Source of the DNA: Oscillospiraceae bacterium
Lineage (GTDB): Bacteria > Bacillota > Clostridia > Oscillospirales > Oscillospiraceae
Direction: 5' to 3'
Length of the DNA: 64,000 nucleotides
Assembly (NCBI GenBank): GCA_017458065.1
Contig: JAFTGD010000021.1
Coordinates: 1 to 64,000 of the forward strand
How positions within the stretch are numbered: the stretch's first letter is position 1; each line of letters starts with the position of its first letter. Positions 1 to 64,000 of the stretch are shown here, piece by piece. A program made the position numbers and the translations under genes. Below the pieces are notes generated by a model that was not told where the DNA came from, searched no databases, and was given only the letters and a program-made list of their open reading frames with translations.

Positions 1-162
1 GACGAAGATGCAACTCTGCTCTGTGCGTTGGATCGTATCTTCGATGATGCAACTGTGTTCAAGCTGCGCGGTGAAAGCTTTCGTGGAAAGAAGCTGGAGA
101 CCGTCTCACTGCAAACGGGCAAGGTACAGGCTGTGGATCCACCACCTACACCAGATGAATAA
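1..162 (+). CDS. C-terminal end of an unidentified protein (5' end outside the window)
   Basis: Frame 1 is open from the first base to a TAA at 160-162 and gives the last 53 residues of a protein. The segment is acidic and then basic (RGESFRGKKLE) and ends in a proline-rich tail (PPPTPDE). I do not recognise the family. It sits immediately before two copies of TTGGTCATTT and an IS5-type element, so a transposase C-terminus is possible, but this is inference from context only. Confidence 0.5.
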   Translation, partial: DEDATLLCALDRIFDDATVFKLRGESFRGKKLETVSLQTGKVQAVDPPPTPDE

Positions 163-185
163 TTGATCTAATGAATCTGGGCTGT

Positions 186-218
186 TTGGTCATTTTTGTT
201 GATCCCAGTTGGTCATTT
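186..218. repeat. Two direct copies of TTGGTCATTT, 23 bp apart
   Basis: The decamer TTGGTCATTT occurs at 186-195 and again at 209-218. Repeated short motifs just beyond the end of a CDS are typical of transposase-binding ends of some insertion sequences, such as IS21-like ends. This would fit the CDS at 1-162 being a transposase remnant. No matching opposite end is visible in the window. Confidence 0.35.
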
Positions 219-232
219 CTACCGGGCGCTAA

Positions 233-1431
233 CATCTTCGCAGATTCTGCGGTTTTTACTGTAAAATAGTGGTTGTTGGGACGATATTTGGTCTTGTGTT
301 CATCTGTTTTCCGGGGGTTTTCCCGAAAAAGGGCGCAATATGCCCGCGTTCATGCATTACAGAACTGCTCGGTACGTCCTCCGCGAATCAGCATGAGTAG
401 ATTTGCGCAGGCAAAGAGCATATGGAACCGATTCAGATTCTTCTTGAGGCCTTTATAAGCGACCTTCCTGTAACCGAAGTCACGTTTCACAATCAGGAAA
501 GCGTGTTCCACCTTACAACGAATAGATGATTTCTGGTGCTCAATGAACTTATCCCAGTTGAAACCTTTGAACACATCTGTCGTTTTCAGACTACTCGGCC
601 TTTTGGCAATACGAAGCGCCATAGACTTCAGCTGTTCATTATCAGACTCTGCTATTCGTTGGGCGATTCCAAGATAGCCTGAGTCACCATAGAGGACATC
701 GTCATCTTCCCGTACCAGTTTTATAGCTTCCTCTACGTCGTGTACATTCGCTGCGGTTGCCGTGACGATATGAACACATCCGGTTCCTGCGTCTACTCCA
801 ATATGAACCTTCATGCCGAAATACCACTGATTGCCCTTTTTGGTCTGGTGCATTTCAGGATCACGCTCTCCCTTCGCATCCTTCGTAGAGCTGGGAGCGG
901 CTATGAGGGTGGCATCTACAATGGTTCCTCCGTGCATGATCAGGCCGGCATCGTCTAACGCTTTCTTGATGTCGTCAAAGATTATCTTCCCAATGTCGTG
1001 CTCTTCCAGAAGATGCCTGAATTTCAACAGGGTGGTGGCGTCAGGAACAGATTCCGTCATGAAGTCCAGACCCATAAATTTCCGCATGCAGTAGCTGTCA
1101 TAGATAGCATCTTCGACGCCGACATCGGAAAGATTAAACCAAATCTGCAGGAGATACATCCGCAGCATCGTTTCGATCCCTCTGGTCGGTCGACCACGTT
1201 TGCCGGATGGATAATACGGGGCAATCATGGCTATCCACCGATCCCAGGGAATGATCTTATTCATAGCGTCGAGAAATGCTTCTCTAGGTGTGGTATGCTT
1301 CCGGTTCTGGTATTCAACATCACTGAATGTGGTCTGGTTTTTCATCATATCGCATCCCTTCTTGTCGGATGCATACAGTATAGCATAGTACGATAGATAT
1401 TGGGTAAACATGTGATTAAATCAGCGCTTCC
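233..1431 (-). mobile_element. IS5-family insertion sequence (ends tentative)
   Basis: An element of about 1.2 kb carries a single DDE transposase on the minus strand. The proposed ends are flanked by CTAA at 229-232 and 1432-1435, matching the 4-bp YTAR target duplication known for IS5-type elements. The terminal inverted repeats are weak: the right end reads inward as GGAAGCGCTGATT, and the left end has CGCAGATT at 239-246, off by one position. The length fits the family. The boundaries should be treated as provisional. Confidence 0.5.
350..1348 (-). CDS. IS5-family DDE transposase
   Basis: Cuts and joins DNA during transposition of the enclosing IS. The acidic triad can be placed: Asp in GTIVDATLI, Asp in LYGDSGYLG, and Glu in the KVEHAFLIVKRDFGYRK block that typifies IS5-group transposases. 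An N-terminal DUF772-like region (SGKRGRPTRGIETMLRMYLLQ) precedes the catalytic core. I chose the ATG at 1346-1348 (MMKNQTTF) because AGAAGGGA lies just upstream; a longer reading from 1411 adds 21 unlikely residues. The reading frame is intact, so the element may be active. Downstream (350-233) there is only non-coding IS end. Confidence 0.85.
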   Translation of the reverse strand: MMKNQTTFSDVEYQNRKHTTPREAFLDAMNKIIPWDRWIAMIAPYYPSGKRGRPTRGIETMLRMYLLQIWFNLSDVGVEDAIYDSYCMRKFMGLDFMTESVPDATTLLKFRHLLEEHDIGKIIFDDIKKALDDAGLIMHGGTIVDATLIAAPSSTKDAKGERDPEMHQTKKGNQWYFGMKVHIGVDAGTGCVHIVTATAANVHDVEEAIKLVREDDDVLYGDSGYLGIAQRIAESDNEQLKSMALRIAKRPSSLKTTDVFKGFNWDKFIEHQKSSIRCKVEHAFLIVKRDFGYRKVAYKGLKKNLNRFHMLFACANLLMLIRGGRTEQFCNA

Positions 1432-1442
1432 CTAAATATCAC

Positions 1443-1471
1443 TGGAAAAAAGCCTGAAACTGTGTTACCAT
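1443..1471 (+). promoter_or_regulatory. Possible cinA promoter
   Basis: TGGAAA at 1443-1448 and TACCAT at 1466-1471 are separated by 17 bp, each matching 4 of 6 consensus bases. It lies between the IS end and cinA. The fit is weak; read-through from the IS side is the alternative. Confidence 0.3.
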
Positions 1472-1502
1472 ACTGCCAGTTTATCATCAGGAGGCAGAGA
1501 GA

Positions 1503-2756
1503 ATGAGACCGTATAATACTGAGATCATATCTGTGGGGACGGAATTGCTCCTGGGACATATCAGCAACACCGATGCACGGGACATCTCGGAGATGCTTTC
1601 CCGTATCGGGATCAATGTCAAGTATCACACGGTGGTAGGGGATAACCCGGAGCGGCTGCGTTCCTGTGTGGAAGTTGCGAAGACACGCGCGGACATCATC
1701 ATTACCACAGGCGGGCTCGGACCGACCTGCGACGACCTGACCAAGCAGATCCTGGCAGAGACCTTCGGTCTGAAGCTGGTAGAGAACGAGGATGAGGTCA
1801 GGAGCCTCTACGACTATATCCGCAATCACCGGGTCACACCTAACAACCTGAGCCAGGCAATGCTGCCCGAGGGATGTACGGTGTTCCATAATCTGTGGGG
1901 CACAGCGCCGGGCTGCGCGTTCAAGGCTGAGGGGAAGACGGTGATCATGATGCCGGGACCGCCGGTGGAGTGTGTACCGATGTTCCGCACCTATGGTATC
2001 CCGTATCTCCGGTCTCTGTCGGATGAGGAGATCGTCTCCCACTCAGTGCGCATCTTCGGCATCGGAGAGAGCGGCGTGGATGACATGTTTGCCGATGAGA
2101 TGAATGCCATGACCAACCCGACCATGGCACCCTATGCAAAAGAGTGCGACTGCCTGCTCCAGATTACGGCCAAGGCCGGATGCGAGACAGAGGCGGAAAA
2201 CATGATGGCACCTGTGATCGCCCATGTGAAGGAACGCCTCGGGGACTTTGTCTACGGGATGGACATCGAATGCCTCGAAGAGGCGGTGTTCCCTATGCTG
2301 AAGGAGAAGGGGATGACTTTTGCCACGGCAGAGAGCTGCACGGGCGGCGAGATCGCCAAGCGCTTTACCGATATTCCCGGAGCCAGCAGCGTGTTCCTGG
2401 GCGGAGCAGTGGTCTATACCAACGAGGTCAAAGCAAAACTGCTTGGGCTGGATCCTGAGATGATTGAAGCGAAAGGCGCTGTGAGCCGCGAAGTGGCGGA
2501 AGCGCTGGCTGAAAATGTCAGAACCGTGACAGAGGCCGATATCGGCATCGGCGTCACGGGACTGGCGGGGCCGGACGGGGACGGCGTGCACGAGGTTGGC
2601 ACCGTCTTTGTCGCGATGGCGGTGGAGGGACAGACCTATGTCCGGGCGTTGGCGCTGGGGCCGAGGCGCACGCGCAGCTTTATTCGCCGGATGAGCGGCA
2701 ACCACGCCTATGACATGATGCGTCGCTGGCTGACAGGCCTGAAGGTCGAGCTCTGA
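1503..2756 (+). CDS. cinA: CinA: competence/damage-inducible protein with nicotinamide-nucleotide amidase domain
   Basis: A 417-residue two-domain protein of normal family length. Residues 1-170 are the MoaB/MogA-like CinA domain (IISVGTELLLG, ITTGGLGPTCDDLTK). The C-terminal ~160 residues are the PncC domain (AESCTGGEIAKRF, GVTGLAGPDG), which in studied homologues deamidates NMN for pyridine-nucleotide salvage. The family is often linked to competence, and dprA lies 6 kb downstream. The start ATG follows AGGAGGCAGAGAG. The gene is monocistronic, with an intrinsic terminator directly after it, and lies 71 bp beyond the end of the IS5 element, which may affect its expression. Confidence 0.95.
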   Translation: MRPYNTEIISVGTELLLGHISNTDARDISEMLSRIGINVKYHTVVGDNPERLRSCVEVAKTRADIIITTGGLGPTCDDLTKQILAETFGLKLVENEDEVRSLYDYIRNHRVTPNNLSQAMLPEGCTVFHNLWGTAPGCAFKAEGKTVIMMPGPPVECVPMFRTYGIPYLRSLSDEEIVSHSVRIFGIGESGVDDMFADEMNAMTNPTMAPYAKECDCLLQITAKAGCETEAENMMAPVIAHVKERLGDFVYGMDIECLEEAVFPMLKEKGMTFATAESCTGGEIAKRFTDIPGASSVFLGGAVVYTNEVKAKLLGLDPEMIEAKGAVSREVAEALAENVRTVTEADIGIGVTGLAGPDGDGVHEVGTVFVAMAVEGQTYVRALALGPRRTRSFIRRMSGNHAYDMMRRWLTGLKVEL

Positions 2757-2816
2757 GAGACGGCATCAAAAGAGAAGAGACGATACGCCTAAAATATCAA
2801 GGCTATTCAGATCCTT

Positions 2817-2850
2817 TTTGCCTCTGCAGGACGCAGGGGCAAATTTTTTT
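2817..2850 (+). terminator. Rho-independent terminator of cinA
   Basis: An 11-bp stem (TTTGCCTCTGC at 2817-2827 with GCAGGGGCAAA at 2833-2843, one G-T pair) has a 5-nt loop and is followed by a T run at 2844-2850. Confidence 0.9.
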
Positions 2851-2859
2851 GATTTCCTA

Positions 2860-2889
2860 TGGACAAAGAAAAAAAGCCTATGCTATAAT
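2860..2889 (+). promoter_or_regulatory. Promoter for nrdR and the downstream run
   Basis: TGGACA at 2860-2865 and TATAAT at 2884-2889 are separated by 18 bp. It lies directly after the cinA terminator and 60 bp before nrdR. Confidence 0.75.
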
Positions 2890-2949
2890 ATTTGGCTGTA
2901 AAAATATTTGAAGTATTTCCTATCTTATATTTAAAGGACGGAATAGCTT

Positions 2950-3408
2950 ATGAAATGTCCATTTTGTGGATACACTGAGAGTAAAGTGATCGATTCCAGA
3001 CCGGCGGAAGGATTCACGACGATCCGCCGCCGCAGAGAGTGCCTCTCCTGTCAGAAACGCTTCACCACCTATGAGATCATCGAGCGGATGCCGCTTGTGG
3101 TTGTGAAGCGGGATGGCTTCCGCCAGTCGTTTGACCGCGTCAAGCTGATCAACGGTATGGTCCGCGCCTGTGAAAAACGCCCGGTCCCGCTGGAGAAGCT
3201 GGAGCAGATCGCGGACGAAATCGAGCAGGAGCTCCAGGGCAAGCTTGAGCGTGAAATCAGCACGGTGGAGATCGGAGAGATGGTCATGGCCAGACTGAAG
3301 GACGTGGACGAAGTTGCCTATGTGCGTTTTGCCTCGGTGTATCGCAGCTTCAAGGATATCAACACCTTTATGGACGAGCTGAGCAAGCTTCTGACTGAGC
3401 AGAAGTAA
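2950..3408 (+). CDS. nrdR: NrdR: transcriptional repressor of ribonucleotide reductase genes
   Basis: A 152-residue protein, the usual length. The N-terminal zinc ribbon is complete (CPFCG at the start, CLSCQKRF near residue 31). It is followed by an ATP-cone domain from about residue 49 ([17 protein letters not shown]) that senses dATP/ATP. NrdR binds paired NrdR boxes upstream of nrd operons; no nrd genes are in this window, so it acts in trans. The start is fixed by AAAGGACGG upstream of the ATG. It is the first gene of a long same-strand run, with the nagB-like gene starting 12 bp downstream. Confidence 0.96.
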
Positions 3409-3420
3409 GGCTGAACGGGC

Positions 3421-4119
3421 ATGAAGACAATCGTATCAGAACGGACGGATGTTCTCACAAAGGCTGCAGAGGCAATCTGCACAGTGATCCGCGAGAAGCC
3501 GGATGCCGTGATCACGATGGCAGCCGGCAGGACCATGCTGCCGTTATGGGAGCTTCTTGGAGAGCGGGTTCGGGAAGGGAGCGTCAGCTTCCGCAAGGTC
3601 ACGTTCGTCCAGACAGCGGAGTTTCTCAATGCACCGGAAGAGAAAACGCTGCGGCATATGACAGAGGAGAAACTCCTTGCCGGGACAGACCTCGCCCCGG
3701 AACGCTGCTTCTGGCTGTCGGAGGAGAATGTCGGGGACTGCGATGAGAGAATCCGGGAAGCAGGAGGTCTCGACCTGGCGGTCCTTGGTCTGGGGGACAA
3801 TGCCCATATCGGCTTTAACGAGCCGGCGACACAGTATGACACCCGCTGCCGTGTACAGAAGCTGACCGTACGGACAAGGGAGCAGTACAGCTGGCTGTTC
3901 GGATCGGCAGGCGAAGCCCCGGAGAAGGCCTGTACGATGGGGATCCGGACTCTGGTTGAGGCAAAGAAGATCATCGTACTGACTCTGGGTGAAGAGAAAG
4001 CGAAGGCGACCTTCGATATGCTCTATGCCAGGGATGACGGCGTGGTTCCGGCGGCATTTCTGCAGCTGCCGTTTGATGTGACGGTGTATGCCGACATGGA
4101 AGCGGGAGCAAAACTGTGA
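3421..4119 (+). CDS. Glucosamine-6-phosphate deaminase-like protein (NagB/6PGL family), catalytic base missing
   Basis: A 232-residue member of the NagB/6-phosphogluconolactonase/DeoR-C fold. GLGDNAHIGFNEP (about residues 123-135) matches the NagB active-site loop, with the catalytic His129 and Glu134 retained, and ACTMGIRTL also fits NagB. However, the family motif N-(M/L)-DEY, which carries the proton-abstracting Asp, reads QTAEF (Ala66), and the phosphate loop ATGGTP reads AAGRTM. I infer altered or lost deaminase activity. It sits beside glmM and a GlmU-like acyltransferase gene, so an amino-sugar substrate remains likely. Its final 19 codons lie in copy 1 of a 97-bp tandem repeat. Confidence 0.8.
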   Translation: MKTIVSERTDVLTKAAEAICTVIREKPDAVITMAAGRTMLPLWELLGERVREGSVSFRKVTFVQTAEFLNAPEEKTLRHMTEEKLLAGTDLAPERCFWLSEENVGDCDERIREAGGLDLAVLGLGDNAHIGFNEPATQYDTRCRVQKLTVRTREQYSWLFGSAGEAPEKACTMGIRTLVEAKKIIVLTLGEEKAKATFDMLYARDDGVVPAAFLQLPFDVTVYADMEAGAKL

Positions 4120-4346
4120 AAAGCTCCTCCCGCCTCCGGCGGGAGAGCAGGAAAAAAGACAGCTGCCGTTTGATGTGACGGTGTATGCCGACACGGAAGC
4201 GGGAGCAAAACTGTGAAAAGCTCCTCCCGCCTCCGGCGGGAGAGCAGGAAAAAAGACAGCTGCCGTTTGATGTGACGGTGGATGCCGACACGGAAGCAGG
4301 GGCAAAACTGTGAAAAATGTCTCTTCCGCCTCCGGCGGGAGAGCAA
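4063..4346 (+). repeat. 97-bp tandem triplication spanning the nagB-like 3' end, each copy with a G/C hairpin
   Basis: Copy 1 is 4063-4159, copy 2 is 4160-4256, and a shorter, more diverged copy 3 is about 4257-4346. Copies 1 and 2 differ at one base (ATG versus ACG). Each unit holds the last 19 codons of the nagB-like gene plus a hairpin CTCCCGCC-TCC-GGCGGGAG (4127-4145 in copy 1, 4224-4242 in copy 2, a related form at about 4322-4343 in copy 3). The 97-bp period is not a multiple of three, and copies 2 and 3 lie after the stop codon, so the extra copies are non-coding. Confidence 0.95.
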
Positions 4347-4375
4347 TCGCAACACGGATTGAAAGAAGGAAAAGA

Positions 4376-5725
4376 ATGGGTAAATATTTTGGGACAGACG
4401 GATTCCGCGGAGAGGCCAACAAAGACCTGACCGTCGATCATGCTTTTCGGATCGGCCGCTATCTGGGCTGGTATTACAGCAAAGGCCACAGAGCAAAGAT
4501 CGTCATCGGCAAGGATACCCGCAGATCCAGTTACATGTTTGAGTCGGCGCTGTGCGCGGGCCTCACGGCCTCCGGAGCGGATGCTTACCTGCTGCATGTC
4601 ACGAGCACGCCGAGCGTCTCTTACATCACGAGAGCGGACGATTTTGACTGCGGGATCATGATATCCGCCAGTCACAATCCTTACTATGATAACGGTATCA
4701 AGCTTATCAACTCCGACGGCGATAAAATGGAAGAGAGCCTCCTGGACGGGATCGAAGCGTACCTGGACAGCGATGAGCAGCTGCCCTACGCCCACGGCGC
4801 CGACATCGGCGAGACCATCGACTATGCTGCCGGGCGGAACCGCTACATCGGTTATCTGATTTCCCTTGCAACCCGTTCCTACAAGGGCAAGCGTGTCGGT
4901 CTCGACTGTGCCAACGGAAGCACCTGGATGATGGCGAAGAGCGTGTTTGACGCCCTTGGCGCGGACACTTATGTGATTTCCAATCACCCGGACGGGCTGA
5001 ACATCAACGTCGACTGCGGCTCCACCCACATCGAGCAGATGCAGAAGTATGTTCTGGATAACAACCTGGATGTGGGCTTCGCCTTTGACGGGGACGCCGA
5101 CCGCTGTCTCGCCGTCGACGAGAAGGGCAATATCTGCAACGGAGACCATATTCTCTATCTCTCCGCCAAATACCTCCAGGACCGCGGCATGTTCGGCAAT
5201 TCCAAGGTGGTCACAACGATCATGTCCAATATGGGCCTGTATAAGGCGCTGGATGCGCTCGGCATCGGCTATGAGAAGACCGCTGTCGGCGACAAGTACG
5301 TTGCCGAGAATATGAAGAAGAACGGACATCTCATCGGCGGGGAGCAGTCCGGCCATATCATCTTCAGCCGCTATGCGACCACCGGAGACGGCGTCCTCAC
5401 GGCTATCAAGGTTATGGAGGCCATGTGCGAGACCAAGCTCCCGCTCTCCGAGCTCACCGAGGGCATGAAGATGTACCCCCAGAAGCTGAAGAACGTAGTT
5501 GTTGACGATAAGGACGGTACTTTGGCGGATGAAGAGGTCCAGGCGGAGGTAAAGCGTGTGGAGGAGCAGCTTGGCTCCGAAGGGCGCGTGGTCCTGCGCA
5601 AGTCCGGAACCGAACCGCTTCTGCGCGTGATGGTCGAGGCAGGGACACAGGAGCTCTGTGAAGAAAGGGTGGATCAGATCATCGAAGCGATGAATCGAAC
5701 CGGACATCTGATCCGGGTCAAGTGA
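4376..5725 (+). CDS. glmM: Phosphoglucosamine mutase
   Basis: Interconverts glucosamine-6-phosphate and glucosamine-1-phosphate for UDP-GlcNAc and peptidoglycan synthesis. At 449 residues it has the normal length. The four signatures are present: GTDGFRGEAN at the N-terminus, the phosphoserine loop MISASHNPYYDNG (catalytic Ser about residue 100), the metal loop DGDADR, and the phosphate-binding RKSGTEPLLRVM near the C-terminus. I chose the ATG at 4376 (MGKYFGTDG) after GAAGGAAAAG; an in-frame extension to 4310 would run into the third repeat copy and adds 22 atypical residues. Confidence 0.96.
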   Translation: MGKYFGTDGFRGEANKDLTVDHAFRIGRYLGWYYSKGHRAKIVIGKDTRRSSYMFESALCAGLTASGADAYLLHVTSTPSVSYITRADDFDCGIMISASHNPYYDNGIKLINSDGDKMEESLLDGIEAYLDSDEQLPYAHGADIGETIDYAAGRNRYIGYLISLATRSYKGKRVGLDCANGSTWMMAKSVFDALGADTYVISNHPDGLNINVDCGSTHIEQMQKYVLDNNLDVGFAFDGDADRCLAVDEKGNICNGDHILYLSAKYLQDRGMFGNSKVVTTIMSNMGLYKALDALGIGYEKTAVGDKYVAENMKKNGHLIGGEQSGHIIFSRYATTGDGVLTAIKVMEAMCETKLPLSELTEGMKMYPQKLKNVVVDDKDGTLADEEVQAEVKRVEEQLGSEGRVVLRKSGTEPLLRVMVEAGTQELCEERVDQIIEAMNRTGHLIRVK

Positions 5726-5735
5726 GGAGGCAAAC

Positions 5736-6395
5736 ATGGTTACGATCAACGAACTGCTGGACCTGAGCAAGACAATTGCCGCGGAGATCTTCGAGGGGAA
5801 GACCTATCCCTGGGAAGTGCTCGATGAGATAAAGCCCTTTATCCTGAAGCTGGGCGAGACCCTGCCGGAGGACGAATACACCCATCCCGCAGAGGGAATC
5901 TGGATTGCGAACGACGCCAAGGTTTTTCCCTCGGCCTATATCGGCGCGCCCTGCATCATCGACCACGGCGCGGAGATCCGCCACTGTGCCTTTATCCGCG
6001 GCAGCGCCATCGTGGGGAAGAACGCGGTGGTCGGGAACTCGGTCGAACTGAAGAATGTGATCCTCTTCGACAATGTTCAGACACCGCACTATAACTATGT
6101 TGGGGATTCCATTCTCGGATACAAAGCCCATATGGGGGCGGGTTCCATCACCAGCAACGTCAAGAGCGACAAGACCCTGGTTGTTGTGAAGCAGCCGGGC
6201 GAGTTCATCGAAACCGGGAGAAAGAAGTTCGGCGCCATCCTGGGCGACAATGTGGAAGTCGGCTGCAACAGCGTCTTAAACCCCGGGACCGTCGTCGGCC
6301 GCTGCAGCAACATCTATCCCACTTCCTGCGTGCGCGGCGTGATCCCTCCGAACAGCATCTATAAGGACAAGGTCGACATTGTCCTCAAAAACTGA
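5736..6395 (+). CDS. Left-handed beta-helix (hexapeptide) protein, GlmU acyltransferase-like
   Basis: A 219-residue protein made largely of hexapeptide turns (AYIGAPCIIDHGAEIRH, AFIRGSAIVG, AVVGNSVELKN), with the GlmU-like stretch NYVGDSILGYKAHMGAGS followed by LGDNVEVGCNSVLNPGTVVG. This resembles the C-terminal acetyltransferase half of GlmU without the uridylyltransferase half. The gene follows glmM by 10 bp with its own AGGAGG, so acetylation of glucosamine-1-phosphate, or a related nucleotide-sugar step, is a reasonable inference. The substrate is not proven by the sequence. Confidence 0.8.
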   Translation: MVTINELLDLSKTIAAEIFEGKTYPWEVLDEIKPFILKLGETLPEDEYTHPAEGIWIANDAKVFPSAYIGAPCIIDHGAEIRHCAFIRGSAIVGKNAVVGNSVELKNVILFDNVQTPHYNYVGDSILGYKAHMGAGSITSNVKSDKTLVVVKQPGEFIETGRKKFGAILGDNVEVGCNSVLNPGTVVGRCSNIYPTSCVRGVIPPNSIYKDKVDIVLKN

Positions 6396-6405
6396 CGGAA
6401 GTGCC

Positions 6406-6921
6406 ATGGACGAGATCGGATACGTATTCAGCCCGCTGGATCTGAAGATCCTGATTCTGTTTATTCTGCGGCGGCTTCCCGGTGAGATCGAGGCCGAGCG
6501 GCTGCTTCAGATCTGCCAGGAGGACGGCGTCGTCAACTATTTTGACTTCACCATCTGCCTGGATGAGCTGAAGGAGAGCGGTCAGCTGGAACTGGAAGAG
6601 GGTTACTGTGCCATCACCTCCAGAGGACGGCAGACTGCCGAGACGCTGGAATCCAGCCTGCCCTACAGCGTGCGTCAGCACGCCGAAAAGGCGGCGGAAG
6701 CGGTGGCGGCGGACATCAGCCGCGGCAACAGCATTACCGGGGGACATCACGTCACCGACAGCGGCTGCATCGCCGAGCTGTCTTTGAATGACGGCATCAG
6801 TGAGATCCTGCAGCTGCGCATCCTCTGCGCGGACGAGGAACAGGCCAAATCCATAGAGAAAAAGTTCCGCCGCAACGCGGAGGAGACTTATCAGAAAATC
6901 ATCGCCGTACTCAGCGAGTGA
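6406..6921 (+). CDS. DUF4364 family protein
   Basis: A 171-residue protein of the DUF4364 family, common in Clostridia and of unknown function. The N-terminal ~85 residues look like a winged-helix fold (LDLKILILFILRRLPGEIEAERLLQ ... GYCAITSRGRQTAETLE), suggesting a transcription regulator. The C-terminal half is a mixed domain of the kind seen after such helices. I chose the ATG at 6406, preceded by CGGAAG; an upstream TTG at 6379 that overlaps the previous gene is possible. The next gene starts 14 bp after its stop. Confidence 0.75.
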   Translation: MDEIGYVFSPLDLKILILFILRRLPGEIEAERLLQICQEDGVVNYFDFTICLDELKESGQLELEEGYCAITSRGRQTAETLESSLPYSVRQHAEKAAEAVAADISRGNSITGGHHVTDSGCIAELSLNDGISEILQLRILCADEEQAKSIEKKFRRNAEETYQKIIAVLSE

Positions 6922-6935
6922 AAGAAGGAAACACT

Positions 6936-7949
6936 TTGAACACAATTATCCCGGATGGCTACAAGAGCATCCTCAGCATGTATGATACCCAGAAGGCCAT
7001 CAGTCTGATCCACAGGCTGTTTGAGGACAGACTCGGCGCGCTGCTGAACCTCTATCGGGTTTCAGCACCGCTCTTTGTCGAGGAGAATTCCGGCCTTAAC
7101 GACAACCTGAACGGGTATGAGCGCCCGGTCGGCTTTGATATCCTTCATTCCAACCACAAGGCGCAGGTGGTGCAGTCGCTTGCAAAGTGGAAGCGCCTGG
7201 CGCTCAAGCGCTACGGCTTCTTCCCAGGCAAGGGGCTTTATACGGATATGAACGCCATCCGCCGGGATGAGGACGAACTGGACAATCTCCACTCGGTTTA
7301 TGTCGACCAGTGGGACTGGGAGAAGATCATTCTCCCCGAGAACCGGAATCTGGACTATCTCAAGCTGACCGTCATGGATATCGTGCGGGCCATCTGCGAC
7401 ACGGAGGAAACCATCCAGTCGATCTATCCCCAGCTGCAGGTGCTGGGCAAGCTCAGGCGCGAAGTCTCCTTCGTGACCACCCAGGAGCTGGAGGACCGCT
7501 ATCCGGAGCTCACCCCCAAGGAGAGGGAGAACGTCTGGGTAAAGGAGCACCGCACCGCTTTTATCATGGGCATCGGCGGCACGCTCAAATCCGGAAAACG
7601 CCACGACGGCCGTGCACCGGACTATGACGACTGGAACCTTAACGGCGATATTTTCTTCTATGACGATGTTCTGGACTGCGCCATGGAGATCTCCTCCATG
7701 GGCATCCGGGTTGATCCCGAGTCTATGGACCGGCAGCTCCGGCTGGCCGGCTGCGAGGATCGGAGAGAACTGCCCTATCACAGAATGCTTCTGAACGGAG
7801 AGCTCCCCCTGACCATCGGTGGAGGCATCGGACAGTCCCGCGTCTCCATGCTGCTGCTGGGGAAAGCTCATATCGGTGAGGTTCAGGCCTCCATCTGGGA
7901 TGACGAGACCATGAAGCTCTGTGAAGAGCACGGCGTGGTTCTCCTCTGA
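6936..7949 (+). CDS. asnA: Aspartate-ammonia ligase (asparagine synthetase A)
   Basis: Makes asparagine from aspartate, ammonia and ATP. The 337-residue length is close to the family norm (about 330). Class II aminoacyl-tRNA-synthetase-like features are visible: YKSILSMYDTQKAISLIHR, the APLFVEENSGLNDNLNGYERPV substrate region, AFIMGIGGTLKSGKRHDGRAPDYDDW, and LTIGGGIGQSRVSMLLL (motif 3). I take the TTG at 6936 as the start because AGAAGG lies 7 bp upstream; an in-frame GTG at 6918 has no such site. AsnA uses free ammonia rather than glutamine, as the unusual PurF in this window may also do. Confidence 0.95.
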   Translation: MNTIIPDGYKSILSMYDTQKAISLIHRLFEDRLGALLNLYRVSAPLFVEENSGLNDNLNGYERPVGFDILHSNHKAQVVQSLAKWKRLALKRYGFFPGKGLYTDMNAIRRDEDELDNLHSVYVDQWDWEKIILPENRNLDYLKLTVMDIVRAICDTEETIQSIYPQLQVLGKLRREVSFVTTQELEDRYPELTPKERENVWVKEHRTAFIMGIGGTLKSGKRHDGRAPDYDDWNLNGDIFFYDDVLDCAMEISSMGIRVDPESMDRQLRLAGCEDRRELPYHRMLLNGELPLTIGGGIGQSRVSMLLLGKAHIGEVQASIWDDETMKLCEEHGVVLL

Positions 7950-7956
7950 ACGGGGA

Positions 7957-8703
7957 ATGGAGGAGCTGAAAAGCCGCCAGAGCGCCGTCATCCGCCAGAT
8001 CCGCAGCCTCTCCCGGGAGGCGGAAGCCCGCAGAGCCGGCGGACTCTTCCTCTGCGACGGGGAGAAGTTGCTGAAGGAAGCTCTGCGCTCCGACGCAGAG
8101 ATCTGCCAGGTGCTCTGGAAGCAGCAGAGAGCAGAGCGCTATCCGGCTTTTGAGCGGGAATATCTGCTGCCGGAGGATCTCTTTGACTATGTCTCTCCGA
8201 TGAAGAATTCCCCCGGGCCGCTCTTTACCGTGCGGATACCGGAGATCGGACCCTGCGGGGAGACCAAGACCGCACTGCTGCTGGAAGAAATACAGGACCC
8301 GGGAAATCTCGGGACGATTCTGCGTACGGCGGATGCCTTCAACGTGGATACGGTCCTGCTGCTGGAGGGCTGCGCCGATCTCTATGCGCCAAAAACCGTC
8401 CGGGCAACCATGGGGGCCATTTTCCGGCAGCAGGCGCTGCAGATGAGCAGACAGGAGGCGGTCCGGTTCTGCCGGGAGCGCGGGATGCCCGTCTATGCCG
8501 CGGCGCTCAGTGACCGCGCACAGGACCTTCGGACGCTGGATCTAAGCCGCGCCGCCGTTGCCATCGGAAGCGAGGGACACGGCCTGAGCCGGGAACTGAA
8601 AGAGCTCTGCGACGGAGAAGTGATCATACCCATGGGCGGGGAGGCGGAGTCTCTCAACGCCGCGGTTGCCGCTGCCATTGTAATGTGGGAGATGTGCCGT
8701 TAG
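7957..8703 (+). CDS. SpoU/TrmH-family RNA methyltransferase (23S rRNA 2'-O-methyltransferase type)
   Basis: A 248-residue SPOUT methyltransferase. The N-terminal substrate-binding domain (GGLFLCDGEKLLKEAL) is followed by the knotted SAM domain with its three motifs: EEIQDPGNLGTILRTADAF, VAIGSEGHGLS, and IPMGGEAESLNAAVAAAIVMWE. This order matches RlmB-type enzymes that 2'-O-methylate rRNA; the exact target nucleotide cannot be read from sequence. The start is the ATG at 7957, seven bases after the asnA stop. A GTG at 7921 would overlap asnA by 29 bp and lacks support. Confidence 0.9.
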   Translation: MEELKSRQSAVIRQIRSLSREAEARRAGGLFLCDGEKLLKEALRSDAEICQVLWKQQRAERYPAFEREYLLPEDLFDYVSPMKNSPGPLFTVRIPEIGPCGETKTALLLEEIQDPGNLGTILRTADAFNVDTVLLLEGCADLYAPKTVRATMGAIFRQQALQMSRQEAVRFCRERGMPVYAAALSDRAQDLRTLDLSRAAVAIGSEGHGLSRELKELCDGEVIIPMGGEAESLNAAVAAAIVMWEMCR

Positions 8704-8714
8704 GAGGAGTGTCC

Positions 8715-9935
8715 ATGCCGGCTTCGGTCTACTGGATCTGGCTGTCACAACTGAACATCAGTCCCAAAGCGCGCTCGGCTGTGCTGCGGGAGTTCGGCAC
8801 GGCGGAGGAAGCCTTCTGTTCCGCGGAGGGAAGCTTCCGCGGCAAAAAGGGGATATCCGCCCAGGAGGCGGAGATCCTGGAAGAGCGTTCCCTGATGGGA
8901 GCGGAAGAAGCTCTGACTCAGTGCGAAAAGCAGGGCATCAGAGTGCTGACGCAGGCTGAACTGGATTATCCGGAACGACTGAGACAGATTTATGCACCGC
9001 CCGCGGTCCTGTATGTCAAAGGAACGCTTCCGGCACTGGACCTCATCCCGGTTGTCTCGGTGATCGGGACCCGGCATGCCAGCCCCTACGGAGAGAAGAT
9101 GGGGGAGAAACTGGCCTATGAGATCTCGCGTCACGGAGGAACCGTTGTCAGCCTGCTTTCTTCCGGCGTCGATGAGGCGGCGGCATGCGGTGCACTGCGT
9201 GCCGGGAGAGGCTGTATCGGGGTTCTGGGGACCCCGCATGACCGCTGCCGTATTCCCATTGCCCAGGATATCCTGCAAAGCGGAGCGCTCATCAGCGAGT
9301 ATCCTCCCGGACGGGAATGCATGAGGCATTTTTTCCGGGAGCGGAACCGCATCGCAGCAGGGATCTCGGACGGCGTTGTGGTGGTGGAGGCTCCCGAAAA
9401 GAGCGGAACGCGCCTGTTTGTGCGCGACGCGGTCGAACAGGGGAAAGACATCTTTGCCGTACCGGGCAATGCCGATGCCGAGAACGCGGCAGGGACGCTT
9501 GCACTTCTGAAAGAGGGGGCAAAGCTTGTGACCTGCGGCAGGGATGTGATGGAGGAATATCTGTACCGCTACCCGGGACAGATCTGTCTGGACCTCGAGG
9601 AAGCGGCGGATGAGCAGCTTCCGGAGAAGCAAACGGAAGCGGAGAGCAAGCCGGAGACACAAGCGGAGAGCGCCCGTTCACTCCCTGCGCCGGCGGAAGA
9701 CCGCGCACCGCAGAAGAATCTGAATATCCGAAGTCAGCTGGAGAAACTCACCGAAGACCAGCTGAAGATCATCATGGCGATCGATCCGTCTTCCACGCAT
9801 ATCGACGATATCACAGAGCGGACGGAACTCAGTACAGCGAGAGTGCTGGCTCAGCTGACGGTTTTGGAGATCAAGGGCTTTGTCCGCCGGGAGGCGGGCA
9901 GACGATTTGCCCTGAACATAACAGTAGAAAAGTGA
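8715..9935 (+). CDS. dprA: DprA/Smf: DNA-processing protein
   Basis: Loads RecA on incoming single-stranded DNA in transformable bacteria. At 406 residues it has an N-terminal HhH-like region, a Rossmann DprA core from about residue 110 (VVSVIGTRHASPYG ... ISEYPPG ... FRERNRIAAGISDGVVVVEA ... FAVPGN), a Glu/Pro-rich linker (about 300-335) and a C-terminal winged helix. The usual SG-(L/M)-A-RGID-xx-AHxGAL loop is replaced by LSSGVDEAAACGAL, a clear divergence. TAGGAGGAG precedes the ATG at 8715. It is followed by topA after 12 bp, an arrangement conserved in many Firmicutes. Confidence 0.93.
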   Translation: MPASVYWIWLSQLNISPKARSAVLREFGTAEEAFCSAEGSFRGKKGISAQEAEILEERSLMGAEEALTQCEKQGIRVLTQAELDYPERLRQIYAPPAVLYVKGTLPALDLIPVVSVIGTRHASPYGEKMGEKLAYEISRHGGTVVSLLSSGVDEAAACGALRAGRGCIGVLGTPHDRCRIPIAQDILQSGALISEYPPGRECMRHFFRERNRIAAGISDGVVVVEAPEKSGTRLFVRDAVEQGKDIFAVPGNADAENAAGTLALLKEGAKLVTCGRDVMEEYLYRYPGQICLDLEEAADEQLPEKQTEAESKPETQAESARSLPAPAEDRAPQKNLNIRSQLEKLTEDQLKIIMAIDPSSTHIDDITERTELSTARVLAQLTVLEIKGFVRREAGRRFALNITVEK

Positions 9936-9947
9936 GGAAGAAGACAA

Positions 9948-12140
9948 ATGGCGAAAGCAAAGGAACTGGTGATCGTCGAATCGCCTTCCAAGGCAAAGAC
10001 CATTGAAAAATATCTGGGTAACGGGTACAAGGTGACCGCATCCATGGGACATCTGAGGGACCTGCCCAAGAGCAAGCTCGGCGTGGACCTGGAGCACGGT
10101 TTTGAGCCGGAGTACATCCCCGTCAAGGAGAAAAAGGACCTGATCGAAGAACTGAAAGCCGACAGCAAGAAAGCGCCTGTCGTCTATCTCGCGACGGACC
10201 CTGACCGCGAAGGAGAGGCCATCTCCTGGCACCTGAAGGAACTGCTGAATCTCAGCGACGAGAAGGCCAGGCGAGTCACCTTTAATGAGATCACAAAGAA
10301 GGTTGTCACCGACAGCATCCAGCATCCGCGGAGTATTGACCAGGATCTGGTGGATGCTCAGCAGGCGCGCCGTGTTCTGGACCGCATCGTCGGGTACCAG
10401 ATCTCACCGCTGCTCTGGAGGAAAGTCAAGCGCGGTCTGTCTGCCGGGCGTGTCCAGTCGGTCGCGACCAGGATGGTCGTCGACCGGGAAGAAGAGATCC
10501 GTGCTTTCCAGAGTGAAGAGTACTGGCTGTTGGATGCCTTTTTGAAGCGCAGCAAGGAAGAAAACAGCTTCCGGACCCGCTTCCACGGGACGACGGAGAA
10601 GAAGATGGAGCTCCATTCCGAACAGGAAGTGGAGAAGATCCGTCAGGCCGTGCAGGACAAGCCCTTTACCGTCCTCAGCGTCAAACGCAGCGAGAAGCAG
10701 CGTTCCCCTGCGCCTCCCTTTATCACCTCCACGCTCCAGCAGGAGGCTTCCCGCCGCCTGAACATGACGCCGCGGCGTACGATGTCGGTCGCGCAGCAGC
10801 TCTATGAGGGCGTTGAGATCACCGGCCACGGCAGCATTGGTCTGATCAGCTATATGCGTACCGATTCTCTCCGACTCTCTGACGAAGCAGTGGCCTCCGC
10901 GCGGAATTATATCCGGGATACTTATGGACCGGACTTCTGCCCCAGCCGGCCACGCGTCTTCAAAACCAAAGCGGGAGCGCAGGATGCGCATGAGGCGATT
11001 CGGCCGACGGACGTGACTTTGACGCCGGAACTGGTCCGGAAGGATCTGACGCAGGAGCAGTACCGGCTCTACCGCATCATCTGGGGCCGATTCACCGCAT
11101 GCCAGATGGCAAATGCTGTGTATGATAATGTGGCTGTTGACGTCGAGAGCGCCGGCTATCTGTTCAAAGCCGGCAGCTCGGTGATGAAGTTTGCGGGCTA
11201 TACGGCGGTCTATGAAGAATCCACCGATGAGGAGCAGAAGTCAAACGAGAGCAATTTCCCGGAGCTCACGGAAGGGGAAAAGCTGCTCCTGGACAAAACA
11301 GTACCGGAGCAGCAGTTTACACAGCCGCCCGCACGCTACACGGAGGCGACGCTGATCCGTGCCATGGAAGAAAAGGGAATCGGGCGTCCGTCTACTTATG
11401 CGCCGACCATCACCACCATCACCGCTCACGATTATGTGCTCAAAGAGGGAAAGTATCTGAAGCCTACGCCCCTCGGCGAAGTGGTGACGGAACTCATGAA
11501 GGAGCACTTCAGCGACATCGTCGATCTCAAGTTTACGAATCATATGGAATCCCGTCTCGATGAGATCGAGAGCGGAAAGAGTGGCTGGCAGGATGTCCTG
11601 CAGGAGTTCTATGACGACTTTGACGCGGAGATGAAAGCGGCCGAGACCGCGATGGACGGACAGCGGATCAAGGTCCCGGACATCGTCAGCGATGAAGTCT
11701 GCGACGTGTGCGGAAAGCCCATGCTCGTGAAGAAAGGCCGCTTCGGACAGTTTCTGGGCTGCAGCGGCTTTCCCGAGTGCACCTTTACAAAGCCCATCGT
11801 GGTGGAAATGCCCGGCAAGTGCCCCAAGTGCGGCAGCAGAATCCTGAAGCGCACATCGAAGAAGGGCTATGTGTTTTATGCCTGCGAGCGCGGGACCGAC
11901 TGCGGCTTCATCACATGGGATGTCCCGACCAAGGATACCTGCCCTCAGTGCGGCAAGACCATGTTCAAGCGCAGCGGCAGAGGCCCTTTGAAGTCCTTCT
12001 GCATCAATGAGGAATGCCCGGCTTTTGTCCCGGAGGACAAGCGCCGCTATCCGAAGAAGAAAACGGCAGAGACGGATTCAAAAGAAAAGAGCGAGAAGAA
12101 GACGAAATCCGCTGCGAAAAAGAAGACAAATAAGCAATGA
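9948..12140 (+). CDS. topA: DNA topoisomerase I
   Basis: Type IA topoisomerase that relaxes negative supercoils. At 730 residues it begins with a Toprim domain (ELVIVESPSKAKTIEKYLG; DPDREGEA) and carries the catalytic tyrosine in GLISYMRTDS. After the core there are three C4 zinc ribbons (CDVCGKPM...CSGFPEC; CPKCGS...CERGTDC; CPQCGK...CINEEC), then a Lys-rich tail. It ends in an ATGA overlap with trmFO, indicating translational coupling. Confidence 0.97.
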   Translation: MAKAKELVIVESPSKAKTIEKYLGNGYKVTASMGHLRDLPKSKLGVDLEHGFEPEYIPVKEKKDLIEELKADSKKAPVVYLATDPDREGEAISWHLKELLNLSDEKARRVTFNEITKKVVTDSIQHPRSIDQDLVDAQQARRVLDRIVGYQISPLLWRKVKRGLSAGRVQSVATRMVVDREEEIRAFQSEEYWLLDAFLKRSKEENSFRTRFHGTTEKKMELHSEQEVEKIRQAVQDKPFTVLSVKRSEKQRSPAPPFITSTLQQEASRRLNMTPRRTMSVAQQLYEGVEITGHGSIGLISYMRTDSLRLSDEAVASARNYIRDTYGPDFCPSRPRVFKTKAGAQDAHEAIRPTDVTLTPELVRKDLTQEQYRLYRIIWGRFTACQMANAVYDNVAVDVESAGYLFKAGSSVMKFAGYTAVYEESTDEEQKSNESNFPELTEGEKLLLDKTVPEQQFTQPPARYTEATLIRAMEEKGIGRPSTYAPTITTITAHDYVLKEGKYLKPTPLGEVVTELMKEHFSDIVDLKFTNHMESRLDEIESGKSGWQDVLQEFYDDFDAEMKAAETAMDGQRIKVPDIVSDEVCDVCGKPMLVKKGRFGQFLGCSGFPECTFTKPIVVEMPGKCPKCGSRILKRTSKKGYVFYACERGTDCGFITWDVPTKDTCPQCGKTMFKRSGRGPLKSFCINEECPAFVPEDKRRYPKKKTAETDSKEKSEKKTKSAAKKKTNKQ

Positions 12141-13510
12141 GTACCAGTCAGAATATACAGAGCAGGGGACACGGTTCAGAGTCAACAGTCCCTGTGACGG
12201 TGGTCGGCGCAGGTCTCGCCGGGAGCGAATGCGCCTGGCAGCTGGCCAGGAGGGGGATCCCCGTACGTCTTTATGAGATGCGCCCGGAGCACTCCACCCC
12301 CGCGCATCATACGGCGGATTTTGCAGAGCTGGTCTGCTCCAATTCATTGCGCAGCGACGAGCTGTCGAATGCCGTCGGCCTGCTGAAGGCTGAAATGCGG
12401 CGGATGGACTCGCTCATCATGCGCGCTGCCGACCACAATCGCGTCGCCGCCGGCGGTGCGCTGGCAGTCGACCGCACCGCGTTCTCCCGTGAGATTACCG
12501 GGACGCTGGAAAGCCACCCGCTGGTGGAGATCGTCCGCGAGGAAGTGACCGAGATCCCGCAAGGCGTTGCGGTGATTGCTTCCGGCCCTCTCAGCAGCGA
12601 TGCGATCACCCGGAAGATCACAGAGCTCTGTCCGGAGTTTGATCTCCATTTCTACGATGCGGTTGCACCTATCGTGACGCTGGAAAGCGTCGATATGGAC
12701 CAGGCGTATCTGGCCTCCCGGTATGACAAGGGGACAGCGGATTATGTAAACTGCCCGATGAACCGTGAAGAATATGAGGCCTTTGTACGTGAACTGGTCT
12801 CCGCGGAGGAAGCGGAGGTGCACGGGTTTGACGACGGAGGCGTCTTCGAGGGCTGTATGCCGGTCGAGGTGATGGCACGCCGCGGGGAGGACACGCTGCG
12901 GTACGGACCGCTGAAACCGGTGGGCCTGCGCAATCCGAGAACAGGCAGAGAAGACTATGCCGTCGTACAGCTGAGACAGGACAACGCCGACGGGACGCTC
13001 TATAACATGGTGGGATTCCAGACCCACCTCAAGTGGGGCGAACAGAAGCGGGTCTTCTCCATGATCCCGGCGCTGAAGAATGCGGAGTTTGTACGTTACG
13101 GAGTGATGCACCGTAACACCTATCTGAACAGTCCGGGACTGCTCGATCGGTATTACCGCCTGAAAGCGGAGCCGAGGATCCGTTTTGCCGGACAGATGAC
13201 AGGCGTGGAGGGCTATGTGGAGTCGGCCGCCTCGGGCCTCCTGGTCGGGGTGGAAACAGCGGCGGAGGTGTTGGGACTGCCTGCGGTGGACTTCCCGCAG
13301 GAGACGGCGATCGGTGCGCTGGGGCTCTATATCTCGCAGGGGAGCATTGGAGACTTCCAGCCGATGAATATCAATTTTGGCATTATCAAAAGCCTGGATT
13401 ACCGGGTGAAGGGAAAACGGAACAAGAACGCCGAGATCTCAAGACGATCTCTCGGTATTCTGGAAGAGCTGCTTCAAAAGGAGGTTTTCCGCATTGAAGA
13501 TCATAGTTGA
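12137..13510 (+). CDS. trmFO: TrmFO: folate/FAD-dependent tRNA (uracil-5-)-methyltransferase
   Basis: Forms ribothymidine at position 54 of tRNA using methylenetetrahydrofolate. A 457-residue protein with an N-terminal FAD dinucleotide fold (VTVVGAGLAGSECAWQLARRG) after a ~17-residue leader, the family block LVCSNSLRSDELSNAVGLLK, and the C-terminal FAGQMTGVEGYVESAASGLL. Its ATG overlaps the topA stop (ATGA). It overlaps the next gene, plsX, by 17 bp. Confidence 0.96.
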   Translation: MSTSQNIQSRGHGSESTVPVTVVGAGLAGSECAWQLARRGIPVRLYEMRPEHSTPAHHTADFAELVCSNSLRSDELSNAVGLLKAEMRRMDSLIMRAADHNRVAAGGALAVDRTAFSREITGTLESHPLVEIVREEVTEIPQGVAVIASGPLSSDAITRKITELCPEFDLHFYDAVAPIVTLESVDMDQAYLASRYDKGTADYVNCPMNREEYEAFVRELVSAEEAEVHGFDDGGVFEGCMPVEVMARRGEDTLRYGPLKPVGLRNPRTGREDYAVVQLRQDNADGTLYNMVGFQTHLKWGEQKRVFSMIPALKNAEFVRYGVMHRNTYLNSPGLLDRYYRLKAEPRIRFAGQMTGVEGYVESAASGLLVGVETAAEVLGLPAVDFPQETAIGALGLYISQGSIGDFQPMNINFGIIKSLDYRVKGKRNKNAEISRRSLGILEELLQKEVFRIEDHS

Positions 13511-14504
13511 CGCGATGGGCGGAGACAACGCCCCGCAGGAAATCGTCAAAGGCGCGCTGCGTGCGAAAAATGAACTGGGTGTAGAGATCACCCTGGTCGG
13601 TCAGAAGGAGGCTGTTCTCGCCTGCCTTGGAGAAAACGACCGGGAAGGCGTTGCGATCGTCGATGCCCGGGAGATCGTCACCATGGAGGACGATCCCAGT
13701 ACCGCGACGCGCCGCAAGAAGGACTCTTCCATGGCGGTTGCACTCCGTCTGCTGAAGGACGGCGAAGGAGATGCTGTGGTTTCGGCAGGCAGTACCGGAG
13801 CACTGCTCACGGGAGCAACACTCACAGTCAAGCGTATCCACGGGATCCGCAGAGCGGCGCTCGCCCCTGTTCTCCCGGCCGGAGAGCATGGCGTGATGCT
13901 GATCGACTGCGGCGCCAACGTAGAGTGCACGGCGGAATATCTGCTGCAGTTTGCGTATATGGGGAGCTTCTATGCCAGAAAGCTCATGGGCATTGCCAAC
14001 CCCCGCGTCGGTCTGCTGAACGTCGGGACCGAAGACACCAAGGGCGGCGAGCTGCAGCATCAGGCCTTTGCACTCCTGCGGAAAGCGCATGAGGAAGGCC
14101 GGATCAACTTCGTAGGGAACGTTGAGGGCACGGGTGTTTTCTCCGGCGCAGCCGATGTCGTGGTGACAGATGGATTCACAGGCAATGTGCTGCTCAAGAG
14201 CACGGAAGGCGTAATCAAATTTATGATGCATGCACTGAAGGATGTGTTCTACAAGAGCACAAAGAACAAACTGGCGGCAGCGGTTCTGAAGAGCGACCTT
14301 GCGGAGATGAAGCGCTCCATGGATGTTAACGAGGTCGGCGGTACCGCGCTGATCGGAATTACCAGGCCGGTAATCAAGGCTCATGGCTCGTCCAATGAGG
14401 CGAGCTTCTTTGCGGCGATCCGTCAGGCAAAGCAGTTTGCCGAGTCCGGGATCATCGGCGATATCGCTGAAAACATCGATTATATGAAACTCAAGGCGGA
14501 GTAA
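13494..14504 (+). CDS. plsX: PlsX: phosphate acyltransferase
   Basis: Makes acyl-phosphate from acyl-ACP for phosphatidic acid synthesis. A 336-residue protein of normal length; IIVDAMGGDNAP at the N-terminus, VSAGSTGALLTGA and VVTDGFTGNVLLKSTEG are family signatures. The start is a TTG at 13494 with AAAGGAGG upstream, inside the end of trmFO. In most Firmicutes plsX is followed by acpP and rnc; here no acpP is present and rnc follows after 3 bp. Confidence 0.95.
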   Translation: MKIIVDAMGGDNAPQEIVKGALRAKNELGVEITLVGQKEAVLACLGENDREGVAIVDAREIVTMEDDPSTATRRKKDSSMAVALRLLKDGEGDAVVSAGSTGALLTGATLTVKRIHGIRRAALAPVLPAGEHGVMLIDCGANVECTAEYLLQFAYMGSFYARKLMGIANPRVGLLNVGTEDTKGGELQHQAFALLRKAHEEGRINFVGNVEGTGVFSGAADVVVTDGFTGNVLLKSTEGVIKFMMHALKDVFYKSTKNKLAAAVLKSDLAEMKRSMDVNEVGGTALIGITRPVIKAHGSSNEASFFAAIRQAKQFAESGIIGDIAENIDYMKLKAE

Positions 14505-14507
14505 GCC

Positions 14508-15185
14508 GTGGAACAACTCGAAGAGAGAATCGAATATCATTTTAAGGACCCTTCCCTGCTGAAGACAGCGCTTACCCACAGCTCCTACGTCAATGAACAT
14601 CCGGCGGAGCATGCAGAGTGCTATGAGCGGATGGAATTCCTCGGGGATTCGATTCTCGGCATGGTAACGGCGCAGCTGCTTTACCGCTGGAAGCCCGCGC
14701 TCCCGGAGGGGAAGATGACCCGCATCCGCGCTGAACTGGTTTGTGAGGAAAGCCTGCACAGGGTAGCGGCGGATCTTCGGCTTGGACAGTATATGCGCCT
14801 CGGCAAGGGAGAAGAGCGCTCCAATGGCCGGGAGCGACCGAGCATTTTGGCAGACATGGTGGAAGCGGTGATTGCCGCGGTCTTTCTCGACGGAGGGATG
14901 GAACCCGCTGCAAAGCTGATTCATCAACGGGTGCTGGAACACGCGGAGGACTACATCCGCAGCCGAGGCCGCGACAGCAAGACCGAGCTGCAGGAGCTGG
15001 TCCAGAAGCAGCCCGGCAGCAGCATCCGCTACGAACTGACCGGCGAGAGCGGTCCGGATCACAACAAACACTTCTCCTATGCAGTGTATGTCAACGGTGT
15101 CCTCGCCGGCGAGGGCGAGGGGCGGACCAAAAAAGAAGCGGAGCAGGCAGCAGCTGGTTCCGCACTGCAGAACCGGAACCAATGA
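14508..15185 (+). CDS. rnc: Ribonuclease III
   Basis: Double-strand-specific endoribonuclease that processes rRNA precursors and mRNAs. A 225-residue protein. The RNase III signature ERMEFLGDSILGMV (about residues 40-53) and the second acidic cluster LADMVEAVIAAVFLDGG are intact. The C-terminal dsRNA-binding domain begins near residue 150 (DSKTELQELVQK ... AGEGEGRTKKEAEQAAA). The start is GTG at 14508 with AAGGCGGAG upstream. The stop overlaps the next gene's ATG. Confidence 0.96.
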   Translation: MEQLEERIEYHFKDPSLLKTALTHSSYVNEHPAEHAECYERMEFLGDSILGMVTAQLLYRWKPALPEGKMTRIRAELVCEESLHRVAADLRLGQYMRLGKGEERSNGRERPSILADMVEAVIAAVFLDGGMEPAAKLIHQRVLEHAEDYIRSRGRDSKTELQELVQKQPGSSIRYELTGESGPDHNKHFSYAVYVNGVLAGEGEGRTKKEAEQAAAGSALQNRNQ

Positions 15186-16210
15186 GCGCCCGAAATCGGA
15201 TCTATCCCGTGTTTATCCCGCATTTGGGATGCCCGCACGCCTGTGTGTTCTGCAATCAGCGTGAGATCACCGGCGCGGCTGCGGAAGAAGCCATGCGGCA
15301 ACTGAATAAGCTGAATGAACTTCCGCCGCTGGAGGCCGGTTTTGAACTGGCTTTTTACGGCGGCAGTTTTACTGCCATCCCGGTTTCGGAGCAGATCCAT
15401 TATCTGGAGGAAGCCAAACGGGCCGTCGACAGGGGCGTGGTCCGGTCGATTCGCCTCTCGACCCGCCCGGATGCCGTCGACCCGAAGACGCTGGAAAGAT
15501 TGATGCGGTACGGCGTCACAACGGTGGAACTTGGGGCACAGTCCATGCGGGATGCAGTGCTGAAGGCATCCGGACGCGGACACACCGCTGACGATGTCCG
15601 GCGCGCGGCACAGCTGATCCGGGAAGCCGGGATCAGGCTGGTCTTGCAGATGATGACCGGTCTTCCGGAAGACGATGACAGCGGTGCCGAAGATACCGCA
15701 AAAGAACTGATTGCGCTGCAGCCTGACGCAGTGCGGATTTATCCGACAGTGATAGTCCGCGGGACAGATCTGGAGAAACGATGGCGCCGCGGGGAATATC
15801 AGGAGCATACCGTGGAGGACGCGGTGCGGGTCTGCGCCAGAATCCTGCCGCTGTTTGACCGGGCAGGGATCCCCGTAATCCGTCTCGGACTGAACCCAAC
15901 CGAAGAACTCTCCGGCGGGGCAGCCCTGGCAGGGGCCTATCATCCGGCGCTGGGAGAGCTGGTCCGCAGCCGCATCCTGCGAAACCGGATAGAACAGATG
16001 CTGTCGGAGCGAGACTGTACCGGAAAAACTGTCACGATTCGGGTACCGGCAAAGCAGCTCTCCCAGATGATCGGCCAGAAGCGCTGCAATGTCGACTGGC
16101 TGAAAGCGCGCTTTGACCTGATGTCGATCTCGGTGATTTCCGATCAGGAAGCGGAGGAGCCGATCATCGAATCAGCCAGAAGCCAGAAGCAGGTTCGCAG
16201 CCGGCCATAG
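15182..16210 (+). CDS. Elp3-like radical SAM protein
   Basis: A 342-residue radical SAM enzyme with the cluster-binding motif CPHACVFC near residue 20 and the YGGSFTAIP and VELGAQSM motifs of the Elp3/HemN-like group. It has the radical SAM core but no C-terminal acetyltransferase domain, so it is not a full Elp3. Its substrate is unknown, though tRNA modification is a plausible inference given neighbours rnc and trmFO. It overlaps rnc by 4 bp (ATGA) and ends the run that began at nrdR; smc has its own promoter. Confidence 0.85.
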   Translation: MSARNRIYPVFIPHLGCPHACVFCNQREITGAAAEEAMRQLNKLNELPPLEAGFELAFYGGSFTAIPVSEQIHYLEEAKRAVDRGVVRSIRLSTRPDAVDPKTLERLMRYGVTTVELGAQSMRDAVLKASGRGHTADDVRRAAQLIREAGIRLVLQMMTGLPEDDDSGAEDTAKELIALQPDAVRIYPTVIVRGTDLEKRWRRGEYQEHTVEDAVRVCARILPLFDRAGIPVIRLGLNPTEELSGGAALAGAYHPALGELVRSRILRNRIEQMLSERDCTGKTVTIRVPAKQLSQMIGQKRCNVDWLKARFDLMSISVISDQEAEEPIIESARSQKQVRSRP

Positions 16211-16264
16211 TCATGATCCGGCCTGCCGCCTGGTCAAATCGGCAGGAAACACAAAATCAATATC

Positions 16265-16293
16265 TTGAAAACAAAGAACAGATATGCTACAAT
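16265..16293 (+). promoter_or_regulatory. Promoter for smc-ftsY
   Basis: TTGAAA at 16265-16270 and TACAAT at 16288-16293 are separated by exactly 17 bp, 62 bp before the smc start. A short inverted repeat without a T run (CCTGCCG at 16222-16228 and CGGCAGG at 16240-16246) lies just upstream. Confidence 0.7.
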
Positions 16294-16355
16294 ATCATGT
16301 CTGTTCTTCGGCTTTTCTTAGGGCAGATGAACTATGTTGCTGTCAGGAGTAATTT

Positions 16356-19300
16356 GTGTATCTTAGGGCTTTGGAAATACAGGGGTTCAAGTCCTTTCCG
16401 GACAAGACCCGGCTGACCTTTGAAAAAAACATAACGGCTATTGTGGGACCGAACGGCTCCGGCAAGTCCAATATCTCCGACGCCATCCTCTGGGTTATGG
16501 GCGAGCAGCGCAGCAAGGCGCTGCGCGGCAACAAAATGGAGGATGTGATCTTCGGCGGCACGGAGACGCGTTCTGCCCTCGGTTTTGCACAGGTTTCGCT
16601 GATCCTTGACAACAGCGCCCATCTCTTTGAAGCCGAGGGGAGCGAGCTGATGCTGACCCGCCGCTATTATCGGAGCGGGGAGAGCGAGTATTATATCAAC
16701 AAAGAGCCGGTCCGCCTCAAGGACATCAACGGGCTTCTTATGGATACGGGGCTCGGACGCGACGGCTATTCCATTATCGGACAGGGGAAGATCGCGGACA
16801 TTATCTCCACCAAGAGCACTGACCGCCGGGAAGTTTTCGAGGAGGCCGCGGGCATCTCCCGCTATCGCCACCGCAAGGAGGAAGCGGAGAGAAAGCTGGA
16901 GAAGACCGAGGAAAACCTGGTCCGTATCAATGATAAGATCGAAGAACTGGAGCTTCAGGTAGGACCGCTGAAAGAACAGTCCGAGAAAGCGAAGCGCTAC
17001 CTCGTGCTGCGAGACGAGCTTCGCATCAAAGAGATATCCGTATGGCTCGCCACCTTAGACAAGCTGCGTGCCCAGTCGGAATCGGTCCACCAGGAGTATG
17101 AACAGCTGTCGGAGCAGCTCAATCACGCCAAGACAGAACTGGAGTCCGTGTATGTCTCCGGTGGCAGCCTGACGGAGCGGATGCACCAAAAGGACATCGA
17201 GTCCGAAGAGGCAAGAGAGAGGCTCTCCGCCGCGGAAGCTCGCCTTTCTGCATGCGATGCCGAGACTGCGGTCCTGAACGCCAATATCGAGGGCAGCATT
17301 GAAAACGTGCGCCGCATTCAGGAGGATCTGGAACAGCAGCGAAGCCGTGTGGAAGAGATCCGAACGGAGATCCGCCGCGGCGAAGAGCGCATACAGGAGA
17401 TCGCAAAAGAGAAAAAAGACCTGGGTGAAAAACTCCAGGCTTGCGAGAATGTCCTGAAGGGCTGCCAGATGAAGCTGGGCAGCCGGGAAGGCATGCTCCG
17501 TCAGCAGACCGAACAGCTGAACGCCGCTGAGGTCGAACTGAACAGTGCACAGGCGAGGATCCGGATCCTCTCGGATATGCAGAGGGACTATGAGGGCTAT
17601 TCCAAGGCGGTCAGAACCGTCATGCGCGAGTCCTCCCGAGGAACCCTGAGGTCCATCCACGGACCCGTCTCCGACCTGTTGCGGACGGACGGAGAGCTGT
17701 CACTCGCCATTGAGACGGCGCTTGGAAACGCCGGGCAGAACATCGTAGTCGACACGCAGAATGACGCCCGCCTCGCTATTGAGATGCTGCAGCGCCAGGA
17801 TGCGGGCCGCGCGACCTTCCTGCCGCTGGATACCATCCGGGGCAGCCGCCTGCAGGATGTGCCCGAGAGCGATCCGGGCTTTGTAGGGGTCGCGTCGGAG
17901 CTCGTGCAGTATGACCCGAAGTATGAGCAGATCGTTTTGAACCTGTTGGGGCGTACAGTTGTGGCTGAGAGACTGGCTGACGCGATCCGCATGTCGAAAA
18001 AGAGCGGAAACCGGCTGCGTATTGTCACCCTGGACGGACAGATGATCCATGCAGGAGGCTCCATGACCGGAGGAAGCAGCATCCGCAGCAGCGGCGTGCT
18101 CTCACGCGCCAGTGAACTGGAGCAGCTTCGGAAAGAGCAGGAGCGCCTGCTCGCCAGAAAAAAGAACGCGCAGGAGCTTTTGGACAACACCCGCCGCGCG
18201 GCGGAAAAACTGCAATATGAATATTCCATGGCACAGGAGGATCAGGAGGCCCGCCGCAGGGATGAGGCGGCGCTGGATGCCGAACGCAGGTCTGTGGAAG
18301 CGTCGACCCAGCAGTTTTCCGTTTTACTTGCAGCCATCGACGGCGACAGCGATGCCAGACGCAGCACCATCGCCGCGGCAGAGCGCCAGACGGAGAGCTT
18401 CCGTGAGCGTCTGCAGGAAAAGCTTTCCCTGCGGGAGCAGCTCCAGAAGGAAGTGGATGCGGAAAAAGCCGTGATACGCCGGATCAGCGATGAAAAACTG
18501 GAGCTGGAAGGGAAGCGTACCCGCACCGACAAGCTGGCCCAGCAGCTGAATGCCGATATCAATGACCTGGAGCGCCGTGTCTCCCGTGCCGAACAGAAGA
18601 AGATAACGGCAGATCTTGAAGAAAAGCAGATCATCGACAAGCTCTGGGACAGCTATGAGCTGAGTCATACCGCCGCACAGACGCTGCGTCAGCCAGTTGA
18701 GAACCTGCAGAAAGCCAACCGCGAGATCACAGAACTGCGGCGGCAGATGAACGCCCTGGGTACACCGAACCTTGGCGCTATCGAGGAATACGAGCGTGTG
18801 AGCACAAGGTATGAATTCCTGACCGAACAGCGGAACGATGTGGAAAAGGCAAAAACCGAGCTGAACGGTATTATAAAAGATATCACCCGGGATATGGAGA
18901 ACATCTTTACAGACCGGTTTCGGGAGATTGATCTCTGCTTCCAGGATACCTTCCGGGATCTCTTCGGCGGCGGAAAAGCCGCGCTGGTGCTGGAAGATGA
19001 GGAGAACGTACTGGACTGCGGCATTGATATCCGTGTTCAGCCGCCGGGGAAAGCAGTCTCCACCATCAGTCTTCTCTCCGGCGGGGAAAAGGCCTTTGTC
19101 GCAATCGCTCTGTATTTTGCGATCCTGAAAATCCGCCCGACGCCCTTCTGCGTCATGGATGAGATCGAAGCGGCGCTGGATGAGGAGAACGTCAACCGCT
19201 ACGCGCAGTACATGCGCAGGTTCTCGGAGAAGACGCAGTTTCTGATCATTACCCACCGCCGCGGCACGATGGAAGAGGCGGATATGCTCTACGGTGTTAC

Positions 19301-19373
19301 CATGCAGGAAAAAGGCGTCTCCACGATCCTGAGTCTGGATCTGGAAGCTGCCAGAAAGACAATAGAGGAGTAA
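16356..19373 (+). CDS. smc: SMC: chromosome segregation ATPase (short-armed)
   Basis: Core subunit of bacterial condensin, acting with ScpA/ScpB (not in the window). Walker A is GPNGSGKSN (about residue 32), the hinge spans roughly 412-566 and ends in GGSMTGG, the C-motif is LLSGGEKAF (about 905), and Walker B is FCVMDEIEAALDE. The protein has 1,005 residues against about 1,190 in Bacillus subtilis. Head and hinge look complete, and the loss is split about equally between the two coiled-coil arms (roughly 80-90 residues each, my estimate). The start is GTG at 16356 after CAGGAG. Confidence 0.96.
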   Translation: MYLRALEIQGFKSFPDKTRLTFEKNITAIVGPNGSGKSNISDAILWVMGEQRSKALRGNKMEDVIFGGTETRSALGFAQVSLILDNSAHLFEAEGSELMLTRRYYRSGESEYYINKEPVRLKDINGLLMDTGLGRDGYSIIGQGKIADIISTKSTDRREVFEEAAGISRYRHRKEEAERKLEKTEENLVRINDKIEELELQVGPLKEQSEKAKRYLVLRDELRIKEISVWLATLDKLRAQSESVHQEYEQLSEQLNHAKTELESVYVSGGSLTERMHQKDIESEEARERLSAAEARLSACDAETAVLNANIEGSIENVRRIQEDLEQQRSRVEEIRTEIRRGEERIQEIAKEKKDLGEKLQACENVLKGCQMKLGSREGMLRQQTEQLNAAEVELNSAQARIRILSDMQRDYEGYSKAVRTVMRESSRGTLRSIHGPVSDLLRTDGELSLAIETALGNAGQNIVVDTQNDARLAIEMLQRQDAGRATFLPLDTIRGSRLQDVPESDPGFVGVASELVQYDPKYEQIVLNLLGRTVVAERLADAIRMSKKSGNRLRIVTLDGQMIHAGGSMTGGSSIRSSGVLSRASELEQLRKEQERLLARKKNAQELLDNTRRAAEKLQYEYSMAQEDQEARRRDEAALDAERRSVEASTQQFSVLLAAIDGDSDARRSTIAAAERQTESFRERLQEKLSLREQLQKEVDAEKAVIRRISDEKLELEGKRTRTDKLAQQLNADINDLERRVSRAEQKKITADLEEKQIIDKLWDSYELSHTAAQTLRQPVENLQKANREITELRRQMNALGTPNLGAIEEYERVSTRYEFLTEQRNDVEKAKTELNGIIKDITRDMENIFTDRFREIDLCFQDTFRDLFGGGKAALVLEDEENVLDCGIDIRVQPPGKAVSTISLLSGGEKAFVAIALYFAILKIRPTPFCVMDEIEAALDEENVNRYAQYMRRFSEKTQFLIITHRRGTMEEADMLYGVTMQEKGVSTILSLDLEAARKTIEE

Positions 19374-19375
19374 CC

Positions 19376-20281
19376 ATGGGATTATTTGATAAACTCTTCG
19401 GCGGACTCGGAAAAACCCGTCAGAACATTGATCTGGAAGAGCTGTTCCAGGGCTATGCGCCGGACAGCGAAGACTTCTATGATAATCTGGAAGAGATGCT
19501 GGTCCTCGCCGATGCCGGTATGCCGACAGCAGAGAAGGTCGACTACCTCATGAGGAGAAAGACCTGGGAGGACCGCTACCGCAAGGGAGAAGAGGCCCGC
19601 GAAGGCCTGATCAAGATTCTGTCTGGGCTTCTGGAGGTCGGTGACACCGAGCTGAAGCTCGGGACCAGACCCTCAGTTATCCTGATGGTCGGCGTCAACG
19701 GCGTCGGCAAGACCACAACCATCGGAAAGCTGGCCCATCAGCTGTCAGAGCAGGGAAAGAAAGTCATGCTCTGTGCGGGCGACACCTTCCGCGCCGCCGC
19801 GGCAGAACAGCTGGGAATCTGGGCGGAGCGATCCGGGACCGACTTTGTCAGGCATGAAGAGGGCAGCGATCCTGCAGCCGTCGTCTACGACGGAATCTGC
19901 GCGGCGAAAGCCCGTGGGACGGACGTCATCCTGATCGATACGGCCGGACGTCTGCACAACAAGCAGAACCTGATGAACGAGCTGAGCAAGATCCGACGCA
20001 TCATCGACCGGGAGCTTCCGGACGCCGATGTGGAGACCCTGATGGTGCTGGATGCTACCACCGGGCAGAACGGTCTGCTGCAGGCAAAGCAGTTCCTCGA
20101 GACCTGCGGAATCACCGGCATTGTCCTGACCAAGCTCGACGGTACCGCAAAAGGCGGCATCGTTTTCGCCATCGCCAACGAATGTAAGCTGCCGGTTAAG
20201 TATGTAGGCGTCGGTGAAGGAATCGACGATCTCATCCCCTTCGACGGGAAGAACTTTGTGGAAGCGCTGTTTAAAGGCTAA
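19376..20281 (+). CDS. ftsY: FtsY: signal recognition particle receptor
   Basis: GTPase that docks the SRP-ribosome complex at the membrane. A 301-residue protein with the NG domain only: an N-domain four-helix bundle (about 20-95), then G1 [15 protein letters not shown], the family insert motif [12 protein letters not shown]3 DTAGR and G4 TKLDG. The acidic N-terminal A domain of E. coli FtsY is absent, as in many Firmicutes. It starts 2 bp after smc with AGAGGAG as ribosome site, so the two are co-translated. Confidence 0.97.
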
Positions 20282-20293
20282 GAGGAGACCAGT

Positions 20294-20560
20294 ATGACAA
20301 GCAAAGAACGTGCAAGACTGAAGGGTCTTGCGTCAACCGCGGATACCATCGTCCAGATCGGCAAAAGCGGGATCACTGACAGCGTCATCGCCTCCGTGGA
20401 TGCTGCGCTCAGTGCCCGGGAGCTGGTAAAAGGGAAAGTCCTGGAGAGCAGCATGCTGACAGCGGCAGAGGCCTGTGCCCGGCTTTCCGAAGTGCTGGGG
20501 GCCGAGCCTGTACAATCCATCGGGACCAAGTTTGTGCTCTACCGCAGGAAGCCGGACTGA
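20294..20560 (+). CDS. yhbY: YhbY-type CRM-domain RNA-binding protein
   Basis: An 88-residue single CRM domain with the conserved GKSGITDSVI loop and the C-terminal QSIGTKFVLYRR strand. Homologues associate with pre-50S ribosomal subunits and are thought to act in ribosome assembly. AAGAGGAG precedes the ATG. Its position between ftsY and the nadD-yqeK-rsfS genes matches the usual Firmicute order, in which yhbY precedes nadD. Confidence 0.9.
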   Translation: MTSKERARLKGLASTADTIVQIGKSGITDSVIASVDAALSARELVKGKVLESSMLTAAEACARLSEVLGAEPVQSIGTKFVLYRRKPD

Positions 20561-20587
20561 GTCGTTTAAACAGAGGATAAGAAATCC

Positions 20588-21766
20588 ATGGATATTGCCA
20601 TATATGGCGGCAGCTTCAATCCCCCCCATCTCGGCCACCGTGAGGCTGTCATTACTGCACTCGAGACGCTTTCGCCTGATCTTTTTCTGATCATTCCGGA
20701 CCGCGAGCCCCCGCATAAGGAAATGGAAGAGGGAAGCCCTTCACCGGAACAGCGCCTGGAACTCTGCCGACTGACCTTTGGGGATCTGGATCGGGTCGAG
20801 GTCTCCCCGATGGAGCTGGAGCGGAGCGGAAAAAGCTACACCTATGATACCGTGTGCGATCTGGAAAAACTCTATCCCGGGGCGAAGCTGACACTGATTC
20901 TGGGTACGGATATGCTCGAGAGCTTTGAAGAATGGTATCATTTTGAGTATCTGCTCGAGCATTGCCGGATTGCCGCGCTGGCGCGCGATCCTGAGGACGA
21001 CGCAGCGCTGCGTGAGACGGCCAAACGCTTCAGGGAACAATACGGAGCGGAGATCGCCCTTCTGGACCATGCACCGCTGCCGATCAGCTCCACCGATCTG
21101 CGGGAGATGCTTCGGCGAAGACTTGGGGCCGAAGAGATCCACCCGGACGCCTATGCTTCCATTATTCAAAACCGTTATTACGAGGCGGCGCCGGAACTGA
21201 GCTGGCTGCGGGAACAGGCCTATACCATGCTGGACGAGAGAAGAATCGCCCATGTTGCCGGCTGCGAAGGAGAGGCCATCGAGCTTGCCCGCCGTTGGGG
21301 AGAAGATCCCGAAACCGCAGCGGAGGCGGGGATCCTGCATGATATTACCAAGCGACTTTCTCATGAAGAACAGTTGAAACTGTGCGAAAAATATGGTATC
21401 ATGTGCGACAATGCCGAAAGGCATACACCGAAGCTTCTGCACGCCAAAACCGGCGCTGCAGCAGCAAGAGAACGCTTCGGAATCCCGGATGCTGTCTATG
21501 AGGCCATCCGTTGGCACACAACGGGAAAACCGGACATGACCCTGCTGGAGAAGATCATCTACCTCGCGGATTATATCGAACCGAGCAGGGATTTCCCGGG
21601 AGTAGAGGAACTGCGGGAACTTGCCTATGAGGATCTGGACCGTGCGCTGCTGCTGGGTCTCCGGATGACCGTGGAGGAAGTTCGTTCTCATAGCGAGGAA
21701 CCTTATATTGACACGCTGACAGCCTGTACCTGGTATGAAGAGCGTATCTCAGAGAGGAGAGACTGA
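20588..21766 (+). CDS. nadD: Fusion of nicotinate-nucleotide adenylyltransferase (NadD) and YqeK HD phosphohydrolase
   Basis: A 392-residue two-domain protein. Residues 1-190 are NadD, which adenylates NaMN for NAD synthesis: IYGGSFNPPHLGH (nucleotide-binding HxGH) and the C-terminal ISSTDLRE motif (SSTxxR). Residues about 205-385 are a YqeK-type HD domain (RRIAHVAGCEGEA, GILHDITK, IRWHTTG, IIYLADYIEPSRD), which in characterised relatives hydrolyses diadenosine tetraphosphate. In Bacillus these are separate adjacent genes; here they form one continuous frame. Confidence 0.93.
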   Translation: MDIAIYGGSFNPPHLGHREAVITALETLSPDLFLIIPDREPPHKEMEEGSPSPEQRLELCRLTFGDLDRVEVSPMELERSGKSYTYDTVCDLEKLYPGAKLTLILGTDMLESFEEWYHFEYLLEHCRIAALARDPEDDAALRETAKRFREQYGAEIALLDHAPLPISSTDLREMLRRRLGAEEIHPDAYASIIQNRYYEAAPELSWLREQAYTMLDERRIAHVAGCEGEAIELARRWGEDPETAAEAGILHDITKRLSHEEQLKLCEKYGIMCDNAERHTPKLLHAKTGAAAARERFGIPDAVYEAIRWHTTGKPDMTLLEKIIYLADYIEPSRDFPGVEELRELAYEDLDRALLLGLRMTVEEVRSHSEEPYIDTLTACTWYEERISERRD

Positions 21767-21767
21767 A

Positions 21768-22127
21768 ATGTTGAGTCCGGAACAAATCACAGCCATCGCA
21801 TATCGTGCGCTGGACGATAAGAAAGCCAAGGACGTCAAAATTCTCAAGACGGCGGAGCATACGGTTCTTGCGGATTACTTCGTGATCTGCAACGGAAGTT
21901 CCTCCACCCACATCAAAGCCCTCGTGGACGAGGTGGATAAGCAGCTCTCCGAAGCAGGGGAGCCTCCGATCAGGAGAGAAGGACTGCGTTCGGATATCTG
22001 GGTGCTGATGGACTTTGGCAGTGTGATCGTGCATATTTTCACCGATGAAGCCAGAAAGTTTTATGATCTGGAGCGACTCTGGAGTGATGCTGAGGCGGTG
22101 ACGCCCTCATCCCTTCCAAGCCCCTGA
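21768..22127 (+). CDS. rsfS: RsfS: ribosomal silencing factor
   Basis: A 119-residue protein that binds uL14 and blocks 30S-50S joining under starvation. Family motifs DDKKAKDVKILK, LADYFVICNGSSSTH and WVLMDFGSVIVHIF are all present. The ATG at 21768 lies 1 bp after the nadD-yqeK stop, with GAGAGGAGAGAC as ribosome site. A weak stem, GCCCC-TGATAA-GGGGC, overlaps its stop codon and has no T run. Confidence 0.95.
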   Translation: MLSPEQITAIAYRALDDKKAKDVKILKTAEHTVLADYFVICNGSSSTHIKALVDEVDKQLSEAGEPPIRREGLRSDIWVLMDFGSVIVHIFTDEARKFYDLERLWSDAEAVTPSSLPSP

Positions 22128-22166
22128 TAAGGGGCATCAGGACCAGCAAGACAATCCATAAAACGG

Positions 22167-22273
22167 ACAACAGAGGTGTTTGTAAAGCAAAACAAGGTTT
22201 TTGCTGACGCTCTTTGTATTACCCGCCCGAAGGGCGGGCAATGCGACAGAATATTACAACAGAGGTGTTTGTA
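22167..22273 (+). repeat. Duplicated 18-bp leader sequence flanking a G/C hairpin upstream of leuS
   Basis: ACAACAGAGGTGTTTGTA occurs at 22167-22184 and again at 22256-22273, 89 bp apart. The downstream copy contains the ribosome site of leuS (AGAGGTG). Between them lies CCCGCCC-GAA-GGGCGGG (22222-22238). No T-box leader is recognisable here. Confidence 0.9.
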
Positions 22274-22277
22274 TTCA

Positions 22278-24785
22278 ATGAAGTACGATTTTGCTGCCGT
22301 TGAGAAAAAATGGCAGGACAAGTGGGAAGAGACCAAACCCTACGCCGCCATTACCGGCGATCCAAGACCCAAGTTTTATGGCCTGATTGAGTTTCCGTAC
22401 CCCAGCGCCGCCGGACTGCATGTCGGGCATCCGCGCCCCTTTACCGCCATGGACATTGTCACGCGCAAAAAACGCATGGATGGTTACAATGTCATTTTCC
22501 CCATCGGCTACGATGCATTCGGTCTGCCGACGGAGAACTTTGCCATCAAGAACCACATTCACCCGTCTATCGTAACAAGAGACAATATTGCCAACTTCAC
22601 CCGGCAGCTCAAGATGCTGGGTTACGGTTTTGACTGGGATCGCTGTGTCAATACCTCCGATCCAAACTACTACAAGTGGACGCAGTGGATCTTCCTGCAG
22701 ATGTTCAAAAACGGACTTGCGTACAAGACCACCATGCCTATCAACTGGTGCACCAGCTGCAAGGTCGGTCTGGCGAATGAAGAAGTTGTGGACGGCGTCT
22801 GCGAGCGCTGCGGCGGCGAGGTCGTGCGCAAAGAGAAGAGCCAGTGGATGCTCCGCATCACAAAATATGCGGACCGCCTGATCGACGATCTGGACGATCT
22901 GGATTACATCGAGCGTGTCAAGATCCAGCAGAAGAACTGGATCGGCCGATCTACCGGCTGTGAAGTCACCTTTAAAACCAACACGAAGGACGAGGTTACG
23001 GTTTACACGACCCGTGCCGATACGCTCTATGGCGTCACCTATATGGTCATCTCTCCGGAGCACCCGCTTCTGGAGCAATGGAAGGATCAGATTGCCAACT
23101 GGGATGAGGTTGCTGCCTATCAGGCCGCCGCGTCCAAGAAGTCCGACTTTGAGCGCGGAGAACTGAACAAGGACAAGACCGGCGTCCGGCTGCAGGGAAT
23201 TGAAGCCATCAACCCGGTGAACAATGCCAACGTACCGATGTTTGTCTCCGACTATGTTCTCATGGGCTACGGCACGGGTATTGTCATGGGCGTTCCGGGC
23301 CACGACCAGCGTGACTGGGAGTTTGCGACAAAGTTTGGACTCCCGATCATCGAGGTGGTAAGCGGAGGAGATATCACCAAGGAGGCCTTTATCGCAAAGG
23401 ACGACAGCGCCATCATGGTGAACTCCGGCTTCCTGAACGGCATGACCGTCCGCGAAGCCATCCCCGCCATGAAGAAGTACGTTGTTGAGCAGGGCTACGG
23501 CAAAGAGAAAGTCAACTACAAGCTTCGCGACTGGGTCTTCTCACGCCAGAGATACTGGGGTGAGCCGATTCCCCTTGTCAACTGCGAGAAGTGCGGCTGG
23601 GTCGCACTGGACGAGAGCGAGCTTCCTCTGGTCCTCCCGAATGTGGAAAGCTATGAGCCCACAGACGATGGCGAGAGCCCGCTTGCCAAGATGACTGATT
23701 GGGTCAATACGACCTGTCCCAAGTGCGGCGGACCTGCCGTGCGCGAGACCGATACCATGCCCAACTGGGCCGGCTCCTGCTGGTACTATCTGCGCTATAT
23801 GGACCCCAACAACGATGAAGCACCCTTCTCCAAGGAAGCGGAAGAGTATTGGGGACCGGTCGACTGGTACAACGGCGGTATGGAACACACCACGCTGCAC
23901 CTGTTGTACAGCCGCTTCTGGCACAAGTTCCTCTATGACATCGGCGTGGTCCACACCAAGGAGCCCTACGCCAAGCGTACCTCCCATGGCATGATCCTGG
24001 GGCGTAATCCGCATTATGTCGGATACGCTGAGACCGAGGAAGAGAAGCAGGCGCTGATCGAACACTACGGAAGCGAGGCGCTGCGCACCTCTGTCAAGAT
24101 GTCCAAGTCCCTTGGGAATGTTGTGAACCCGGATGATGTCATCAAAGAGTACGGCACCGATACCATGCGTGTTTATATCATGTTCATCGGCGACTTCGAG
24201 AAGACCGCAACCTGGTCCGATGAGGCTGTCAAGGGCTCCAAACGCTTCCTGGATCGCTGCTGGAACCTGCTGGAGATGGTCAAGGACGAGCAGACGGTTA
24301 CGCCGAAGAATGAGGCGCTCATTCACAAGACCATCAAGAAGGTCGGCGACGATATTCTTGAGCTCAAGATGAACACGGCGATTGCAGCCCTGATGACCCT
24401 GGTCAACGCCTATTATACAAACGGCTGCACCAAGGGCGATCTGAAGCCGCTGATCCTGATGCTCAGTCCCTTCGCGCCGCATCTCGCGGAAGAAATGTGG
24501 GAGCAGACCGGGTATGCCGCGTCGGAAGGAAAGATGGCCATGCAGATGTCCTGGCCGGAATATGATGAGAAGAAGACCGTCGATGCCGAGCATGAGATGG
24601 CCGTCCAGGTAAACGGCAAGCTCCGCAGCACCATCATTGTCGCCAATGATGCGGATGAGGAGACCATTATCGCGGCGGCGCTCGCCGACGAGAAGATCCA
24701 GCGGCAGATGGAAGGGATGGAGCTGGTCAAGACCATCGTGGTTAAGAACAGAATCATCAACCTGATTCTTAAAAAAGCAAACTGA
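22278..24785 (+). CDS. leuS: Leucyl-tRNA synthetase
   Basis: Charges tRNA-Leu. An 835-residue class I synthetase: the HIGH-type motif is [13 protein letters not shown] near residue 49, a zinc-like ribbon CTSCK...CERCG follows, the CP1 editing domain is present ([28 protein letters not shown]), and the KMSKS motif reads [12 protein letters not shown] chose the ATG at 22278 with AGAGGTG upstream; an in-frame GTG at 22176 would add 34 residues from the duplicated leader and is unlikely. The leader holds the direct repeat described separately. Confidence 0.97.
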
Positions 24786-24788
24786 TTG

Positions 24789-24817
24789 TTGACAAAGGGC
24801 CCTTGAACCGTTATAAT
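24789..24817 (+). promoter_or_regulatory. Consensus promoter for rpsU
   Basis: TTGACA at 24789-24794 and TATAAT at 24812-24817 have an exact 17-bp spacer, a perfect consensus match directly after leuS. Confidence 0.92.
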
Positions 24818-24824
24818 ACCCCTG

Positions 24825-24851
24825 TTCAAGCCAAATTGTTTGGCCCTTGAA
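24825..24851 (+). promoter_or_regulatory. Hairpin in the rpsU 5' untranslated region
   Basis: TTCAAG (24825-24830) pairs with CTTGAA (24846-24851) and CCAAA (24831-24835) with TTTGG (24839-24843), leaving a CC bulge and a 3-nt loop. It lies at the start of the rpsU transcript. It could be a stability or autoregulatory element; no function is proven. Confidence 0.45.
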
Positions 24852-24889
24852 ACGTCTGTTTTTATGACGTGTTGGAGGGAGGGAAATCA

Positions 24890-25075
24890 GTGTCTGAAAT
24901 TTACGTAAAAGAGAACGAGTCTCTGGATAATGCGTTGAAGAGATTCAAACGCAGCTGCGCAAAGTCCGGTGTTCTGGCCGACCTGCGTAAGAAGGAGTAT
25001 TACCAGAGCCCCAGCGTAAAGCGCCGCAAGAAATCCGAAGCAGCGCGTAAGAATAAGAATAAGCGTTACTACTAA
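24890..25075 (+). CDS. rpsU: 30S ribosomal protein bS21
   Basis: A 61-residue, strongly basic small-subunit protein. [20 protein letters not shown] and the [15 protein letters not shown] tail are typical of bS21. I chose the GTG at 24890, which follows GGAGGGAGGG at the correct distance; a TTG-started reading at 24869 would place this ribosome site inside the coding region. It has its own promoter and a strong terminator, so it is a single-gene unit. Confidence 0.96.
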
Positions 25076-25086
25076 TCTGTTAGCTC

Positions 25087-25114
25087 AAAACCGCTGTCAT
25101 TCGACAGCGGTTTT
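25087..25114 (+). terminator. Rho-independent terminator of rpsU
   Basis: A 12-bp perfect stem (25087-25098 with 25103-25114) has loop ATTC and ends in TTTT on the + strand. The sequence is symmetric enough (AAAA...TTTT) to work in both directions. Confidence 0.9.
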
Positions 25115-25155
25115 GTCATAGAACATGTGCCAGTATGCGAAAGCAGAACAGCGGA

Positions 25156-25186
25156 GAAAAACATCCCGGAGCAAATGCTCCGGGAT
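25156..25186 (-). terminator. Terminator of the giant MBG-repeat gene
   Basis: An 11-bp stem (CATCCCGGAGC at 25162-25172 with GCTCCGGGATG) is followed, on the minus strand, by TTTTTC. It lies 20 bp after the stop of the gene at 25208. Confidence 0.85.
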
Positions 25187-25207
25187 GCGTGCTGTTATGA
25201 TGGCTGA

Positions 25208-28200
25208 TTATTTGCCGGAACGGTCTTTCCGTTCGATACCAAGTGATTCATACCAGGAGTCGGAAAAGGGATCGGACTGAAGAAGCTTGTTGACCTCTTC
25301 CAGGACACTGTCAGTGTCGTCAGGATCGGGGGCGTTCTCGGACATGGGCGGTTTTGCCGGGGAGAAGGGGTCAGGGGCTTCGTGCCGTCCGCGGCGACGG
25401 GGTTCTGCGTCTTCAACCGGAAGGGATTCCTCCTTGGCCTCATAGTCAGGGACGGGCTCGGGGCTGATTTCTTCCGCAGGTTCCGGAATGGTCTCTTCCG
25501 CTGCTGCGGTGATCACTTCCGGGGCAGGCTCCGGATCTCCTTCGAAGACTTCCACTTCAAGATCCGGGAGCTCCGGTTCTGCGGCCGCGGTCGAAACAGG
25601 ATCACGGAAGCTGCCGAAGTCTGGTTCTTTCGGCTTGAACTCAATCGGAGCTTCTTCCTTCTGAGAAACAGACTGTACATTGACCGCGGGGGTGGTGTAG
25701 GCAGGGGGATCTGCTTTACGGAAATCGTCCAGATTCAGGTCGAAGCCCTTCATCAGATTAGAGGTTGGGTCGTCATCCTCAACCGGTTCAGGATCAAAGT
25801 CCAGATCAGAAATCACTTCCGAAACCGGCTTTTTGACATAGGCTTTGCCGGAATTGTAGCGGAGCTCCTGCTGATTGCTCTTCTTCCATCCGCTTGAAGC
25901 GGTACCGCCGGTTTTCTTGCTGCTAGCCTGTTTGCTCCCGCCGCTCAGTTTCCCGGAGCGCTTCAGCAGGAAGAAGCCGAGAGCGACGAGCAGTGCGGCT
26001 GCCAGAAGCAGAATGATCCAAAGAGCAGTCGAGGTCCCATCCGCAGTTTTTGGCGCCTTGGTGAGAGTAAAGGAGCCGTCGACCTGCTTGGAAGTGGAAA
26101 CAATGGTGTAGTTATGGGCACCGGATTTCAGATTCTGGATATAAGAAGACTTCAGGGTGATAATGGTGCTGCCTTCCTTGACGGTATAGTTCTCTGCAGG
26201 TACTTTCTGTCCGTCGATCATCAGATACTGGAACTCGGTGTATGGGGCATCCGAACGGATCGTGAAGGTGTTGCCGTAATACGCGGTCGTCGATGTGGCA
26301 CGGCTGCTCGCGCCAGTCGCGTCGGTGATTTTCAGCGTACCGTCTATGGCGGTGATATCGTAGTTTGCTGTTACATCAGTTGCTCCGGAAAGAATCTTGA
26401 CATTGCTGACCTTCTTGGTATAGACACCGGCGTCGACCGGGCCATTCTTGATGGAGTTGCCGTTGCTGTCAAAGATCTCGTAGTCGGCGCTTAGCTTGTG
26501 GTTGGAATTGGCAAGCGCGGTCGACTTGACGTTTTTGTTGTTCAGAGCTTTTCCGTCATAGACCTTCTCGTCAGAGACTGCGGTCAGTGTCAGCGGGAAC
26601 TTTGTCACGGTAAGCGTACCGGAGTAATAGTTGATATTGTACTTGCTGTTGTCCACTGCAGCGCCGGTAGAGGAGAGAATCACGACAGACTGGATCTCGT
26701 TTGCCTGTGTGCCAACGTCTGTGATCACGGAGGATGGCTTGAAGGTGACTTTGCTGATTACGTCGCCGTCCACGAGGCCGCTGGAGTTGTACTCTTCCAG
26801 CTTGTGCTCGTTTCCGTCGTAGGTGAAGGTACCGGACTTTGCCGTGATAGAGAGCGTGACATTGCTCCTTTGCGCTGCGGCATTGGCGGCGTTAATCGTG
26901 ATGGCGCCGGCAACCGTGCGGATGCTGTAGTTGCGGGTTACATCATTCCCGTTTGCGTCTACTACCCGCAGCTGATTCAGGTCGATCCCGGTGGTGAAGG
27001 TGCCGGTCCCGCGCCCGGTGACAAAGCTGCCGGTCAGAGAATGACCGTTAACCAGGCCTTCAGCCTTATAGCCGCTCTTGAACGTTCCATCCGGTGTGCT
27101 GAGAGAGGATGCGACAATCTCTTTTCCGTCCGTAGTGAGGGAACCGGAAATTGCTGTGACAGTGAGATCGCGTGGCTCAACGGTCAGTGTACCCGGAGTG
27201 GAGATAAGGATATATTTGTTTTGATCCACATCACCGCCGGTCGCGGAGACAACTTCTACAGAGGTGATCCGGTTGGACTGGGATCCGACATCGGTGATGG
27301 TCGAATCCGCACTGAAGTTGACCTTGGTCAGCCGGTCGCCGTTCATCAGACCGCTCTGCTCATATTCCCGGAGCGTGTGAGCCGTTCCGTCATAGGTCCA
27401 GGTATAGGACTTGGGATTGATGATCAGGTCATAGGTCGTCGGAGCGATGATGGTGATATAGCCATCCTGAGTCTCAATCTCATAGCAGCCGGTGACATTC
27501 TTCGAGCTGTTCTTGTCCGTGATTTGAACAGCGTCTTTGTTGATGGTGGTTTTGAAGCTTTGGTTGCTGCTTCCCTGGACAAAGCTGCCGGAAATCTGGT
27601 GGCCGTCCAGCAGGCCGATGACCCGATAACCGTTCCGGAAGCTTCCGTCCTGAGAGCTGAGTGCGGAGGCTGTGATGGTCTCGCCCTTGGTATTCAGCGT
27701 GCCGGAGATCGCGATGATCCGAAGAGCACGCTTGGTGACGGTGAGCTTTCCGTTTTTTACGGTGAAGTTCGGGCTCGCATCCAGTTCTTCCTTGGAGAAG
27801 GCTACACTGCCGTCTTTGTTGTAGAGCGCGTATGTGGAAAGCGTGTCGACAGAGCCGGGTTCCGTAATGCTGTTGTAGCTGACGCGAAGATCGTAATCCC
27901 CGAGGCTGCCTGAGACGGAATAACCGGAATTGCCGTCCTTTGTCAGCGCGGATCCGTTGTACTCCTTGCTCTCCGAGACACCCTGGAGCGTGGCTTTGGG
28001 GATTGCGGGGGAGGGCTTGGTGACGGTGAGTTTTCCGTTTTTGAATGTGAAATTGGGGCTTGCGTCAAGGGCGGCTTTGTCAAAAACAACTTTCCCGCTC
28101 TGATCCTGCAGTTCATAGCTGCTGATGGTATCAACGGAGCCGACATCGGTAATGCTGTTATAGGTGACAACCAGTTTAAGGTCCCCAATCGTGCCTGTGA

Positions 28201-30688
28201 GTTCGTAACCGTTGGAACCGGATTTGGTCAGAGGCTTGCCGTCGTATTCCTTGCTGGCGGAAACACCTTGCAGAATAACGACCGGGACTGTGGGGGCGGG
28301 AGGAGCAGGCTTCTCTGTGACGGTCAGTGTTCCCGGAGTGAGCGTGAAGTTGGCGCTTTCTTTCAGTTCGGCCTGGGTAAAAACGGTCTCTCCGTTCTGG
28401 TTCTGCAGTTCATAGGTCTTGATCGTGTCGACAGAGCCGATCTCGGTAATGCTGTTGTATGTGACAGCCAACTGGTATTCACCGAGATTGCCGGTAACGG
28501 TGTAGCCGTCAGTGCCGGATTTGGTCAGGGGGGTACCGTCGTAGACTTTGCTGTCGTTGACCCCTTGTACGACGACTGTGGGGACCACCGGTGCAGGAGG
28601 CGCCGACTTCTCTCGTACAGTCAGAGTGCCAAGCGCGATGGTGAAGTTGGGGCTGTCATCCAGCGCAGCCTGATCAAAAACGACGGTACCGTTTTGGTCC
28701 TCCAGGTGGTATGTTGCAATGGTGTTGACAGAACCTACCTCGGTAATCGTGTTATAAGTGACGACAAGGTTGTAATCGCCGAAATCGCCTGTGTACGTAT
28801 AGCCTTCGGTTCCAGACTTCGTCAGGGGAGTACCGTCATATTCTTTACTGTCGGAAACACCTTGGACAATTACGACAGGGACTGTCGGTGCAGGGGCTGT
28901 GATAGACAGTGTGCCGCGTGAAAGCGTAAAATCAGTGCTGGCATCCAGATCGGCCTGATCAAAAACGGCATTGCCGTCATGATCCCGCAGCTCATATGTG
29001 GCGATCGTGTCGACCGAACCGACATCAGTGATGCTGTTGTAGGTGACGTAGAACTCGAGATCACCAAAATCACCGGTATAGGTATAGCCCTCTGCTCCGG
29101 ATTTCGTCAGAGCTGTACCGTCATAGACTTTGCTGTCGTTGACGCCCTGTACATTGACGCTGGGAATGACAGACGAGGGTTTGGTTACAGTGAGCGTGCC
29201 GTTTATGACTTTGAAGTTCTCAGCCTGATCCAGCTGAGTCTTGTCAAAGACAACCTGCCCGTAGGGATTGACCAGGGCATAGTCCTGAAGGGTACTTGCA
29301 GTGCCGATCTCCGTGATGCTTCCAAAGCCGACGCGGAGCGTATAATAAAGACCAAGGTTTCCTTCCGTGACGGAGTAGCCGCTGGAGCTCTCCGGAACAG
29401 TCAGAGGCGTTCCGTCATACTCTTTGCTGTAAGATTCGGCCTCAATGATGAGAGTCGGGATAGAGTCATATACAGTCAGTGTTCCGACGTCTATAACGAA
29501 ATTGTTATCTTCGTCCAGTTGTTGTTTGTTGAACACCTGCCAGCCGTCAGCATTATACAAGGCATAGTCGCTGACAGCGGAAACACTCCCGGGCTCTGTG
29601 ATTTCGTTATAGGTGAGACCAAGTGTATATTCGCCAAGAGAACCGGACTCAACGGAATAACCAGAACTGGTCAGAGGAGTTCCGTCGTAATACTTGCTGG
29701 CAGAAGCTGCCTGGATCCGGACTTCGGGGATAATAGGTTCAGTATAAGTGGTAACAGGCGTATCGGCAGCATAGTTGTCGGTCGAAGCAATATTGTTGTC
29801 TACCCAAGTGTCATTGCCGCCATTGTCCGGTTCGATCCACGGCTCTTCGACAGCGGCGTATTGCTCGGATACATCGTTCCACTTTGCGGTCAGCGTTGCA
29901 TCACGATAGATTACCGTGCTCTGTCCCGGAGCAAGCTTCACATTGGGGCCACCGTTATCATAGCGAAGAACAAAGCTGTCCAGTTCCCAGTAGGCGCCGT
30001 CCTGAACAACCGGTTCAGACGGTGCGGAGGGAGCGTAGAAAGTCCAGACGCCGGAACCGTCCCCGCCATAGAACCCGTCATACCAGACATCGCCGCTGTC
30101 GACGCTCACGCTGGAGTAAGCGTCATCCTCAAGCTCATCACAAACAACCGTCAGGATATAGCTGCTGCCGCTGCCATTTGCGGAAAGGTAGTCGCTCTTG
30201 ATAGACATGCCGTCATCGGTTTTTTCCTTGATGTCTTTAAACCAGAGAGAAACCTCTGTTCCGTCGGTATGGGCTTTGGCAGCGGAGAGGAGGTCTTTGG
30301 CGCTTCCGGTTTCGCCGCTTTCATTCGTCAGAATGAGATCTGAAACATAGTAGCCCTCAGGCGGCTGAATCAGCAGTTCTGCATTCTGGTCCATCAAAGC
30401 AGAGAAGGAACCGGATGAGTACTCATCTCCCCAGTCGCCCTGATTGTGATCAATGAAGCGTACGATACAGACAGGGGAGTCGTCATCGACCCATTCCATG
30501 GTCATCTCTTCATCGGTATCATCAACCCACTCAGATGTCATTTCAGCACCGGGTGTGTTGACAATTGTATTAATTGTTAGAGATGCATTAGAGACATTGA
30601 TCCCATCTGCGAAGGCCGTTGTTCCGGCCAAAGAGAGCAGAAGAACCACCGTCAGAAGCAGACCGAGCAAATTGGAGTTCTTTTTCAA
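25208..30688 (-). CDS. Giant secreted/membrane MBG-repeat protein with long cytoplasmic tail
   Basis: About 1,826 residues, function unknown. A signal peptide (MKKNSNLLGLLLTVVLLLSLAGTTAFA) is followed by an acidic N-terminal region. Seven tandem MBG-type modules of 90-99 residues lie at about 322-989, each with SKxYDGTPLT. More distant MBG-like modules follow, including two built around ITDVG and two with an ISG-(T/S)-L-xT pattern. One membrane helix lies near 1553-1576 (LWIILLLAAALLVALGFFLL). The last ~250 residues are a low-complexity, mostly acidic tail that should be cytoplasmic. There is no LPxTG-type motif. The start is TTG at 30688, just after AGAGGTGA; a GTG at 30697 overlaps that site. 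It is divergent from a class B sortase gene. Confidence 0.85.
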   Translation of the reverse strand: MKKNSNLLGLLLTVVLLLSLAGTTAFADGINVSNASLTINTIVNTPGAEMTSEWVDDTDEEMTMEWVDDDSPVCIVRFIDHNQGDWGDEYSSGSFSALMDQNAELLIQPPEGYYVSDLILTNESGETGSAKDLLSAAKAHTDGTEVSLWFKDIKEKTDDGMSIKSDYLSANGSGSSYILTVVCDELEDDAYSSVSVDSGDVWYDGFYGGDGSGVWTFYAPSAPSEPVVQDGAYWELDSFVLRYDNGGPNVKLAPGQSTVIYRDATLTAKWNDVSEQYAAVEEPWIEPDNGGNDTWVDNNIASTDNYAADTPVTTYTEPIIPEVRIQAASASKYYDGTPLTSSGYSVESGSLGEYTLGLTYNEITEPGSVSAVSDYALYNADGWQVFNKQQLDEDNNFVIDVGTLTVYDSIPTLIIEAESYSKEYDGTPLTVPESSSGYSVTEGNLGLYYTLRVGFGSITEIGTASTLQDYALVNPYGQVVFDKTQLDQAENFKVINGTLTVTKPSSVIPSVNVQGVNDSKVYDGTALTKSGAEGYTYTGDFGDLEFYVTYNSITDVGSVDTIATYELRDHDGNAVFDQADLDASTDFTLSRGTLSITAPAPTVPVVIVQGVSDSKEYDGTPLTKSGTEGYTYTGDFGDYNLVVTYNTITEVGSVNTIATYHLEDQNGTVVFDQAALDDSPNFTIALGTLTVREKSAPPAPVVPTVVVQGVNDSKVYDGTPLTKSGTDGYTVTGNLGEYQLAVTYNSITEIGSVDTIKTYELQNQNGETVFTQAELKESANFTLTPGTLTVTEKPAPPAPTVPVVILQGVSASKEYDGKPLTKSGSNGYELTGTIGDLKLVVTYNSITDVGSVDTISSYELQDQSGKVVFDKAALDASPNFTFKNGKLTVTKPSPAIPKATLQGVSESKEYNGSALTKDGNSGYSVSGSLGDYDLRVSYNSITEPGSVDTLSTYALYNKDGSVAFSKEELDASPNFTVKNGKLTVTKRALRIIAISGTLNTKGETITASALSSQDGSFRNGYRVIGLLDGHQISGSFVQGSSNQSFKTTINKDAVQITDKNSSKNVTGCYEIETQDGYITIIAPTTYDLIINPKSYTWTYDGTAHTLREYEQSGLMNGDRLTKVNFSADSTITDVGSQSNRITSVEVVSATGGDVDQNKYILISTPGTLTVEPRDLTVTAISGSLTTDGKEIVASSLSTPDGTFKSGYKAEGLVNGHSLTGSFVTGRGTGTFTTGIDLNQLRVVDANGNDVTRNYSIRTVAGAITINAANAAAQRSNVTLSITAKSGTFTYDGNEHKLEEYNSSGLVDGDVISKVTFKPSSVITDVGTQANEIQSVVILSSTGAAVDNSKYNINYYSGTLTVTKFPLTLTAVSDEKVYDGKALNNKNVKSTALANSNHKLSADYEIFDSNGNSIKNGPVDAGVYTKKVSNVKILSGATDVTANYDITAIDGTLKITDATGASSRATSTTAYYGNTFTIRSDAPYTEFQYLMIDGQKVPAENYTVKEGSTIITLKSSYIQNLKSGAHNYTIVSTSKQVDGSFTLTKAPKTADGTSTALWIILLLAAALLVALGFFLLKRSGKLSGGSKQASSKKTGGTASSGWKKSNQQELRYNSGKAYVKKPVSEVISDLDFDPEPVEDDDPTSNLMKGFDLNLDDFRKADPPAYTTPAVNVQSVSQKEEAPIEFKPKEPDFGSFRDPVSTAAAEPELPDLEVEVFEGDPEPAPEVITAAAEETIPEPAEEISPEPVPDYEAKEESLPVEDAEPRRRGRHEAPDPFSPAKPPMSENAPDPDDTDSVLEEVNKLLQSDPFSDSWYESLGIERKDRSGK
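27720..29740 (-). repeat. Seven tandem MBG-type modules (about 270-298 bp each)
   Basis: The codons for the SKxYDG core recur at about 29685, 29415, 29120, 28838, 28536, 28238 and 27955. The DNA is visibly similar between units, especially the third to sixth, pointing to recent duplication and likely copy-number variation. Confidence 0.9.
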
Positions 30689-30697
30689 ACGAATCAC

Positions 30698-30962
30698 CTC
30701 TTATATTTCTTCCTGCCATTGAGCTGGCAAATGCGAAAATACCTTTCTTTACGGTCACTATCATACACTGCATTTTCATTGATAGCAACTTAAGAAATCT
30801 GAAATTATATATTATAACGTAGGAAATGAAGCGCTCAAACAGACCAAATCAAGCAGAGTATTTACAGGGAGTTCAGAAAATTAAGAAAATTTTACTGTAC
30901 ATTTTCAAAATCTGGTGTATACTGTAATAAGTTACAATATAGTTACGATTGGAGACAATTTT
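30698..30962. other. Divergent intergenic region between the MBG giant and the sortase
   Basis: A 265-bp AT-rich region, in contrast to the G/C-rich surroundings. It should hold both divergent promoters. The best + strand candidate is TATACT at 30918-30923; its -35 is poor. No convincing minus promoter or operator could be fixed by eye. Confidence 0.5.
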
Positions 30963-31772
30963 ATGAAATCAGTTTTGCGCGTGTTTTGGCGCGGTCTTCT
31001 GGTCATACTCTGCGGTGTGTTTCTTGGGGTGTTTATCTTTGCCGGCTACCAGCTGTATAACACCTTTTATGGCTACCATGCCGCGCAGAAGGAATATGAT
31101 AATTTGAATCAGCAGTTTGTCAGCGCGCCTGCGACTGCCGAGCCGACACCCACCCCGACGGTGGAAGTACCCGAGGAGACCCCGGAAGAGACGCCGGCTG
31201 TTGTTGCAGGACCGATCTCGGTCGACTTTAATTCGCTCCTTGCACAGAACTCCCAGGTCGTCGGATGGATCTACAGTCCCAATACGGTCATCAGCTATCC
31301 GGTTCTCAAAGGCGGAGACAACGATTATTATCTGCACCATACGCTGAACGGGGCTGAGAATGCGAGCGGCAGTATTTTCATGGATGCGGTCTGTGAACCG
31401 GATCTCTCCGGGGACAACACCATTCTCTATGGTCATCATATGAACAACGGATCCATGTTTGCCAGCCTCGCAAACTACAAGCAGGAAGGCTATCTGGAGG
31501 AGCATCCGGTGCTGTATTACTACACGCCGACTCAGAATTACCAGCTTCAGATTTTTACCAGCTTTGTGACCGGCGGAGATTCCGATGTTTACGCGTTCAA
31601 CTTTGCAACCCGGGACCAGTTCCAGGAATATATCAACCGGATGTATTCACGTTCCAACTTTGCAACCGGCGTTGAGGTCAGCAGCAGCGATCATATCATG
31701 ACATTATCCACCTGCAGCTACGAGTACGATGACGCCCGTTACGTGGTGCTCTGCAAAATTGTACCCATGTGA
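30963..31772 (+). CDS. srtB: Class B sortase
   Basis: A membrane-anchored cysteine transpeptidase of 269 residues. The N-terminal helix (about 5-30, VFWRGLLVILCGVFLGVFIFAG) is followed by a Thr/Pro/Glu linker (about 55-85), then the sortase barrel. Catalytic residues are visible: His in ILYGHHMNNGSMF, Cys in MTLSTCSYEYDDARYVVL, and Arg six residues after that motif's start, matching class B. The ATG at 30963 has TGGAGA upstream. No substrate with a recognisable sorting signal is in the window; the neighbouring giant protein lacks one. A strong terminator follows. Confidence 0.93.
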   Translation: MKSVLRVFWRGLLVILCGVFLGVFIFAGYQLYNTFYGYHAAQKEYDNLNQQFVSAPATAEPTPTPTVEVPEETPEETPAVVAGPISVDFNSLLAQNSQVVGWIYSPNTVISYPVLKGGDNDYYLHHTLNGAENASGSIFMDAVCEPDLSGDNTILYGHHMNNGSMFASLANYKQEGYLEEHPVLYYYTPTQNYQLQIFTSFVTGGDSDVYAFNFATRDQFQEYINRMYSRSNFATGVEVSSSDHIMTLSTCSYEYDDARYVVLCKIVPM

Positions 31773-31819
31773 TGCGCTGTAATAGATCACAAACCCAGCT
31801 GCAGCCCGCTGACAAGCAG

Positions 31820-31862
31820 GAGCTGCGAAGCAGAGAAGAGATTCTCGCTTCGCAGCTCTTTT
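31820..31862 (+). terminator. Terminator of the sortase gene
   Basis: A long stem (GAGCTGCGAAGC at 31820-31831 with GCTTCGCAGCTC, plus an inner GAGAA/TTCTC) is followed by TTTT. It sits between two convergent genes. Confidence 0.85.
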
Positions 31863-31864
31863 CG

Positions 31865-32506
31865 TTATCCGGAGAACACCTTTTCCGGTGTCGACCTCTC
31901 GTAAAGAAGATCCGTTACCGCACGGCAGGCAATCGCCTCGGGGTCGCCTTCGGGGCTGATCCATCCGTCTACATCTGTTTCCCGTATCATCAGCGGCATT
32001 CTGTCGTGGATGAAGCCGATGTCTTCACTGGGCGTTCTCGTGAGGACTACAAAATGAGGAAGCCCGTTTTCCATACGGTACAGGCCGCAAAGCCACGTGA
32101 TCTGTGAGTGCTTCGGCTGAATCAGATACTTTTCTCCGGTCTCCCGCTTTCCGTTGGGACGCAGGAAGTGCTCCCATTCATAATACCAGGAGGCGGGAAT
32201 GACACAGCGATGCGCCCGCCATGCATTCTGGAACAGAGGTTTGTCCGCAGCGGTCTCTGTCCTCGCATTCACCAGCAGCGGCCTGTTCTCACTGTGAAAA
32301 CCCCACTGCATGGGGTAATAGGTCTTATTGCCTTTTTTGCTGCTTGCGATGACTGGGACGATATCAGCAGGCTTAACCTCACCGCTTGTTACCATAGGAC
32401 GTGGAACCGCGGCCAGAAAACGATCGTACAGGGGCGTGTGTCGGGCGGCATCTCCGATTTGATCCAGAGTTACGTCTTTGGGCTCAATATAATATCGGCA
32501 GCACAT
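31865..32506 (-). CDS. SRAP/HMCES-type abasic-site processing protein (YedK family)
   Basis: Family members form a covalent link through Cys2 to abasic sites in single-stranded DNA. This 213-residue protein begins MCCRYYIEP, so Cys2 is present after Met removal. LLVNARTE, CVIPASWYYEWE and FIHDRMPLMI carry the conserved Asn, Arg, Glu and His positions. The ATG lies 3 bp after the stop of the upstream LexA-like repressor gene on the same strand, so the two form one operon and the repressor probably controls it. Expression on DNA damage is an inference. Confidence 0.93.
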   Translation of the reverse strand: MCCRYYIEPKDVTLDQIGDAARHTPLYDRFLAAVPRPMVTSGEVKPADIVPVIASSKKGNKTYYPMQWGFHSENRPLLVNARTETAADKPLFQNAWRAHRCVIPASWYYEWEHFLRPNGKRETGEKYLIQPKHSQITWLCGLYRMENGLPHFVVLTRTPSEDIGFIHDRMPLMIRETDVDGWISPEGDPEAIACRAVTDLLYERSTPEKVFSG

Positions 32507-32509
32507 CGG

Positions 32510-33349
32510 TCACTCATGGAGGAGCTGGAACTTTTCCACATCGCTCTGACTTGCGATGTTCTCCGGCTCCAGCACAGTCAATACTTTCCCAATCAGGTAC
32601 ACGGCCTGCTCTTCGTCGAACTTCAGCACATCGTACTTCCTGTTGAGAGAGTGGAGCCCGTCAGCACGGTATTCCTTGATGTACATCTCATTCCCGACGA
32701 TGAAGGCGCCGATCTCGCCCTCCTGAAGCATAAGCCCGCTGGGGACGCGCTCGACCAGAACCAGATCGCCGTTTTGGTAATCCGGTTCCATGCTGTCACC
32801 ATTGACACGAAAGACATAATCCGCTCTGCGGTATTCGTCGCTCTCGTAAAGATAGATTTCTTCGCTCAGCCCTTCGAACTCTGTAGGATCGCCGATACCG
32901 GCGGCCAGCGGCCTTTCGAAATAGCGGAGCTTTATCAGATTTGGCATGTTCTCGGCGTCCTGCATCCGCAGCATGCTGCCCATGAGGCCATCGACCAGAT
33001 TGCGATGACCGGGCTTGAGCTTCCGATAGGTCTCAATATGGCACTGCTCCCTCTCATTATACCGGTGAGGGTCATTGAGCCCGTAGAGGTCAAAAAAGCT
33101 GATGTCCAGAACCTTGCAGAGATCCGGAATCAGCGCGACATCCGGCCGGCTGCGTCCCTGCTCCCAGTTGCTGACAGCATTGGCGGTGATGCCAAGCGCC
33201 TGAGCAAGTTGCTTCTGTTCCAGCTTCCTCAGGCTACGGTAGTGACGTACCCGCTCACAGATCAGCGGCAGGGAAGCATCATTGTTCGGTGCAGACTTGC
33301 CGACCGATCGAAGCTGACCCTTCTCTTCTTCAAATTTCCTTCTGCCCAT
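32510..33349 (-). CDS. XRE-family repressor with S24 (LexA-like) autocleavage domain
   Basis: A 279-residue regulator. A basic N-terminal leader is followed by an XRE helix-turn-helix at about 30-90 (LEQKQLAQALGITANAVSNWEQGRSRPD), and the C-terminal S24 domain begins near 150. Self-cleavage features are all visible: the Ala-Gly scissile site in LAAGIGDP, the Ser in VNGDSMEPDYQNGDLVLV, and the Lys in EMYIKEYR. This is a phage-repressor/LexA-like switch rather than canonical LexA, which has a different DNA-binding domain. It is first in an operon with the SRAP gene. Confidence 0.92.
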   Translation of the reverse strand: MGRRKFEEEKGQLRSVGKSAPNNDASLPLICERVRHYRSLRKLEQKQLAQALGITANAVSNWEQGRSRPDVALIPDLCKVLDISFFDLYGLNDPHRYNEREQCHIETYRKLKPGHRNLVDGLMGSMLRMQDAENMPNLIKLRYFERPLAAGIGDPTEFEGLSEEIYLYESDEYRRADYVFRVNGDSMEPDYQNGDLVLVERVPSGLMLQEGEIGAFIVGNEMYIKEYRADGLHSLNRKYDVLKFDEEQAVYLIGKVLTVLEPENIASQSDVEKFQLLHE

Positions 33350-33390
33350 GATTGTTCACCTCATTCTGTGTGTTCCATATGATAAGGATC

Positions 33391-33419
33391 ACTATAACAC
33401 AGTAAAATGCAAAAATCAA
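33391..33419 (-). promoter_or_regulatory. Promoter of the repressor-SRAP operon
   Basis: On the minus strand TTGATT (33414-33419) and TATAGT (33391-33396) have a 17-bp spacer, 42 bp before the repressor start. A repressor operator is expected here, but no clear palindrome could be assigned. Confidence 0.75.
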
Positions 33420-33584
33420 GAGCAAAAAGAGGATTAAAACAGCAAAATAATAGATTTGAAGATGGGAGGATATAATCCTTATTGTGATGAACTGCAGCGG
33501 TGAAGAAGTTGCTTTATGTTATGTTGGGCTTTCGTTTACACCGCGTATCTTGCGCTGCGGTGGTAGAATTGATCGACAGCCCGG

Positions 33585-33613
33585 TTGACAAAAACTGGCT
33601 GCTGTGGGATACT
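33585..33613 (+). promoter_or_regulatory. Promoter of the membrane-protein gene at 33647
   Basis: TTGACA at 33585-33590 and GATACT at 33608-33613 are 17 bp apart, 34 bp before the start codon. Confidence 0.65.
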
Positions 33614-33646
33614 CTTGACATGTTCTCCACAGGAGGTACACGCTTT

Positions 33647-34459
33647 ATGGATTCAAAACTGAAAAAGGGGATCATGATCGCAGCCTGTATTGTGATTGCG
33701 GCAGTATCGCTGTTTCTTCTTGCCGGAAAGTTTTCATCACCGGATTATTACGCGGACATCATTCATTCCATTGAGGACAAAGTATCGACGGTACTGAAGC
33801 TCACGGCGACGTCCACGGCCGCTTCAGCCGGTATCACAGCGATCCCGGGAGATCTCGGTACACCGATTGCAGAGCAGCTTGCGGACTTTTCCTCTTACTT
33901 CCTTGTGATACTCTGCGTCCTGTATGCCGAAAAATATCTGCTTGCCATCATTGGCGCAGGAGTGTTCCGGTACCTGATTCCAATCGCCTGCGCGCTTTTT
34001 GTGATCGGGGAGTTCTATTACCCGGAGGCACTGAAAAAGGCGGCTGTTAAACTGATGGCCTTTGGGGTCGCGATTTTCCTGGTGATTCCGCTCAGCATCA
34101 ACGTATCGGACATGATTTACAGCACCTTTCAGGACTCCATCGACGGGACCATTTCGGCAGCGGAGGAACTGACGGAGGAAACCGCCCCTCTGGTGGATGC
34201 CGGAGAGGATAAGAACATTATCCAGCGGATACTTGGCGGCATATCCGAAACGGCAGAAGGTCTGACGGAGAAGGCGGTCCAGATCGTCAACCGCTTTATC
34301 GAAAGCATCGCCATCATGATTGTGACCTGCTGCCTGATCCCGCTGCTGGTGCTGCTCTTTTTCCTGCGGATTGTCAAGGTGATCACAGGGATCGATGTCA
34401 GCATACCGTTCCCGAAGCGCAGGCACGGACTCGGCGTCCACGGTCGGCTCGACGAATAA
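33647..34459 (+). CDS. Conserved multi-pass membrane protein of unknown function
   Basis: A 270-residue protein I cannot assign to a named family. It has an N-terminal helix (about 8-25), a short soluble segment with IHSIEDKVSTVLKL, two or three central helices (FLVILCVLYAEKYLLAIIGAGVF, YLIPIACALFVIGEF, LMAFGVAIFLVIPL), an acidic loop (about 165-205), and a last helix (IAIMIVTCCLIPLLVLLFFL) before a basic tail. The amphipathic soluble stretches suggest a channel-like or scaffold protein, but this is speculative. The ATG at 33647 follows AGGAGG. It has its own promoter and terminator, so it stands alone. Confidence 0.8.
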   Translation: MDSKLKKGIMIAACIVIAAVSLFLLAGKFSSPDYYADIIHSIEDKVSTVLKLTATSTAASAGITAIPGDLGTPIAEQLADFSSYFLVILCVLYAEKYLLAIIGAGVFRYLIPIACALFVIGEFYYPEALKKAAVKLMAFGVAIFLVIPLSINVSDMIYSTFQDSIDGTISAAEELTEETAPLVDAGEDKNIIQRILGGISETAEGLTEKAVQIVNRFIESIAIMIVTCCLIPLLVLLFFLRIVKVITGIDVSIPFPKRRHGLGVHGRLDE

Positions 34460-34472
34460 AAACGAATAAAAG

Positions 34473-34512
34473 AAGCGTCTGCAAAGCATAGTCAGTTCTG
34501 CAGACGCTTTTG
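34473..34512 (+). terminator. Bidirectional terminator between the membrane protein and glutaredoxin genes
   Basis: An 11-bp perfect stem (AAGCGTCTGCA at 34473-34483 with TGCAGACGCTT at 34499-34509) has TTTT on the + side and TCTTTTATT on the minus side. The flanking genes converge on it. Confidence 0.85.
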
Positions 34513-34532
34513 AAAAAAGGCATATTCATGGT

Positions 34533-34826
34533 TTATGCGGCAGGGCCCTCGAAAACCGCTTTGTCGAGAGCGGTTTTGATCGCAGCCCTGATCTTCTCAT
34601 AGGAGTCGCCGGGATGCGCCTCGAAAACCTTGATGTTCCCAAAATAGACAGTCGGGATATAGTAGTAGTTGTGCTCGTTGGCGTAGTCGACTTCTTCCTG
34701 CTCGTTGATCCATTTGACCGGTACCCGCTGGTAATCCGGCGTTTCTTCCTTCAACTCAGCAAGGGCCCTTTTCGCCTTGACACAATACGGACAGCCGGGA
34801 GAATAAAAGATTTCAATTCCTCTCAT
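34533..34826 (-). CDS. Glutaredoxin-like protein
   Basis: A 97-residue thioredoxin-fold protein with the redox motif CPYC near residue 12 (FYSPGCPYCVKAKRAL) and the cis-Pro motif IPTVYFG. There is an insertion around EEVDYANEHNYY compared with classic glutaredoxins. It probably reduces disulfides or glutathione-like mixed disulfides; the thiol partner in this organism is unknown. It is transcribed on its own from a minus-strand promoter, divergent from htpG. Confidence 0.88.
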   Translation of the reverse strand: MRGIEIFYSPGCPYCVKAKRALAELKEETPDYQRVPVKWINEQEEVDYANEHNYYYIPTVYFGNIKVFEAHPGDSYEKIRAAIKTALDKAVFEGPAA

Positions 34827-34916
34827 AATACACCTCCATTTGCAGATATTCGATTGCAGAACCGGCTTGGACGGATAGCTCGGAATCTGTGATATTTCGG
34901 TTAGATTTACAATACA

Positions 34917-34945
34917 AGTATATCAACATCCGGTGTGCTTCGCAA
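34917..34945 (-). promoter_or_regulatory. Promoter of the glutaredoxin gene
   Basis: On the minus strand TTGCGA (34940-34945) and TATACT (34917-34922) are separated by 17 bp. Confidence 0.6.
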
Positions 34946-34981
34946 GAGGAAAATGGGGCGGAGCCCAAATGCCACATCAGG

Positions 34982-35015
34982 TCGATACAAGTACGGATTA
35001 ACAGGTTTGTATCGA
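34982..35015. promoter_or_regulatory. Inverted repeat upstream of htpG, possible operator
   Basis: Perfect 9-bp arms TCGATACAA (34982-34990) and TTGTATCGA (35007-35015) are separated by 16 bp, ending 13 bp before the htpG -35 box. This looks like a dyad for a DNA-binding regulator. It is not a match to the classic CIRCE element. Confidence 0.5.
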
Positions 35016-35028
35016 TGCGAATTTCAAC

Positions 35029-35057
35029 TTGCACTTCACAGCAGAAAAGACTATAAT
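35029..35057 (+). promoter_or_regulatory. Promoter of htpG-hemW
   Basis: TTGCAC at 35029-35034 and TATAAT at 35052-35057 have a 17-bp spacer, 44 bp before htpG. Confidence 0.85.
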
Positions 35058-35101
35058 ATATAAAGTTTGAAATCATTACATAAAGTGAGGCAATATCTGA
35101 C

Positions 35102-37021
35102 ATGGCAAAAAAGCAATTCAAGGCAGAATCCAAGCGGCTCCTTGACCTGATGATCAACTCGATCTATACGAACAAAGAGATCTTTCTCCGTGAGATTATC
35201 TCCAACGCCTCTGACGCGATCGATAAGCTCTGCTATCTTTCCCTGACGGATGACACCGTCGGCCTGAATCGGGACGATTTCCGCATTGACATCATCATCG
35301 ACAAAACGGCCCGTACCATCACCGTCCGCGACAACGGCATCGGCATGACGATGTCCGAGGCGGAGAACAACCTCGGCGTCATTGCAAAGAGCGGCTCTTT
35401 CCAGTTCAAGGGTGAGATGGACGGCGAGAAAGCGGAGAACGAGGATCTCTCGATCATCGGTCAGTTCGGCGTCGGTTTCTACTCGGCGTTCATGGTCTCC
35501 GACGAGGTGACCGTCATCTCCCGCAAGTTCGGCGAGGCCGAGGGCGTCCGCTGGAACAGCAAGGGCGCCGACGGCTATACCGTGACAGCCTGCGAGCGCG
35601 ACAGCGTCGGTACTGACGTCATTATGCACATCAAGGAAGACTCGGACGAGGAAATCTACGGCTCCTATCTGGAGGTCTGGAAGATCAAGGCCCTGGTCAA
35701 GAAGTATTCGGACTATGTCCGCTGGCCCATCTGCATGGACATCGAGCACCAGGAACGCTTTGAGACGGAAGAGAAGAACGACGACGGATCTCCCAAGTAC
35801 GATTACCGGATGGTGACCGAGAACGAGGTCGTGAACTCCCGCGTCCCCATCTGGCAGCGCTCCAAGTCCGAAGTGACGGACGACGACTGCATCGCCTGGT
35901 ATAAGGAAAAGAACCGCGACCGCAAGGACCCCTGCGCCCTGGTGCGCATCAACGCCGAAGGCGCTGTGAGCTATAAGGCGATGCTCTTTGTCCCCGGCGA
36001 GCAGAATGAGAACATCTTCTCCGGCGATAACAAGGGCGCCATCACGCTTTATTCCAACGGCGTCATGATTATGGAGAAGTGCGACAAGCTGGTCCATGAG
36101 TATTTTGAGTTTGTCAAGGGCGTGGTTGATTCGCCTGACCTCTCGCTGAACATCTCCCGTGAGCTGCTTCAGCATGACCGCCAGCTGCGTATTATCGGGC
36201 AGAACCTCGAGAAACGCATCAAGTCTGAGCTCGAGAAGCTCATGCGCGAGGACCGTCCGAAGTACGAAGAGTTCTTTAAGAACTTCGGCGTGGATCTGAA
36301 GTGCGGCGTCTGTGACGAATACGGACGGTATAAGGATTTCCTGCGGGATCTGCTGATCTTCTGGACCGCGGAGGATAAGCAGGTAACGCTCAAGGAGTAT
36401 GTGGAGAACATGCCCGAGAGCCAGCAGAAGATCTATTACGCTTCCGCCGATACCCTGAAACGCGCGGTGAATCTGCCGCAGTGCGAGGAAGTGCGCAAGC
36501 GCGGCTATGAACTGCTCTATCTCACCAGCCCTCTGGACGAAATGGTGCTGGAGAATCTGCGCGAGCAGGACGGCAAGACCTTCTGCAATGTTGTGACAGA
36601 CGACCTCGGCTTTGAGACCGAGGAGGAGAAAAAAGCGGCCGAAGAGCGCGATATCGAGAACAAGGAGCTTCTGGACTTCATCAAGGAGTCCGTCGGCGAT
36701 CAGATCGCCAAGGTCAAGCTCTCCTCCAAGCTCTCCACCAGACCCTGCGCGCTGACGACCGAAGGCGGCGTGACACTCGAGATGGAGCGCTATTTCCGCG
36801 CAGGCCCCTCTGAGGAGATGCGCAAGGTCCGCGCTACACGTGTTCTGGAGCTGAACCCGGATCACCGGGCCTTCCAGGTGCTGCGCGAGGCCTTTGACGG
36901 CGGCGACAAAGAACGCGCCGCCTCTCTTGCAAAGATTCTCTCTACCCTGGCTTCGATCTCCGCCGGAGATGATCTGGAGGATGCCGGGGAGTTTACCGAT
37001 CTGGTCGCTGCCCTCTTCTAA
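35102..37021 (+). CDS. htpG: HtpG: bacterial Hsp90 chaperone
   Basis: ATP-dependent chaperone of 639 residues. The N-terminal GHKL ATPase is complete: EIFLREIISNASDAIDKL, TVRDNGIGM, GQFGVGFYSAFMV. The middle domain has VDSPDLSLNISRELLQ, and the C-terminal dimerisation region closes with NPDHRAFQVL. It is preceded by AAGTGAGG and a good promoter, with a 9-bp dyad further upstream. Its TAA shares a base with the hemW ATG (TAATG), so hemW is translationally coupled. Confidence 0.97.
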   Translation: MAKKQFKAESKRLLDLMINSIYTNKEIFLREIISNASDAIDKLCYLSLTDDTVGLNRDDFRIDIIIDKTARTITVRDNGIGMTMSEAENNLGVIAKSGSFQFKGEMDGEKAENEDLSIIGQFGVGFYSAFMVSDEVTVISRKFGEAEGVRWNSKGADGYTVTACERDSVGTDVIMHIKEDSDEEIYGSYLEVWKIKALVKKYSDYVRWPICMDIEHQERFETEEKNDDGSPKYDYRMVTENEVVNSRVPIWQRSKSEVTDDDCIAWYKEKNRDRKDPCALVRINAEGAVSYKAMLFVPGEQNENIFSGDNKGAITLYSNGVMIMEKCDKLVHEYFEFVKGVVDSPDLSLNISRELLQHDRQLRIIGQNLEKRIKSELEKLMREDRPKYEEFFKNFGVDLKCGVCDEYGRYKDFLRDLLIFWTAEDKQVTLKEYVENMPESQQKIYYASADTLKRAVNLPQCEEVRKRGYELLYLTSPLDEMVLENLREQDGKTFCNVVTDDLGFETEEEKKAAEERDIENKELLDFIKESVGDQIAKVKLSSKLSTRPCALTTEGGVTLEMERYFRAGPSEEMRKVRATRVLELNPDHRAFQVLREAFDGGDKERAASLAKILSTLASISAGDDLEDAGEFTDLVAALF

Positions 37022-38289
37022 TGGAAAAGCCCAGACTCGGTATCTATATCCACATTCCGTTCTGCGCGTCGAAGTGCGGCTACTGCGACTTCTATTCACT
37101 CGCGGGCTGTGAGGCGCAGATGCCCATCTTTCACAAGGCGCTCATCGACCACCTGCTGGAGTCCGCGCCTTCGATCCGCAACTATGAGGTGGACAGCATC
37201 TACTTCGGCGGCGGCACGCCCAGCTACTACGGAGCGGAGCGGTTGCTGGAGATCTTCGATGTGCTGAAGCTCAATGGCAACGTCCGTGTCGACACGGAAG
37301 TGACTGTCGAGTGCAACCCGGACTCGATGGTCTTCGACGAGCTGCGCGAAATGCGCGAGGAGGGCGTCAACCGTCTCTCGATCGGCGTACAGGCAGTGCA
37401 GGACGACCTGCTCAAGATGATTGGCCGACGCCACAACTGGGCGCAGGCCAGAGAAGCCTATGCCACGGCGCGCCGTGCCGGTTTTGACAACATCTCGCTC
37501 GACCTGATGTACGGTCTGCCCAGCCAGAACAAGCGCGATTGGGCCGAGAGCCTTGCCCGTGTGGTCGAACTCCACCCCGAACATATCTCCTGCTACGCAC
37601 TGAAGCTGGAAGAGGGAACACCGATGTTCGAGGACTATCGGAACTCCCCGCTGCTGCCGGATGACGACGAACAGGCGGATATGTATTCCTACGCCGCCCA
37701 GATGCTGGAGCGTTACGGCTATAAGCAGTACGAAGTATCCAACTTCTCCGCTCCCGGCTTCGAGTCCCGTCATAACCTCAAGTACTGGCGTCTTGACGAC
37801 TATATGGGTTTTGGCCCGGGCGCCCACTCCTGCGTGGGCAATCTCCGCTATTCCTTTGTGCGGGATCTGCGTCAGTACAGCTATGGCATTGCCCGCAAGG
37901 TCTCTGTCATCGACGAATATGAGGAGATCTCGCCCCTGGAACGCAGTGTGGAGTACCTGATGCTGGCTATGCGTACCAACCGGGGCGTTGAGGAACAGGA
38001 GTACCGGATCCGCTGTCAGAGTGACTGGAAGCCGATCCTCCGTGTTCTGGAGGCCTTCCGTGAGAAAGGCTGGACCGTGTGCGAGGACGACGGCCGCTGG
38101 CACTTTACCGTCTCCGGTTTCCTGCTCTCGAACCGGCTGATCGCCATCCTGCTGGAAGCGCAGGCCGGTGCGCGTCTGGACACTACGCCCTGGATGTACC
38201 GCCCCGACCGCGAAGAGCGCCGCCTGAATCTCCCAAAGGGGGAGAGCGAGCTGTTTACCGAGCTCTACGAGCAGAGAATCAAGAAGTAA
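37021..38289 (+). CDS. hemW: HemW-type radical SAM protein (heme chaperone family)
   Basis: A 422-residue homologue of HemW/HemN. The [4Fe-4S] motif CASKCGYCDFYS lies near residue 16, followed by YFGGGTPS and the RLSIGVQ motif. The C-terminal HemW domain (YMGFGPGAHS ... YLMLAMRTNRGVE) is present. The one-residue spacing that marks HemN (CxxxCxxCxC) is absent, supporting HemW, which inserts heme, over coproporphyrinogen dehydrogenase. It shares one base with htpG. Confidence 0.9.
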   Translation: MEKPRLGIYIHIPFCASKCGYCDFYSLAGCEAQMPIFHKALIDHLLESAPSIRNYEVDSIYFGGGTPSYYGAERLLEIFDVLKLNGNVRVDTEVTVECNPDSMVFDELREMREEGVNRLSIGVQAVQDDLLKMIGRRHNWAQAREAYATARRAGFDNISLDLMYGLPSQNKRDWAESLARVVELHPEHISCYALKLEEGTPMFEDYRNSPLLPDDDEQADMYSYAAQMLERYGYKQYEVSNFSAPGFESRHNLKYWRLDDYMGFGPGAHSCVGNLRYSFVRDLRQYSYGIARKVSVIDEYEEISPLERSVEYLMLAMRTNRGVEEQEYRIRCQSDWKPILRVLEAFREKGWTVCEDDGRWHFTVSGFLLSNRLIAILLEAQAGARLDTTPWMYRPDREERRLNLPKGESELFTELYEQRIKK

Positions 38290-38328
38290 TACAGCCTGTT
38301 CCGGGCACAATTCCTGATTTCACAATGC

Positions 38329-39909
38329 ATGATATTGGCTATGACATACAATCGACGTAAACACAGATCCCGTTCTCATTTCGGTCAGCGGCTGTTGCTG
38401 GTGCTCATCACCCTGGCGATCCTGCTGCTGCTCGGCCTTGCCGGCTGTGCCTATCTGGGATACCGGATCACAAATTCATCGACTTCCTTGCCCAACATGC
38501 GGTTGGACGGCGTCCCGGTTGGGGGAATGACCCGGGCGGAAGTTGCCCGGCGGCTGACCGAAGAGCAGTGGACGGGACTGAATGCTTCTTCCCTCAAGGT
38601 GACCTTCCCTCTGGACCTCAGCTGCACCCTGGAGCGCACACAGGCCGGAGCGACGCGCACTGCGGCGGAAGCCGCCGAAGCCGTCTGTACCTTCGGTCAT
38701 GACGGGGACTGGTTCCAAAATCTCGGCTCCTATCTTCGCGTCTGGCTGAAGCCCGGCTATTTCGATGTGACGCTGCCCGCGCCTGATCTGAACGCCACAT
38801 ATATCCGCGCGAATATCCAGTCGGTCACGGACCGCTTTCATGAGCTTACGGCTGACCGGGATACCACACTCGACCGGGAGAACGCCCGCCTTACCCTCGT
38901 AAAGGGCGGCGGCAGCATCTCGCTGGATGCAGATGCCATCTATGAAGCGATCTGCACAGCCCTGACCGACAGCGCGTCTCAACTCAACTGGACCGAGATC
39001 GCGGGTTCCGTCCAGATGCCGGACTTTCAGAAAATCTATAACGATGTCAATGTCGAACCGCAGGATGCGCGCTTTGATGAGGAGTGGAATGTTGTCCCGG
39101 AGGTCGTGGGTTGCACCTTTGATATCCCCGCTGCCGAGAAGCTCTGGCGGGAAGCGCGCCCCGGCACCCGGATCGAGATCCCCCTCACGCTCTACGAACC
39201 GGGGACCAAAGCTGCAGACCTGGAAGGGCTGCTGTATCGCGACAGGCTCTGCTTCATGACGACCAATTACTGGGACTCGGACGACGACCGAATCAACAAC
39301 ATCCACCTCGCGGCGGACAAGCTGGACGGCATCGTAGTTCTTCCCGGCGAGGTTTTCTCGTACAACAACGCCATCGGCGAGCGCACTGAGGAAGCAGGCT
39401 ATAAGTGGGCCGGAGCCTATGCCGACGGGGAAGTGACCATTGAGATCGGCGGCGGAATCTGTCAGGTCAGCTCCACCCTTTACTGCGCTGCTATGTACGC
39501 TCAGATGACCACCACCATGCGGCAGAACCACTGGTTTGCGGTCAATTACCTTTCCATGGGTTATGATGCGACGGTGAGCTGGGGCGGTCCGGACTACCGG
39601 TTCAAGAACACCCGAGATTATCCGGTGAAGCTGGTATCGTATTATGACGATCATTCCGTGACCATCGAGTTCTGGGGCACCAATGTGGACGGTTCTCACG
39701 TCTCGCCGTGGACGGCTTCACATGAGGTCTATGACGACGAGTGGGGCTGTCTCATCGGCTACAGCGTCACCGTCAACCGCAACATCCTTGATGCCAACGA
39801 CAACTTGATCGGTCAGGTCCAGGAACCCACGGGCATCTACCATCTGCACGACCATGAGATCGACTGGCCACCGGAAAAACTGGCCCGCGATGCGGTTTTG
39901 GCGGGTTAA
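38329..39909 (+). CDS. VanW-family cell-wall protein with putative peptidoglycan-binding domain
   Basis: A 526-residue membrane-anchored exported protein. A basic N-terminus and one helix (about 22-46, LLLVLITLAILLLLGLAGCAYLG) are followed by two repeats of the putative peptidoglycan-binding type (PG_binding_4; each begins with a GMTRAEVARRL-like helix) and a C-terminal VanW domain (GEVFSYNNAIGERTEEAGYKWA; IGGGICQVSSTLYCAA). VanW proteins are named from vancomycin-resistance clusters, but most, as here, lie alone and have no known activity. The start is uncertain: ATG codons at 38329 and 38341 both lack a clear ribosome site. Confidence 0.88.
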   Translation: MILAMTYNRRKHRSRSHFGQRLLLVLITLAILLLLGLAGCAYLGYRITNSSTSLPNMRLDGVPVGGMTRAEVARRLTEEQWTGLNASSLKVTFPLDLSCTLERTQAGATRTAAEAAEAVCTFGHDGDWFQNLGSYLRVWLKPGYFDVTLPAPDLNATYIRANIQSVTDRFHELTADRDTTLDRENARLTLVKGGGSISLDADAIYEAICTALTDSASQLNWTEIAGSVQMPDFQKIYNDVNVEPQDARFDEEWNVVPEVVGCTFDIPAAEKLWREARPGTRIEIPLTLYEPGTKAADLEGLLYRDRLCFMTTNYWDSDDDRINNIHLAADKLDGIVVLPGEVFSYNNAIGERTEEAGYKWAGAYADGEVTIEIGGGICQVSSTLYCAAMYAQMTTTMRQNHWFAVNYLSMGYDATVSWGGPDYRFKNTRDYPVKLVSYYDDHSVTIEFWGTNVDGSHVSPWTASHEVYDDEWGCLIGYSVTVNRNILDANDNLIGQVQEPTGIYHLHDHEIDWPPEKLARDAVLAG

Positions 39910-39962
39910 CGGCATAAAGCCAATCAAATTGTATCTATTATTCCCTGAAAGGAGTTTCCACT

Positions 39963-41900
39963 ATGTCCAAACCTACTTTCTACATCACCACGCCGATCTA
40001 CTATCCCTCGGATAAGCTCCACATCGGCCACACTTACTGTACCGTGGCGACAGACGCCATTGCGCGGTACAAGCGGCTGCGGGGCTACGACGTCATGTTC
40101 CTGACCGGAACAGACGAACACGGTCAGAAGATCGAAGAGAAGGCGAAGGAGGCTGGCGTGACGCCTCAGGCCTTTGTCGACCGCATTGTCGAAGGACCCG
40201 GAGGGATCCTGGACCTGTGGAAGCTCATGAACATCTCGAACGACCGTTTTATCCGCACCACGGACGATTACCACGTCGTAGCCATCCAGCGGGTCTTCCG
40301 CAAGATGTACGAGAACGGGGATATCTACAAAGGCGCCTATAAGGGCAAGTACTGCACCCCCTGCGAGAGCTTCTGGACGGAGAGCCAGCTGGTAAACGGC
40401 TGCTGCCCGGACTGCGGCCGTCCCGTTCATGACGCTGAGGAAGAGGCCTATTTCTTCCGGCTCTCCAAGTATGCCAAGCCCGTTCAGGAACTCCTGGAGT
40501 CCGGGACTTTCCTGGAGCCCGCCTCCCGCGTCAATGAGATGATCAACAACTTCATCAAGCCGGGCCTTGAGGACCTCTGTGTCTCCCGCACCAGTTTTAC
40601 CTGGGGCATCCCGGTGGACTTCGATCCGGGCCACGTGGTCTATGTCTGGGTTGATGCGCTCTTTAACTACGCCACCGCACTTGGCTACATGAACGACCGT
40701 TATGACGACTTTGATAAATACTGGCCCCCGGTGAACATCGTCGGCAAGGAGATTGTCCGTTTCCACTCGATCATCTGGCCGGCCATGCTCATGAGCGTGG
40801 GCGAGCCGATCCCGAAGAAGGTCTATGGCCATGGCTGGCTCGTCATTGACGGCGGCAAGATGTCCAAGTCCAAGGGCAACGTGGTGGATCCCTATGTCCT
40901 GGCGGAGAAGTTCGGCGTCGATGCCCTGCGCTTCTTCCTGCTCCGGACCTTCCCCTTCGGCTCTGACGGTAACTTCTCCAACGAGCTTCTGATCAACACC
41001 ATCAACGCGGATCTGGCCAACGCCCTCGGCAACCTGGTCTCCCGTACAACTGCCATGGTGGAGAAGTATTTCGGCGGCACGCTGCCTGCCGAACGCGTCT
41101 ACGACGCACTGGATGACGAGCTCCTGACCCTTGTCAGAGAGACCCCTTCTCTCTACGCAAAGCAGATGGACGCTTTCCAGCTCCATCTCGGTCTCGAAGA
41201 GACGTTCCGTCTCATCGGCCGTGCCAACAAGTATATCGACGAGACCACACCCTGGATCCTCGCGAAGGACGAGGCAAACAAAGCCCGCCTCGCCACCGTC
41301 ATGGCAAACCTTCTGGAGGCGATCCGCGTTGCGCTGGTTCTTCTGACGCCGTTCATCCCGGAGAGCTGCAGCAAGGCCTTCGACCAGATCGGTGCGCCCG
41401 ATGCGCTGCGTACCTGGGACAGCCTCGGTGCGGCGGCTGACGGAAGCATCACCGTCCACAAAGGCGAGACCCTCTTCCCGCGTATTGACACAGCAAAGAT
41501 GCTGGAGGAGCTGGAAGCCATGCACAAGCCGGCCACACCCCCGGCCAAGCCCGTCCTGCCTGATGTTACGATTGATGAGTTTGCCAAGTGCGACATGCGT
41601 GTTGTTAAAATCCTGACCTGTGAAGCCGTGAAGAAGTCCGAGAAGCTTCTGAAGTTCACTCTGGACGACGGCAGCGGCAAGGAGCGCCAGATTCTCTCCG
41701 GCATCCACAAGTTCTATGAGCCGGAACAGCTGGTCGGGAAGAAGGTCGTCGCTATTCTGAATCTCCCGCCGCGCAAGATGATGGGTCTCGAATCGAACGG
41801 CATGCTGCTCTCCGCTGTCAAGGAGGACGAGAAGGGGAACGAGATTTTGAAGCTCATGATCGTCGGGGATGATGTTCCCGTCGGCGCACAGCTCTGCTGA
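39963..41900 (+). CDS. metG: Methionyl-tRNA synthetase
   Basis: A 645-residue class I synthetase. The N-terminal HIGH motif reads KLHIGHTYC, a zinc knuckle has CTPCESFW...CCPDCG, and KMSKS is MSKSKGNVVDPY. The C-terminal ~110 residues are a tRNA-binding OB domain (DEFAKCDMRVVKIL ... GIHKFYEP ... LESNGMLLSA), as in dimeric MetRS. AAAGGAG precedes the ATG. Its stop overlaps the start of the next gene by one base. Confidence 0.97.
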   Translation: MSKPTFYITTPIYYPSDKLHIGHTYCTVATDAIARYKRLRGYDVMFLTGTDEHGQKIEEKAKEAGVTPQAFVDRIVEGPGGILDLWKLMNISNDRFIRTTDDYHVVAIQRVFRKMYENGDIYKGAYKGKYCTPCESFWTESQLVNGCCPDCGRPVHDAEEEAYFFRLSKYAKPVQELLESGTFLEPASRVNEMINNFIKPGLEDLCVSRTSFTWGIPVDFDPGHVVYVWVDALFNYATALGYMNDRYDDFDKYWPPVNIVGKEIVRFHSIIWPAMLMSVGEPIPKKVYGHGWLVIDGGKMSKSKGNVVDPYVLAEKFGVDALRFFLLRTFPFGSDGNFSNELLINTINADLANALGNLVSRTTAMVEKYFGGTLPAERVYDALDDELLTLVRETPSLYAKQMDAFQLHLGLEETFRLIGRANKYIDETTPWILAKDEANKARLATVMANLLEAIRVALVLLTPFIPESCSKAFDQIGAPDALRTWDSLGAAADGSITVHKGETLFPRIDTAKMLEELEAMHKPATPPAKPVLPDVTIDEFAKCDMRVVKILTCEAVKKSEKLLKFTLDDGSGKERQILSGIHKFYEPEQLVGKKVVAILNLPPRKMMGLESNGMLLSAVKEDEKGNEILKLMIVGDDVPVGAQLC

Positions 41901-42310
41901 TGAAAAAGAATCGCAGCGGATTTGCCTTTATTCTCTCCCTGGTGTTGCTCAGCGCCCTGTGGGAGTCCTGGGGACCCAGACTGCAGCAGATCTTCCGCAG
42001 TCCGCAGCGGCTGGGCCTGATGTGGCGATTCGACCGCATCAGTGTCATTGTAACAGTGGCTTTTCTGATCCTTGCAGTGACGGCGGTCCTATCATTCCTG
42101 GGAATGTTCAGAGGAAAGAAGGCTGTAAGAAGGGCGCCTGTAAAAAAAGCACCGGAAGAAGAGCCGCTTACCTGTGAACATGTGAGAGGCAGAGAAAAAT
42201 ACCTGGAACAGATCGACGGGTATCTGCGGACAGGCCTTATTGATCGGGACGAGTATAAGGTGCTGAAGGAACGCTATATGCGTATTGATATCCCGGAGGA
42301 TTACCATTGA
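41900..42310 (+). CDS. Small membrane protein with SHOCT-like C-terminus
   Basis: A 136-residue protein of unknown function. Two membrane helices are predicted (about 8-25 and 46-68, ISVIVTVAFLILAVTAVLSFLG), then a basic/acidic linker, then a ~35-residue helix-turn-helix-like end (REKYLEQIDGYLRTGLIDRDEYKVLKERYM) that resembles SHOCT modules. The ATG overlaps the metG stop (TGATG) and the 3' end overlaps the small ORF that follows by 4 bases, so metG, this gene and the small ORF are translationally linked. Confidence 0.75.
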   Translation: MKKNRSGFAFILSLVLLSALWESWGPRLQQIFRSPQRLGLMWRFDRISVIVTVAFLILAVTAVLSFLGMFRGKKAVRRAPVKKAPEEEPLTCEHVRGREKYLEQIDGYLRTGLIDRDEYKVLKERYMRIDIPEDYH

Positions 42311-42396
42311 AACTGCTGCGACGTCTCTATGACCTCGGCAGCGCACTGGAGATCGCCGCCGAAAGGTTCATTGTGAAACTCCTGCGACGAAAATAA
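42307..42396 (+). CDS. 29-residue basic amphipathic small protein, translationally coupled
   Basis: An ORF of 30 codons including the stop. A TTG start at 42307 overlaps the TGA of the upstream gene (TTGA), with CGGAGGATTACCA just upstream as a strong ribosome site. The peptide begins MKLLRRLYDLGSALEIA and ends VKLLRRK. It could form one amphipathic helix with Arg/Lys at both ends, such as a membrane-surface peptide. Expression is not proven. A weak, wobble-rich hairpin with a T run follows at about 42402-42437. Confidence 0.55.
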   Translation: MKLLRRLYDLGSALEIAAERFIVKLLRRK

Positions 42397-42517
42397 GCGA
42401 AATGAAAGGGCCTTCCGGACATCGGCGGGCTTTTTCTACAGGATTGAAATTGGCGAAAATGAGGCTATAAAGAGGCTTTTTTTGTACAAAAGTAACATAT
42501 ACTTTCCCTATATCCGG

Positions 42518-42526
42518 TGCTATAAT
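42518..42526 (+). promoter_or_regulatory. Extended -10 promoter of the DUF6465-type gene
   Basis: TGCTATAAT at 42518-42526 is an extended -10 with a perfect hexamer. The -35 region is poor. It lies 37 bp before the gene. Confidence 0.55.
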
Positions 42527-42562
42527 GCGCATGAATTCCGAAAGAAAGGAGGATAGACCAAT

Positions 42563-42904
42563 ATGGCAACAAAGAAGGTTACGGAAGAAGTGACCGCCGA
42601 AAAGAAGCCTGTCGCGAAGAAGCCCGCAGCGAAGAAAGCCGCCCCCGCGAAAGCGGAACCTGCGAAGGAAGCAGCCGTGGTGAAAGCCCCGGAGAAGAAG
42701 GCAGCCGCAAAGAAGCCCGCTGCGAAAAAGCCTGCAGCAAAGAAGGCAGCGGATGTGATTATTCAGTCCCCACTTGGCGGAGAAATCACCCCTGAGGCGA
42801 TCCTCGCGAAGGTTGGCGCTGTAGATAAGGTATACGTCAGAGTCGATGAGAACAAGGCGTACTGGGTACGCGGAGGCGAGACAGGCAGCGTAGACCTGTG
42901 GTAA
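42563..42904 (+). CDS. DUF6465-type protein with a histone-like Lys/Ala/Pro tail
   Basis: A 113-residue, two-part protein. Residues 1-65 are a low-complexity basic tail with KPAAKK-type repeats, like histone H1 tails. Residues 66-113 are a small folded domain (IIQSPLGGEITPEAILAKVG ... VYVRVDENKAYWVRGG) that I recognise as DUF6465, common in Clostridia. The tail suggests binding to DNA, RNA or another polyanion; the folded part has no known activity. AAAGGAGG lies upstream of the ATG. Confidence 0.75.
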   Translation: MATKKVTEEVTAEKKPVAKKPAAKKAAPAKAEPAKEAAVVKAPEKKAAAKKPAAKKPAAKKAADVIIQSPLGGEITPEAILAKVGAVDKVYVRVDENKAYWVRGGETGSVDLW

Positions 42905-43013
42905 TGTCCCGGAAAAGACAACATAAGCAATGCTTTCACGCCCGGCAGGGTTTCCTGCAGGGCGTGCTCTTTTTGGCAGAAGCAGAACGGCTGTGGAATT
43001 CACAAACAGGTAA

Positions 43014-43041
43014 TTGAAAAAACAGCAGGATCCGTTATAAT
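43014..43041 (+). promoter_or_regulatory. Promoter of the histidine kinase-htrA-ygjP operon
   Basis: TTGAAA at 43014-43019 and TATAAT at 43036-43041 have a 16-bp spacer, 36 bp before the start codon. Confidence 0.75.
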
Positions 43042-43077
43042 GGGTCTCAGTAAAAACGTTTTGAGGCGTGATAGCAC

Positions 43078-44529
43078 TTGAAGAGCATTTATATCAAGAA
43101 TTTTGCGACGACGATGCTGCTGCTTGCCTTTTCTTTCCTGATGCTGGCGATCAGTCTGATCGGGATCGGCCGGACTTATCTGATCGAGGACTACCGCAGA
43201 GGAATGATGATCACGGCGTCGGAAGTCGCGCATACCGCATCGGCCATTTCCAGAGGCAGCTCGCTGTCGGACTGGGCCATGAGCATGGTGATCAGCTCGA
43301 TCTCCGGCTCGACGGGGAACCATATCTTTATCACCGATGAAGAGGGGACCATCGTCACCTGTTCGGACAAGCGCCCTTACTGCGAGCACATCGGGAAAAC
43401 CGTGCCCGATGATGCCCTGCGGAAAATGGAACTCGAAAACTTTGACCAGCTGACAACGCTGGACGGGATCTATACGGATAAGCGGTATGTTGTCGGGAGG
43501 CAGATCACCGCCGAAACCGACGGAGACATCCTGGGCTATTGCTTTGTAAGCTCCCAGATCAGCAACATGCTAGGCACCTGGACCAATTATCTCACCTGGT
43601 CGATCATCGCATTCTCGATTGTGTCCCTGCTCGCGATGATGATGGTGATGTTCTACTCCAAACGGATGGCACGGCCGCTGGATGAGATCGCCTCCGCATC
43701 GAGAAAGTTTGCCCGGGGCGATTTCTCGGTGCGTGTCCGGCAGACCCATGACACCACCGATGAGATGGGGGCCCTGATCGATTCCTTTAACAAGATGGCG
43801 GATTCCCTTGAACAGGCGGAGAAGCGGAGAAGCGAGTTCATCGCCAATATCTCGCATGAGCTCAGGACGCCGATGACCACGATCTCCGGCTTTGCGGACG
43901 GAATCCTGGACGGGACGATTCCTCCGGAGGATGAGAGAAAGTACCTGATCTCCATCCGGGATGAGACGAGAAGGCTCTCCCGGCTGGTCCGGGACATGCT
44001 GGATGTCTCGCGCATGCGTACGACGGCATCTGATCCGTCGCGCCGGACGGCTTTTGACCTGACCGAGCTGATCCTGCAGACGCTGCTGAGCTTTGAGAGC
44101 CGGGCGACGAAGAAAAACCTGGATGTCGATCCGCAGCTTCCGGACAGCCATCTGATGGTCTACGCAGATAAAGACGCCATTACTCAGGTGATCTACAACC
44201 TGCTGGACAATGCGATCAAGTTTGCATCTGCGGGGAGCTGTCTGCTGGTCCGTCTGTACAAGGACATGGGGAAGGCTTACGTCTCGATCAAGGACTATGG
44301 CGAGACGATCCCACCGGACGATCTGCCGTATATCTTCGACCGTTTCCACAAGTCGGACCGGTCGCGCAGTCTGGATAAAGAGGGCGTCGGATTGGGTCTC
44401 TATCTGGTCAAGACCATTATCAACGCGCATGACGAGGACATCGCCGTGCGCAGCGAGGACGGGATGACCGAGTTCGTATTCACCCTCGCGCTTGCAGAAA
44501 ATAACAAACAGGGAAGAGAGAAGACATGA
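43078..44529 (+). CDS. Orphan HAMP-containing sensor histidine kinase
   Basis: A 483-residue membrane kinase. TM1 (about 10-32) and TM2 (about 170-192) enclose a ~135-residue extracytoplasmic sensor. A HAMP domain follows (SKRMARPLDEIASASRKFARGD), then the H-box FIANISHELRTPMTTI, N-box VIYNLLDNAIKFA and G-box EGVGLGLYLVK. The start is TTG at 43078 with GAGGCGTG upstream. No response regulator is adjacent, so its partner must lie elsewhere. It overlaps the HtrA-like gene by 4 bases, suggesting control of envelope proteolysis, as in CssS-type systems (inference). Confidence 0.93.
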   Translation: MKSIYIKNFATTMLLLAFSFLMLAISLIGIGRTYLIEDYRRGMMITASEVAHTASAISRGSSLSDWAMSMVISSISGSTGNHIFITDEEGTIVTCSDKRPYCEHIGKTVPDDALRKMELENFDQLTTLDGIYTDKRYVVGRQITAETDGDILGYCFVSSQISNMLGTWTNYLTWSIIAFSIVSLLAMMMVMFYSKRMARPLDEIASASRKFARGDFSVRVRQTHDTTDEMGALIDSFNKMADSLEQAEKRRSEFIANISHELRTPMTTISGFADGILDGTIPPEDERKYLISIRDETRRLSRLVRDMLDVSRMRTTASDPSRRTAFDLTELILQTLLSFESRATKKNLDVDPQLPDSHLMVYADKDAITQVIYNLLDNAIKFASAGSCLLVRLYKDMGKAYVSIKDYGETIPPDDLPYIFDRFHKSDRSRSLDKEGVGLGLYLVKTIINAHDEDIAVRSEDGMTEFVFTLALAENNKQGREKT

Positions 44530-45842
44530 ACTCAAACTGGTATCATTCACAGAACTGGTATGCGCCTCTGGTGTCGGAAGAGGTCGCGGCGCCCGCTGCA
44601 CCGGAAAAGCAGGAGAGTATTCCGGAGGACGGTCAGAAGAAAAAGAAACGCCGGAAAGGCATGACACCGGGCAGGATCGCGGGGCTGATTATTCTCCTTC
44701 TCCTTGTGATTGCAGGCAGTTCGCTTGCGTTCCGTCAGAACAGCGCCGACCTTCCGATCACACTGCCGGGCTTGCCGGAAGAGAAGACGGAAATGCCGGA
44801 CAGCATGGAGGACTTCTTCAAGCAGTACTATGAGGCGGTCGAGAGCGACTCCGTTGAGGTCAATGTTCCGCGGACAGAAGAGAGGCCGGACTTTACCCTG
44901 ACGCTGCAGCCCGCTTTGGAGGAAGAACTGACCCTGCAGGAGCTCTATGAACAGTGCGCGCCTGCGATCGTCTCCATCTCCGGCTATGAGGGAGACAATG
45001 TGGGCTACAACTGGGGCTCCGGCGTCGTGATCGGGGAGAACGGACTGATCCTGACCAACACCCATGTATTGGAGGACTGTGACCGGGCGGTCGTGACCCT
45101 GGACGACGGGAGAGAATTTGAAGCGGAGCTGATCGGGGCTGATGCCATCAGCGACATCGCGCTGCTGAAAATCGACGCAAAAGGGCTGAAGACAGCGCCG
45201 CTCGGCGAGAGCGCCAATCTGAGGGTCGGCGACCGGGTCGCGGCGATCGGCAATCCGCTCGGGGAGGACTTCCGCAACACCCTGACGGACGGCATTATCT
45301 CGGCCATCGAGCGCGGCATGACCTATCACGGACGCAGCATGACGCTCCTGCAGACCAATACCGCCATTAACGAAGGCAATTCCGGCGGCGCTCTCTTTAA
45401 CCTCTACGGACAGGTCATCGGCATTACAAATATGAAGATGATGTCCAGTTATTCCAGCATCGAGGGCATTGGTTTCGCAATCCCGTCAGTGACGGCCTGC
45501 AACGTTGTGAACGCGCTGCTCAAGGACGGCGAAGTCAAAGGCAGACCCGCGATCGGCATCACAGTCGGGTCGATCCCTCAGAATGCGAAGGACAAGTATG
45601 AACTGCCGGACGGACTTTATGTTTCCGAAGTGAGCGAGGGTTCTGACGCCAAGGAAAAGGGCGTTCAGGCAGGGGATATTATCCTGGCTGTGAATGGGAC
45701 GGAAGTCCGGACGACAGAGGACATCCTCAACATCAAGAACGAACTGCAGGTCGGCGATACCATGACGCTGAGCATCTGGCGTGATGGCGAGACCATGGAC
45801 ATCACCATTGCACTGGTCGACACCAACGATATTTACTCCTGA
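44526..45842 (+). CDS. HtrA/DegP-like S1C serine protease with one PDZ domain
   Basis: A 438-residue membrane-anchored protease. A ~45-residue cytoplasmic segment precedes one helix (about 51-68, IAGLIILLLLVIAGSSLAF), then the trypsin-like domain with His (LTNTHVLED), Asp (AISDIALLKID) and Ser (NEGNSGGALFN), and one C-terminal PDZ (AKEKGVQAGDIILAVNG). It probably degrades misfolded exported proteins. It overlaps the upstream kinase and shares one base with the next gene (TGATG). Confidence 0.95.
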   Translation: MNSNWYHSQNWYAPLVSEEVAAPAAPEKQESIPEDGQKKKKRRKGMTPGRIAGLIILLLLVIAGSSLAFRQNSADLPITLPGLPEEKTEMPDSMEDFFKQYYEAVESDSVEVNVPRTEERPDFTLTLQPALEEELTLQELYEQCAPAIVSISGYEGDNVGYNWGSGVVIGENGLILTNTHVLEDCDRAVVTLDDGREFEAELIGADAISDIALLKIDAKGLKTAPLGESANLRVGDRVAAIGNPLGEDFRNTLTDGIISAIERGMTYHGRSMTLLQTNTAINEGNSGGALFNLYGQVIGITNMKMMSSYSSIEGIGFAIPSVTACNVVNALLKDGEVKGRPAIGITVGSIPQNAKDKYELPDGLYVSEVSEGSDAKEKGVQAGDIILAVNGTEVRTTEDILNIKNELQVGDTMTLSIWRDGETMDITIALVDTNDIYS

Positions 45843-46396
45843 TGAAGGTTGAAGTCGTCCGCAGCAAACGAAAGACCCTCTCCCTGCAGGTGCGGGAGGA
45901 TGGCACGGTTCTTGTCCGTGTTCCAAACCGCGTCAGGGAAAGAGAAATCCGCTCTTTTGTCCAGGGGCATATGGACTGGATCATCAGGCAGCAGAGCAGG
46001 ATGGAGCAGGCTGCGGCAGCACGCAGCGAAATCAGTCCCCTGACGGAGGAAGAGCTGCAGAGACTGAGAGAGGAGGCAAGGAGAGATCTCACCGCCCGCG
46101 CTGCAGTCTTTGCGCCGAGGATCGGTGTGACCTATGGCAGAATCAGCATTCGGCACCAGAAGACAAAGTGGGGCAGCTGCTCTTCCAAGGGCAATCTGAA
46201 CTTCAACTGCCTGCTGATGCTGGCGCCGGAAGCGGTGCTGGACTATGTGGTGGTGCATGAGCTCTGCCATCGGAAGCAAATGAATCATTCACCCGCCTTC
46301 TGGTCGGAAGTGGAGCGAATTCTCCCGGATTACAGAATCGCCAGAAAGTGGCTGAAAACCCACGGACAGGAACTGATGCTATACAATCAGGAATAA
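45842..46396 (+). CDS. YgjP-type (DUF45) zinc metallopeptidase
   Basis: A 184-residue protein with the zincin motif HELCH followed by a third histidine (HELCHRKQMNHSPAFW), plus the upstream KTKWGSCSSKGNLNFN block typical of the YgjP/SprT-like family. It is expected to be cytoplasmic, and its physiological substrate is unknown. The ATG shares a base with the HtrA stop, making it the third gene of the kinase-protease operon. Confidence 0.9.
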   Translation: MKVEVVRSKRKTLSLQVREDGTVLVRVPNRVREREIRSFVQGHMDWIIRQQSRMEQAAAARSEISPLTEEELQRLREEARRDLTARAAVFAPRIGVTYGRISIRHQKTKWGSCSSKGNLNFNCLLMLAPEAVLDYVVVHELCHRKQMNHSPAFWSEVERILPDYRIARKWLKTHGQELMLYNQE

Positions 46397-46404
46397 TAAG
46401 AAGC

Positions 46405-46433
46405 TTGCAAATTTGCCGGTTATATGATAAAAT
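46405..46433 (+). promoter_or_regulatory. Promoter of the MntR-like gene
   Basis: TTGCAA at 46405-46410 and TAAAAT at 46428-46433 have a 17-bp spacer, 44 bp before the start codon. Confidence 0.65.
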
Positions 46434-46476
46434 TAACTAACTGCGACGGGAATAAAAAGCAAAAGAGGGGATATTT

Positions 46477-46854
46477 ATGAACCTGAGGAATTTCAGAAAC
46501 GAAGCGCGGGATGATTATCTGGAAGCGATCCTGATGATCACCCAGGAGAAGGGGCACTGCCGCTCCATCAACATTGCCGAGACGCTGGATGTGACAAAGC
46601 CGTCGGTCAGCGTCGCGGTGGGCAAGCTTGTCGAAGCAGGCCTGATTACGATGGATGACGATAAGATGATCCATTTTACCGAAGAAGGACGTGTCCTTGC
46701 GGAGCTGACGCTGGCAAAGCATAACTATCTGAAGGAACTGCTGATGAACGCCGGGATCGACGAAGAGACCGCCGAGCGGGAAGCCTGTGCTATGGAGCAC
46801 GGGATCAGTGAGGACAGCTTCCGCAAGCTGGAAGCACATTATCCTTTGTCATAA
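46477..46854 (+). CDS. MntR/DtxR-family metal-dependent transcriptional regulator
   Basis: A 125-residue protein with an N-terminal winged helix (SINIAETLDVTKPSVSVAVGKLVEAGLI) and a metal-binding helical dimerisation domain. Likely metal ligands can be matched to MntR: Asp and Glu in DDYLEAIL, His in AKHNYLKELL, and Glu-His in ACAMEHGIS. It lacks the SH3-like third domain of DtxR, as MntR does. Manganese or iron homeostasis is expected; no transporter gene is adjacent. AGAGGGG lies upstream, and a terminator follows. Confidence 0.92.
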   Translation: MNLRNFRNEARDDYLEAILMITQEKGHCRSINIAETLDVTKPSVSVAVGKLVEAGLITMDDDKMIHFTEEGRVLAELTLAKHNYLKELLMNAGIDEETAEREACAMEHGISEDSFRKLEAHYPLS

Positions 46855-46878
46855 AGCCTTTCGTCATAAACAGAATGA

Positions 46879-46905
46879 AAAGCAGCCCGGAGGGGCTGCT
46901 TTCTC
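46879..46905 (+). terminator. Terminator of the MntR-like gene
   Basis: A 10-bp stem (AAAGCAGCCC at 46879-46888 with GGGCTGCTTT at 46893-46902), loop GGAG, followed by CTCG. The stem's own 3' TTT acts as a short T run. Confidence 0.75.
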
Positions 46906-46908
46906 GTT

Positions 46909-46936
46909 AAAATGGACCGTCCGGCCGGACGGTCCA
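46909..46936 (-). terminator. Palindromic terminator of the DUF937 gene
   Basis: A perfect 24-bp palindrome at 46913-46936 (arms TGGACCGTCCGG and its reverse complement) is followed on the minus strand by TTTTAAC, 22 bp after the stop of the gene at 46959. Confidence 0.75.
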
Positions 46937-46958
46937 AATCTGGAATGAGGAGTGAAAA

Positions 46959-47612
46959 TTATCTCCCGGTAAGAAGGCTGAGCAGCTGCATGCCGTTGAC
47001 GGAGCTGTCGTTGTCCGCCTGAGAGGCGCTGCCCCCGAGCAGAGAACCGAGAAGACCGCCGCCAAGACTGTTGGAGCCGCCGCCGAGCAGACCGGAGAGC
47101 AGGCCGCCAGCGGAGGGCTGGCTCTGAGCCTGAGCGCCCGCAAACATCCCCATCAGGTCGGTGAGGTCAAAACCGTCGCTCAGATCCACCTTCGGCGCGG
47201 CAGAGGCGGAGCTGGTCGCGGCGGAGAGGCCGCTCAGCACGGCGGGAGCCATACCGGAGAGGGCTGTGCTGACATCCTGTGTGCTCAGCCCGGCCTGCTG
47301 GGCAAGGCTGCTGATGGCGGCGTCAGACTGGCTGCCGAAGATGTGGCCGATGATCTTCTGACCGTCAGCGGTGTCGGCCTCGTCGATCTGTTCGGCAAGC
47401 GTCTTCTTATTGGTGTGCTGCGTCAGGGCGCCAAGCAGGGACTGTGCGCCGGACTGGGAAGAAGCGTTGTTGGTCATAAACTTGATCAGCAGAGGGATCG
47501 CCAGAGGGACAAGCTTTTTCAGAACGGCGGAGCTGAGGCCGGTCTTTTTGGCCAGCGCGGTGATGCTGGAATCGGTAAGCATCGACTTCAGCAAAAGACT
47601 TAGAAGATTCAT
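46959..47612 (-). CDS. DUF937 family protein
   Basis: A 217-residue protein of the DUF937 group. The N-terminal ~135 residues are helical with repeated ALAKKTGLS and GLSTQDVSTALSGMAPAVL units; each contains a short helix-turn motif and a hydrophobic helix (KKLVPLAIPLLIKFM). The C-terminal third is Gly/Ser/Leu-rich low complexity (GGLLSGLLGGG, GGGLLGSLLGG). The function is unknown. GGAGGTAC precedes the ATG. It follows the DUF4428 gene on the same strand after 80 bp containing an inverted repeat. Confidence 0.8.
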   Translation of the reverse strand: MNLLSLLLKSMLTDSSITALAKKTGLSSAVLKKLVPLAIPLLIKFMTNNASSQSGAQSLLGALTQHTNKKTLAEQIDEADTADGQKIIGHIFGSQSDAAISSLAQQAGLSTQDVSTALSGMAPAVLSGLSAATSSASAAPKVDLSDGFDLTDLMGMFAGAQAQSQPSAGGLLSGLLGGGSNSLGGGLLGSLLGGSASQADNDSSVNGMQLLSLLTGR

Positions 47613-47633
47613 ATTGTACCTCCAAATAAAAAT

Positions 47634-47667
47634 AGGACTCTGTGGCTATTATAGCGCAAAGAGTCCT
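47634..47667 (-). terminator. Inverted repeat after the DUF4428 gene, terminator-like, containing a -10-like TATAAT
   Basis: Arms AGGACTCT (47634-47641) and AGAGTCCT (47660-47667) are T-rich on both outer sides, so either strand could terminate. The loop contains TATAAT on the minus strand (47648-47653), a possible -10 for the DUF937 gene with a poor -35. Confidence 0.6.
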
Positions 47668-47692
47668 GTTTTTCTACTGTTTTTTATCAGAA

Positions 47693-48478
47693 TTATCCGT
47701 TGAGAGAACCGCCGCAGTATTCACAGCATCCGGAGGCATCGGGTACAGTGGTTGCACCGCACCAGGGGCAGGTTACAGCAGTCTTCGGGGCTGACTGAGC
47801 CTCAACCTCTTGACGGATCCCCAGACGCATATTGTCCAGGCACTCCTTGATTTCGTTCCCCATGTTGAGATATTCATAATAATCATTCATGCGAAGACCG
47901 GAACCTCCGGCACGATTGACGCGCCATCCGCCGGAGGCGGCATTTGCAGGACGCTCGCCGACTTTGATATAACCGTTGGAGAGATTGTAGCGGATCTTAT
48001 CAAAATATGGATGATTGACGTGGATGCTGACAAAGAAATTATAGGAATACTCGTAGCGCGGAGGGGTGAAGCTGACTTCTTTTCCTTCGTCATTGGTCTG
48101 CTTGAGCTCGTTCCGGCTTTCGTCAATGTCCAGATCGCAGCCGGTCACCTGAGAATAATCCAGCACGTCGGGATTGGCGGTCTCCAGGTTGGAGGCGCTG
48201 GTCACCATGAACTGCTTCTGATCCTCATCCAAAAGGAGCTTGGTATATCTGCCGATGCTGCGGGTGGTGTGGAACGCGGCGACTTTCGCCTTGTTCGCTT
48301 CCCGGTAATCGAGCTGCTCCTGGATCTCCGCCTTGGTGCTGTGCCGGCGTTCGTTGAACCAGGGGGAGAGCCTGGAAGCACAATTCTTGCACATGTTGCC
48401 GTCTTCGAGCTTCTTGTTCCCGAGCAGACCGATCTTCTCGCCGCAGAAGTCGCAGTATTTTTTGTCAAATAATCCCAT
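47693..48478 (-). CDS. DUF4428 zinc-ribbon protein
   Basis: A 261-residue protein with zinc ribbons at both ends: N-terminal CDFCGEKIGLLGNKKL...CKNCASRL (DUF4428) and C-terminal CPWCGATT...CCEYCGGSL. The middle holds an extended beta region (VTGCDLDIDESRNEL ... RYEYSYNFFVSIHVNHPYF) seen in this family. Its function is unknown; homologues are common in gut Firmicutes and are often cytosolic. It has its own promoter. Confidence 0.85.
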   Translation of the reverse strand: MGLFDKKYCDFCGEKIGLLGNKKLEDGNMCKNCASRLSPWFNERRHSTKAEIQEQLDYREANKAKVAAFHTTRSIGRYTKLLLDEDQKQFMVTSASNLETANPDVLDYSQVTGCDLDIDESRNELKQTNDEGKEVSFTPPRYEYSYNFFVSIHVNHPYFDKIRYNLSNGYIKVGERPANAASGGWRVNRAGGSGLRMNDYYEYLNMGNEIKECLDNMRLGIRQEVEAQSAPKTAVTCPWCGATTVPDASGCCEYCGGSLNG

Positions 48479-48523
48479 CTCTACCAGCCTTTATGTTTTA
48501 ATGATCGATTTTCGGTTAACTTC

Positions 48524-48552
48524 ATTATAAAGGATGCGGCCGATGATTTCAA
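48524..48552 (-). promoter_or_regulatory. Promoter of the DUF4428 gene
   Basis: On the minus strand TTGAAA (48547-48552) and TATAAT (48524-48529) have an exact 17-bp spacer. Confidence 0.85.
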
Positions 48553-48578
48553 TATCCGAAATAAGAGAATCTGCATGA

Positions 48579-48619
48579 CAAAACAAGACCATCGTCCCGA
48601 GGGTGAGACGGTGGTCTTG
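48579..48619 (-). terminator. Terminator of the pyr/pur operon
   Basis: A 13-bp stem with one mismatch (48584-48596 with 48607-48619) is followed by TTTTG on the minus strand, 16 bp after the purL stop. Confidence 0.9.
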
Positions 48620-48634
48620 CTGCAGATGAAAGGA

Positions 48635-51600
48635 TCAGGCGAAGTACTTTACCGCGGATTCAAACATCCTCAGGTCGTAGTTGCCGGGGACGTTCCGGTA
48701 GAGCCCGGCGCCGATGCGCTCGGCATGGCCCATCTTGCCGAAAACTCTGCCGTCGGGGGAGGTGATGCCCTCAATCGCGAAGAGGGAGTTGTTGGGGTTA
48801 AAGTGTACATCCGCAGTGGCGTTGCCCTCCAGATCCACATACTGGGTCGCGATCTGGCCGTTTGCCGCGAGGCTGCGGATCAATTCCTCGCTTGCAAGGA
48901 AGCGGCCTTCGCCGTGCGAAATCGGGACGTGATAGACCTCACCGACCTCGGTCAGCGCCAGCCAGGGGGACTTGTTGGAGGCGATCCGGGTACGGACAAT
49001 GCGGCTCTGATGCCGGCCGATGGTATTGAAGGTCAGGGTCGGGCAGTTCTCATCCGTATCGATGATCTTTCCATAAGGGACCAGACCCAGCTTGATGAGC
49101 GCCTGGAAACCGTTGCAGATCCCGCAGATCAGACCGTCGCGCTGTTCCAGAAGCTCGGTGACCCCCTCCTTGATCTCCGCATTGCGGAAGAAAGCGGTAA
49201 TGAACTTTCCGGAGCCGTCCGGCTCATCGCCGCCGGAGAAGCCGCCCGGGATGAAGATTATCTGGCTTTCTTTCAGCCGCGCGGCAAACTGATCCACACT
49301 GCGGGTAATGCCGTCAGAGGAGAGGTTGTTGATCACAAAGATCTCCGGTTCGGCGCCGGCGTCGCGGACGGCGCGGGCGCTGTCGACTTCGCAGTTGGTA
49401 CCGGGGAAGGCGGGGATCAGAACACGGGGCTTAGCCGTTTTGACCGTGGGGGCGACGCGCGTTTCCGAACGGAAGGAGAAGTTCTCCATCCCGGCGGAGG
49501 ACTGTTCAATATTGCAGGAATAAACCGACTCCAGCTTGTCCTCATAGAGCCGCAGAAGCTCGGCGGCATCGACGCTCTCTTCTCCGAGGCGGAACACACC
49601 GTCGTCTGTGACTGTGCCGATCAGCTCGGCGCCTTCTGCGTCTTCTGTGACTTCGAGCAGGAAGGAGCCGTAGTCATAGCCAAAGAGCCGCTGGACGGAA
49701 AGCCCATCCGCAAAGCGGAAGCCGAAGCCATTGCCGAAGGCCATTTTCATCACAGCCTCCGCGATACCGCCCATACCGGGCGTATAGCAGGCGACTGCCC
49801 TGCCGCTGCGCAGGAACTCTGTGACCCGGTTAAAGAGCGCGATCAGAGATGCGGCAGCAGGGAGCCCGTCAGGACCATAGTCCGGCGCAAGACGGACAAG
49901 CCTATGTCCGGCCTGCTTGAACTCAGGAGAAATGACTTCGTCCGTTTTCCCGGTGGTCACCGCGAAGGACACCAGTGTAGGCGGCACATGCAGGTCCTCA
50001 AAGGAACCGCTCATCGAGTCCTTGCCGCCAATGGCGCCGATCCCGAGGCCCATCTGCGCCTCGAAAGCGCCGAGCAGGGCGGAGAGCGGTTTGCCCCAGC
50101 GGGCGCTGTCTTTGCCGAGCCGCTCGAAGTACTCCTGGAAGCTCAGATACACATCGGAGAAGGATGCGCCGGCAGCCACCAGCTTGCAGACCGACTCCAC
50201 CACAGCCAGGTATGCCCCGTGATAAGGGCTCTTTTCGGTAATGAAGGGGTTGTAGCCCCAGGACATAAAGGAGCAGTCGTCAGTGTGCTTCTCTTCCATG
50301 GAGATTTTCTGCACCATGGCCTGGATGGGCGTCAGCTGGTTCTGACCGCCGAAGGGCATCAGAACCGTCCCAGCGCCAATGGTGGAATCAAAGCGCTCGC
50401 TCAGACCGCGTCTGGAGCAGCAGTTGAGGTCTGCGGCCATCTCCCGGAGCAGGTTACCGAAGCTGCCGCTGACTTTCTTTTCCCAGAACTGCGGCGCTGC
50501 AGCGACGGCGTCAATGTGCTTTTCGGCTCCGTTGGTGTCCAGGAAGGCACGGCTCAGATTCACGATCTGCTTTCCGTTCCACTCCATCACCAGACGGGGC
50601 TCCGCCTGGACGGAGGCGACAGGGACCGCTTCGAGGTTTTCGCCTGCGGCAAGACGCAGGAAGGAGTCCACATCAGAAGCTTCCACGACAACGGCCATGC
50701 GCTCCTGACTCTCACTGATGGCAAGTTCCGTGCCGTCCAGACCTTCGTATTTTCTGGGCACGGCGTTGAGATTGATGCGCAGGCCTTCCGCAAGCTCGCC
50801 GATGGCGACGGAGACGCCGCCCGCGCCGAAGTCGTTGCAGCGCTTGATCATTCGTGAGGCCTCGGCGTTGCGGAAAAGACGCTGGAGCTTGCGTTCCTCA
50901 GGGGCGTTGCCCTTCTGAACCTCGGCACCGCAGGTCTCCACGGACTGGGCGTTATGTGCCTTGCTGGAGCCTGTGGCGCCGCCGATGCCGTCGCGTCCGG
51001 TTCTGCCGCCGAGAAGGATGACGACGTCACCGGGAGCGGGGCGTTCCCGGCGTACGTTCTCCGCGGGTGCGGCCGCGATGACCGCGCCGATCTCCATGCG
51101 CTTGGCGGCATAGCCGGGATGGTAGAGTTCGTCCACAATACCTGTGGCAAGGCCGATCTGGTTACCGTAGGAGGAGTAGCCGGCGGCCGCGGTGGTGACC
51201 AGCTTGCGCTGGGGCAGCTTGCCGGGGATGGTCTCGGAGACGGGCGTCAGAGGATCCGCGGCGCCGGTCACGCGCATGGCACCGTAGACATAGGAACGCC
51301 CGGAGAGCGGGTCGCGGATCGCACCGCCGATGCAGGTGGCCGCGCCGCCGAAGGGCTCGATCTCTGTGGGATGGTTGTGGGTCTCGTTTTTGAAGAGAAG
51401 GAGCCAGGGCTCGGTTTCGCCGTCGGCTTCCACTTCGATCTTAACCGTGCAGGCGTTGATCTCTTCCGACTCGTCGAGCTTCGGGAGTTTGCCGGCCTTC
51501 TTGAGCGCCTTGACCGCGACAGTCGCGAGATCCATCAGGCAGATGGGCTTCGTGCGGTTCAGCGCCTTGCGGGTATCCAGATAGTCCTGCCAGGCCTTTT

Positions 51601-52324
51601 CCAGCAGTGCGTCCTCAAAGCGGACCTGATCGATGATGGTGTTGAAGGTCGTGTGTCGGCAGTGATCGGACCAGTAGGTATCGAGAACACGGATCTCGGT
51701 GATGGTCGGGTCGCGTTCCTCGCTGCGGAAGTACTCCTGACAGAAAGCGATGTCGTCGGCATCCATGGCGAGACCGAAGTTTCGGACAAAGTCCTCCAGC
51801 TCGGTGCGGCTGAGGCCGCGGAAGCCATTCAGAACAGCGACTTCGGTGGGAATCTCATACTGGACGCGGAGAGTGTCAGGCTTCTCGAGGGCGGCTTCCC
51901 GTGCCTCGACGGGGTTGACGACGTATTTCTTGAGCTCGGCGAGCTCGTGATCGCTCAAAGCACCGTACAGGGCATAGACCTTCGCAGAACGCACGAGCGG
52001 ACGCTCGCCCTGGGAAAGAATCTGGATGCACTGCGCGGCGGAATCGGCGCGCTGGTCGAACTGGCCGGGCAGATACTCCACTGCGAACACATGGGCTTCG
52101 CCGAAGTCCGGTTCCTCGCAGGCGATGTCCAGCTGCGGCTCAGAGAAGACGGTCTTTACGGCGTAGCGGAACAGATCTTCGGTGATTTCCTCCGCGTCAT
52201 AGCGGTTGAAGAGCCGGACCTGCTCGAGGCTTGTGATCCCGAGAAGATTGCGGGCTTCATTGAGCAGAGTCTGTGCCTCGTGGTCCAGACCGGGCTTCTT
52301 TTCAACAAAAATACGGTATACCAT
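48635..52324 (-). CDS. purL: Phosphoribosylformylglycinamidine synthase, single-chain type
   Basis: Converts FGAR to FGAM with ATP and glutamine. The 1,229-residue long form joins the PurS-like, PurL and PurQ functions in one chain. The synthetase core is seen in DTYWSDHCRHTTFNT, FKNETHNHPTEIEPFGGAATCIGG and GGRTGRDGIGGATGSSK. The C-terminal class I glutaminase has its nucleophile in GICNGFQAL and the His in ISHGEGRF, so unlike PurF its glutaminase looks intact. I chose the ATG at 52324 after GGGAGGTC, one base after the purD stop. It is the last gene of the operon. Confidence 0.97.
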   Translation of the reverse strand: MVYRIFVEKKPGLDHEAQTLLNEARNLLGITSLEQVRLFNRYDAEEITEDLFRYAVKTVFSEPQLDIACEEPDFGEAHVFAVEYLPGQFDQRADSAAQCIQILSQGERPLVRSAKVYALYGALSDHELAELKKYVVNPVEAREAALEKPDTLRVQYEIPTEVAVLNGFRGLSRTELEDFVRNFGLAMDADDIAFCQEYFRSEERDPTITEIRVLDTYWSDHCRHTTFNTIIDQVRFEDALLEKAWQDYLDTRKALNRTKPICLMDLATVAVKALKKAGKLPKLDESEEINACTVKIEVEADGETEPWLLLFKNETHNHPTEIEPFGGAATCIGGAIRDPLSGRSYVYGAMRVTGAADPLTPVSETIPGKLPQRKLVTTAAAGYSSYGNQIGLATGIVDELYHPGYAAKRMEIGAVIAAAPAENVRRERPAPGDVVILLGGRTGRDGIGGATGSSKAHNAQSVETCGAEVQKGNAPEERKLQRLFRNAEASRMIKRCNDFGAGGVSVAIGELAEGLRINLNAVPRKYEGLDGTELAISESQERMAVVVEASDVDSFLRLAAGENLEAVPVASVQAEPRLVMEWNGKQIVNLSRAFLDTNGAEKHIDAVAAAPQFWEKKVSGSFGNLLREMAADLNCCSRRGLSERFDSTIGAGTVLMPFGGQNQLTPIQAMVQKISMEEKHTDDCSFMSWGYNPFITEKSPYHGAYLAVVESVCKLVAAGASFSDVYLSFQEYFERLGKDSARWGKPLSALLGAFEAQMGLGIGAIGGKDSMSGSFEDLHVPPTLVSFAVTTGKTDEVISPEFKQAGHRLVRLAPDYGPDGLPAAASLIALFNRVTEFLRSGRAVACYTPGMGGIAEAVMKMAFGNGFGFRFADGLSVQRLFGYDYGSFLLEVTEDAEGAELIGTVTDDGVFRLGEESVDAAELLRLYEDKLESVYSCNIEQSSAGMENFSFRSETRVAPTVKTAKPRVLIPAFPGTNCEVDSARAVRDAGAEPEIFVINNLSSDGITRSVDQFAARLKESQIIFIPGGFSGGDEPDGSGKFITAFFRNAEIKEGVTELLEQRDGLICGICNGFQALIKLGLVPYGKIIDTDENCPTLTFNTIGRHQSRIVRTRIASNKSPWLALTEVGEVYHVPISHGEGRFLASEELIRSLAANGQIATQYVDLEGNATADVHFNPNNSLFAIEGITSPDGRVFGKMGHAERIGAGLYRNVPGNYDLRMFESAVKYFA

Positions 52325-52325
52325 C

Positions 52326-53597
52326 TCAGACCTCCCTGAGCGCCCGGAGCGCCCGTTGACCGATGTCCGTTCGGCAATAGGCGTTATCAAAACGCACCTG
52401 GCCGGCCAGCGCATAGGCGTCGCGGATGGCGGATTCCAACGTGTCCGATACAGCGGTGCAGCCTGCCACGCGGCCGCCGTTTGTGACCAGGATGCCGTCC
52501 TTCAGCGCGGCGCCGGCGACAAAGACCTGCTCCCGGATTTCCTCCGGAATCTCCATCGGATAGCCCTTCTCATAGTGCTCGGGATAGCCCGCGGAGGCGA
52601 GGATCACGCAGCATGCGTGCTGGTTGGAGAACTTTACATCCGCTTCGCTGAGGCGGCCTTCCGTCACAGCGCGCATGATGGTGAAGAGGTCGCTCTCCAG
52701 CAGAGGCAGCACCACCTGGGTCTCGGGATCGCCGAAGCGGCAGTTGTACTCGATGACCTTCGGTCCGTCTTCTGTGATCATGAGACCGAAATAGAGACAG
52801 CCTTTGAAGGTGCGGCCCTCGGCGTTCATCGCCCTGACCGTCGGGAGGAAGATCTCCTCCATGCAGCGGGCGGCGACCTCCGGGGTGTAGTAGGGGTTCG
52901 GCGCGACGGTGCCCATGCCTCCGGTGTTGAGCCCGGTGTCATGGTCGCCGGCGCGTTTGTGGTCCATGCTGGAGATCATCGGGACGATCGTCTTCCCGTC
53001 GGTGAAGGAGAGCACGGAGACCTCCGGCCCTTCCAGAAACTCCTCGATGACGATCTGATCACCGCTGTGGCCAAACTTTTTCTCCTGCATCATCTCGCGG
53101 ACGGCGGAGAAAGCCTTGTCTCTGGTCTGCGCGATCAGGACGCCCTTGCCGAGGGCAAGCCCGTCTGCCTTGATCACAGTGGGGATGGGAGCGGTCTCCA
53201 GATAGCGGAGCGCCTCGTCCATGTCGGTGAAGACCTCATATCTCGCTGTGGGGATGCCGTACTTCTTCATCAGGTTCTTGGAGAAGACCTTGCTGCCTTC
53301 AATGATGGCGGCCTCGCTCCGCGGGCCGAAGCAGGGGATCCCCGCATCCTCCAGCGCGTCGACACATCCCAGGACAAGAGGATCGTCCGGGGTCACCACG
53401 GCGTAGTCGATGTTGTTTGCGGCGGCAAAGGTGACGATCGAGGCGATATCCTTGGCGCCGATGGGAACGCACTCGGCGTCCCGGGCAATGCCGCCGTTGC
53501 CGGGCAGGGCGTAGATCTGGGTGATTTCAGGATTCTCTTTCAGCTTGCGGATGACGGCGTGTTCGCGGCCGCCTCCGCCGACTACCATTACTTTCAT
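52326..53597 (-). CDS. purD: Phosphoribosylamine-glycine ligase (GAR synthetase)
   Basis: ATP-grasp ligase joining glycine to phosphoribosylamine; 423 residues. The N-terminal loop VMVVGGGGREHA, ATP-grasp motif IEEFLEGPEVSVL, and CRFGDPETQVVLPLL are family signatures. GGAGTAG precedes the start. The gap to purH (110 bp) is the largest inside the operon. Confidence 0.97.
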   Translation of the reverse strand: MKVMVVGGGGREHAVIRKLKENPEITQIYALPGNGGIARDAECVPIGAKDIASIVTFAAANNIDYAVVTPDDPLVLGCVDALEDAGIPCFGPRSEAAIIEGSKVFSKNLMKKYGIPTARYEVFTDMDEALRYLETAPIPTVIKADGLALGKGVLIAQTRDKAFSAVREMMQEKKFGHSGDQIVIEEFLEGPEVSVLSFTDGKTIVPMISSMDHKRAGDHDTGLNTGGMGTVAPNPYYTPEVAARCMEEIFLPTVRAMNAEGRTFKGCLYFGLMITEDGPKVIEYNCRFGDPETQVVLPLLESDLFTIMRAVTEGRLSEADVKFSNQHACCVILASAGYPEHYEKGYPMEIPEEIREQVFVAGAALKDGILVTNGGRVAGCTAVSDTLESAIRDAYALAGQVRFDNAYCRTDIGQRALRALREV

Positions 53598-53710
53598 AGC
53601 TACTCCATTTCATGTTGAGGATGCAGAGCACCCTTTTTAAAGACAAAACAGGGAAATGAGATGGATGTTTCCCGCCCCTGACGGAGCGGGAAAACCGATA
53701 AGATTCAGGA
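53598..53710 (-). other. purH-purD intergenic gap with a hairpin
   Basis: A 113-bp non-coding gap inside an otherwise tightly packed operon. It holds an 8-bp stem, TTTCCCGC (53668-53675) with GCGGGAAA (53686-53693), and further toward purD AAAAAGGGTG. There is no T run straight after the stem on the minus strand, so it looks like an RNA stability or processing hairpin rather than a terminator. Confidence 0.5.
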
Positions 53711-54889
53711 TCAGTGATGGAACAGGCGCATGCCGGTGAAGGCCATGACCATGTTGTACTTGTTGGCGGTGTCAATGACGTGGTCGTCACGGATGGAACC
53801 GCCCGGCTCCGCGATATACTGAACGCCGGATTTGTGAGCGCGCTCGACATTATCGCCGAAGGGGAAGAAGGCGTCGGAACCGCAGGTCACGCCGCTCTGC
53901 GTGGAGATCCAGGCCTTCTTCTCTTCCTGAGTCAGGACCTCGGGCTTCACCTTGAAGCGGGTCTGCCACACGCCCTCGGCGAGAACGTCTTCATATTCGT
54001 CGGAGAGATAGACGTCGATGGCGTTGTCCCGGTCGGGACGGCGGATTCCGTCCACAAACTGCAGGCCAAGCACCTTCGGGTGCTGGCGGAGCAGCCAGTT
54101 GTCCGCCTTCTGCCCCGCGAGGCGGGTGCAGTGAATGCGGCTCTGCTGACCGGCGCCGACGCCGATGGCCTGACCGTCCTTGACGTAGCAGACGGAGTTG
54201 GACTGGGTATACTTCAGAGTGATCAGCGCGACGATCATATCGCGGACTGCGGCTTCGGAGAGTGCTTTATTCTCAGTTACGATGTTTTGGAGCAGGGACG
54301 CATCGATGCGGAAGTTGTTATGCCCCTGCTCAAAGGTGACGCCGAAGACATCCTTGCACTCCTGGAGTGCGGGGACATAGTCCGGGTCGATTTGCACGAC
54401 ATTGTAGTTGCCCTTTTTCTTCGTCTTCAGGATGGCGAGCGCTTCTTCCGTGTAAGCGGGGGCGATGATGCCGTCGGAGACCTCATCTTTGAGATAGAGC
54501 GCCGTGGCTGCGTCGCAGGGATCGCTCAGTGCGGCCCAGTCGCCGTAGGAGCAGAGCCGGTCCGCCCCTCTAGCGCGGATATAGGCACAGGAGATGGGGG
54601 AGAGCTCGGCCTCGGGATCGACAAAGTAGATCCGGCGGTCCGTCTCGCTCAGCGGCAGGCCCACGGCTGCACCGGCGGGGGAGACGTGCTTGAAGCTTGC
54701 CGCGGAGGGAAGTCCGGTGGCTTCCTTCAGCTCTTTCACCAGCTGCCAGGAATTCAGCGCGTCGAGGAAGTTAATGTATCCGGGACGCCCGTTCAGCACA
54801 GCGACGGGCAGCTCGGAGCCGTCCTTCATATAGATGCTGGCAGGCTTCTGATTGGGATTGCAGCCGTATTTGAGTTCAAACTGTTTCAT
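53711..54889 (-). CDS. purH: Stand-alone AICAR transformylase (PurH transformylase domain only)
   Basis: Formylates AICAR to FAICAR using 10-formyl-THF. At 392 residues it corresponds only to the C-terminal half of bifunctional PurH: it opens at the transformylase domain (LKYGCNPNQKPASI), has the catalytic Lys-His in SFKHVSPAGAA, and contains GVGAGQQSRIHC and SDAFFPFGDNVE. The N-terminal MGS-fold cyclohydrolase is absent. The missing step is supplied by the purO-like gene immediately upstream in the operon. Confidence 0.95.
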   Translation of the reverse strand: MKQFELKYGCNPNQKPASIYMKDGSELPVAVLNGRPGYINFLDALNSWQLVKELKEATGLPSAASFKHVSPAGAAVGLPLSETDRRIYFVDPEAELSPISCAYIRARGADRLCSYGDWAALSDPCDAATALYLKDEVSDGIIAPAYTEEALAILKTKKKGNYNVVQIDPDYVPALQECKDVFGVTFEQGHNNFRIDASLLQNIVTENKALSEAAVRDMIVALITLKYTQSNSVCYVKDGQAIGVGAGQQSRIHCTRLAGQKADNWLLRQHPKVLGLQFVDGIRRPDRDNAIDVYLSDEYEDVLAEGVWQTRFKVKPEVLTQEEKKAWISTQSGVTCGSDAFFPFGDNVERAHKSGVQYIAEPGGSIRDDHVIDTANKYNMVMAFTGMRLFHH

Positions 54890-54892
54890 GAT

Positions 54893-55525
54893 TCAGTCCC
54901 CCAGATGTTTGTTGAAGAGTTTGACTTCGCCCCTGACGTTGGTGTAGAGCGAAACCTTGTTGTCCTCGTTCAGCGCGGCCCAGACTTCCTCGGGAGAAGG
55001 CATGTCGATCTCCAGCGGCTCGCCCTTGAAGCTGGGCAGCGGGGAACCGGGGCCTTCATAGGTGCTGAGGAAGTAGCCTTTTCCTTCGTCGCAGCCTTCA
55101 TAGCAGAAGAACTCGCGAAGGCAGCGGCCGTCCACGCATTTGAGAATCGAGAGCTCAAAGCTGCCGTCCTGATGCAGCACGGCGGAGATGCGGGGAGTGT
55201 TGTTGGGGGCGTCCGGCTCAAATTCCCTTGTCATCAGGGCTGCGCGGAAGTTGCCCATGTCGCGGATGGTGTCGGTCTGGTCGCCGTTGGTGACGATGAG
55301 GTCGGTACCGCTCTGCCGAACCGGGTGATAGATGATCAGGCTGGGGTCGGAGACCTTCGCCGGGTCAAAAGCCTCGGTGCGGATGCCGTCATCGGTCAGG
55401 GAAAAGATCCGGTTGCGGCTGTTCTCGCTGCGGCCCATGATGAAATAGTATACGGTGTCCTTGCCCACGGCGATGCCGCGCCCGGGATAGGGATTGTTCT
55501 TCAGAAACGCCAGAAAATCCGTCAT
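54893..55525 (-). CDS. purO: PurO-type IMP cyclohydrolase
   Basis: Closes the FAICAR ring to IMP, the last step of de novo purine synthesis. A 210-residue protein resembling the archaeal PurO fold (NPYPGRGIAVGKDTVYYF and an SRNRIF segment), not the MGS fold found in bacterial PurH. Placement next to a transformylase-only purH supports the assignment. I chose the ATG at 55525 with GAAAGGAG upstream; it overlaps the purN stop (ATGA). A longer in-frame reading to 55576 lies inside purN and lacks support. Confidence 0.88.
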   Translation of the reverse strand: MTDFLAFLKNNPYPGRGIAVGKDTVYYFIMGRSENSRNRIFSLTDDGIRTEAFDPAKVSDPSLIIYHPVRQSGTDLIVTNGDQTDTIRDMGNFRAALMTREFEPDAPNNTPRISAVLHQDGSFELSILKCVDGRCLREFFCYEGCDEGKGYFLSTYEGPGSPLPSFKGEPLEIDMPSPEEVWAALNEDNKVSLYTNVRGEVKLFNKHLGD

Positions 55526-56106
55526 TTGAGTACTCCTTTCGAAACCAGCTCTGCCGCCTGCGGCAGAAGAATCCATTCCGCTTGCTCCATGACACGCTTC
55601 TGCAGCAGCTCGGGGGTGTCGCCCGGCAGAACATCAACGGCCTTCTGGAGAATGATCTCACCGCCGTCGGGGATCTCATTGACAAAGTGTACGGTGGCGC
55701 CGGTGACCTTGACGCCGCGGGCCAGCGCTTCCTCGTGGACGCGCAGCCCGTAATAGCCTTTTCCGCAGAAAGCAGGGATCAGTGAAGGGTGGACGTTCAG
55801 AATGCGGTTCGGCCACGCAGAGGTGAAATCCTCACTCAGGATCCGCATGAACCCGGCGAGGATGATCAGGTCGATCCCGCGTTCGGCGAGAAGCTGACGC
55901 AGAGCGTCCTCAAAGCCCTTTCCGGTCAGGACCGCGGTCTCAACACCGGCCTTCTCGGCGCGCTGAAGCGCATAGGCCTTTGCATTGTTGGAGACCACCA
56001 GCACGATTTCGCCGCTCGTGAGCACACCGCTCTGTTCCGCGTCCAGAAGCGCCTGCAGATTTGTCCCGCCGCCGGATACGAGGACGGCAATCTTCGCTTT
56101 CCTCAT
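55522..56106 (-). CDS. purN: Phosphoribosylglycinamide formyltransferase
   Basis: Formylates GAR with 10-formyl-THF; 194 residues. AVLVSGGGTNLQALLD at the N-terminus, the catalytic ILNVHPSLIPAF, and GATVHFVNEIPDGGEIILQ with the catalytic Asp are conserved. It overlaps the PurO start by four bases and follows purM after 9 bp. Confidence 0.96.
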   Translation of the reverse strand: MRKAKIAVLVSGGGTNLQALLDAEQSGVLTSGEIVLVVSNNAKAYALQRAEKAGVETAVLTGKGFEDALRQLLAERGIDLIILAGFMRILSEDFTSAWPNRILNVHPSLIPAFCGKGYYGLRVHEEALARGVKVTGATVHFVNEIPDGGEIILQKAVDVLPGDTPELLQKRVMEQAEWILLPQAAELVSKGVLK

Positions 56107-56115
56107 ACCTTGCCC

Positions 56116-57141
56116 TCAGCAGATGACGATGGGCTCGTCGCCGGGCGCGATCTCGCCGATGACGACTGCGTCCGGAAGAACCGAACAGATACGGTCAGCG
56201 CTCTCCCGCGCGACCACAAGGCTCATGCCGATTCCCATGTTGAAGGTGTTGAACATGTCGCGCTCGGGGATTGCGCCACGCTCCTGAATCAGGCGGAAAA
56301 CCGCCGGGACAGGGATCGCGGCCTTCTCGATCCGAGCCTGACAGCCCGCGGGGAGACAGCGGGGGATGTTCTCATAGAAGCCGCCGCCCGTAATGTGGCT
56401 GATCCCGTGGATGCCGCCGATCTCCAGCGCCGCCAGAACCGGCTTCACATAGATCTTTGTCGGGGTCAGCAGTGCCTCGCCGAGGCTCATGCCCAGCTCA
56501 TCTACGCTTGCGCCGAGGTCTGCGTGCTCCACGTCAAAGACCTTGCGCACCAGCGAGTAGCCGTTGGAGTGGATGCCGCTGGACGGAAGGCCGAGAACCA
56601 CATCGCCTTCGCAGACGGAATTCCGGTCGAGGATCTTCTCCTTGTCCACGATGCCGACGGCGAAGCCGGCCAGGTCGTAGTCGTCCGGCTGCATGGTCCC
56701 CGGGTGCTCCGCGGTCTCGCCGCCGATCAGGGCGCAGCCGGCCTGCACGCAGCCCTCCGCAACGCCGGAGACCAGTGTCGCGACCTTCTCGGGCTCGTTC
56801 CTGCCGATGGCGATATAGTCCAGAAAGAACAGGGGTTTCGCGCCGCAGCAGACGATGTCGTTGACGCACATGGCCACACAGTCGATCCCGACGGTGTCAT
56901 GTTTCCCCAGCAGCTGTGCAATGCGCTGCTTGGTGCCGACGCCGTCCGTCCCGGAGACAAGGACCGGTTCCTTCATACCGCCAAGCTGCGGTGCGAACAG
57001 ACCGCCGAAGCCGCCGATGTCCGACACCACGCCGGGGATGAAGGTGCGCTCCACATGCTGCTTCATCAGGCGCACGCCCTCGTAGCCCGCCTCAATGTTG
57101 ACACCGGCTGCGGCATAGGAGGCAGAATGGGAATTGTTCAT
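56116..57141 (-). CDS. purM: Phosphoribosylformylglycinamidine cyclo-ligase (AIR synthetase)
   Basis: Closes the imidazole ring of FGAM to AIR; 341 residues. SYAAAGVNIEAGYEGV, LVSGTDGVGTK, CVNDIVCCGAKPLFFLDY and GGETAEHPG are signature blocks. It starts 3 bp after the purF stop. Confidence 0.97.
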   Translation of the reverse strand: MNNSHSASYAAAGVNIEAGYEGVRLMKQHVERTFIPGVVSDIGGFGGLFAPQLGGMKEPVLVSGTDGVGTKQRIAQLLGKHDTVGIDCVAMCVNDIVCCGAKPLFFLDYIAIGRNEPEKVATLVSGVAEGCVQAGCALIGGETAEHPGTMQPDDYDLAGFAVGIVDKEKILDRNSVCEGDVVLGLPSSGIHSNGYSLVRKVFDVEHADLGASVDELGMSLGEALLTPTKIYVKPVLAALEIGGIHGISHITGGGFYENIPRCLPAGCQARIEKAAIPVPAVFRLIQERGAIPERDMFNTFNMGIGMSLVVARESADRICSVLPDAVVIGEIAPGDEPIVIC

Positions 57142-57144
57142 GGC

Positions 57145-58572
57145 TTATTCCTTTCCGTTCCAGCAATAGGTGCAGATCTTGTCGGGGTCGATGCCGATGG
57201 CTTCCAGCAGCCCGTCCAGCGACTGGTATTCCAGCGAGTCGAAACCGAGCTTCTCGCAGATCGCCTTGCGCAGGCACTTGCCGCGTTCGGAGTGAGAGTC
57301 GGCATATTCGTCCAGATGCTTCTGGCCTTCGCCGTCCTCCAGTTCCTCAATCGTCCTGCGGGCGAGCAGGTCCATATCGGAGTTGCCTCGTGAGAAGTTC
57401 AGATACTTGCAGGCGTACATGATGGGCGGGCAGGCGGAGCGCATATGCACTTCGGCCGCGCCGGACTCATAGAGAAAGTCGACCGTGCCCTGCAGCTGGG
57501 TACCGCGCACAATAGAGTCGTCCACGAAAAGCAGCTTCTTGCCCTCAATGAGCTCGGGGACGGGGATCTGCTTCATCTTGGCCACCTGGTCGCGCACGTC
57601 CTGGTTGGCCGGCATGAAGGAGCGCGGCCAGGTCGGGGTGTACTTGACAAAGGGTCTGGCAAAGGGCTTGCCGCTGCGGTTTGCATAGCCGATGGCGTGG
57701 GGGATGCCGGAGTCGGGGACGCCGGCCACATAGTCCACCTTCGGCAGCTGCCCGTGGACGATCTCGTCGCGGGCCATGATCTCGCCGTTGCGGTAGCGCA
57801 TGACCTCAACGTTGACGCCCTCGTAGTTGGAGTTCGGATAGCCGTAATAGCTCCAGAGAAACGCGCAGATCTTCATTTTTTCCGCGGCCGGCGCAAGGGA
57901 TTCGAACCCGTCGGCGGTGATGCGGACAATCTCAGCCGGCCCCAGCTCATAGGCCTTGGTATAACCCAGCTTCTGGTAGGCGAAGGACTCAAAGCTGACG
58001 CAGTATCCGTCCTCATCCTTCCCGACCAGGACCGGAAGCCGACCGAACTGGTCGCGGGCCGCGATGATCTCGCCCTGCGCCGTCATGAGCAGAACCGTCA
58101 TCGAGCCGTCGATCACCCGCTGCATATGCTGGATGCCGGCGACCAGGCTCTCACGCTCGTTGATGAGCGCGGCGACCAGTTCCGTACAGTTGACCTTTCC
58201 GGAGCTCATGGCCATAAACTGATGGCCGTGGTCAGAGAAATAGGTGTCTACCAGTTCCTCGGCGTTGTTGATCTGCCCGACGGTCGTGATGGCATAGAGC
58301 CCCAGATGCGAGCGCACAAGCAGCGGCTGCGGGTCAGAGTCGCTGATGCAGCCGATGCCGCAGCAGCCCCCGTGGAAGTCCGCGAGGTCTTTTTCAAACT
58401 TCGTCCGGAAGGGCGTGTTGGTGATGGAGTGGATCTGACGTTGGCAGCCGTGCTCTCTGCTCCAGATCGCCATACCGGCGTTGCGGGTGCCCAGATGACT
58501 GTGATAATCGGTGCCGAAGAAGACGTCCAGAACAACGTCCCTTTTTGACACCGCACCAAAGAAGCCGCCCAT
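57145..58572 (-). CDS. purF: Amidophosphoribosyltransferase-like protein lacking the glutaminase nucleophile
   Basis: The first committed purine enzyme by homology; 475 residues. The phosphoribosyltransferase half is intact (LLFVDDSIVRGTQLQG PRPP loop near residues 343-356). Cysteines able to bind a [4Fe-4S] cluster, as in Bacillus PurF, are kept (ICAFLWSYYGY, RSACPPIMYACKYL, CTYC at 467-470). But canonical PurF begins Met-Cys, with Cys as the Ntn nucleophile, while this protein begins [10 protein letters not shown]. The start is fixed by a one-base overlap with purC (TGATG). I infer an ammonia-using enzyme or an unusual nitrogen source. Confidence 0.88.
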   Translation of the reverse strand: MGGFFGAVSKRDVVLDVFFGTDYHSHLGTRNAGMAIWSREHGCQRQIHSITNTPFRTKFEKDLADFHGGCCGIGCISDSDPQPLLVRSHLGLYAITTVGQINNAEELVDTYFSDHGHQFMAMSSGKVNCTELVAALINERESLVAGIQHMQRVIDGSMTVLLMTAQGEIIAARDQFGRLPVLVGKDEDGYCVSFESFAYQKLGYTKAYELGPAEIVRITADGFESLAPAAEKMKICAFLWSYYGYPNSNYEGVNVEVMRYRNGEIMARDEIVHGQLPKVDYVAGVPDSGIPHAIGYANRSGKPFARPFVKYTPTWPRSFMPANQDVRDQVAKMKQIPVPELIEGKKLLFVDDSIVRGTQLQGTVDFLYESGAAEVHMRSACPPIMYACKYLNFSRGNSDMDLLARRTIEELEDGEGQKHLDEYADSHSERGKCLRKAICEKLGFDSLEYQSLDGLLEAIGIDPDKICTYCWNGKE

Positions 58573-59258
58573 CAGGCAAAGAAGAGCTCAGAGAGCGTCA
58601 TCGGATCGATGTACTTGCCGTCTTTGTAGACGCGCATGTTGCCGGAGGCGATCTCGTCGATGAGCATGACCTCGCCATTGGCGTCATAGCCGTACTCAAA
58701 CTTGATGTCATAGAGGACCAGGCCGCGGGCCTTCATCTCGTCGGCGACGATCTGGGTGATCTTCTGGGTCATGTCTTTGATGGTGTCGTACTGCTCGGCG
58801 GTCATGACGCCGAGGACAATGAGGCCGTCCTTGGTCACGAGGGGATCGCCCTTCTCATCGTTTTTAAAGGTCATCTCAACATAAGCGGGGAGATCGGCGC
58901 CCTCTTCGACATAGTCGCTGTAGCGGCGGAAGAAGGAACCGACGGCCTTGTGGCGGCAGATAACTTCAAGTCCCTTGCCGAAGACCTTGGCAGGGAGAAC
59001 CTCCATGGTGGTTTCCTTGAGGTCGGCGCTGACATAGTGGGTGCGAATGCCGGCGGCATTGATCTTTTCAAAGAAATAGATGGACATGCGCAGATTGACA
59101 TCGCCGACACCGTCGATGGTGAGACCGACAGAATTCTCACCGGGATCAAAGACGCCGTCCTTGCCGGTGCAGTCGTCCTTGAACTTCAGAAGATAGTTGC
59201 CGTTGTCGAGGGCATAGACATTCTTGGTTTTGCCGGTGTAAACGAGTTTCTTTTCCAT
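58572..59258 (-). CDS. purC: SAICAR synthetase
   Basis: Joins aspartate to CAIR; 228 residues. [12 protein letters not shown] at the N-terminus, [14 protein letters not shown], and LYDIKFEYG followed by [12 protein letters not shown] are family signatures. AAAGGAGC lies upstream. Its stop shares a base with the purF ATG. Confidence 0.96.
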
Positions 59259-59313
59259 GGTGGTAAGCTCCTTTATTTAAAAAATATGGGATAACAGAGT
59301 AAGAGGGGATCGC

Positions 59314-59802
59314 TCAGAGCCGTGCGGCGATGCCGGCGTCCTTCTCCAGAACCGCGGCGGTGTCCCGCTCGCGCTTCAGGCGCAGGCGTTCGGCGACCTC
59401 GGGATCCGAGACCGAGAGGATCTCGGCTGCGAGCAGAGCGGCGTTCGCGCCGTTGTTCACACCGACGGCGGCGACGGGGATGCCCGAGGGCATCTGTACG
59501 GTGCTGAGCAGCGCGTCCATCCCGTCAAAGAAGGGACCCTTGCAGGGAATGCCGATGACCGGGAGCGTGGTGTTGGCTGCAATGGCCCCCGCGAGGTGAG
59601 CCGCCATACCGGCCGCTGCGATCAGGACGCCGAAGCCGTTCTCTCTCGCGTCCAGGGAAAACTGCCTGGCCTGCTCCGGCGTGCGGTGGGCGGAGAAGAC
59701 GTGTACTTCAAAGGGAATGTCCAGTTCCTTCAGGATGCCGGTGGCTTTCTGGATGACGGGCAGGTCGCTGTCGCTGCCCATGACAATGCCGACTTTTTTC
59801 AA
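59314..59802 (-). CDS. purE: N5-CAIR mutase (class I PurE)
   Basis: Interconverts N5-CAIR and CAIR; 162 residues. [21 protein letters not shown] and [11 protein letters not shown] mark class I PurE. No PurK is in the window, so the N5-CAIR source must be elsewhere, or the enzyme may work directly with CO2-derived carboxylation. Spacing to pyrI is 21 bp. Confidence 0.96.
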
Positions 59803-59823
59803 AATGACGTTCCTCCTGTCGGT

Positions 59824-60240
59824 CTAATTCGCTTTGGTCTCGCAGTAGATGCAGCGGTACACCTTGTTTGCCCGATCTGTGAGCTTGAAGACATGCGGCA
59901 GCTCCTGCTCGGTGGTGGTGATGCAGCGGGGATTTTTGCAGAAAATGACGTTTCGAAGCTGCTCCGGCATCTCAATGGACTTCTTCTCCACCAGCTCGCC
60001 GCTGCGGATGATGTTGATGGTGACGCCGGGATCCACGTAGCCGATCACATCGAGGCTTACGGGGATGTCGGAGTCGATCTTGATGATGTCCTTCCTGCCC
60101 AGCTTGACGCTGTGGACGTTTTTGATAATGGCGACCGAGCAGTCCAGCTTCTCAAGCCCCAGCAGTTCATAGAGCCGCATGCCGAGGCCGGCTGTGATGT
60201 GGTCAATGACAATACCGTTGGAGATGGAATCGATATTCAC
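59824..60240 (-). CDS. pyrI: Aspartate carbamoyltransferase regulatory subunit
   Basis: Binds nucleotide effectors and zinc and links to PyrB in the allosteric ATCase; 138 residues. The N-terminal allosteric domain starts [13 protein letters not shown], and the C-terminal zinc site has CKNPRC and CIYC. The ATG overlaps the pyrB stop. Confidence 0.96.
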
Positions 60241-61163
60241 AGCGTGCCCGCCTCCTTTAACAGCTTTAGAATCAGCGCCATGCGCATGTACTTGCCGTAC
60301 AGCACCTGCTTGAAGTAGCAGGCGCGCGGATCGTCGTCAATGGCGACGCTGATCTCGTTGACACGGGGCAGGGGATGCATGATGCAGAGGTCCTCCCTCG
60401 CATTCTGCAGCTTGTCCGGGGTCAGAATGTAGCTGTCCTTCAGCCGCAGGTAATCTTCCTCGTTGAAGAAGCGCTCACGCTGCACGCGGGTCATGTAGAG
60501 GATATCGAGTTCCGGCATGACGCCTTCCAGATCCGTGGTCTGGACATAGTCGATGTTCTTTGCGGCAAGGACTTCCTTCTTCACATAGCTGGGCAGCTTC
60601 AGCTCCTCCGGGGAGATCAGATAGAGCTTCAGACCAGGGTAACGGGAGAGCGCGCTGATGAGCGAGTGTACGGTGCGGCCGAACTTCAGATCTCCGCAGA
60701 AGCCGACGGTCAGGTTCTCGAAGCCGCCCTTCTCGCGGTAGATGGTCAGCAGGTCCGCGAGGGTCTGGGTCGGGTGGTTGTGCCCGCCGTCGCCGGCGTT
60801 TATCACGGGAATGCTGGCATTCATCGCGGCAACCAGCGGCGCGCCCTCCTTTGGGTGGCGCATGGCGATGATATCGGCGTAGCAGCTGATGACCTTGGCG
60901 GTGTCTGCCACGCTTTCGCCTTTAGAGGCGGAAGAACTCTGCGCCTCGGAAAAGCCGATCACATTGCCGCCCAGCTCATACATTGCCGCCTCAAAGCTCA
61001 GCCTTGTGCGGGTGGAGGGCTCGAAGAACAGCGTCGCAAGCTTTTTGCCGCGGCAGAGGTCACGGTATGCGGCAGGATTGGCAATGATGTCGTTTGCGGT
61101 GTCGATCAGCGCCTGCAGTTCCTCAGGGCTGAAGTCAAGGATATCGATCAGGCTTCTCTTCAT
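60237..61163 (-). CDS. pyrB: Aspartate carbamoyltransferase catalytic subunit
   Basis: Makes carbamoyl-aspartate; 308 residues. The phosphate-binding [34 protein letters not shown] and MHPLPRVNE are diagnostic. It overlaps pyrE upstream and pyrI downstream by 4 bases each. Confidence 0.97.
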
Positions 61164-61798
61164 ACGGACCTCCAGCTCTCGTCAGAGGGGTTGTTCCGAA
61201 ACGCGATCAGACGCTTCACATCCTCGGGCTGAATGTACCCGTCCTCCGCCGCAACCTCGGCAATCACGTCAAAATTGGTCAGGCTGTGGTTCACGACGCC
61301 GGCCTCCTGCAGCCGGGTGAGGCCCTTCTGCATGCCGTAGGTGAAGATGCTCGCCACACCGAGCACCTCAGCCCCGGCGGAGCGCAGAACATCGACCACC
61401 TCCAGCACCGAGCCGCCTGTGGAGATGAGGTCCTCGATAACGACGACCTTTTGGCCGGGTTCCAGCCGGCCTTCGATCTGGTTCCGGCGGCCGTGGTCCT
61501 TGGCACCGGAGCGCACATAGCCCATCGGCAGTCCCATCAGATGGGCCGTGATGGCGGCGTGGGCGATCCCGGCGGTGGAAGTGCCCATCAGCACCTCCGC
61601 TTCGGGATAGTATTCCTGCACCAGCTCCTTCAGTCCGGTCTCAACGTGAGTGCGGACCTCCGGCGCGGTCAGGGTCAGGCGGTTGTCGCAGTAGACCGGA
61701 CTTTTGATGCCGCTGGCCCAGGTGAAGGGCTCTTCCGGACGGAAGAACACGGCGCGGATACTCAGCAGGTCCTTCGCGATTTGGATCTCTCTGTTCAT
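61160..61798 (-). CDS. pyrE: Orotate phosphoribosyltransferase
   Basis: Converts orotate and PRPP to OMP; 212 residues. The PRPP loop [21 protein letters not shown] and the flexible-loop region [15 protein letters not shown] are conserved. The ATG overlaps the stop of the 57-residue upstream ORF (ATGA) and has GGAGG nearby, so both coupling and direct initiation are possible. It is the first enzyme gene of the operon. Confidence 0.97.
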
Positions 61799-61968
61799 AG
61801 TCTTTCCTCCACGGATGATGAAACCCGGCCTGTGCGCAGACTCCTCTGCATACAGAAACCGGGCGTGCTTGCATATAGACTTGTATTCAGGCGGGCTGAG
61901 GCCGCAGTAATGTCCCCGATGAAGGGCAGTCTCACTTCTGCGTTTGTTTTCTTATATCGATGGAGCAT
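61795..61968 (-). CDS. 57-residue ORF between the attenuator and pyrE
   Basis: A small ORF with a good ribosome site (CGGAGG, about 8 nt before the ATG at 61968). It ends in a 4-base ATGA overlap with pyrE. The product begins MLHRYKKTNAEVRLPFIGDI and ends VSSSVEERL; it is basic, has one Cys, and shows no membrane helix. I do not recognise it. It could be a leader peptide coupling translation to pyrE, or a real small protein. A nested RNA hairpin (61824-61863) lies inside it. Confidence 0.55.
   Translation of the reverse strand: MLHRYKKTNAEVRLPFIGDITAASARLNTSLYASTPGFCMQRSLRTGRVSSSVEERL
61824..61863 (-). promoter_or_regulatory. Nested RNA hairpin just upstream of pyrE
   Basis: Three stacked stems with small internal loops: CCCGG (61824-61828) with CCGGG (61859-61863), CTGT (61830-61833) with ACAG (61852-61855), and GCAGA (61836-61840) with TCTGC (61845-61849), around a 4-nt loop. 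It sits about 25 nt before the pyrE start and may control translation or mRNA processing. Confidence 0.55.
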
Positions 61969-61980
61969 ACGCGCGTCCTC

Positions 61981-62013
61981 CGAAAATACAAAAGCCTCGC
62001 CGAAAGGCAAGGC
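61981..62013 (-). terminator. Attenuator terminator of the pyr/pur operon leader
   Basis: On the minus strand an 8-bp stem (62013-62006 with 62001-61994, one G-T pair, loop TTTC) is followed by TTTTGTATTTT. It lies between the promoter and the first ORF, so it controls read-through into the operon. Confidence 0.85.
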
Positions 62014-62016
62014 CAA

Positions 62017-62073
62017 CGAACGGGAACACTCCCGCTGTCACTCTGTTCATCCTTGCCGATCTCTCTGGGTCGC
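62017..62073 (-). promoter_or_regulatory. PyrR-type antitermination region
   Basis: The leader carries a PyrR-box-like element with core CCAGAGAG (62068-62061; PyrR boxes contain CCAGAGAGG) in a short stem at 62073-62055. GGCAAGG (62057-62051) is fully complementary to CCTTGCC in the 5' arm of the downstream terminator, giving alternative antiterminator and terminator folds. A smaller hairpin CGGGA/TCCCG lies between. A pyrR gene is not in the window. Confidence 0.7.
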
Positions 62074-62088
62074 CTTAAAGATGAGCTG

Positions 62089-62117
62089 ATTATATAGGCA
62101 GATCGCCTCTTTGTCAA
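62089..62117 (-). promoter_or_regulatory. Consensus promoter of the pyr/pur operon
   Basis: On the minus strand TTGACA (62112-62117) and TATAAT (62089-62094) have an exact 17-bp spacer. Transcription should begin near 62082, about 280 nt before pyrE. Confidence 0.92.
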
Positions 62118-62210
62118 TCGGCGAAATATACAAAGTCTTGGGCCGGAGAGTACTGCATTTTTGCACCCCTTGTGATTGCGCTGAAAATCGGGGGAGAAGG
62201 ATGCCGGCGG

Positions 62211-62238
62211 AAAACCGGCCGGGTTTTGCCCCGACCGG
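62211..62238 (-). terminator. Terminator of the beta-helix protein gene
   Basis: A 9-bp stem (62230-62238 with 62215-62223, one G-T pair) is followed by TTTTCC on the minus strand. It separates this gene from the pyr/pur promoter. Confidence 0.85.
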
Positions 62239-62246
62239 CACACTGC

Positions 62247-63395
62247 TCAGCCCCGGTTGAAATTGCCGTCATTCGGCCGGCCGTGACCTCTGCCGCCGAA
62301 GCCGCCTCCAAAGCCTCCGTCAAAATCTCCCTGGCCGGGCTGCATTCCGTCAAAACCGCTGCCAAAACCGCCCATTTGGCCGCCTGGGCCCATGCCGCCG
62401 AAGCCGCCGCCCATCATCTGGTTCGGAATGCTGTCGACCTGCTGGCCGTTTATGATCACGGTGCCTCCGGTGAAGCTGACGCTGCCGTCATAGTCGAAGC
62501 AGGAGCTGCCGTTTACGCGGATGGTGCCGCCGGTAATGATCAGGTTGCCGTTGGAGTCGACGCCATCGGTGTCTCCGGCTCCCATCACGATGGTGATGTC
62601 GCCGCCGTTGATCTCCACGACCGGTGTCCCGATATCGGATAGAGCGGTCGCGTTGATGCCGTCGTCACCGGCCTGGATGCTGACGCTTCCGCCGTTCAGG
62701 ATCACCTGTGTGGCTTCCATGCCCTCAGTACCTGCGATGAGATCGAGCGTCCCGTCCTCTACGGTGAGTTCGTCGTTTGCCGAGAGCGCCTTGCGTCCGG
62801 CCGAGATCGAGATGCTGCCGCTCTTGACGGTCAGATCGTCCTTGCTGACGATGCCGTGCCCGTAAGGCGCGCTTACGGTCAGGCTGCCGCTGCCCTTGAC
62901 GGTGACATCTTCTTTGGAGAAAATCACGCCGTCTACGTTGTTGCTGTCGGTCTGGACAAAACTGCCCGAGGTCGTGAGCGTGTTGCTGCTGCCGTCTTTC
63001 AGCTTGATCACCAGCTTGTCCGCCGAGACCACATAGATCGCGGCACTGTCGGAGTTGGTGATGCTGACGCCGTCCAGGACGAGACGGACCTTGTCCTCCT
63101 TGGCCGCTTCGATCCGGATCTGCCCGTCGGAGAGGGCGCCGCTCACGGTGTAGCTGCCGGCCTCGGTGATGGTGACGGTGCTGCCGTCAACAACGACGCT
63201 GTCACAGCTGCTGCTGATCCCGGCGTCGCTGAGGGTCAGCGTGTATTCCGGCAGGCTGTCCTCATCGTCCGAGGCGCCTTCCGCGCTGGCGCCGGCGTCT
63301 ATGTTCAGGATCAGTACGGAGCACAGCAGCATCAGGGTAAACAGGAAGGGAAGCGTGCGCAGAAGCGCAGTTCCCGGGGAAGATTTATTTTTCAT
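62247..63395 (-). CDS. Cthe_2159-like carbohydrate-binding beta-helix protein
   Basis: A 382-residue exported protein. A signal-type helix (about 13-34, LPFLFTLMLLCSVLILNI) precedes a parallel beta-helix of the DUF4353/Cthe_2159 type, built of short repeating strands (GSGSLTVSAPYGHGIVSKDDLTVKSG; NGGSVSIQAGDDGINA; NGGDITIVMGAGDTDGVDSNGNL). The last ~60 residues are Gly/Met/Phe-rich low complexity. A Clostridium thermocellum relative binds acidic polysaccharide; I do not know the ligand here. It starts 18 bp after the DUF4956 gene and is probably cotranscribed. Confidence 0.85.
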   Translation of the reverse strand: MKNKSSPGTALLRTLPFLFTLMLLCSVLILNIDAGASAEGASDDEDSLPEYTLTLSDAGISSSCDSVVVDGSTVTITEAGSYTVSGALSDGQIRIEAAKEDKVRLVLDGVSITNSDSAAIYVVSADKLVIKLKDGSSNTLTTSGSFVQTDSNNVDGVIFSKEDVTVKGSGSLTVSAPYGHGIVSKDDLTVKSGSISISAGRKALSANDELTVEDGTLDLIAGTEGMEATQVILNGGSVSIQAGDDGINATALSDIGTPVVEINGGDITIVMGAGDTDGVDSNGNLIITGGTIRVNGSSCFDYDGSVSFTGGTVIINGQQVDSIPNQMMGGGFGGMGPGGQMGGFGSGFDGMQPGQGDFDGGFGGGFGGRGHGRPNDGNFNRG

Positions 63396-63413
63396 TATGG
63401 GGAGAGTCTCCTT

Positions 63414-64000
63414 TCAAAGTTCGCTGTCTTCGCTGCGGCGGGCAAGGGTGATTTCCAGATTGCCGTTGCGGCAGCGTAGTTCGTCGATCATGTCTTTCTC
63501 GGTCCCGGCATGGCGGAGCCGCAGATCATAACGCAGCCGGTTCAGAGAACCGAGATTGGTGGTCTTGACCTGGACCAGCTTCGCGCCGGTGGTGTAGCGT
63601 TCAAAGATATCGTCAAAGATCGTGGCATATTCCAGATCCTCCGGGATCGTGATGGAGAGCGTCTTTTCTTCCTCGTCTTCGCCGTTCTCGGGAAAGACGA
63701 GCCTTGAGAAGAGCGCATATACGGTGCAGAGGATCAGCGTGAAGAGCGCCGCCAGAAGGGGAAAGCCCATCCCGCAGGCGAGACCGATCGCCATCGCAAT
63801 AAAGACCGAAACGATCTCTTTTGCACTGCCCGGCGCCGAACGGAAGCGGACCAGAGAGAAGGTTCCGGCAACCGCCACACCGGCTCCGATGCTGCCGCTC
63901 ACCATCAGGATGACGACGGAGACGACGGCGGGCAGGAGGGAGAGCGTCAGCGCAAAGCTTCTGGTGCAGTGTTCCGTCCTGCGGTAAAGCAGCGCGTAGG
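63414..64000 (-). CDS. DUF4956 membrane protein, 5' end outside the window
   Basis: The reading frame stays open to the window edge, so at least 195 residues are present and the true start is missing. YALLYRRTEHCTRSFALTLSLLPAVV, then SGSIGAGVAVAGTFSLVRFRSAPGSAKEI (residues highly typical of DUF4956), two further membrane helices (AMAIGLACGMGFPLLAALF), and a cytoplasmic alpha/beta tail. DUF4956 genes commonly sit beside a VTC-like polyphosphate polymerase gene and Cthe_2159-like genes; the former may lie just outside the window. Its function is unknown. Confidence 0.88.
   Translation of the reverse strand, partial: YALLYRRTEHCTRSFALTLSLLPAVVSVVILMVSGSIGAGVAVAGTFSLVRFRSAPGSAKEIVSVFIAMAIGLACGMGFPLLAALFTLILCTVYALFSRLVFPENGEDEEEKTLSITIPEDLEYATIFDDIFERYTTGAKLVQVKTTNLGSLNRLRYDLRLRHAGTEKDMIDELRCRNGNLEITLARRSEDSEL

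Follow-up and report, generated by a model that had tools for sequence, protein, structure and literature searches.

The purF position in the purine operon of an Oscillospiraceae bacterium is occupied by a PurF homologue without a glutaminase site (GF hereafter; PurF with the N-terminal Cys is called canonical), and the residues that it has lost and kept, together with its distribution, make it probable that the protein is an ammonia-dependent PRPP aminase (5-phosphoribosylamine synthase). A broader reading is favored with somewhat less confidence: that PurF turned, in one clade of gut- and rumen-dwelling anaerobes, into a strictly ammonia-dependent PRPP aminase whose dead glutaminase half was rebuilt for a different role, that this protein repeatedly became the sole PurF, and that canonical PurF and ammonium transport are absent together, the gene pair marking a commitment to ammonium-rich habitats. 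The N-terminal Cys of PurF is the Ntn nucleophile of its glutaminase, and the first committed purine step is described as glutamine-dependent. The analyzed stretch of DNA (the window) comprises 64,000 nucleotides, positions 1 to 64,000 of contig JAFTGD010000021.1, and coordinates refer to it unless another genome or locus is named.

GF is encoded on the minus strand at 57145..58572 (475 aa, ATG start) and matches the PurF model below its cut-off. Its N-terminus, MGGFFG (58555..58572, minus), places Gly2 where PurF has the nucleophile Cys1. The sequence-only reading had noticed this start in place of Met-Cys-Gly and had considered it fixed by a one-base overlap with purC, and both points were borne out: the minus-strand frame begins as described, its ATG overlaps the purC stop codon by one base at 58572 (TGATG), and none of the five codons between the upstream in-frame stop and the ATG is ATG, GTG, or TTG. 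The Cys is therefore not supplied by an earlier start, and a wrongly chosen start or a hidden propeptide is ruled out. A sequencing error as the source of Gly2 is excluded as well, since the protein is one of a conserved clade: when its 126 distinct relatives are aligned with E. coli PurF, 119 have Gly at the Cys1 position, 7 have Ser, and none has Cys, which settles the earlier question of whether relatives share the Gly. Among the Pfam models, GATase_7 scores 33.5 bits and Pribosyltran 18.7 bits, the latter under its cut-off, while the NCBIfam purF model TIGR01134 gives 177.9 bits where its cut-off asks for 350, leaving GF short of the PurF model. The closest solved structure is 1ao0 (151.7 bits), which, together with 1gph, we take to be a Bacillus-type PurF.

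The relatives were collected as 177 open reading frames scoring above 450 bits (from loci that overlap in part), of which 171 passed a motif filter and gave the 126 distinct proteins; these were aligned with E. coli PurF and 45 canonical or related sequences, 3 of which resemble other amidotransferases. Some of the 126 had been retrieved with the patterns G[TV]DYHSHL and F[IV]KYTPTW, and the filter dropped 6 of the 177 frames, so the invariance of the DYHSHL and KYTPTW segments is partly due to selection of the sequences. The dropped frames (6, of which 5 are distinct) likewise start with MGGFFG. We take Arg26, Arg73, Asn101, Gly102, and Asp127 to be glutamine-site residues of PurF. Arg26 is replaced by Leu in 126/126 GF proteins; in the window this Leu (E. 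coli position 26) lies within DYHSHLGT (residues 22-29; 58486..58509, minus), which replaces the PurF QHRG(Q) segment. Arg73 and Tyr74 fall within a deletion in all 126 proteins, and the site of this deletion (E. coli numbering) is adjoined by CISD (residues 75-78; 58339..58350, minus). Asn101 has become Val, Ile, or Thr in 126/126 proteins, and TVGQ (residues 97-100; 58273..58284, minus) stands in place of HNGN, with Asn101 gone and Gly102 retained. Asp127 is also replaced in the 126-protein alignment. Gly102, kept in 124/126, is the sole survivor among the listed residues. An excerpt of PMC7953260 names Arg73, Thr76, and Gly102 of PurF as contacts of a glutamine analogue. Judging from these replacements, glutaminase chemistry is not expected of GF. 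The idea that GF works as a normal PurF despite its unusual site, with an N-terminal Gly or Ser still allowing slow glutamine hydrolysis, could draw on the seven relatives with Ser at the Cys position; it is extremely improbable, as Gly occupies this position in 119/126 and Arg26, Arg73, Asn101, and Asp127 are lost too.

The PRPP site, by comparison with E. coli PurF, retains D366, D367, S368, V370-T373, K326, R332, F334, and Y258 in 126/126 GF proteins. The PRPP-binding motif of the window's protein, VDDSIVRGT (residues 350-358; 57499..57525, minus), is intact, and its core (D351, D352, S353, V355-T358) is invariant in a 43-row alignment of 35 GF and 8 canonical PurFs. The segment KYTPTWPRSF (residues 310-319; 57616..57645, minus) represents an altered PRPP flexible loop, longer by one residue, that keeps Lys326, Arg332, and Phe334. 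Invariant in the same 43 rows are C236, C388, C467, and C470, the four presumed Fe-S cysteines of Bacillus-type PurF, which span 57163..57867 (minus); from these conserved cysteines, an Fe-S cluster is presumed for GF. The earlier observation that the PRPP loop and the likely Fe-S cysteines remain thus extends to the relatives. The 47 of the 126 GF proteins that came from a whole-genome protein search, under the same filter, concur at the sites outside the pattern segments.

Mean pairwise identity among the 126 GF proteins is 0.61 in the N-terminal half and 0.69 in the C-terminal half; the corresponding values for 41 canonical sequences are 0.52 and 0.55. The median dN/dS of GF is 0.15 in the N-terminal half and 0.08 in the C-terminal half, as calculated from 59 of 65 close pairs (the others being saturated), with dS high and in some pairs near 1. 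Selection thus still holds the dead glutaminase half, though less tightly than the C-terminal half, and the conservation of the former means that mere loss of function is insufficient as an explanation. It may now act as an ammonia funnel, in assembly, or as a regulatory site. In an alternative proposal, a rebuilt N-terminal pocket lets GF aminate PRPP with a different donor or attach a different small amine. The conservation of DYHSHLG (also a search pattern) and IHxIxNxPFR among members down to 56% identity would suit such a pocket, as would the presence of peptidase T after GF in two Bacteroidales records and one from Peptoclostridium. However, GF adjoins purC and purM in many loci, and the next pathway step requires phosphoribosylamine, which makes this proposal very improbable.

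In the tree, GF is a single clade (SH-aLRT 100) separated from canonical PurF by a long branch, for which the program issued a long-branch warning; the clade ranges across Clostridia, Coriobacteriia, and Bacteroidales. Among 65 labelled GF sequences, at least 14 changes from "alone" to "with canonical PurF" or back were counted, 10 of them forced by starred branches, using a quick method that leaves out the direction (loss or gain); several "alone" labels come from genomes less than 90% complete, so this count may be too high. The tree carries 36 "both" labels, 8 of which derive from a canonical gene in the same locus and the others from genome searches.

In the window, GF is part of a minus-strand pur operon. 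It is preceded by purE (59314..59802, TIGR01162) and purC (58572..59258; TIGR00081 at 121.7 bits, under the cut-off of 189.9) and followed by purM (56116..57141, TIGR00878), purN (55522..56106, TIGR00639), a weak match to a PurO-like IMP cyclohydrolase (54893..55576; NF003167 at 43.6 bits, cut-off 150), AICAR formyltransferase, i.e., purH without the cyclohydrolase (53711..54889; NF005492 at 704 bits), purD, whose product consumes phosphoribosylamine (52326..53597; TIGR00877 at 512.9 bits), and purL with a fused PurQ-type glutaminase (48635..52414; TIGR01857 at 1833 bits, PurQ models at residues 995-1256). At 53711-55576, the split pair of AICAR formyltransferase and weakly matching PurO-like cyclohydrolase seems to take the place of the bifunctional PurH in making IMP. 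Elsewhere in the window, the list of open reading frames contains a protein at 62247-63395 whose N-terminus is signal-like and whose tail is rich in Gly and Met (GGFGGMGPGGQMGG).

In the proposed function, the phosphoribosyltransferase half of GF would bind PRPP, and the enzyme would make phosphoribosylamine for PurD, as PurF does. With neither the nucleophile nor the glutamine pocket left in the N-terminal half, free NH3 rather than glutamine would supply the nitrogen. Where ammonium is plentiful, GF would suffice, and canonical PurF and Amt would become dispensable. The sequence itself shows the lost and kept residues, the operon place, and GF as the only PurF found in the genome, from which we infer the catalysis, the use of free NH3, and the sufficiency at plentiful ammonium. 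According to an excerpt of PMC3261824, which reports Mei and Zalkin 1989, E. coli PurF with its Cys replaced still uses ammonia.

The sequence-only reading had allowed two sources of this nitrogen, free ammonia or ammonia from a separate glutaminase. The former is favored by the operon place of GF, the kept purD, the repeated standing as sole PurF, and the rarity of Amt; the latter is unsupported so far. A glutaminase feeding GF with ammonia in trans, in the manner of PurL/PurQ or HisF/HisH, could dock on the conserved N-terminal half (median dN/dS 0.15), or the glutaminase might be lent by canonical PurF, whose gene adjoins GF in 11 of 80 named loci. Yet the operon in the window has no room for an extra gene between purE and purL, none of the 56 named operon loci without canonical purF contains a separate PurQ-like open reading frame (a count that covers the operon loci only, and within which such a partner is ruled out), and 27 of the 39 loci with both purE and purD have no unassigned frame of at least 150 aa in between. 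Moreover, the low frequency of Amt in GF-only genomes, described below, is a prediction of the use of free ammonia. Supply in trans is, all told, unlikely.

The association of GF with purine genes reaches beyond the window: 67 of the 80 named loci have one or more purine genes no farther than 3.5 kb from GF, most often in the order purC-GF-purM, and in the other 13 GF is away from the pur operon. In the sample drawn across the phylum, 13 of 16 GF loci have no purE, purC, or purM beside GF in the DNA covered, and the Peptoclostridium and Bacteroidales records also place GF outside the pur operon. For GF outside the operon, no recurring neighbor emerged, as no cluster occurs in more than 6 of the 31 loci compared. 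Peptidase T (pepT) directly follows GF only in Peptoclostridium acidaminophilum (on a plasmid), Bacteroides finegoldii, and Parabacteroides distasonis (records L215:8001-10800, L216:8001-10787, and L217:8001-10684); it is the same neighbor in two phyla, followed in the Bacteroidales by gcvT.

Retention of purD, the consumer of the presumed product, was followed in 60 of the 69 GF-only genomes and 20 of the 21 genomes with neither PurF form in the window's order, Oscillospirales. The gene is kept in 58/60 GF-only vs 6/20 "neither" genomes (Fisher p 2.6e-9, with kinship ignored); one of the 58, in G450, is a partial gene at a contig end, and purD was not found in GF-only G055 and G470. GF alone therefore accompanies a kept purine pathway. 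By a hand count, purD lies on the same contig and less than 7 kb from GF in 40 of the 50 GF-only genomes for which both places are listed; 8 further GF-only genomes have no listed GF place. The six genomes in which purD occurs and neither PurF form was found (G049, G056, G404, G441, G460, and G590) may reflect assembly gaps or another first enzyme.

A second, canonical purF would have refuted the idea of the sequence-only reading. Neither protein nor purF-model searches found one in the assembled part of the window's genome, which spans 3.6 Mb in 83 contigs at 96.4% completeness, although the missing part may hold a copy. The GF protein as query gave a single match at E up to 10. The purF model matched GF at 162.8 bits and four further proteins more weakly, namely a GlmS-like protein (MCGIVG), two AsnB-like proteins (MCGICG and MCCVMG), and L006 (14.2 bits). 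These Cys-bearing GlmS and AsnB-type proteins rule out that the organism has given up glutamine use altogether. Among 60 near relatives (counted by hand, with the window's genome included and some genomes far from complete), GF occurs in 31, of which 5 also have a canonical match; 17 have only the canonical form and 12 neither. In the 25 GF-only near relatives other than the window's genome, the purF model had no match over its cut-off.

Across 297 genomes of the order, all at least 90% complete and classified manually from match scores and counts, 69 are GF-only (labels that refer to draft genomes), 97 have both forms, 110 only the canonical one, and 21 neither. Canonical PurF is consequently missing in 69/166 genomes with GF vs 21/131 without GF. 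In a renewed search of 66 GF-only genomes (64 of the order and 2 Coriobacteriia), none had a canonical PurF over the cut-off, and one, G549, had a canonical fragment at a contig end. GF without canonical PurF was also seen in Evtepia gabavorous KLE1738, Adlercreutzia equolifaciens DFI.6.87, and three other genomes, and both forms in 6 of 11 genomes reached via the named loci (e.g., Flavonifractor sp. An112 and Frisingicoccus caecimuris). Farther afield, GF was found in 20 of 299 genomes across the phylum, 19 of which have a match read by hand as canonical PurF among the matches listed, and in 24 of 80 Coriobacteriia genomes, alone in 3. GF is therefore usually an added enzyme, and the sole PurF mainly in the window's order. 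One genome, G216, carries two GF copies (C67:12485-13882 and C49:150356-151753) besides a match read as canonical PurF. Among 14 control genomes, 13 had a purF-model match at E up to 1e-60; the exception, Bacteroides ihuae, seems to be without a standard TIGR01134 PurF.

The frequent company of canonical PurF (19 of the 20 GF genomes of the phylum sample, among the matches listed) would be expected if GF were a regulatory or inactive paralogue and phosphoribosylamine were made otherwise, e.g., by a side activity of another phosphoribosyltransferase. This is quite improbable in view of the PRPP-site residues kept in 126/126 GF proteins, the purifying selection on GF, the occurrence of purD in 58/60 GF-only genomes, and the place of GF at the purF position of the operon.

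The reading of GF as a user of free ammonia bears on ammonium uptake, since Amt serves growth at low ammonium. In a first round, Amt (PF00909) was found in 4/40 GF-only vs 26/40 canonical-only genomes; a second gave 1/29 GF-only, 4/11 canonical-only (the 11 chosen to match families and genera), and 26/40 with both forms. The single GF-only genome with Amt in the second round is G549, which carries the canonical fragment at a contig end. Without it, the totals are 4/68 GF-only vs 56/91 canonical-bearing genomes (p 4.5e-14), the latter made up of 26/40 with both forms and 30/51 with the canonical one only; the sample takes in all 69 GF-only genomes and hand-picked sets of 51 of the 110 canonical-only and 40 of the 97 "both" genomes, and two matches are weak or partial (a broken fragment in G457, "both", and 162.7 bits in G478, GF-only). 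Canonical-bearing genomes thus retain ammonium scavenging more often than GF-only ones. The difference persists when stratified by family (CMH p 1.4e-9), and among 14 mixed genera Amt is found only on the canonical side in 9 (one of these, g316, with Amt in 2/3 on that side), on neither side in 5, and in the reverse arrangement in 0. Genome size is ruled out as the cause, as the effect persists in a size regression and at 1.5-2.3 Mb, where Amt occurs in 1/49 GF-only vs 36/63 canonical-bearing genomes. The window's genome itself goes against the trend and is among the four GF-only exceptions that keep Amt. Its Amt gene lies in an open frame of 587 aa with room for a C-terminal extension (G000:C20:114082-117900, L004), just upstream of an AsnB-type amidotransferase with an intact MCG N-terminus. 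The link between Amt and GF is a correlation, and habitat may drive both, with the absence of Amt marking the habitat rather than the enzyme.

The sequence-only reading had also seen a fit with ammonia-dependent AsnA. The asnA gene is real (6918..7949, plus; TIGR00669 at 330.1 bits), but it is weak as support: AsnA occurs in 32/40 GF-only vs 22/40 canonical-only genomes (p 0.03) and is therefore common in the latter as well. The use of free ammonia is the best reading of GF because the glutamine site is lost while the PRPP site and purifying selection are kept, and because GF stands as the sole PurF in pur operons of genomes mostly without Amt. This suggests that GF-only gut and rumen bacteria build purines from free ammonia. 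If this is true, a widespread bacterial form of the first purine enzyme works without a glutaminase and is the sole one in many genomes with a purine operon. Its usual label, "amidophosphoribosyltransferase", would then name the wrong nitrogen donor in many gut bacteria, and PurF inhibitors that mimic glutamine should leave the first purine step untouched in bacteria with GF only. The Amt link would then amount to a testable ecological rule, by which genomes hold on to the glutamine-dependent enzyme in settings where ammonium may become scarce. A bacterial clade of PurF without the Cys, its standing as the sole PurF, and the link with Amt appear to be new here, none of them having turned up in searches of open-licence PMC papers.

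Among known systems, GF resembles Bacillus-type PurF (EC 2.4.2.14) in its two-domain layout, PRPP motif, four presumed Fe-S cysteines, and place in the pur operon. It differs in having no Cys1, no propeptide, and no glutamine-pocket residue but Gly102, as well as in its altered flexible loop with TPTW and an insertion near the C-terminus. Mammalian carbamoyl-phosphate synthetase I, AsnA, and ammonia-dependent NadE, in which a glutaminase is lost or absent, take their nitrogen from free ammonia; GF would share this logic with them, although they belong to unrelated families or other pathways, and AsnA, to our knowledge, never had a glutaminase. PurF' paralogues without the Cys were described near purine genes in Crenarchaeota (Biol Direct 2011;6:63, PMC3261824, in excerpt), and the excerpt proposes for them, as a hypothesis still to be tested, the role of an ammonia-dependent aminotransferase. 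Like them, GF is a PurF homologue without the N-terminal Cys that is clustered with purine genes; according to the same excerpt, however, each crenarchaeal genome studied also has a Cys-bearing PurF, whereas some genomes yielded no PurF besides GF.
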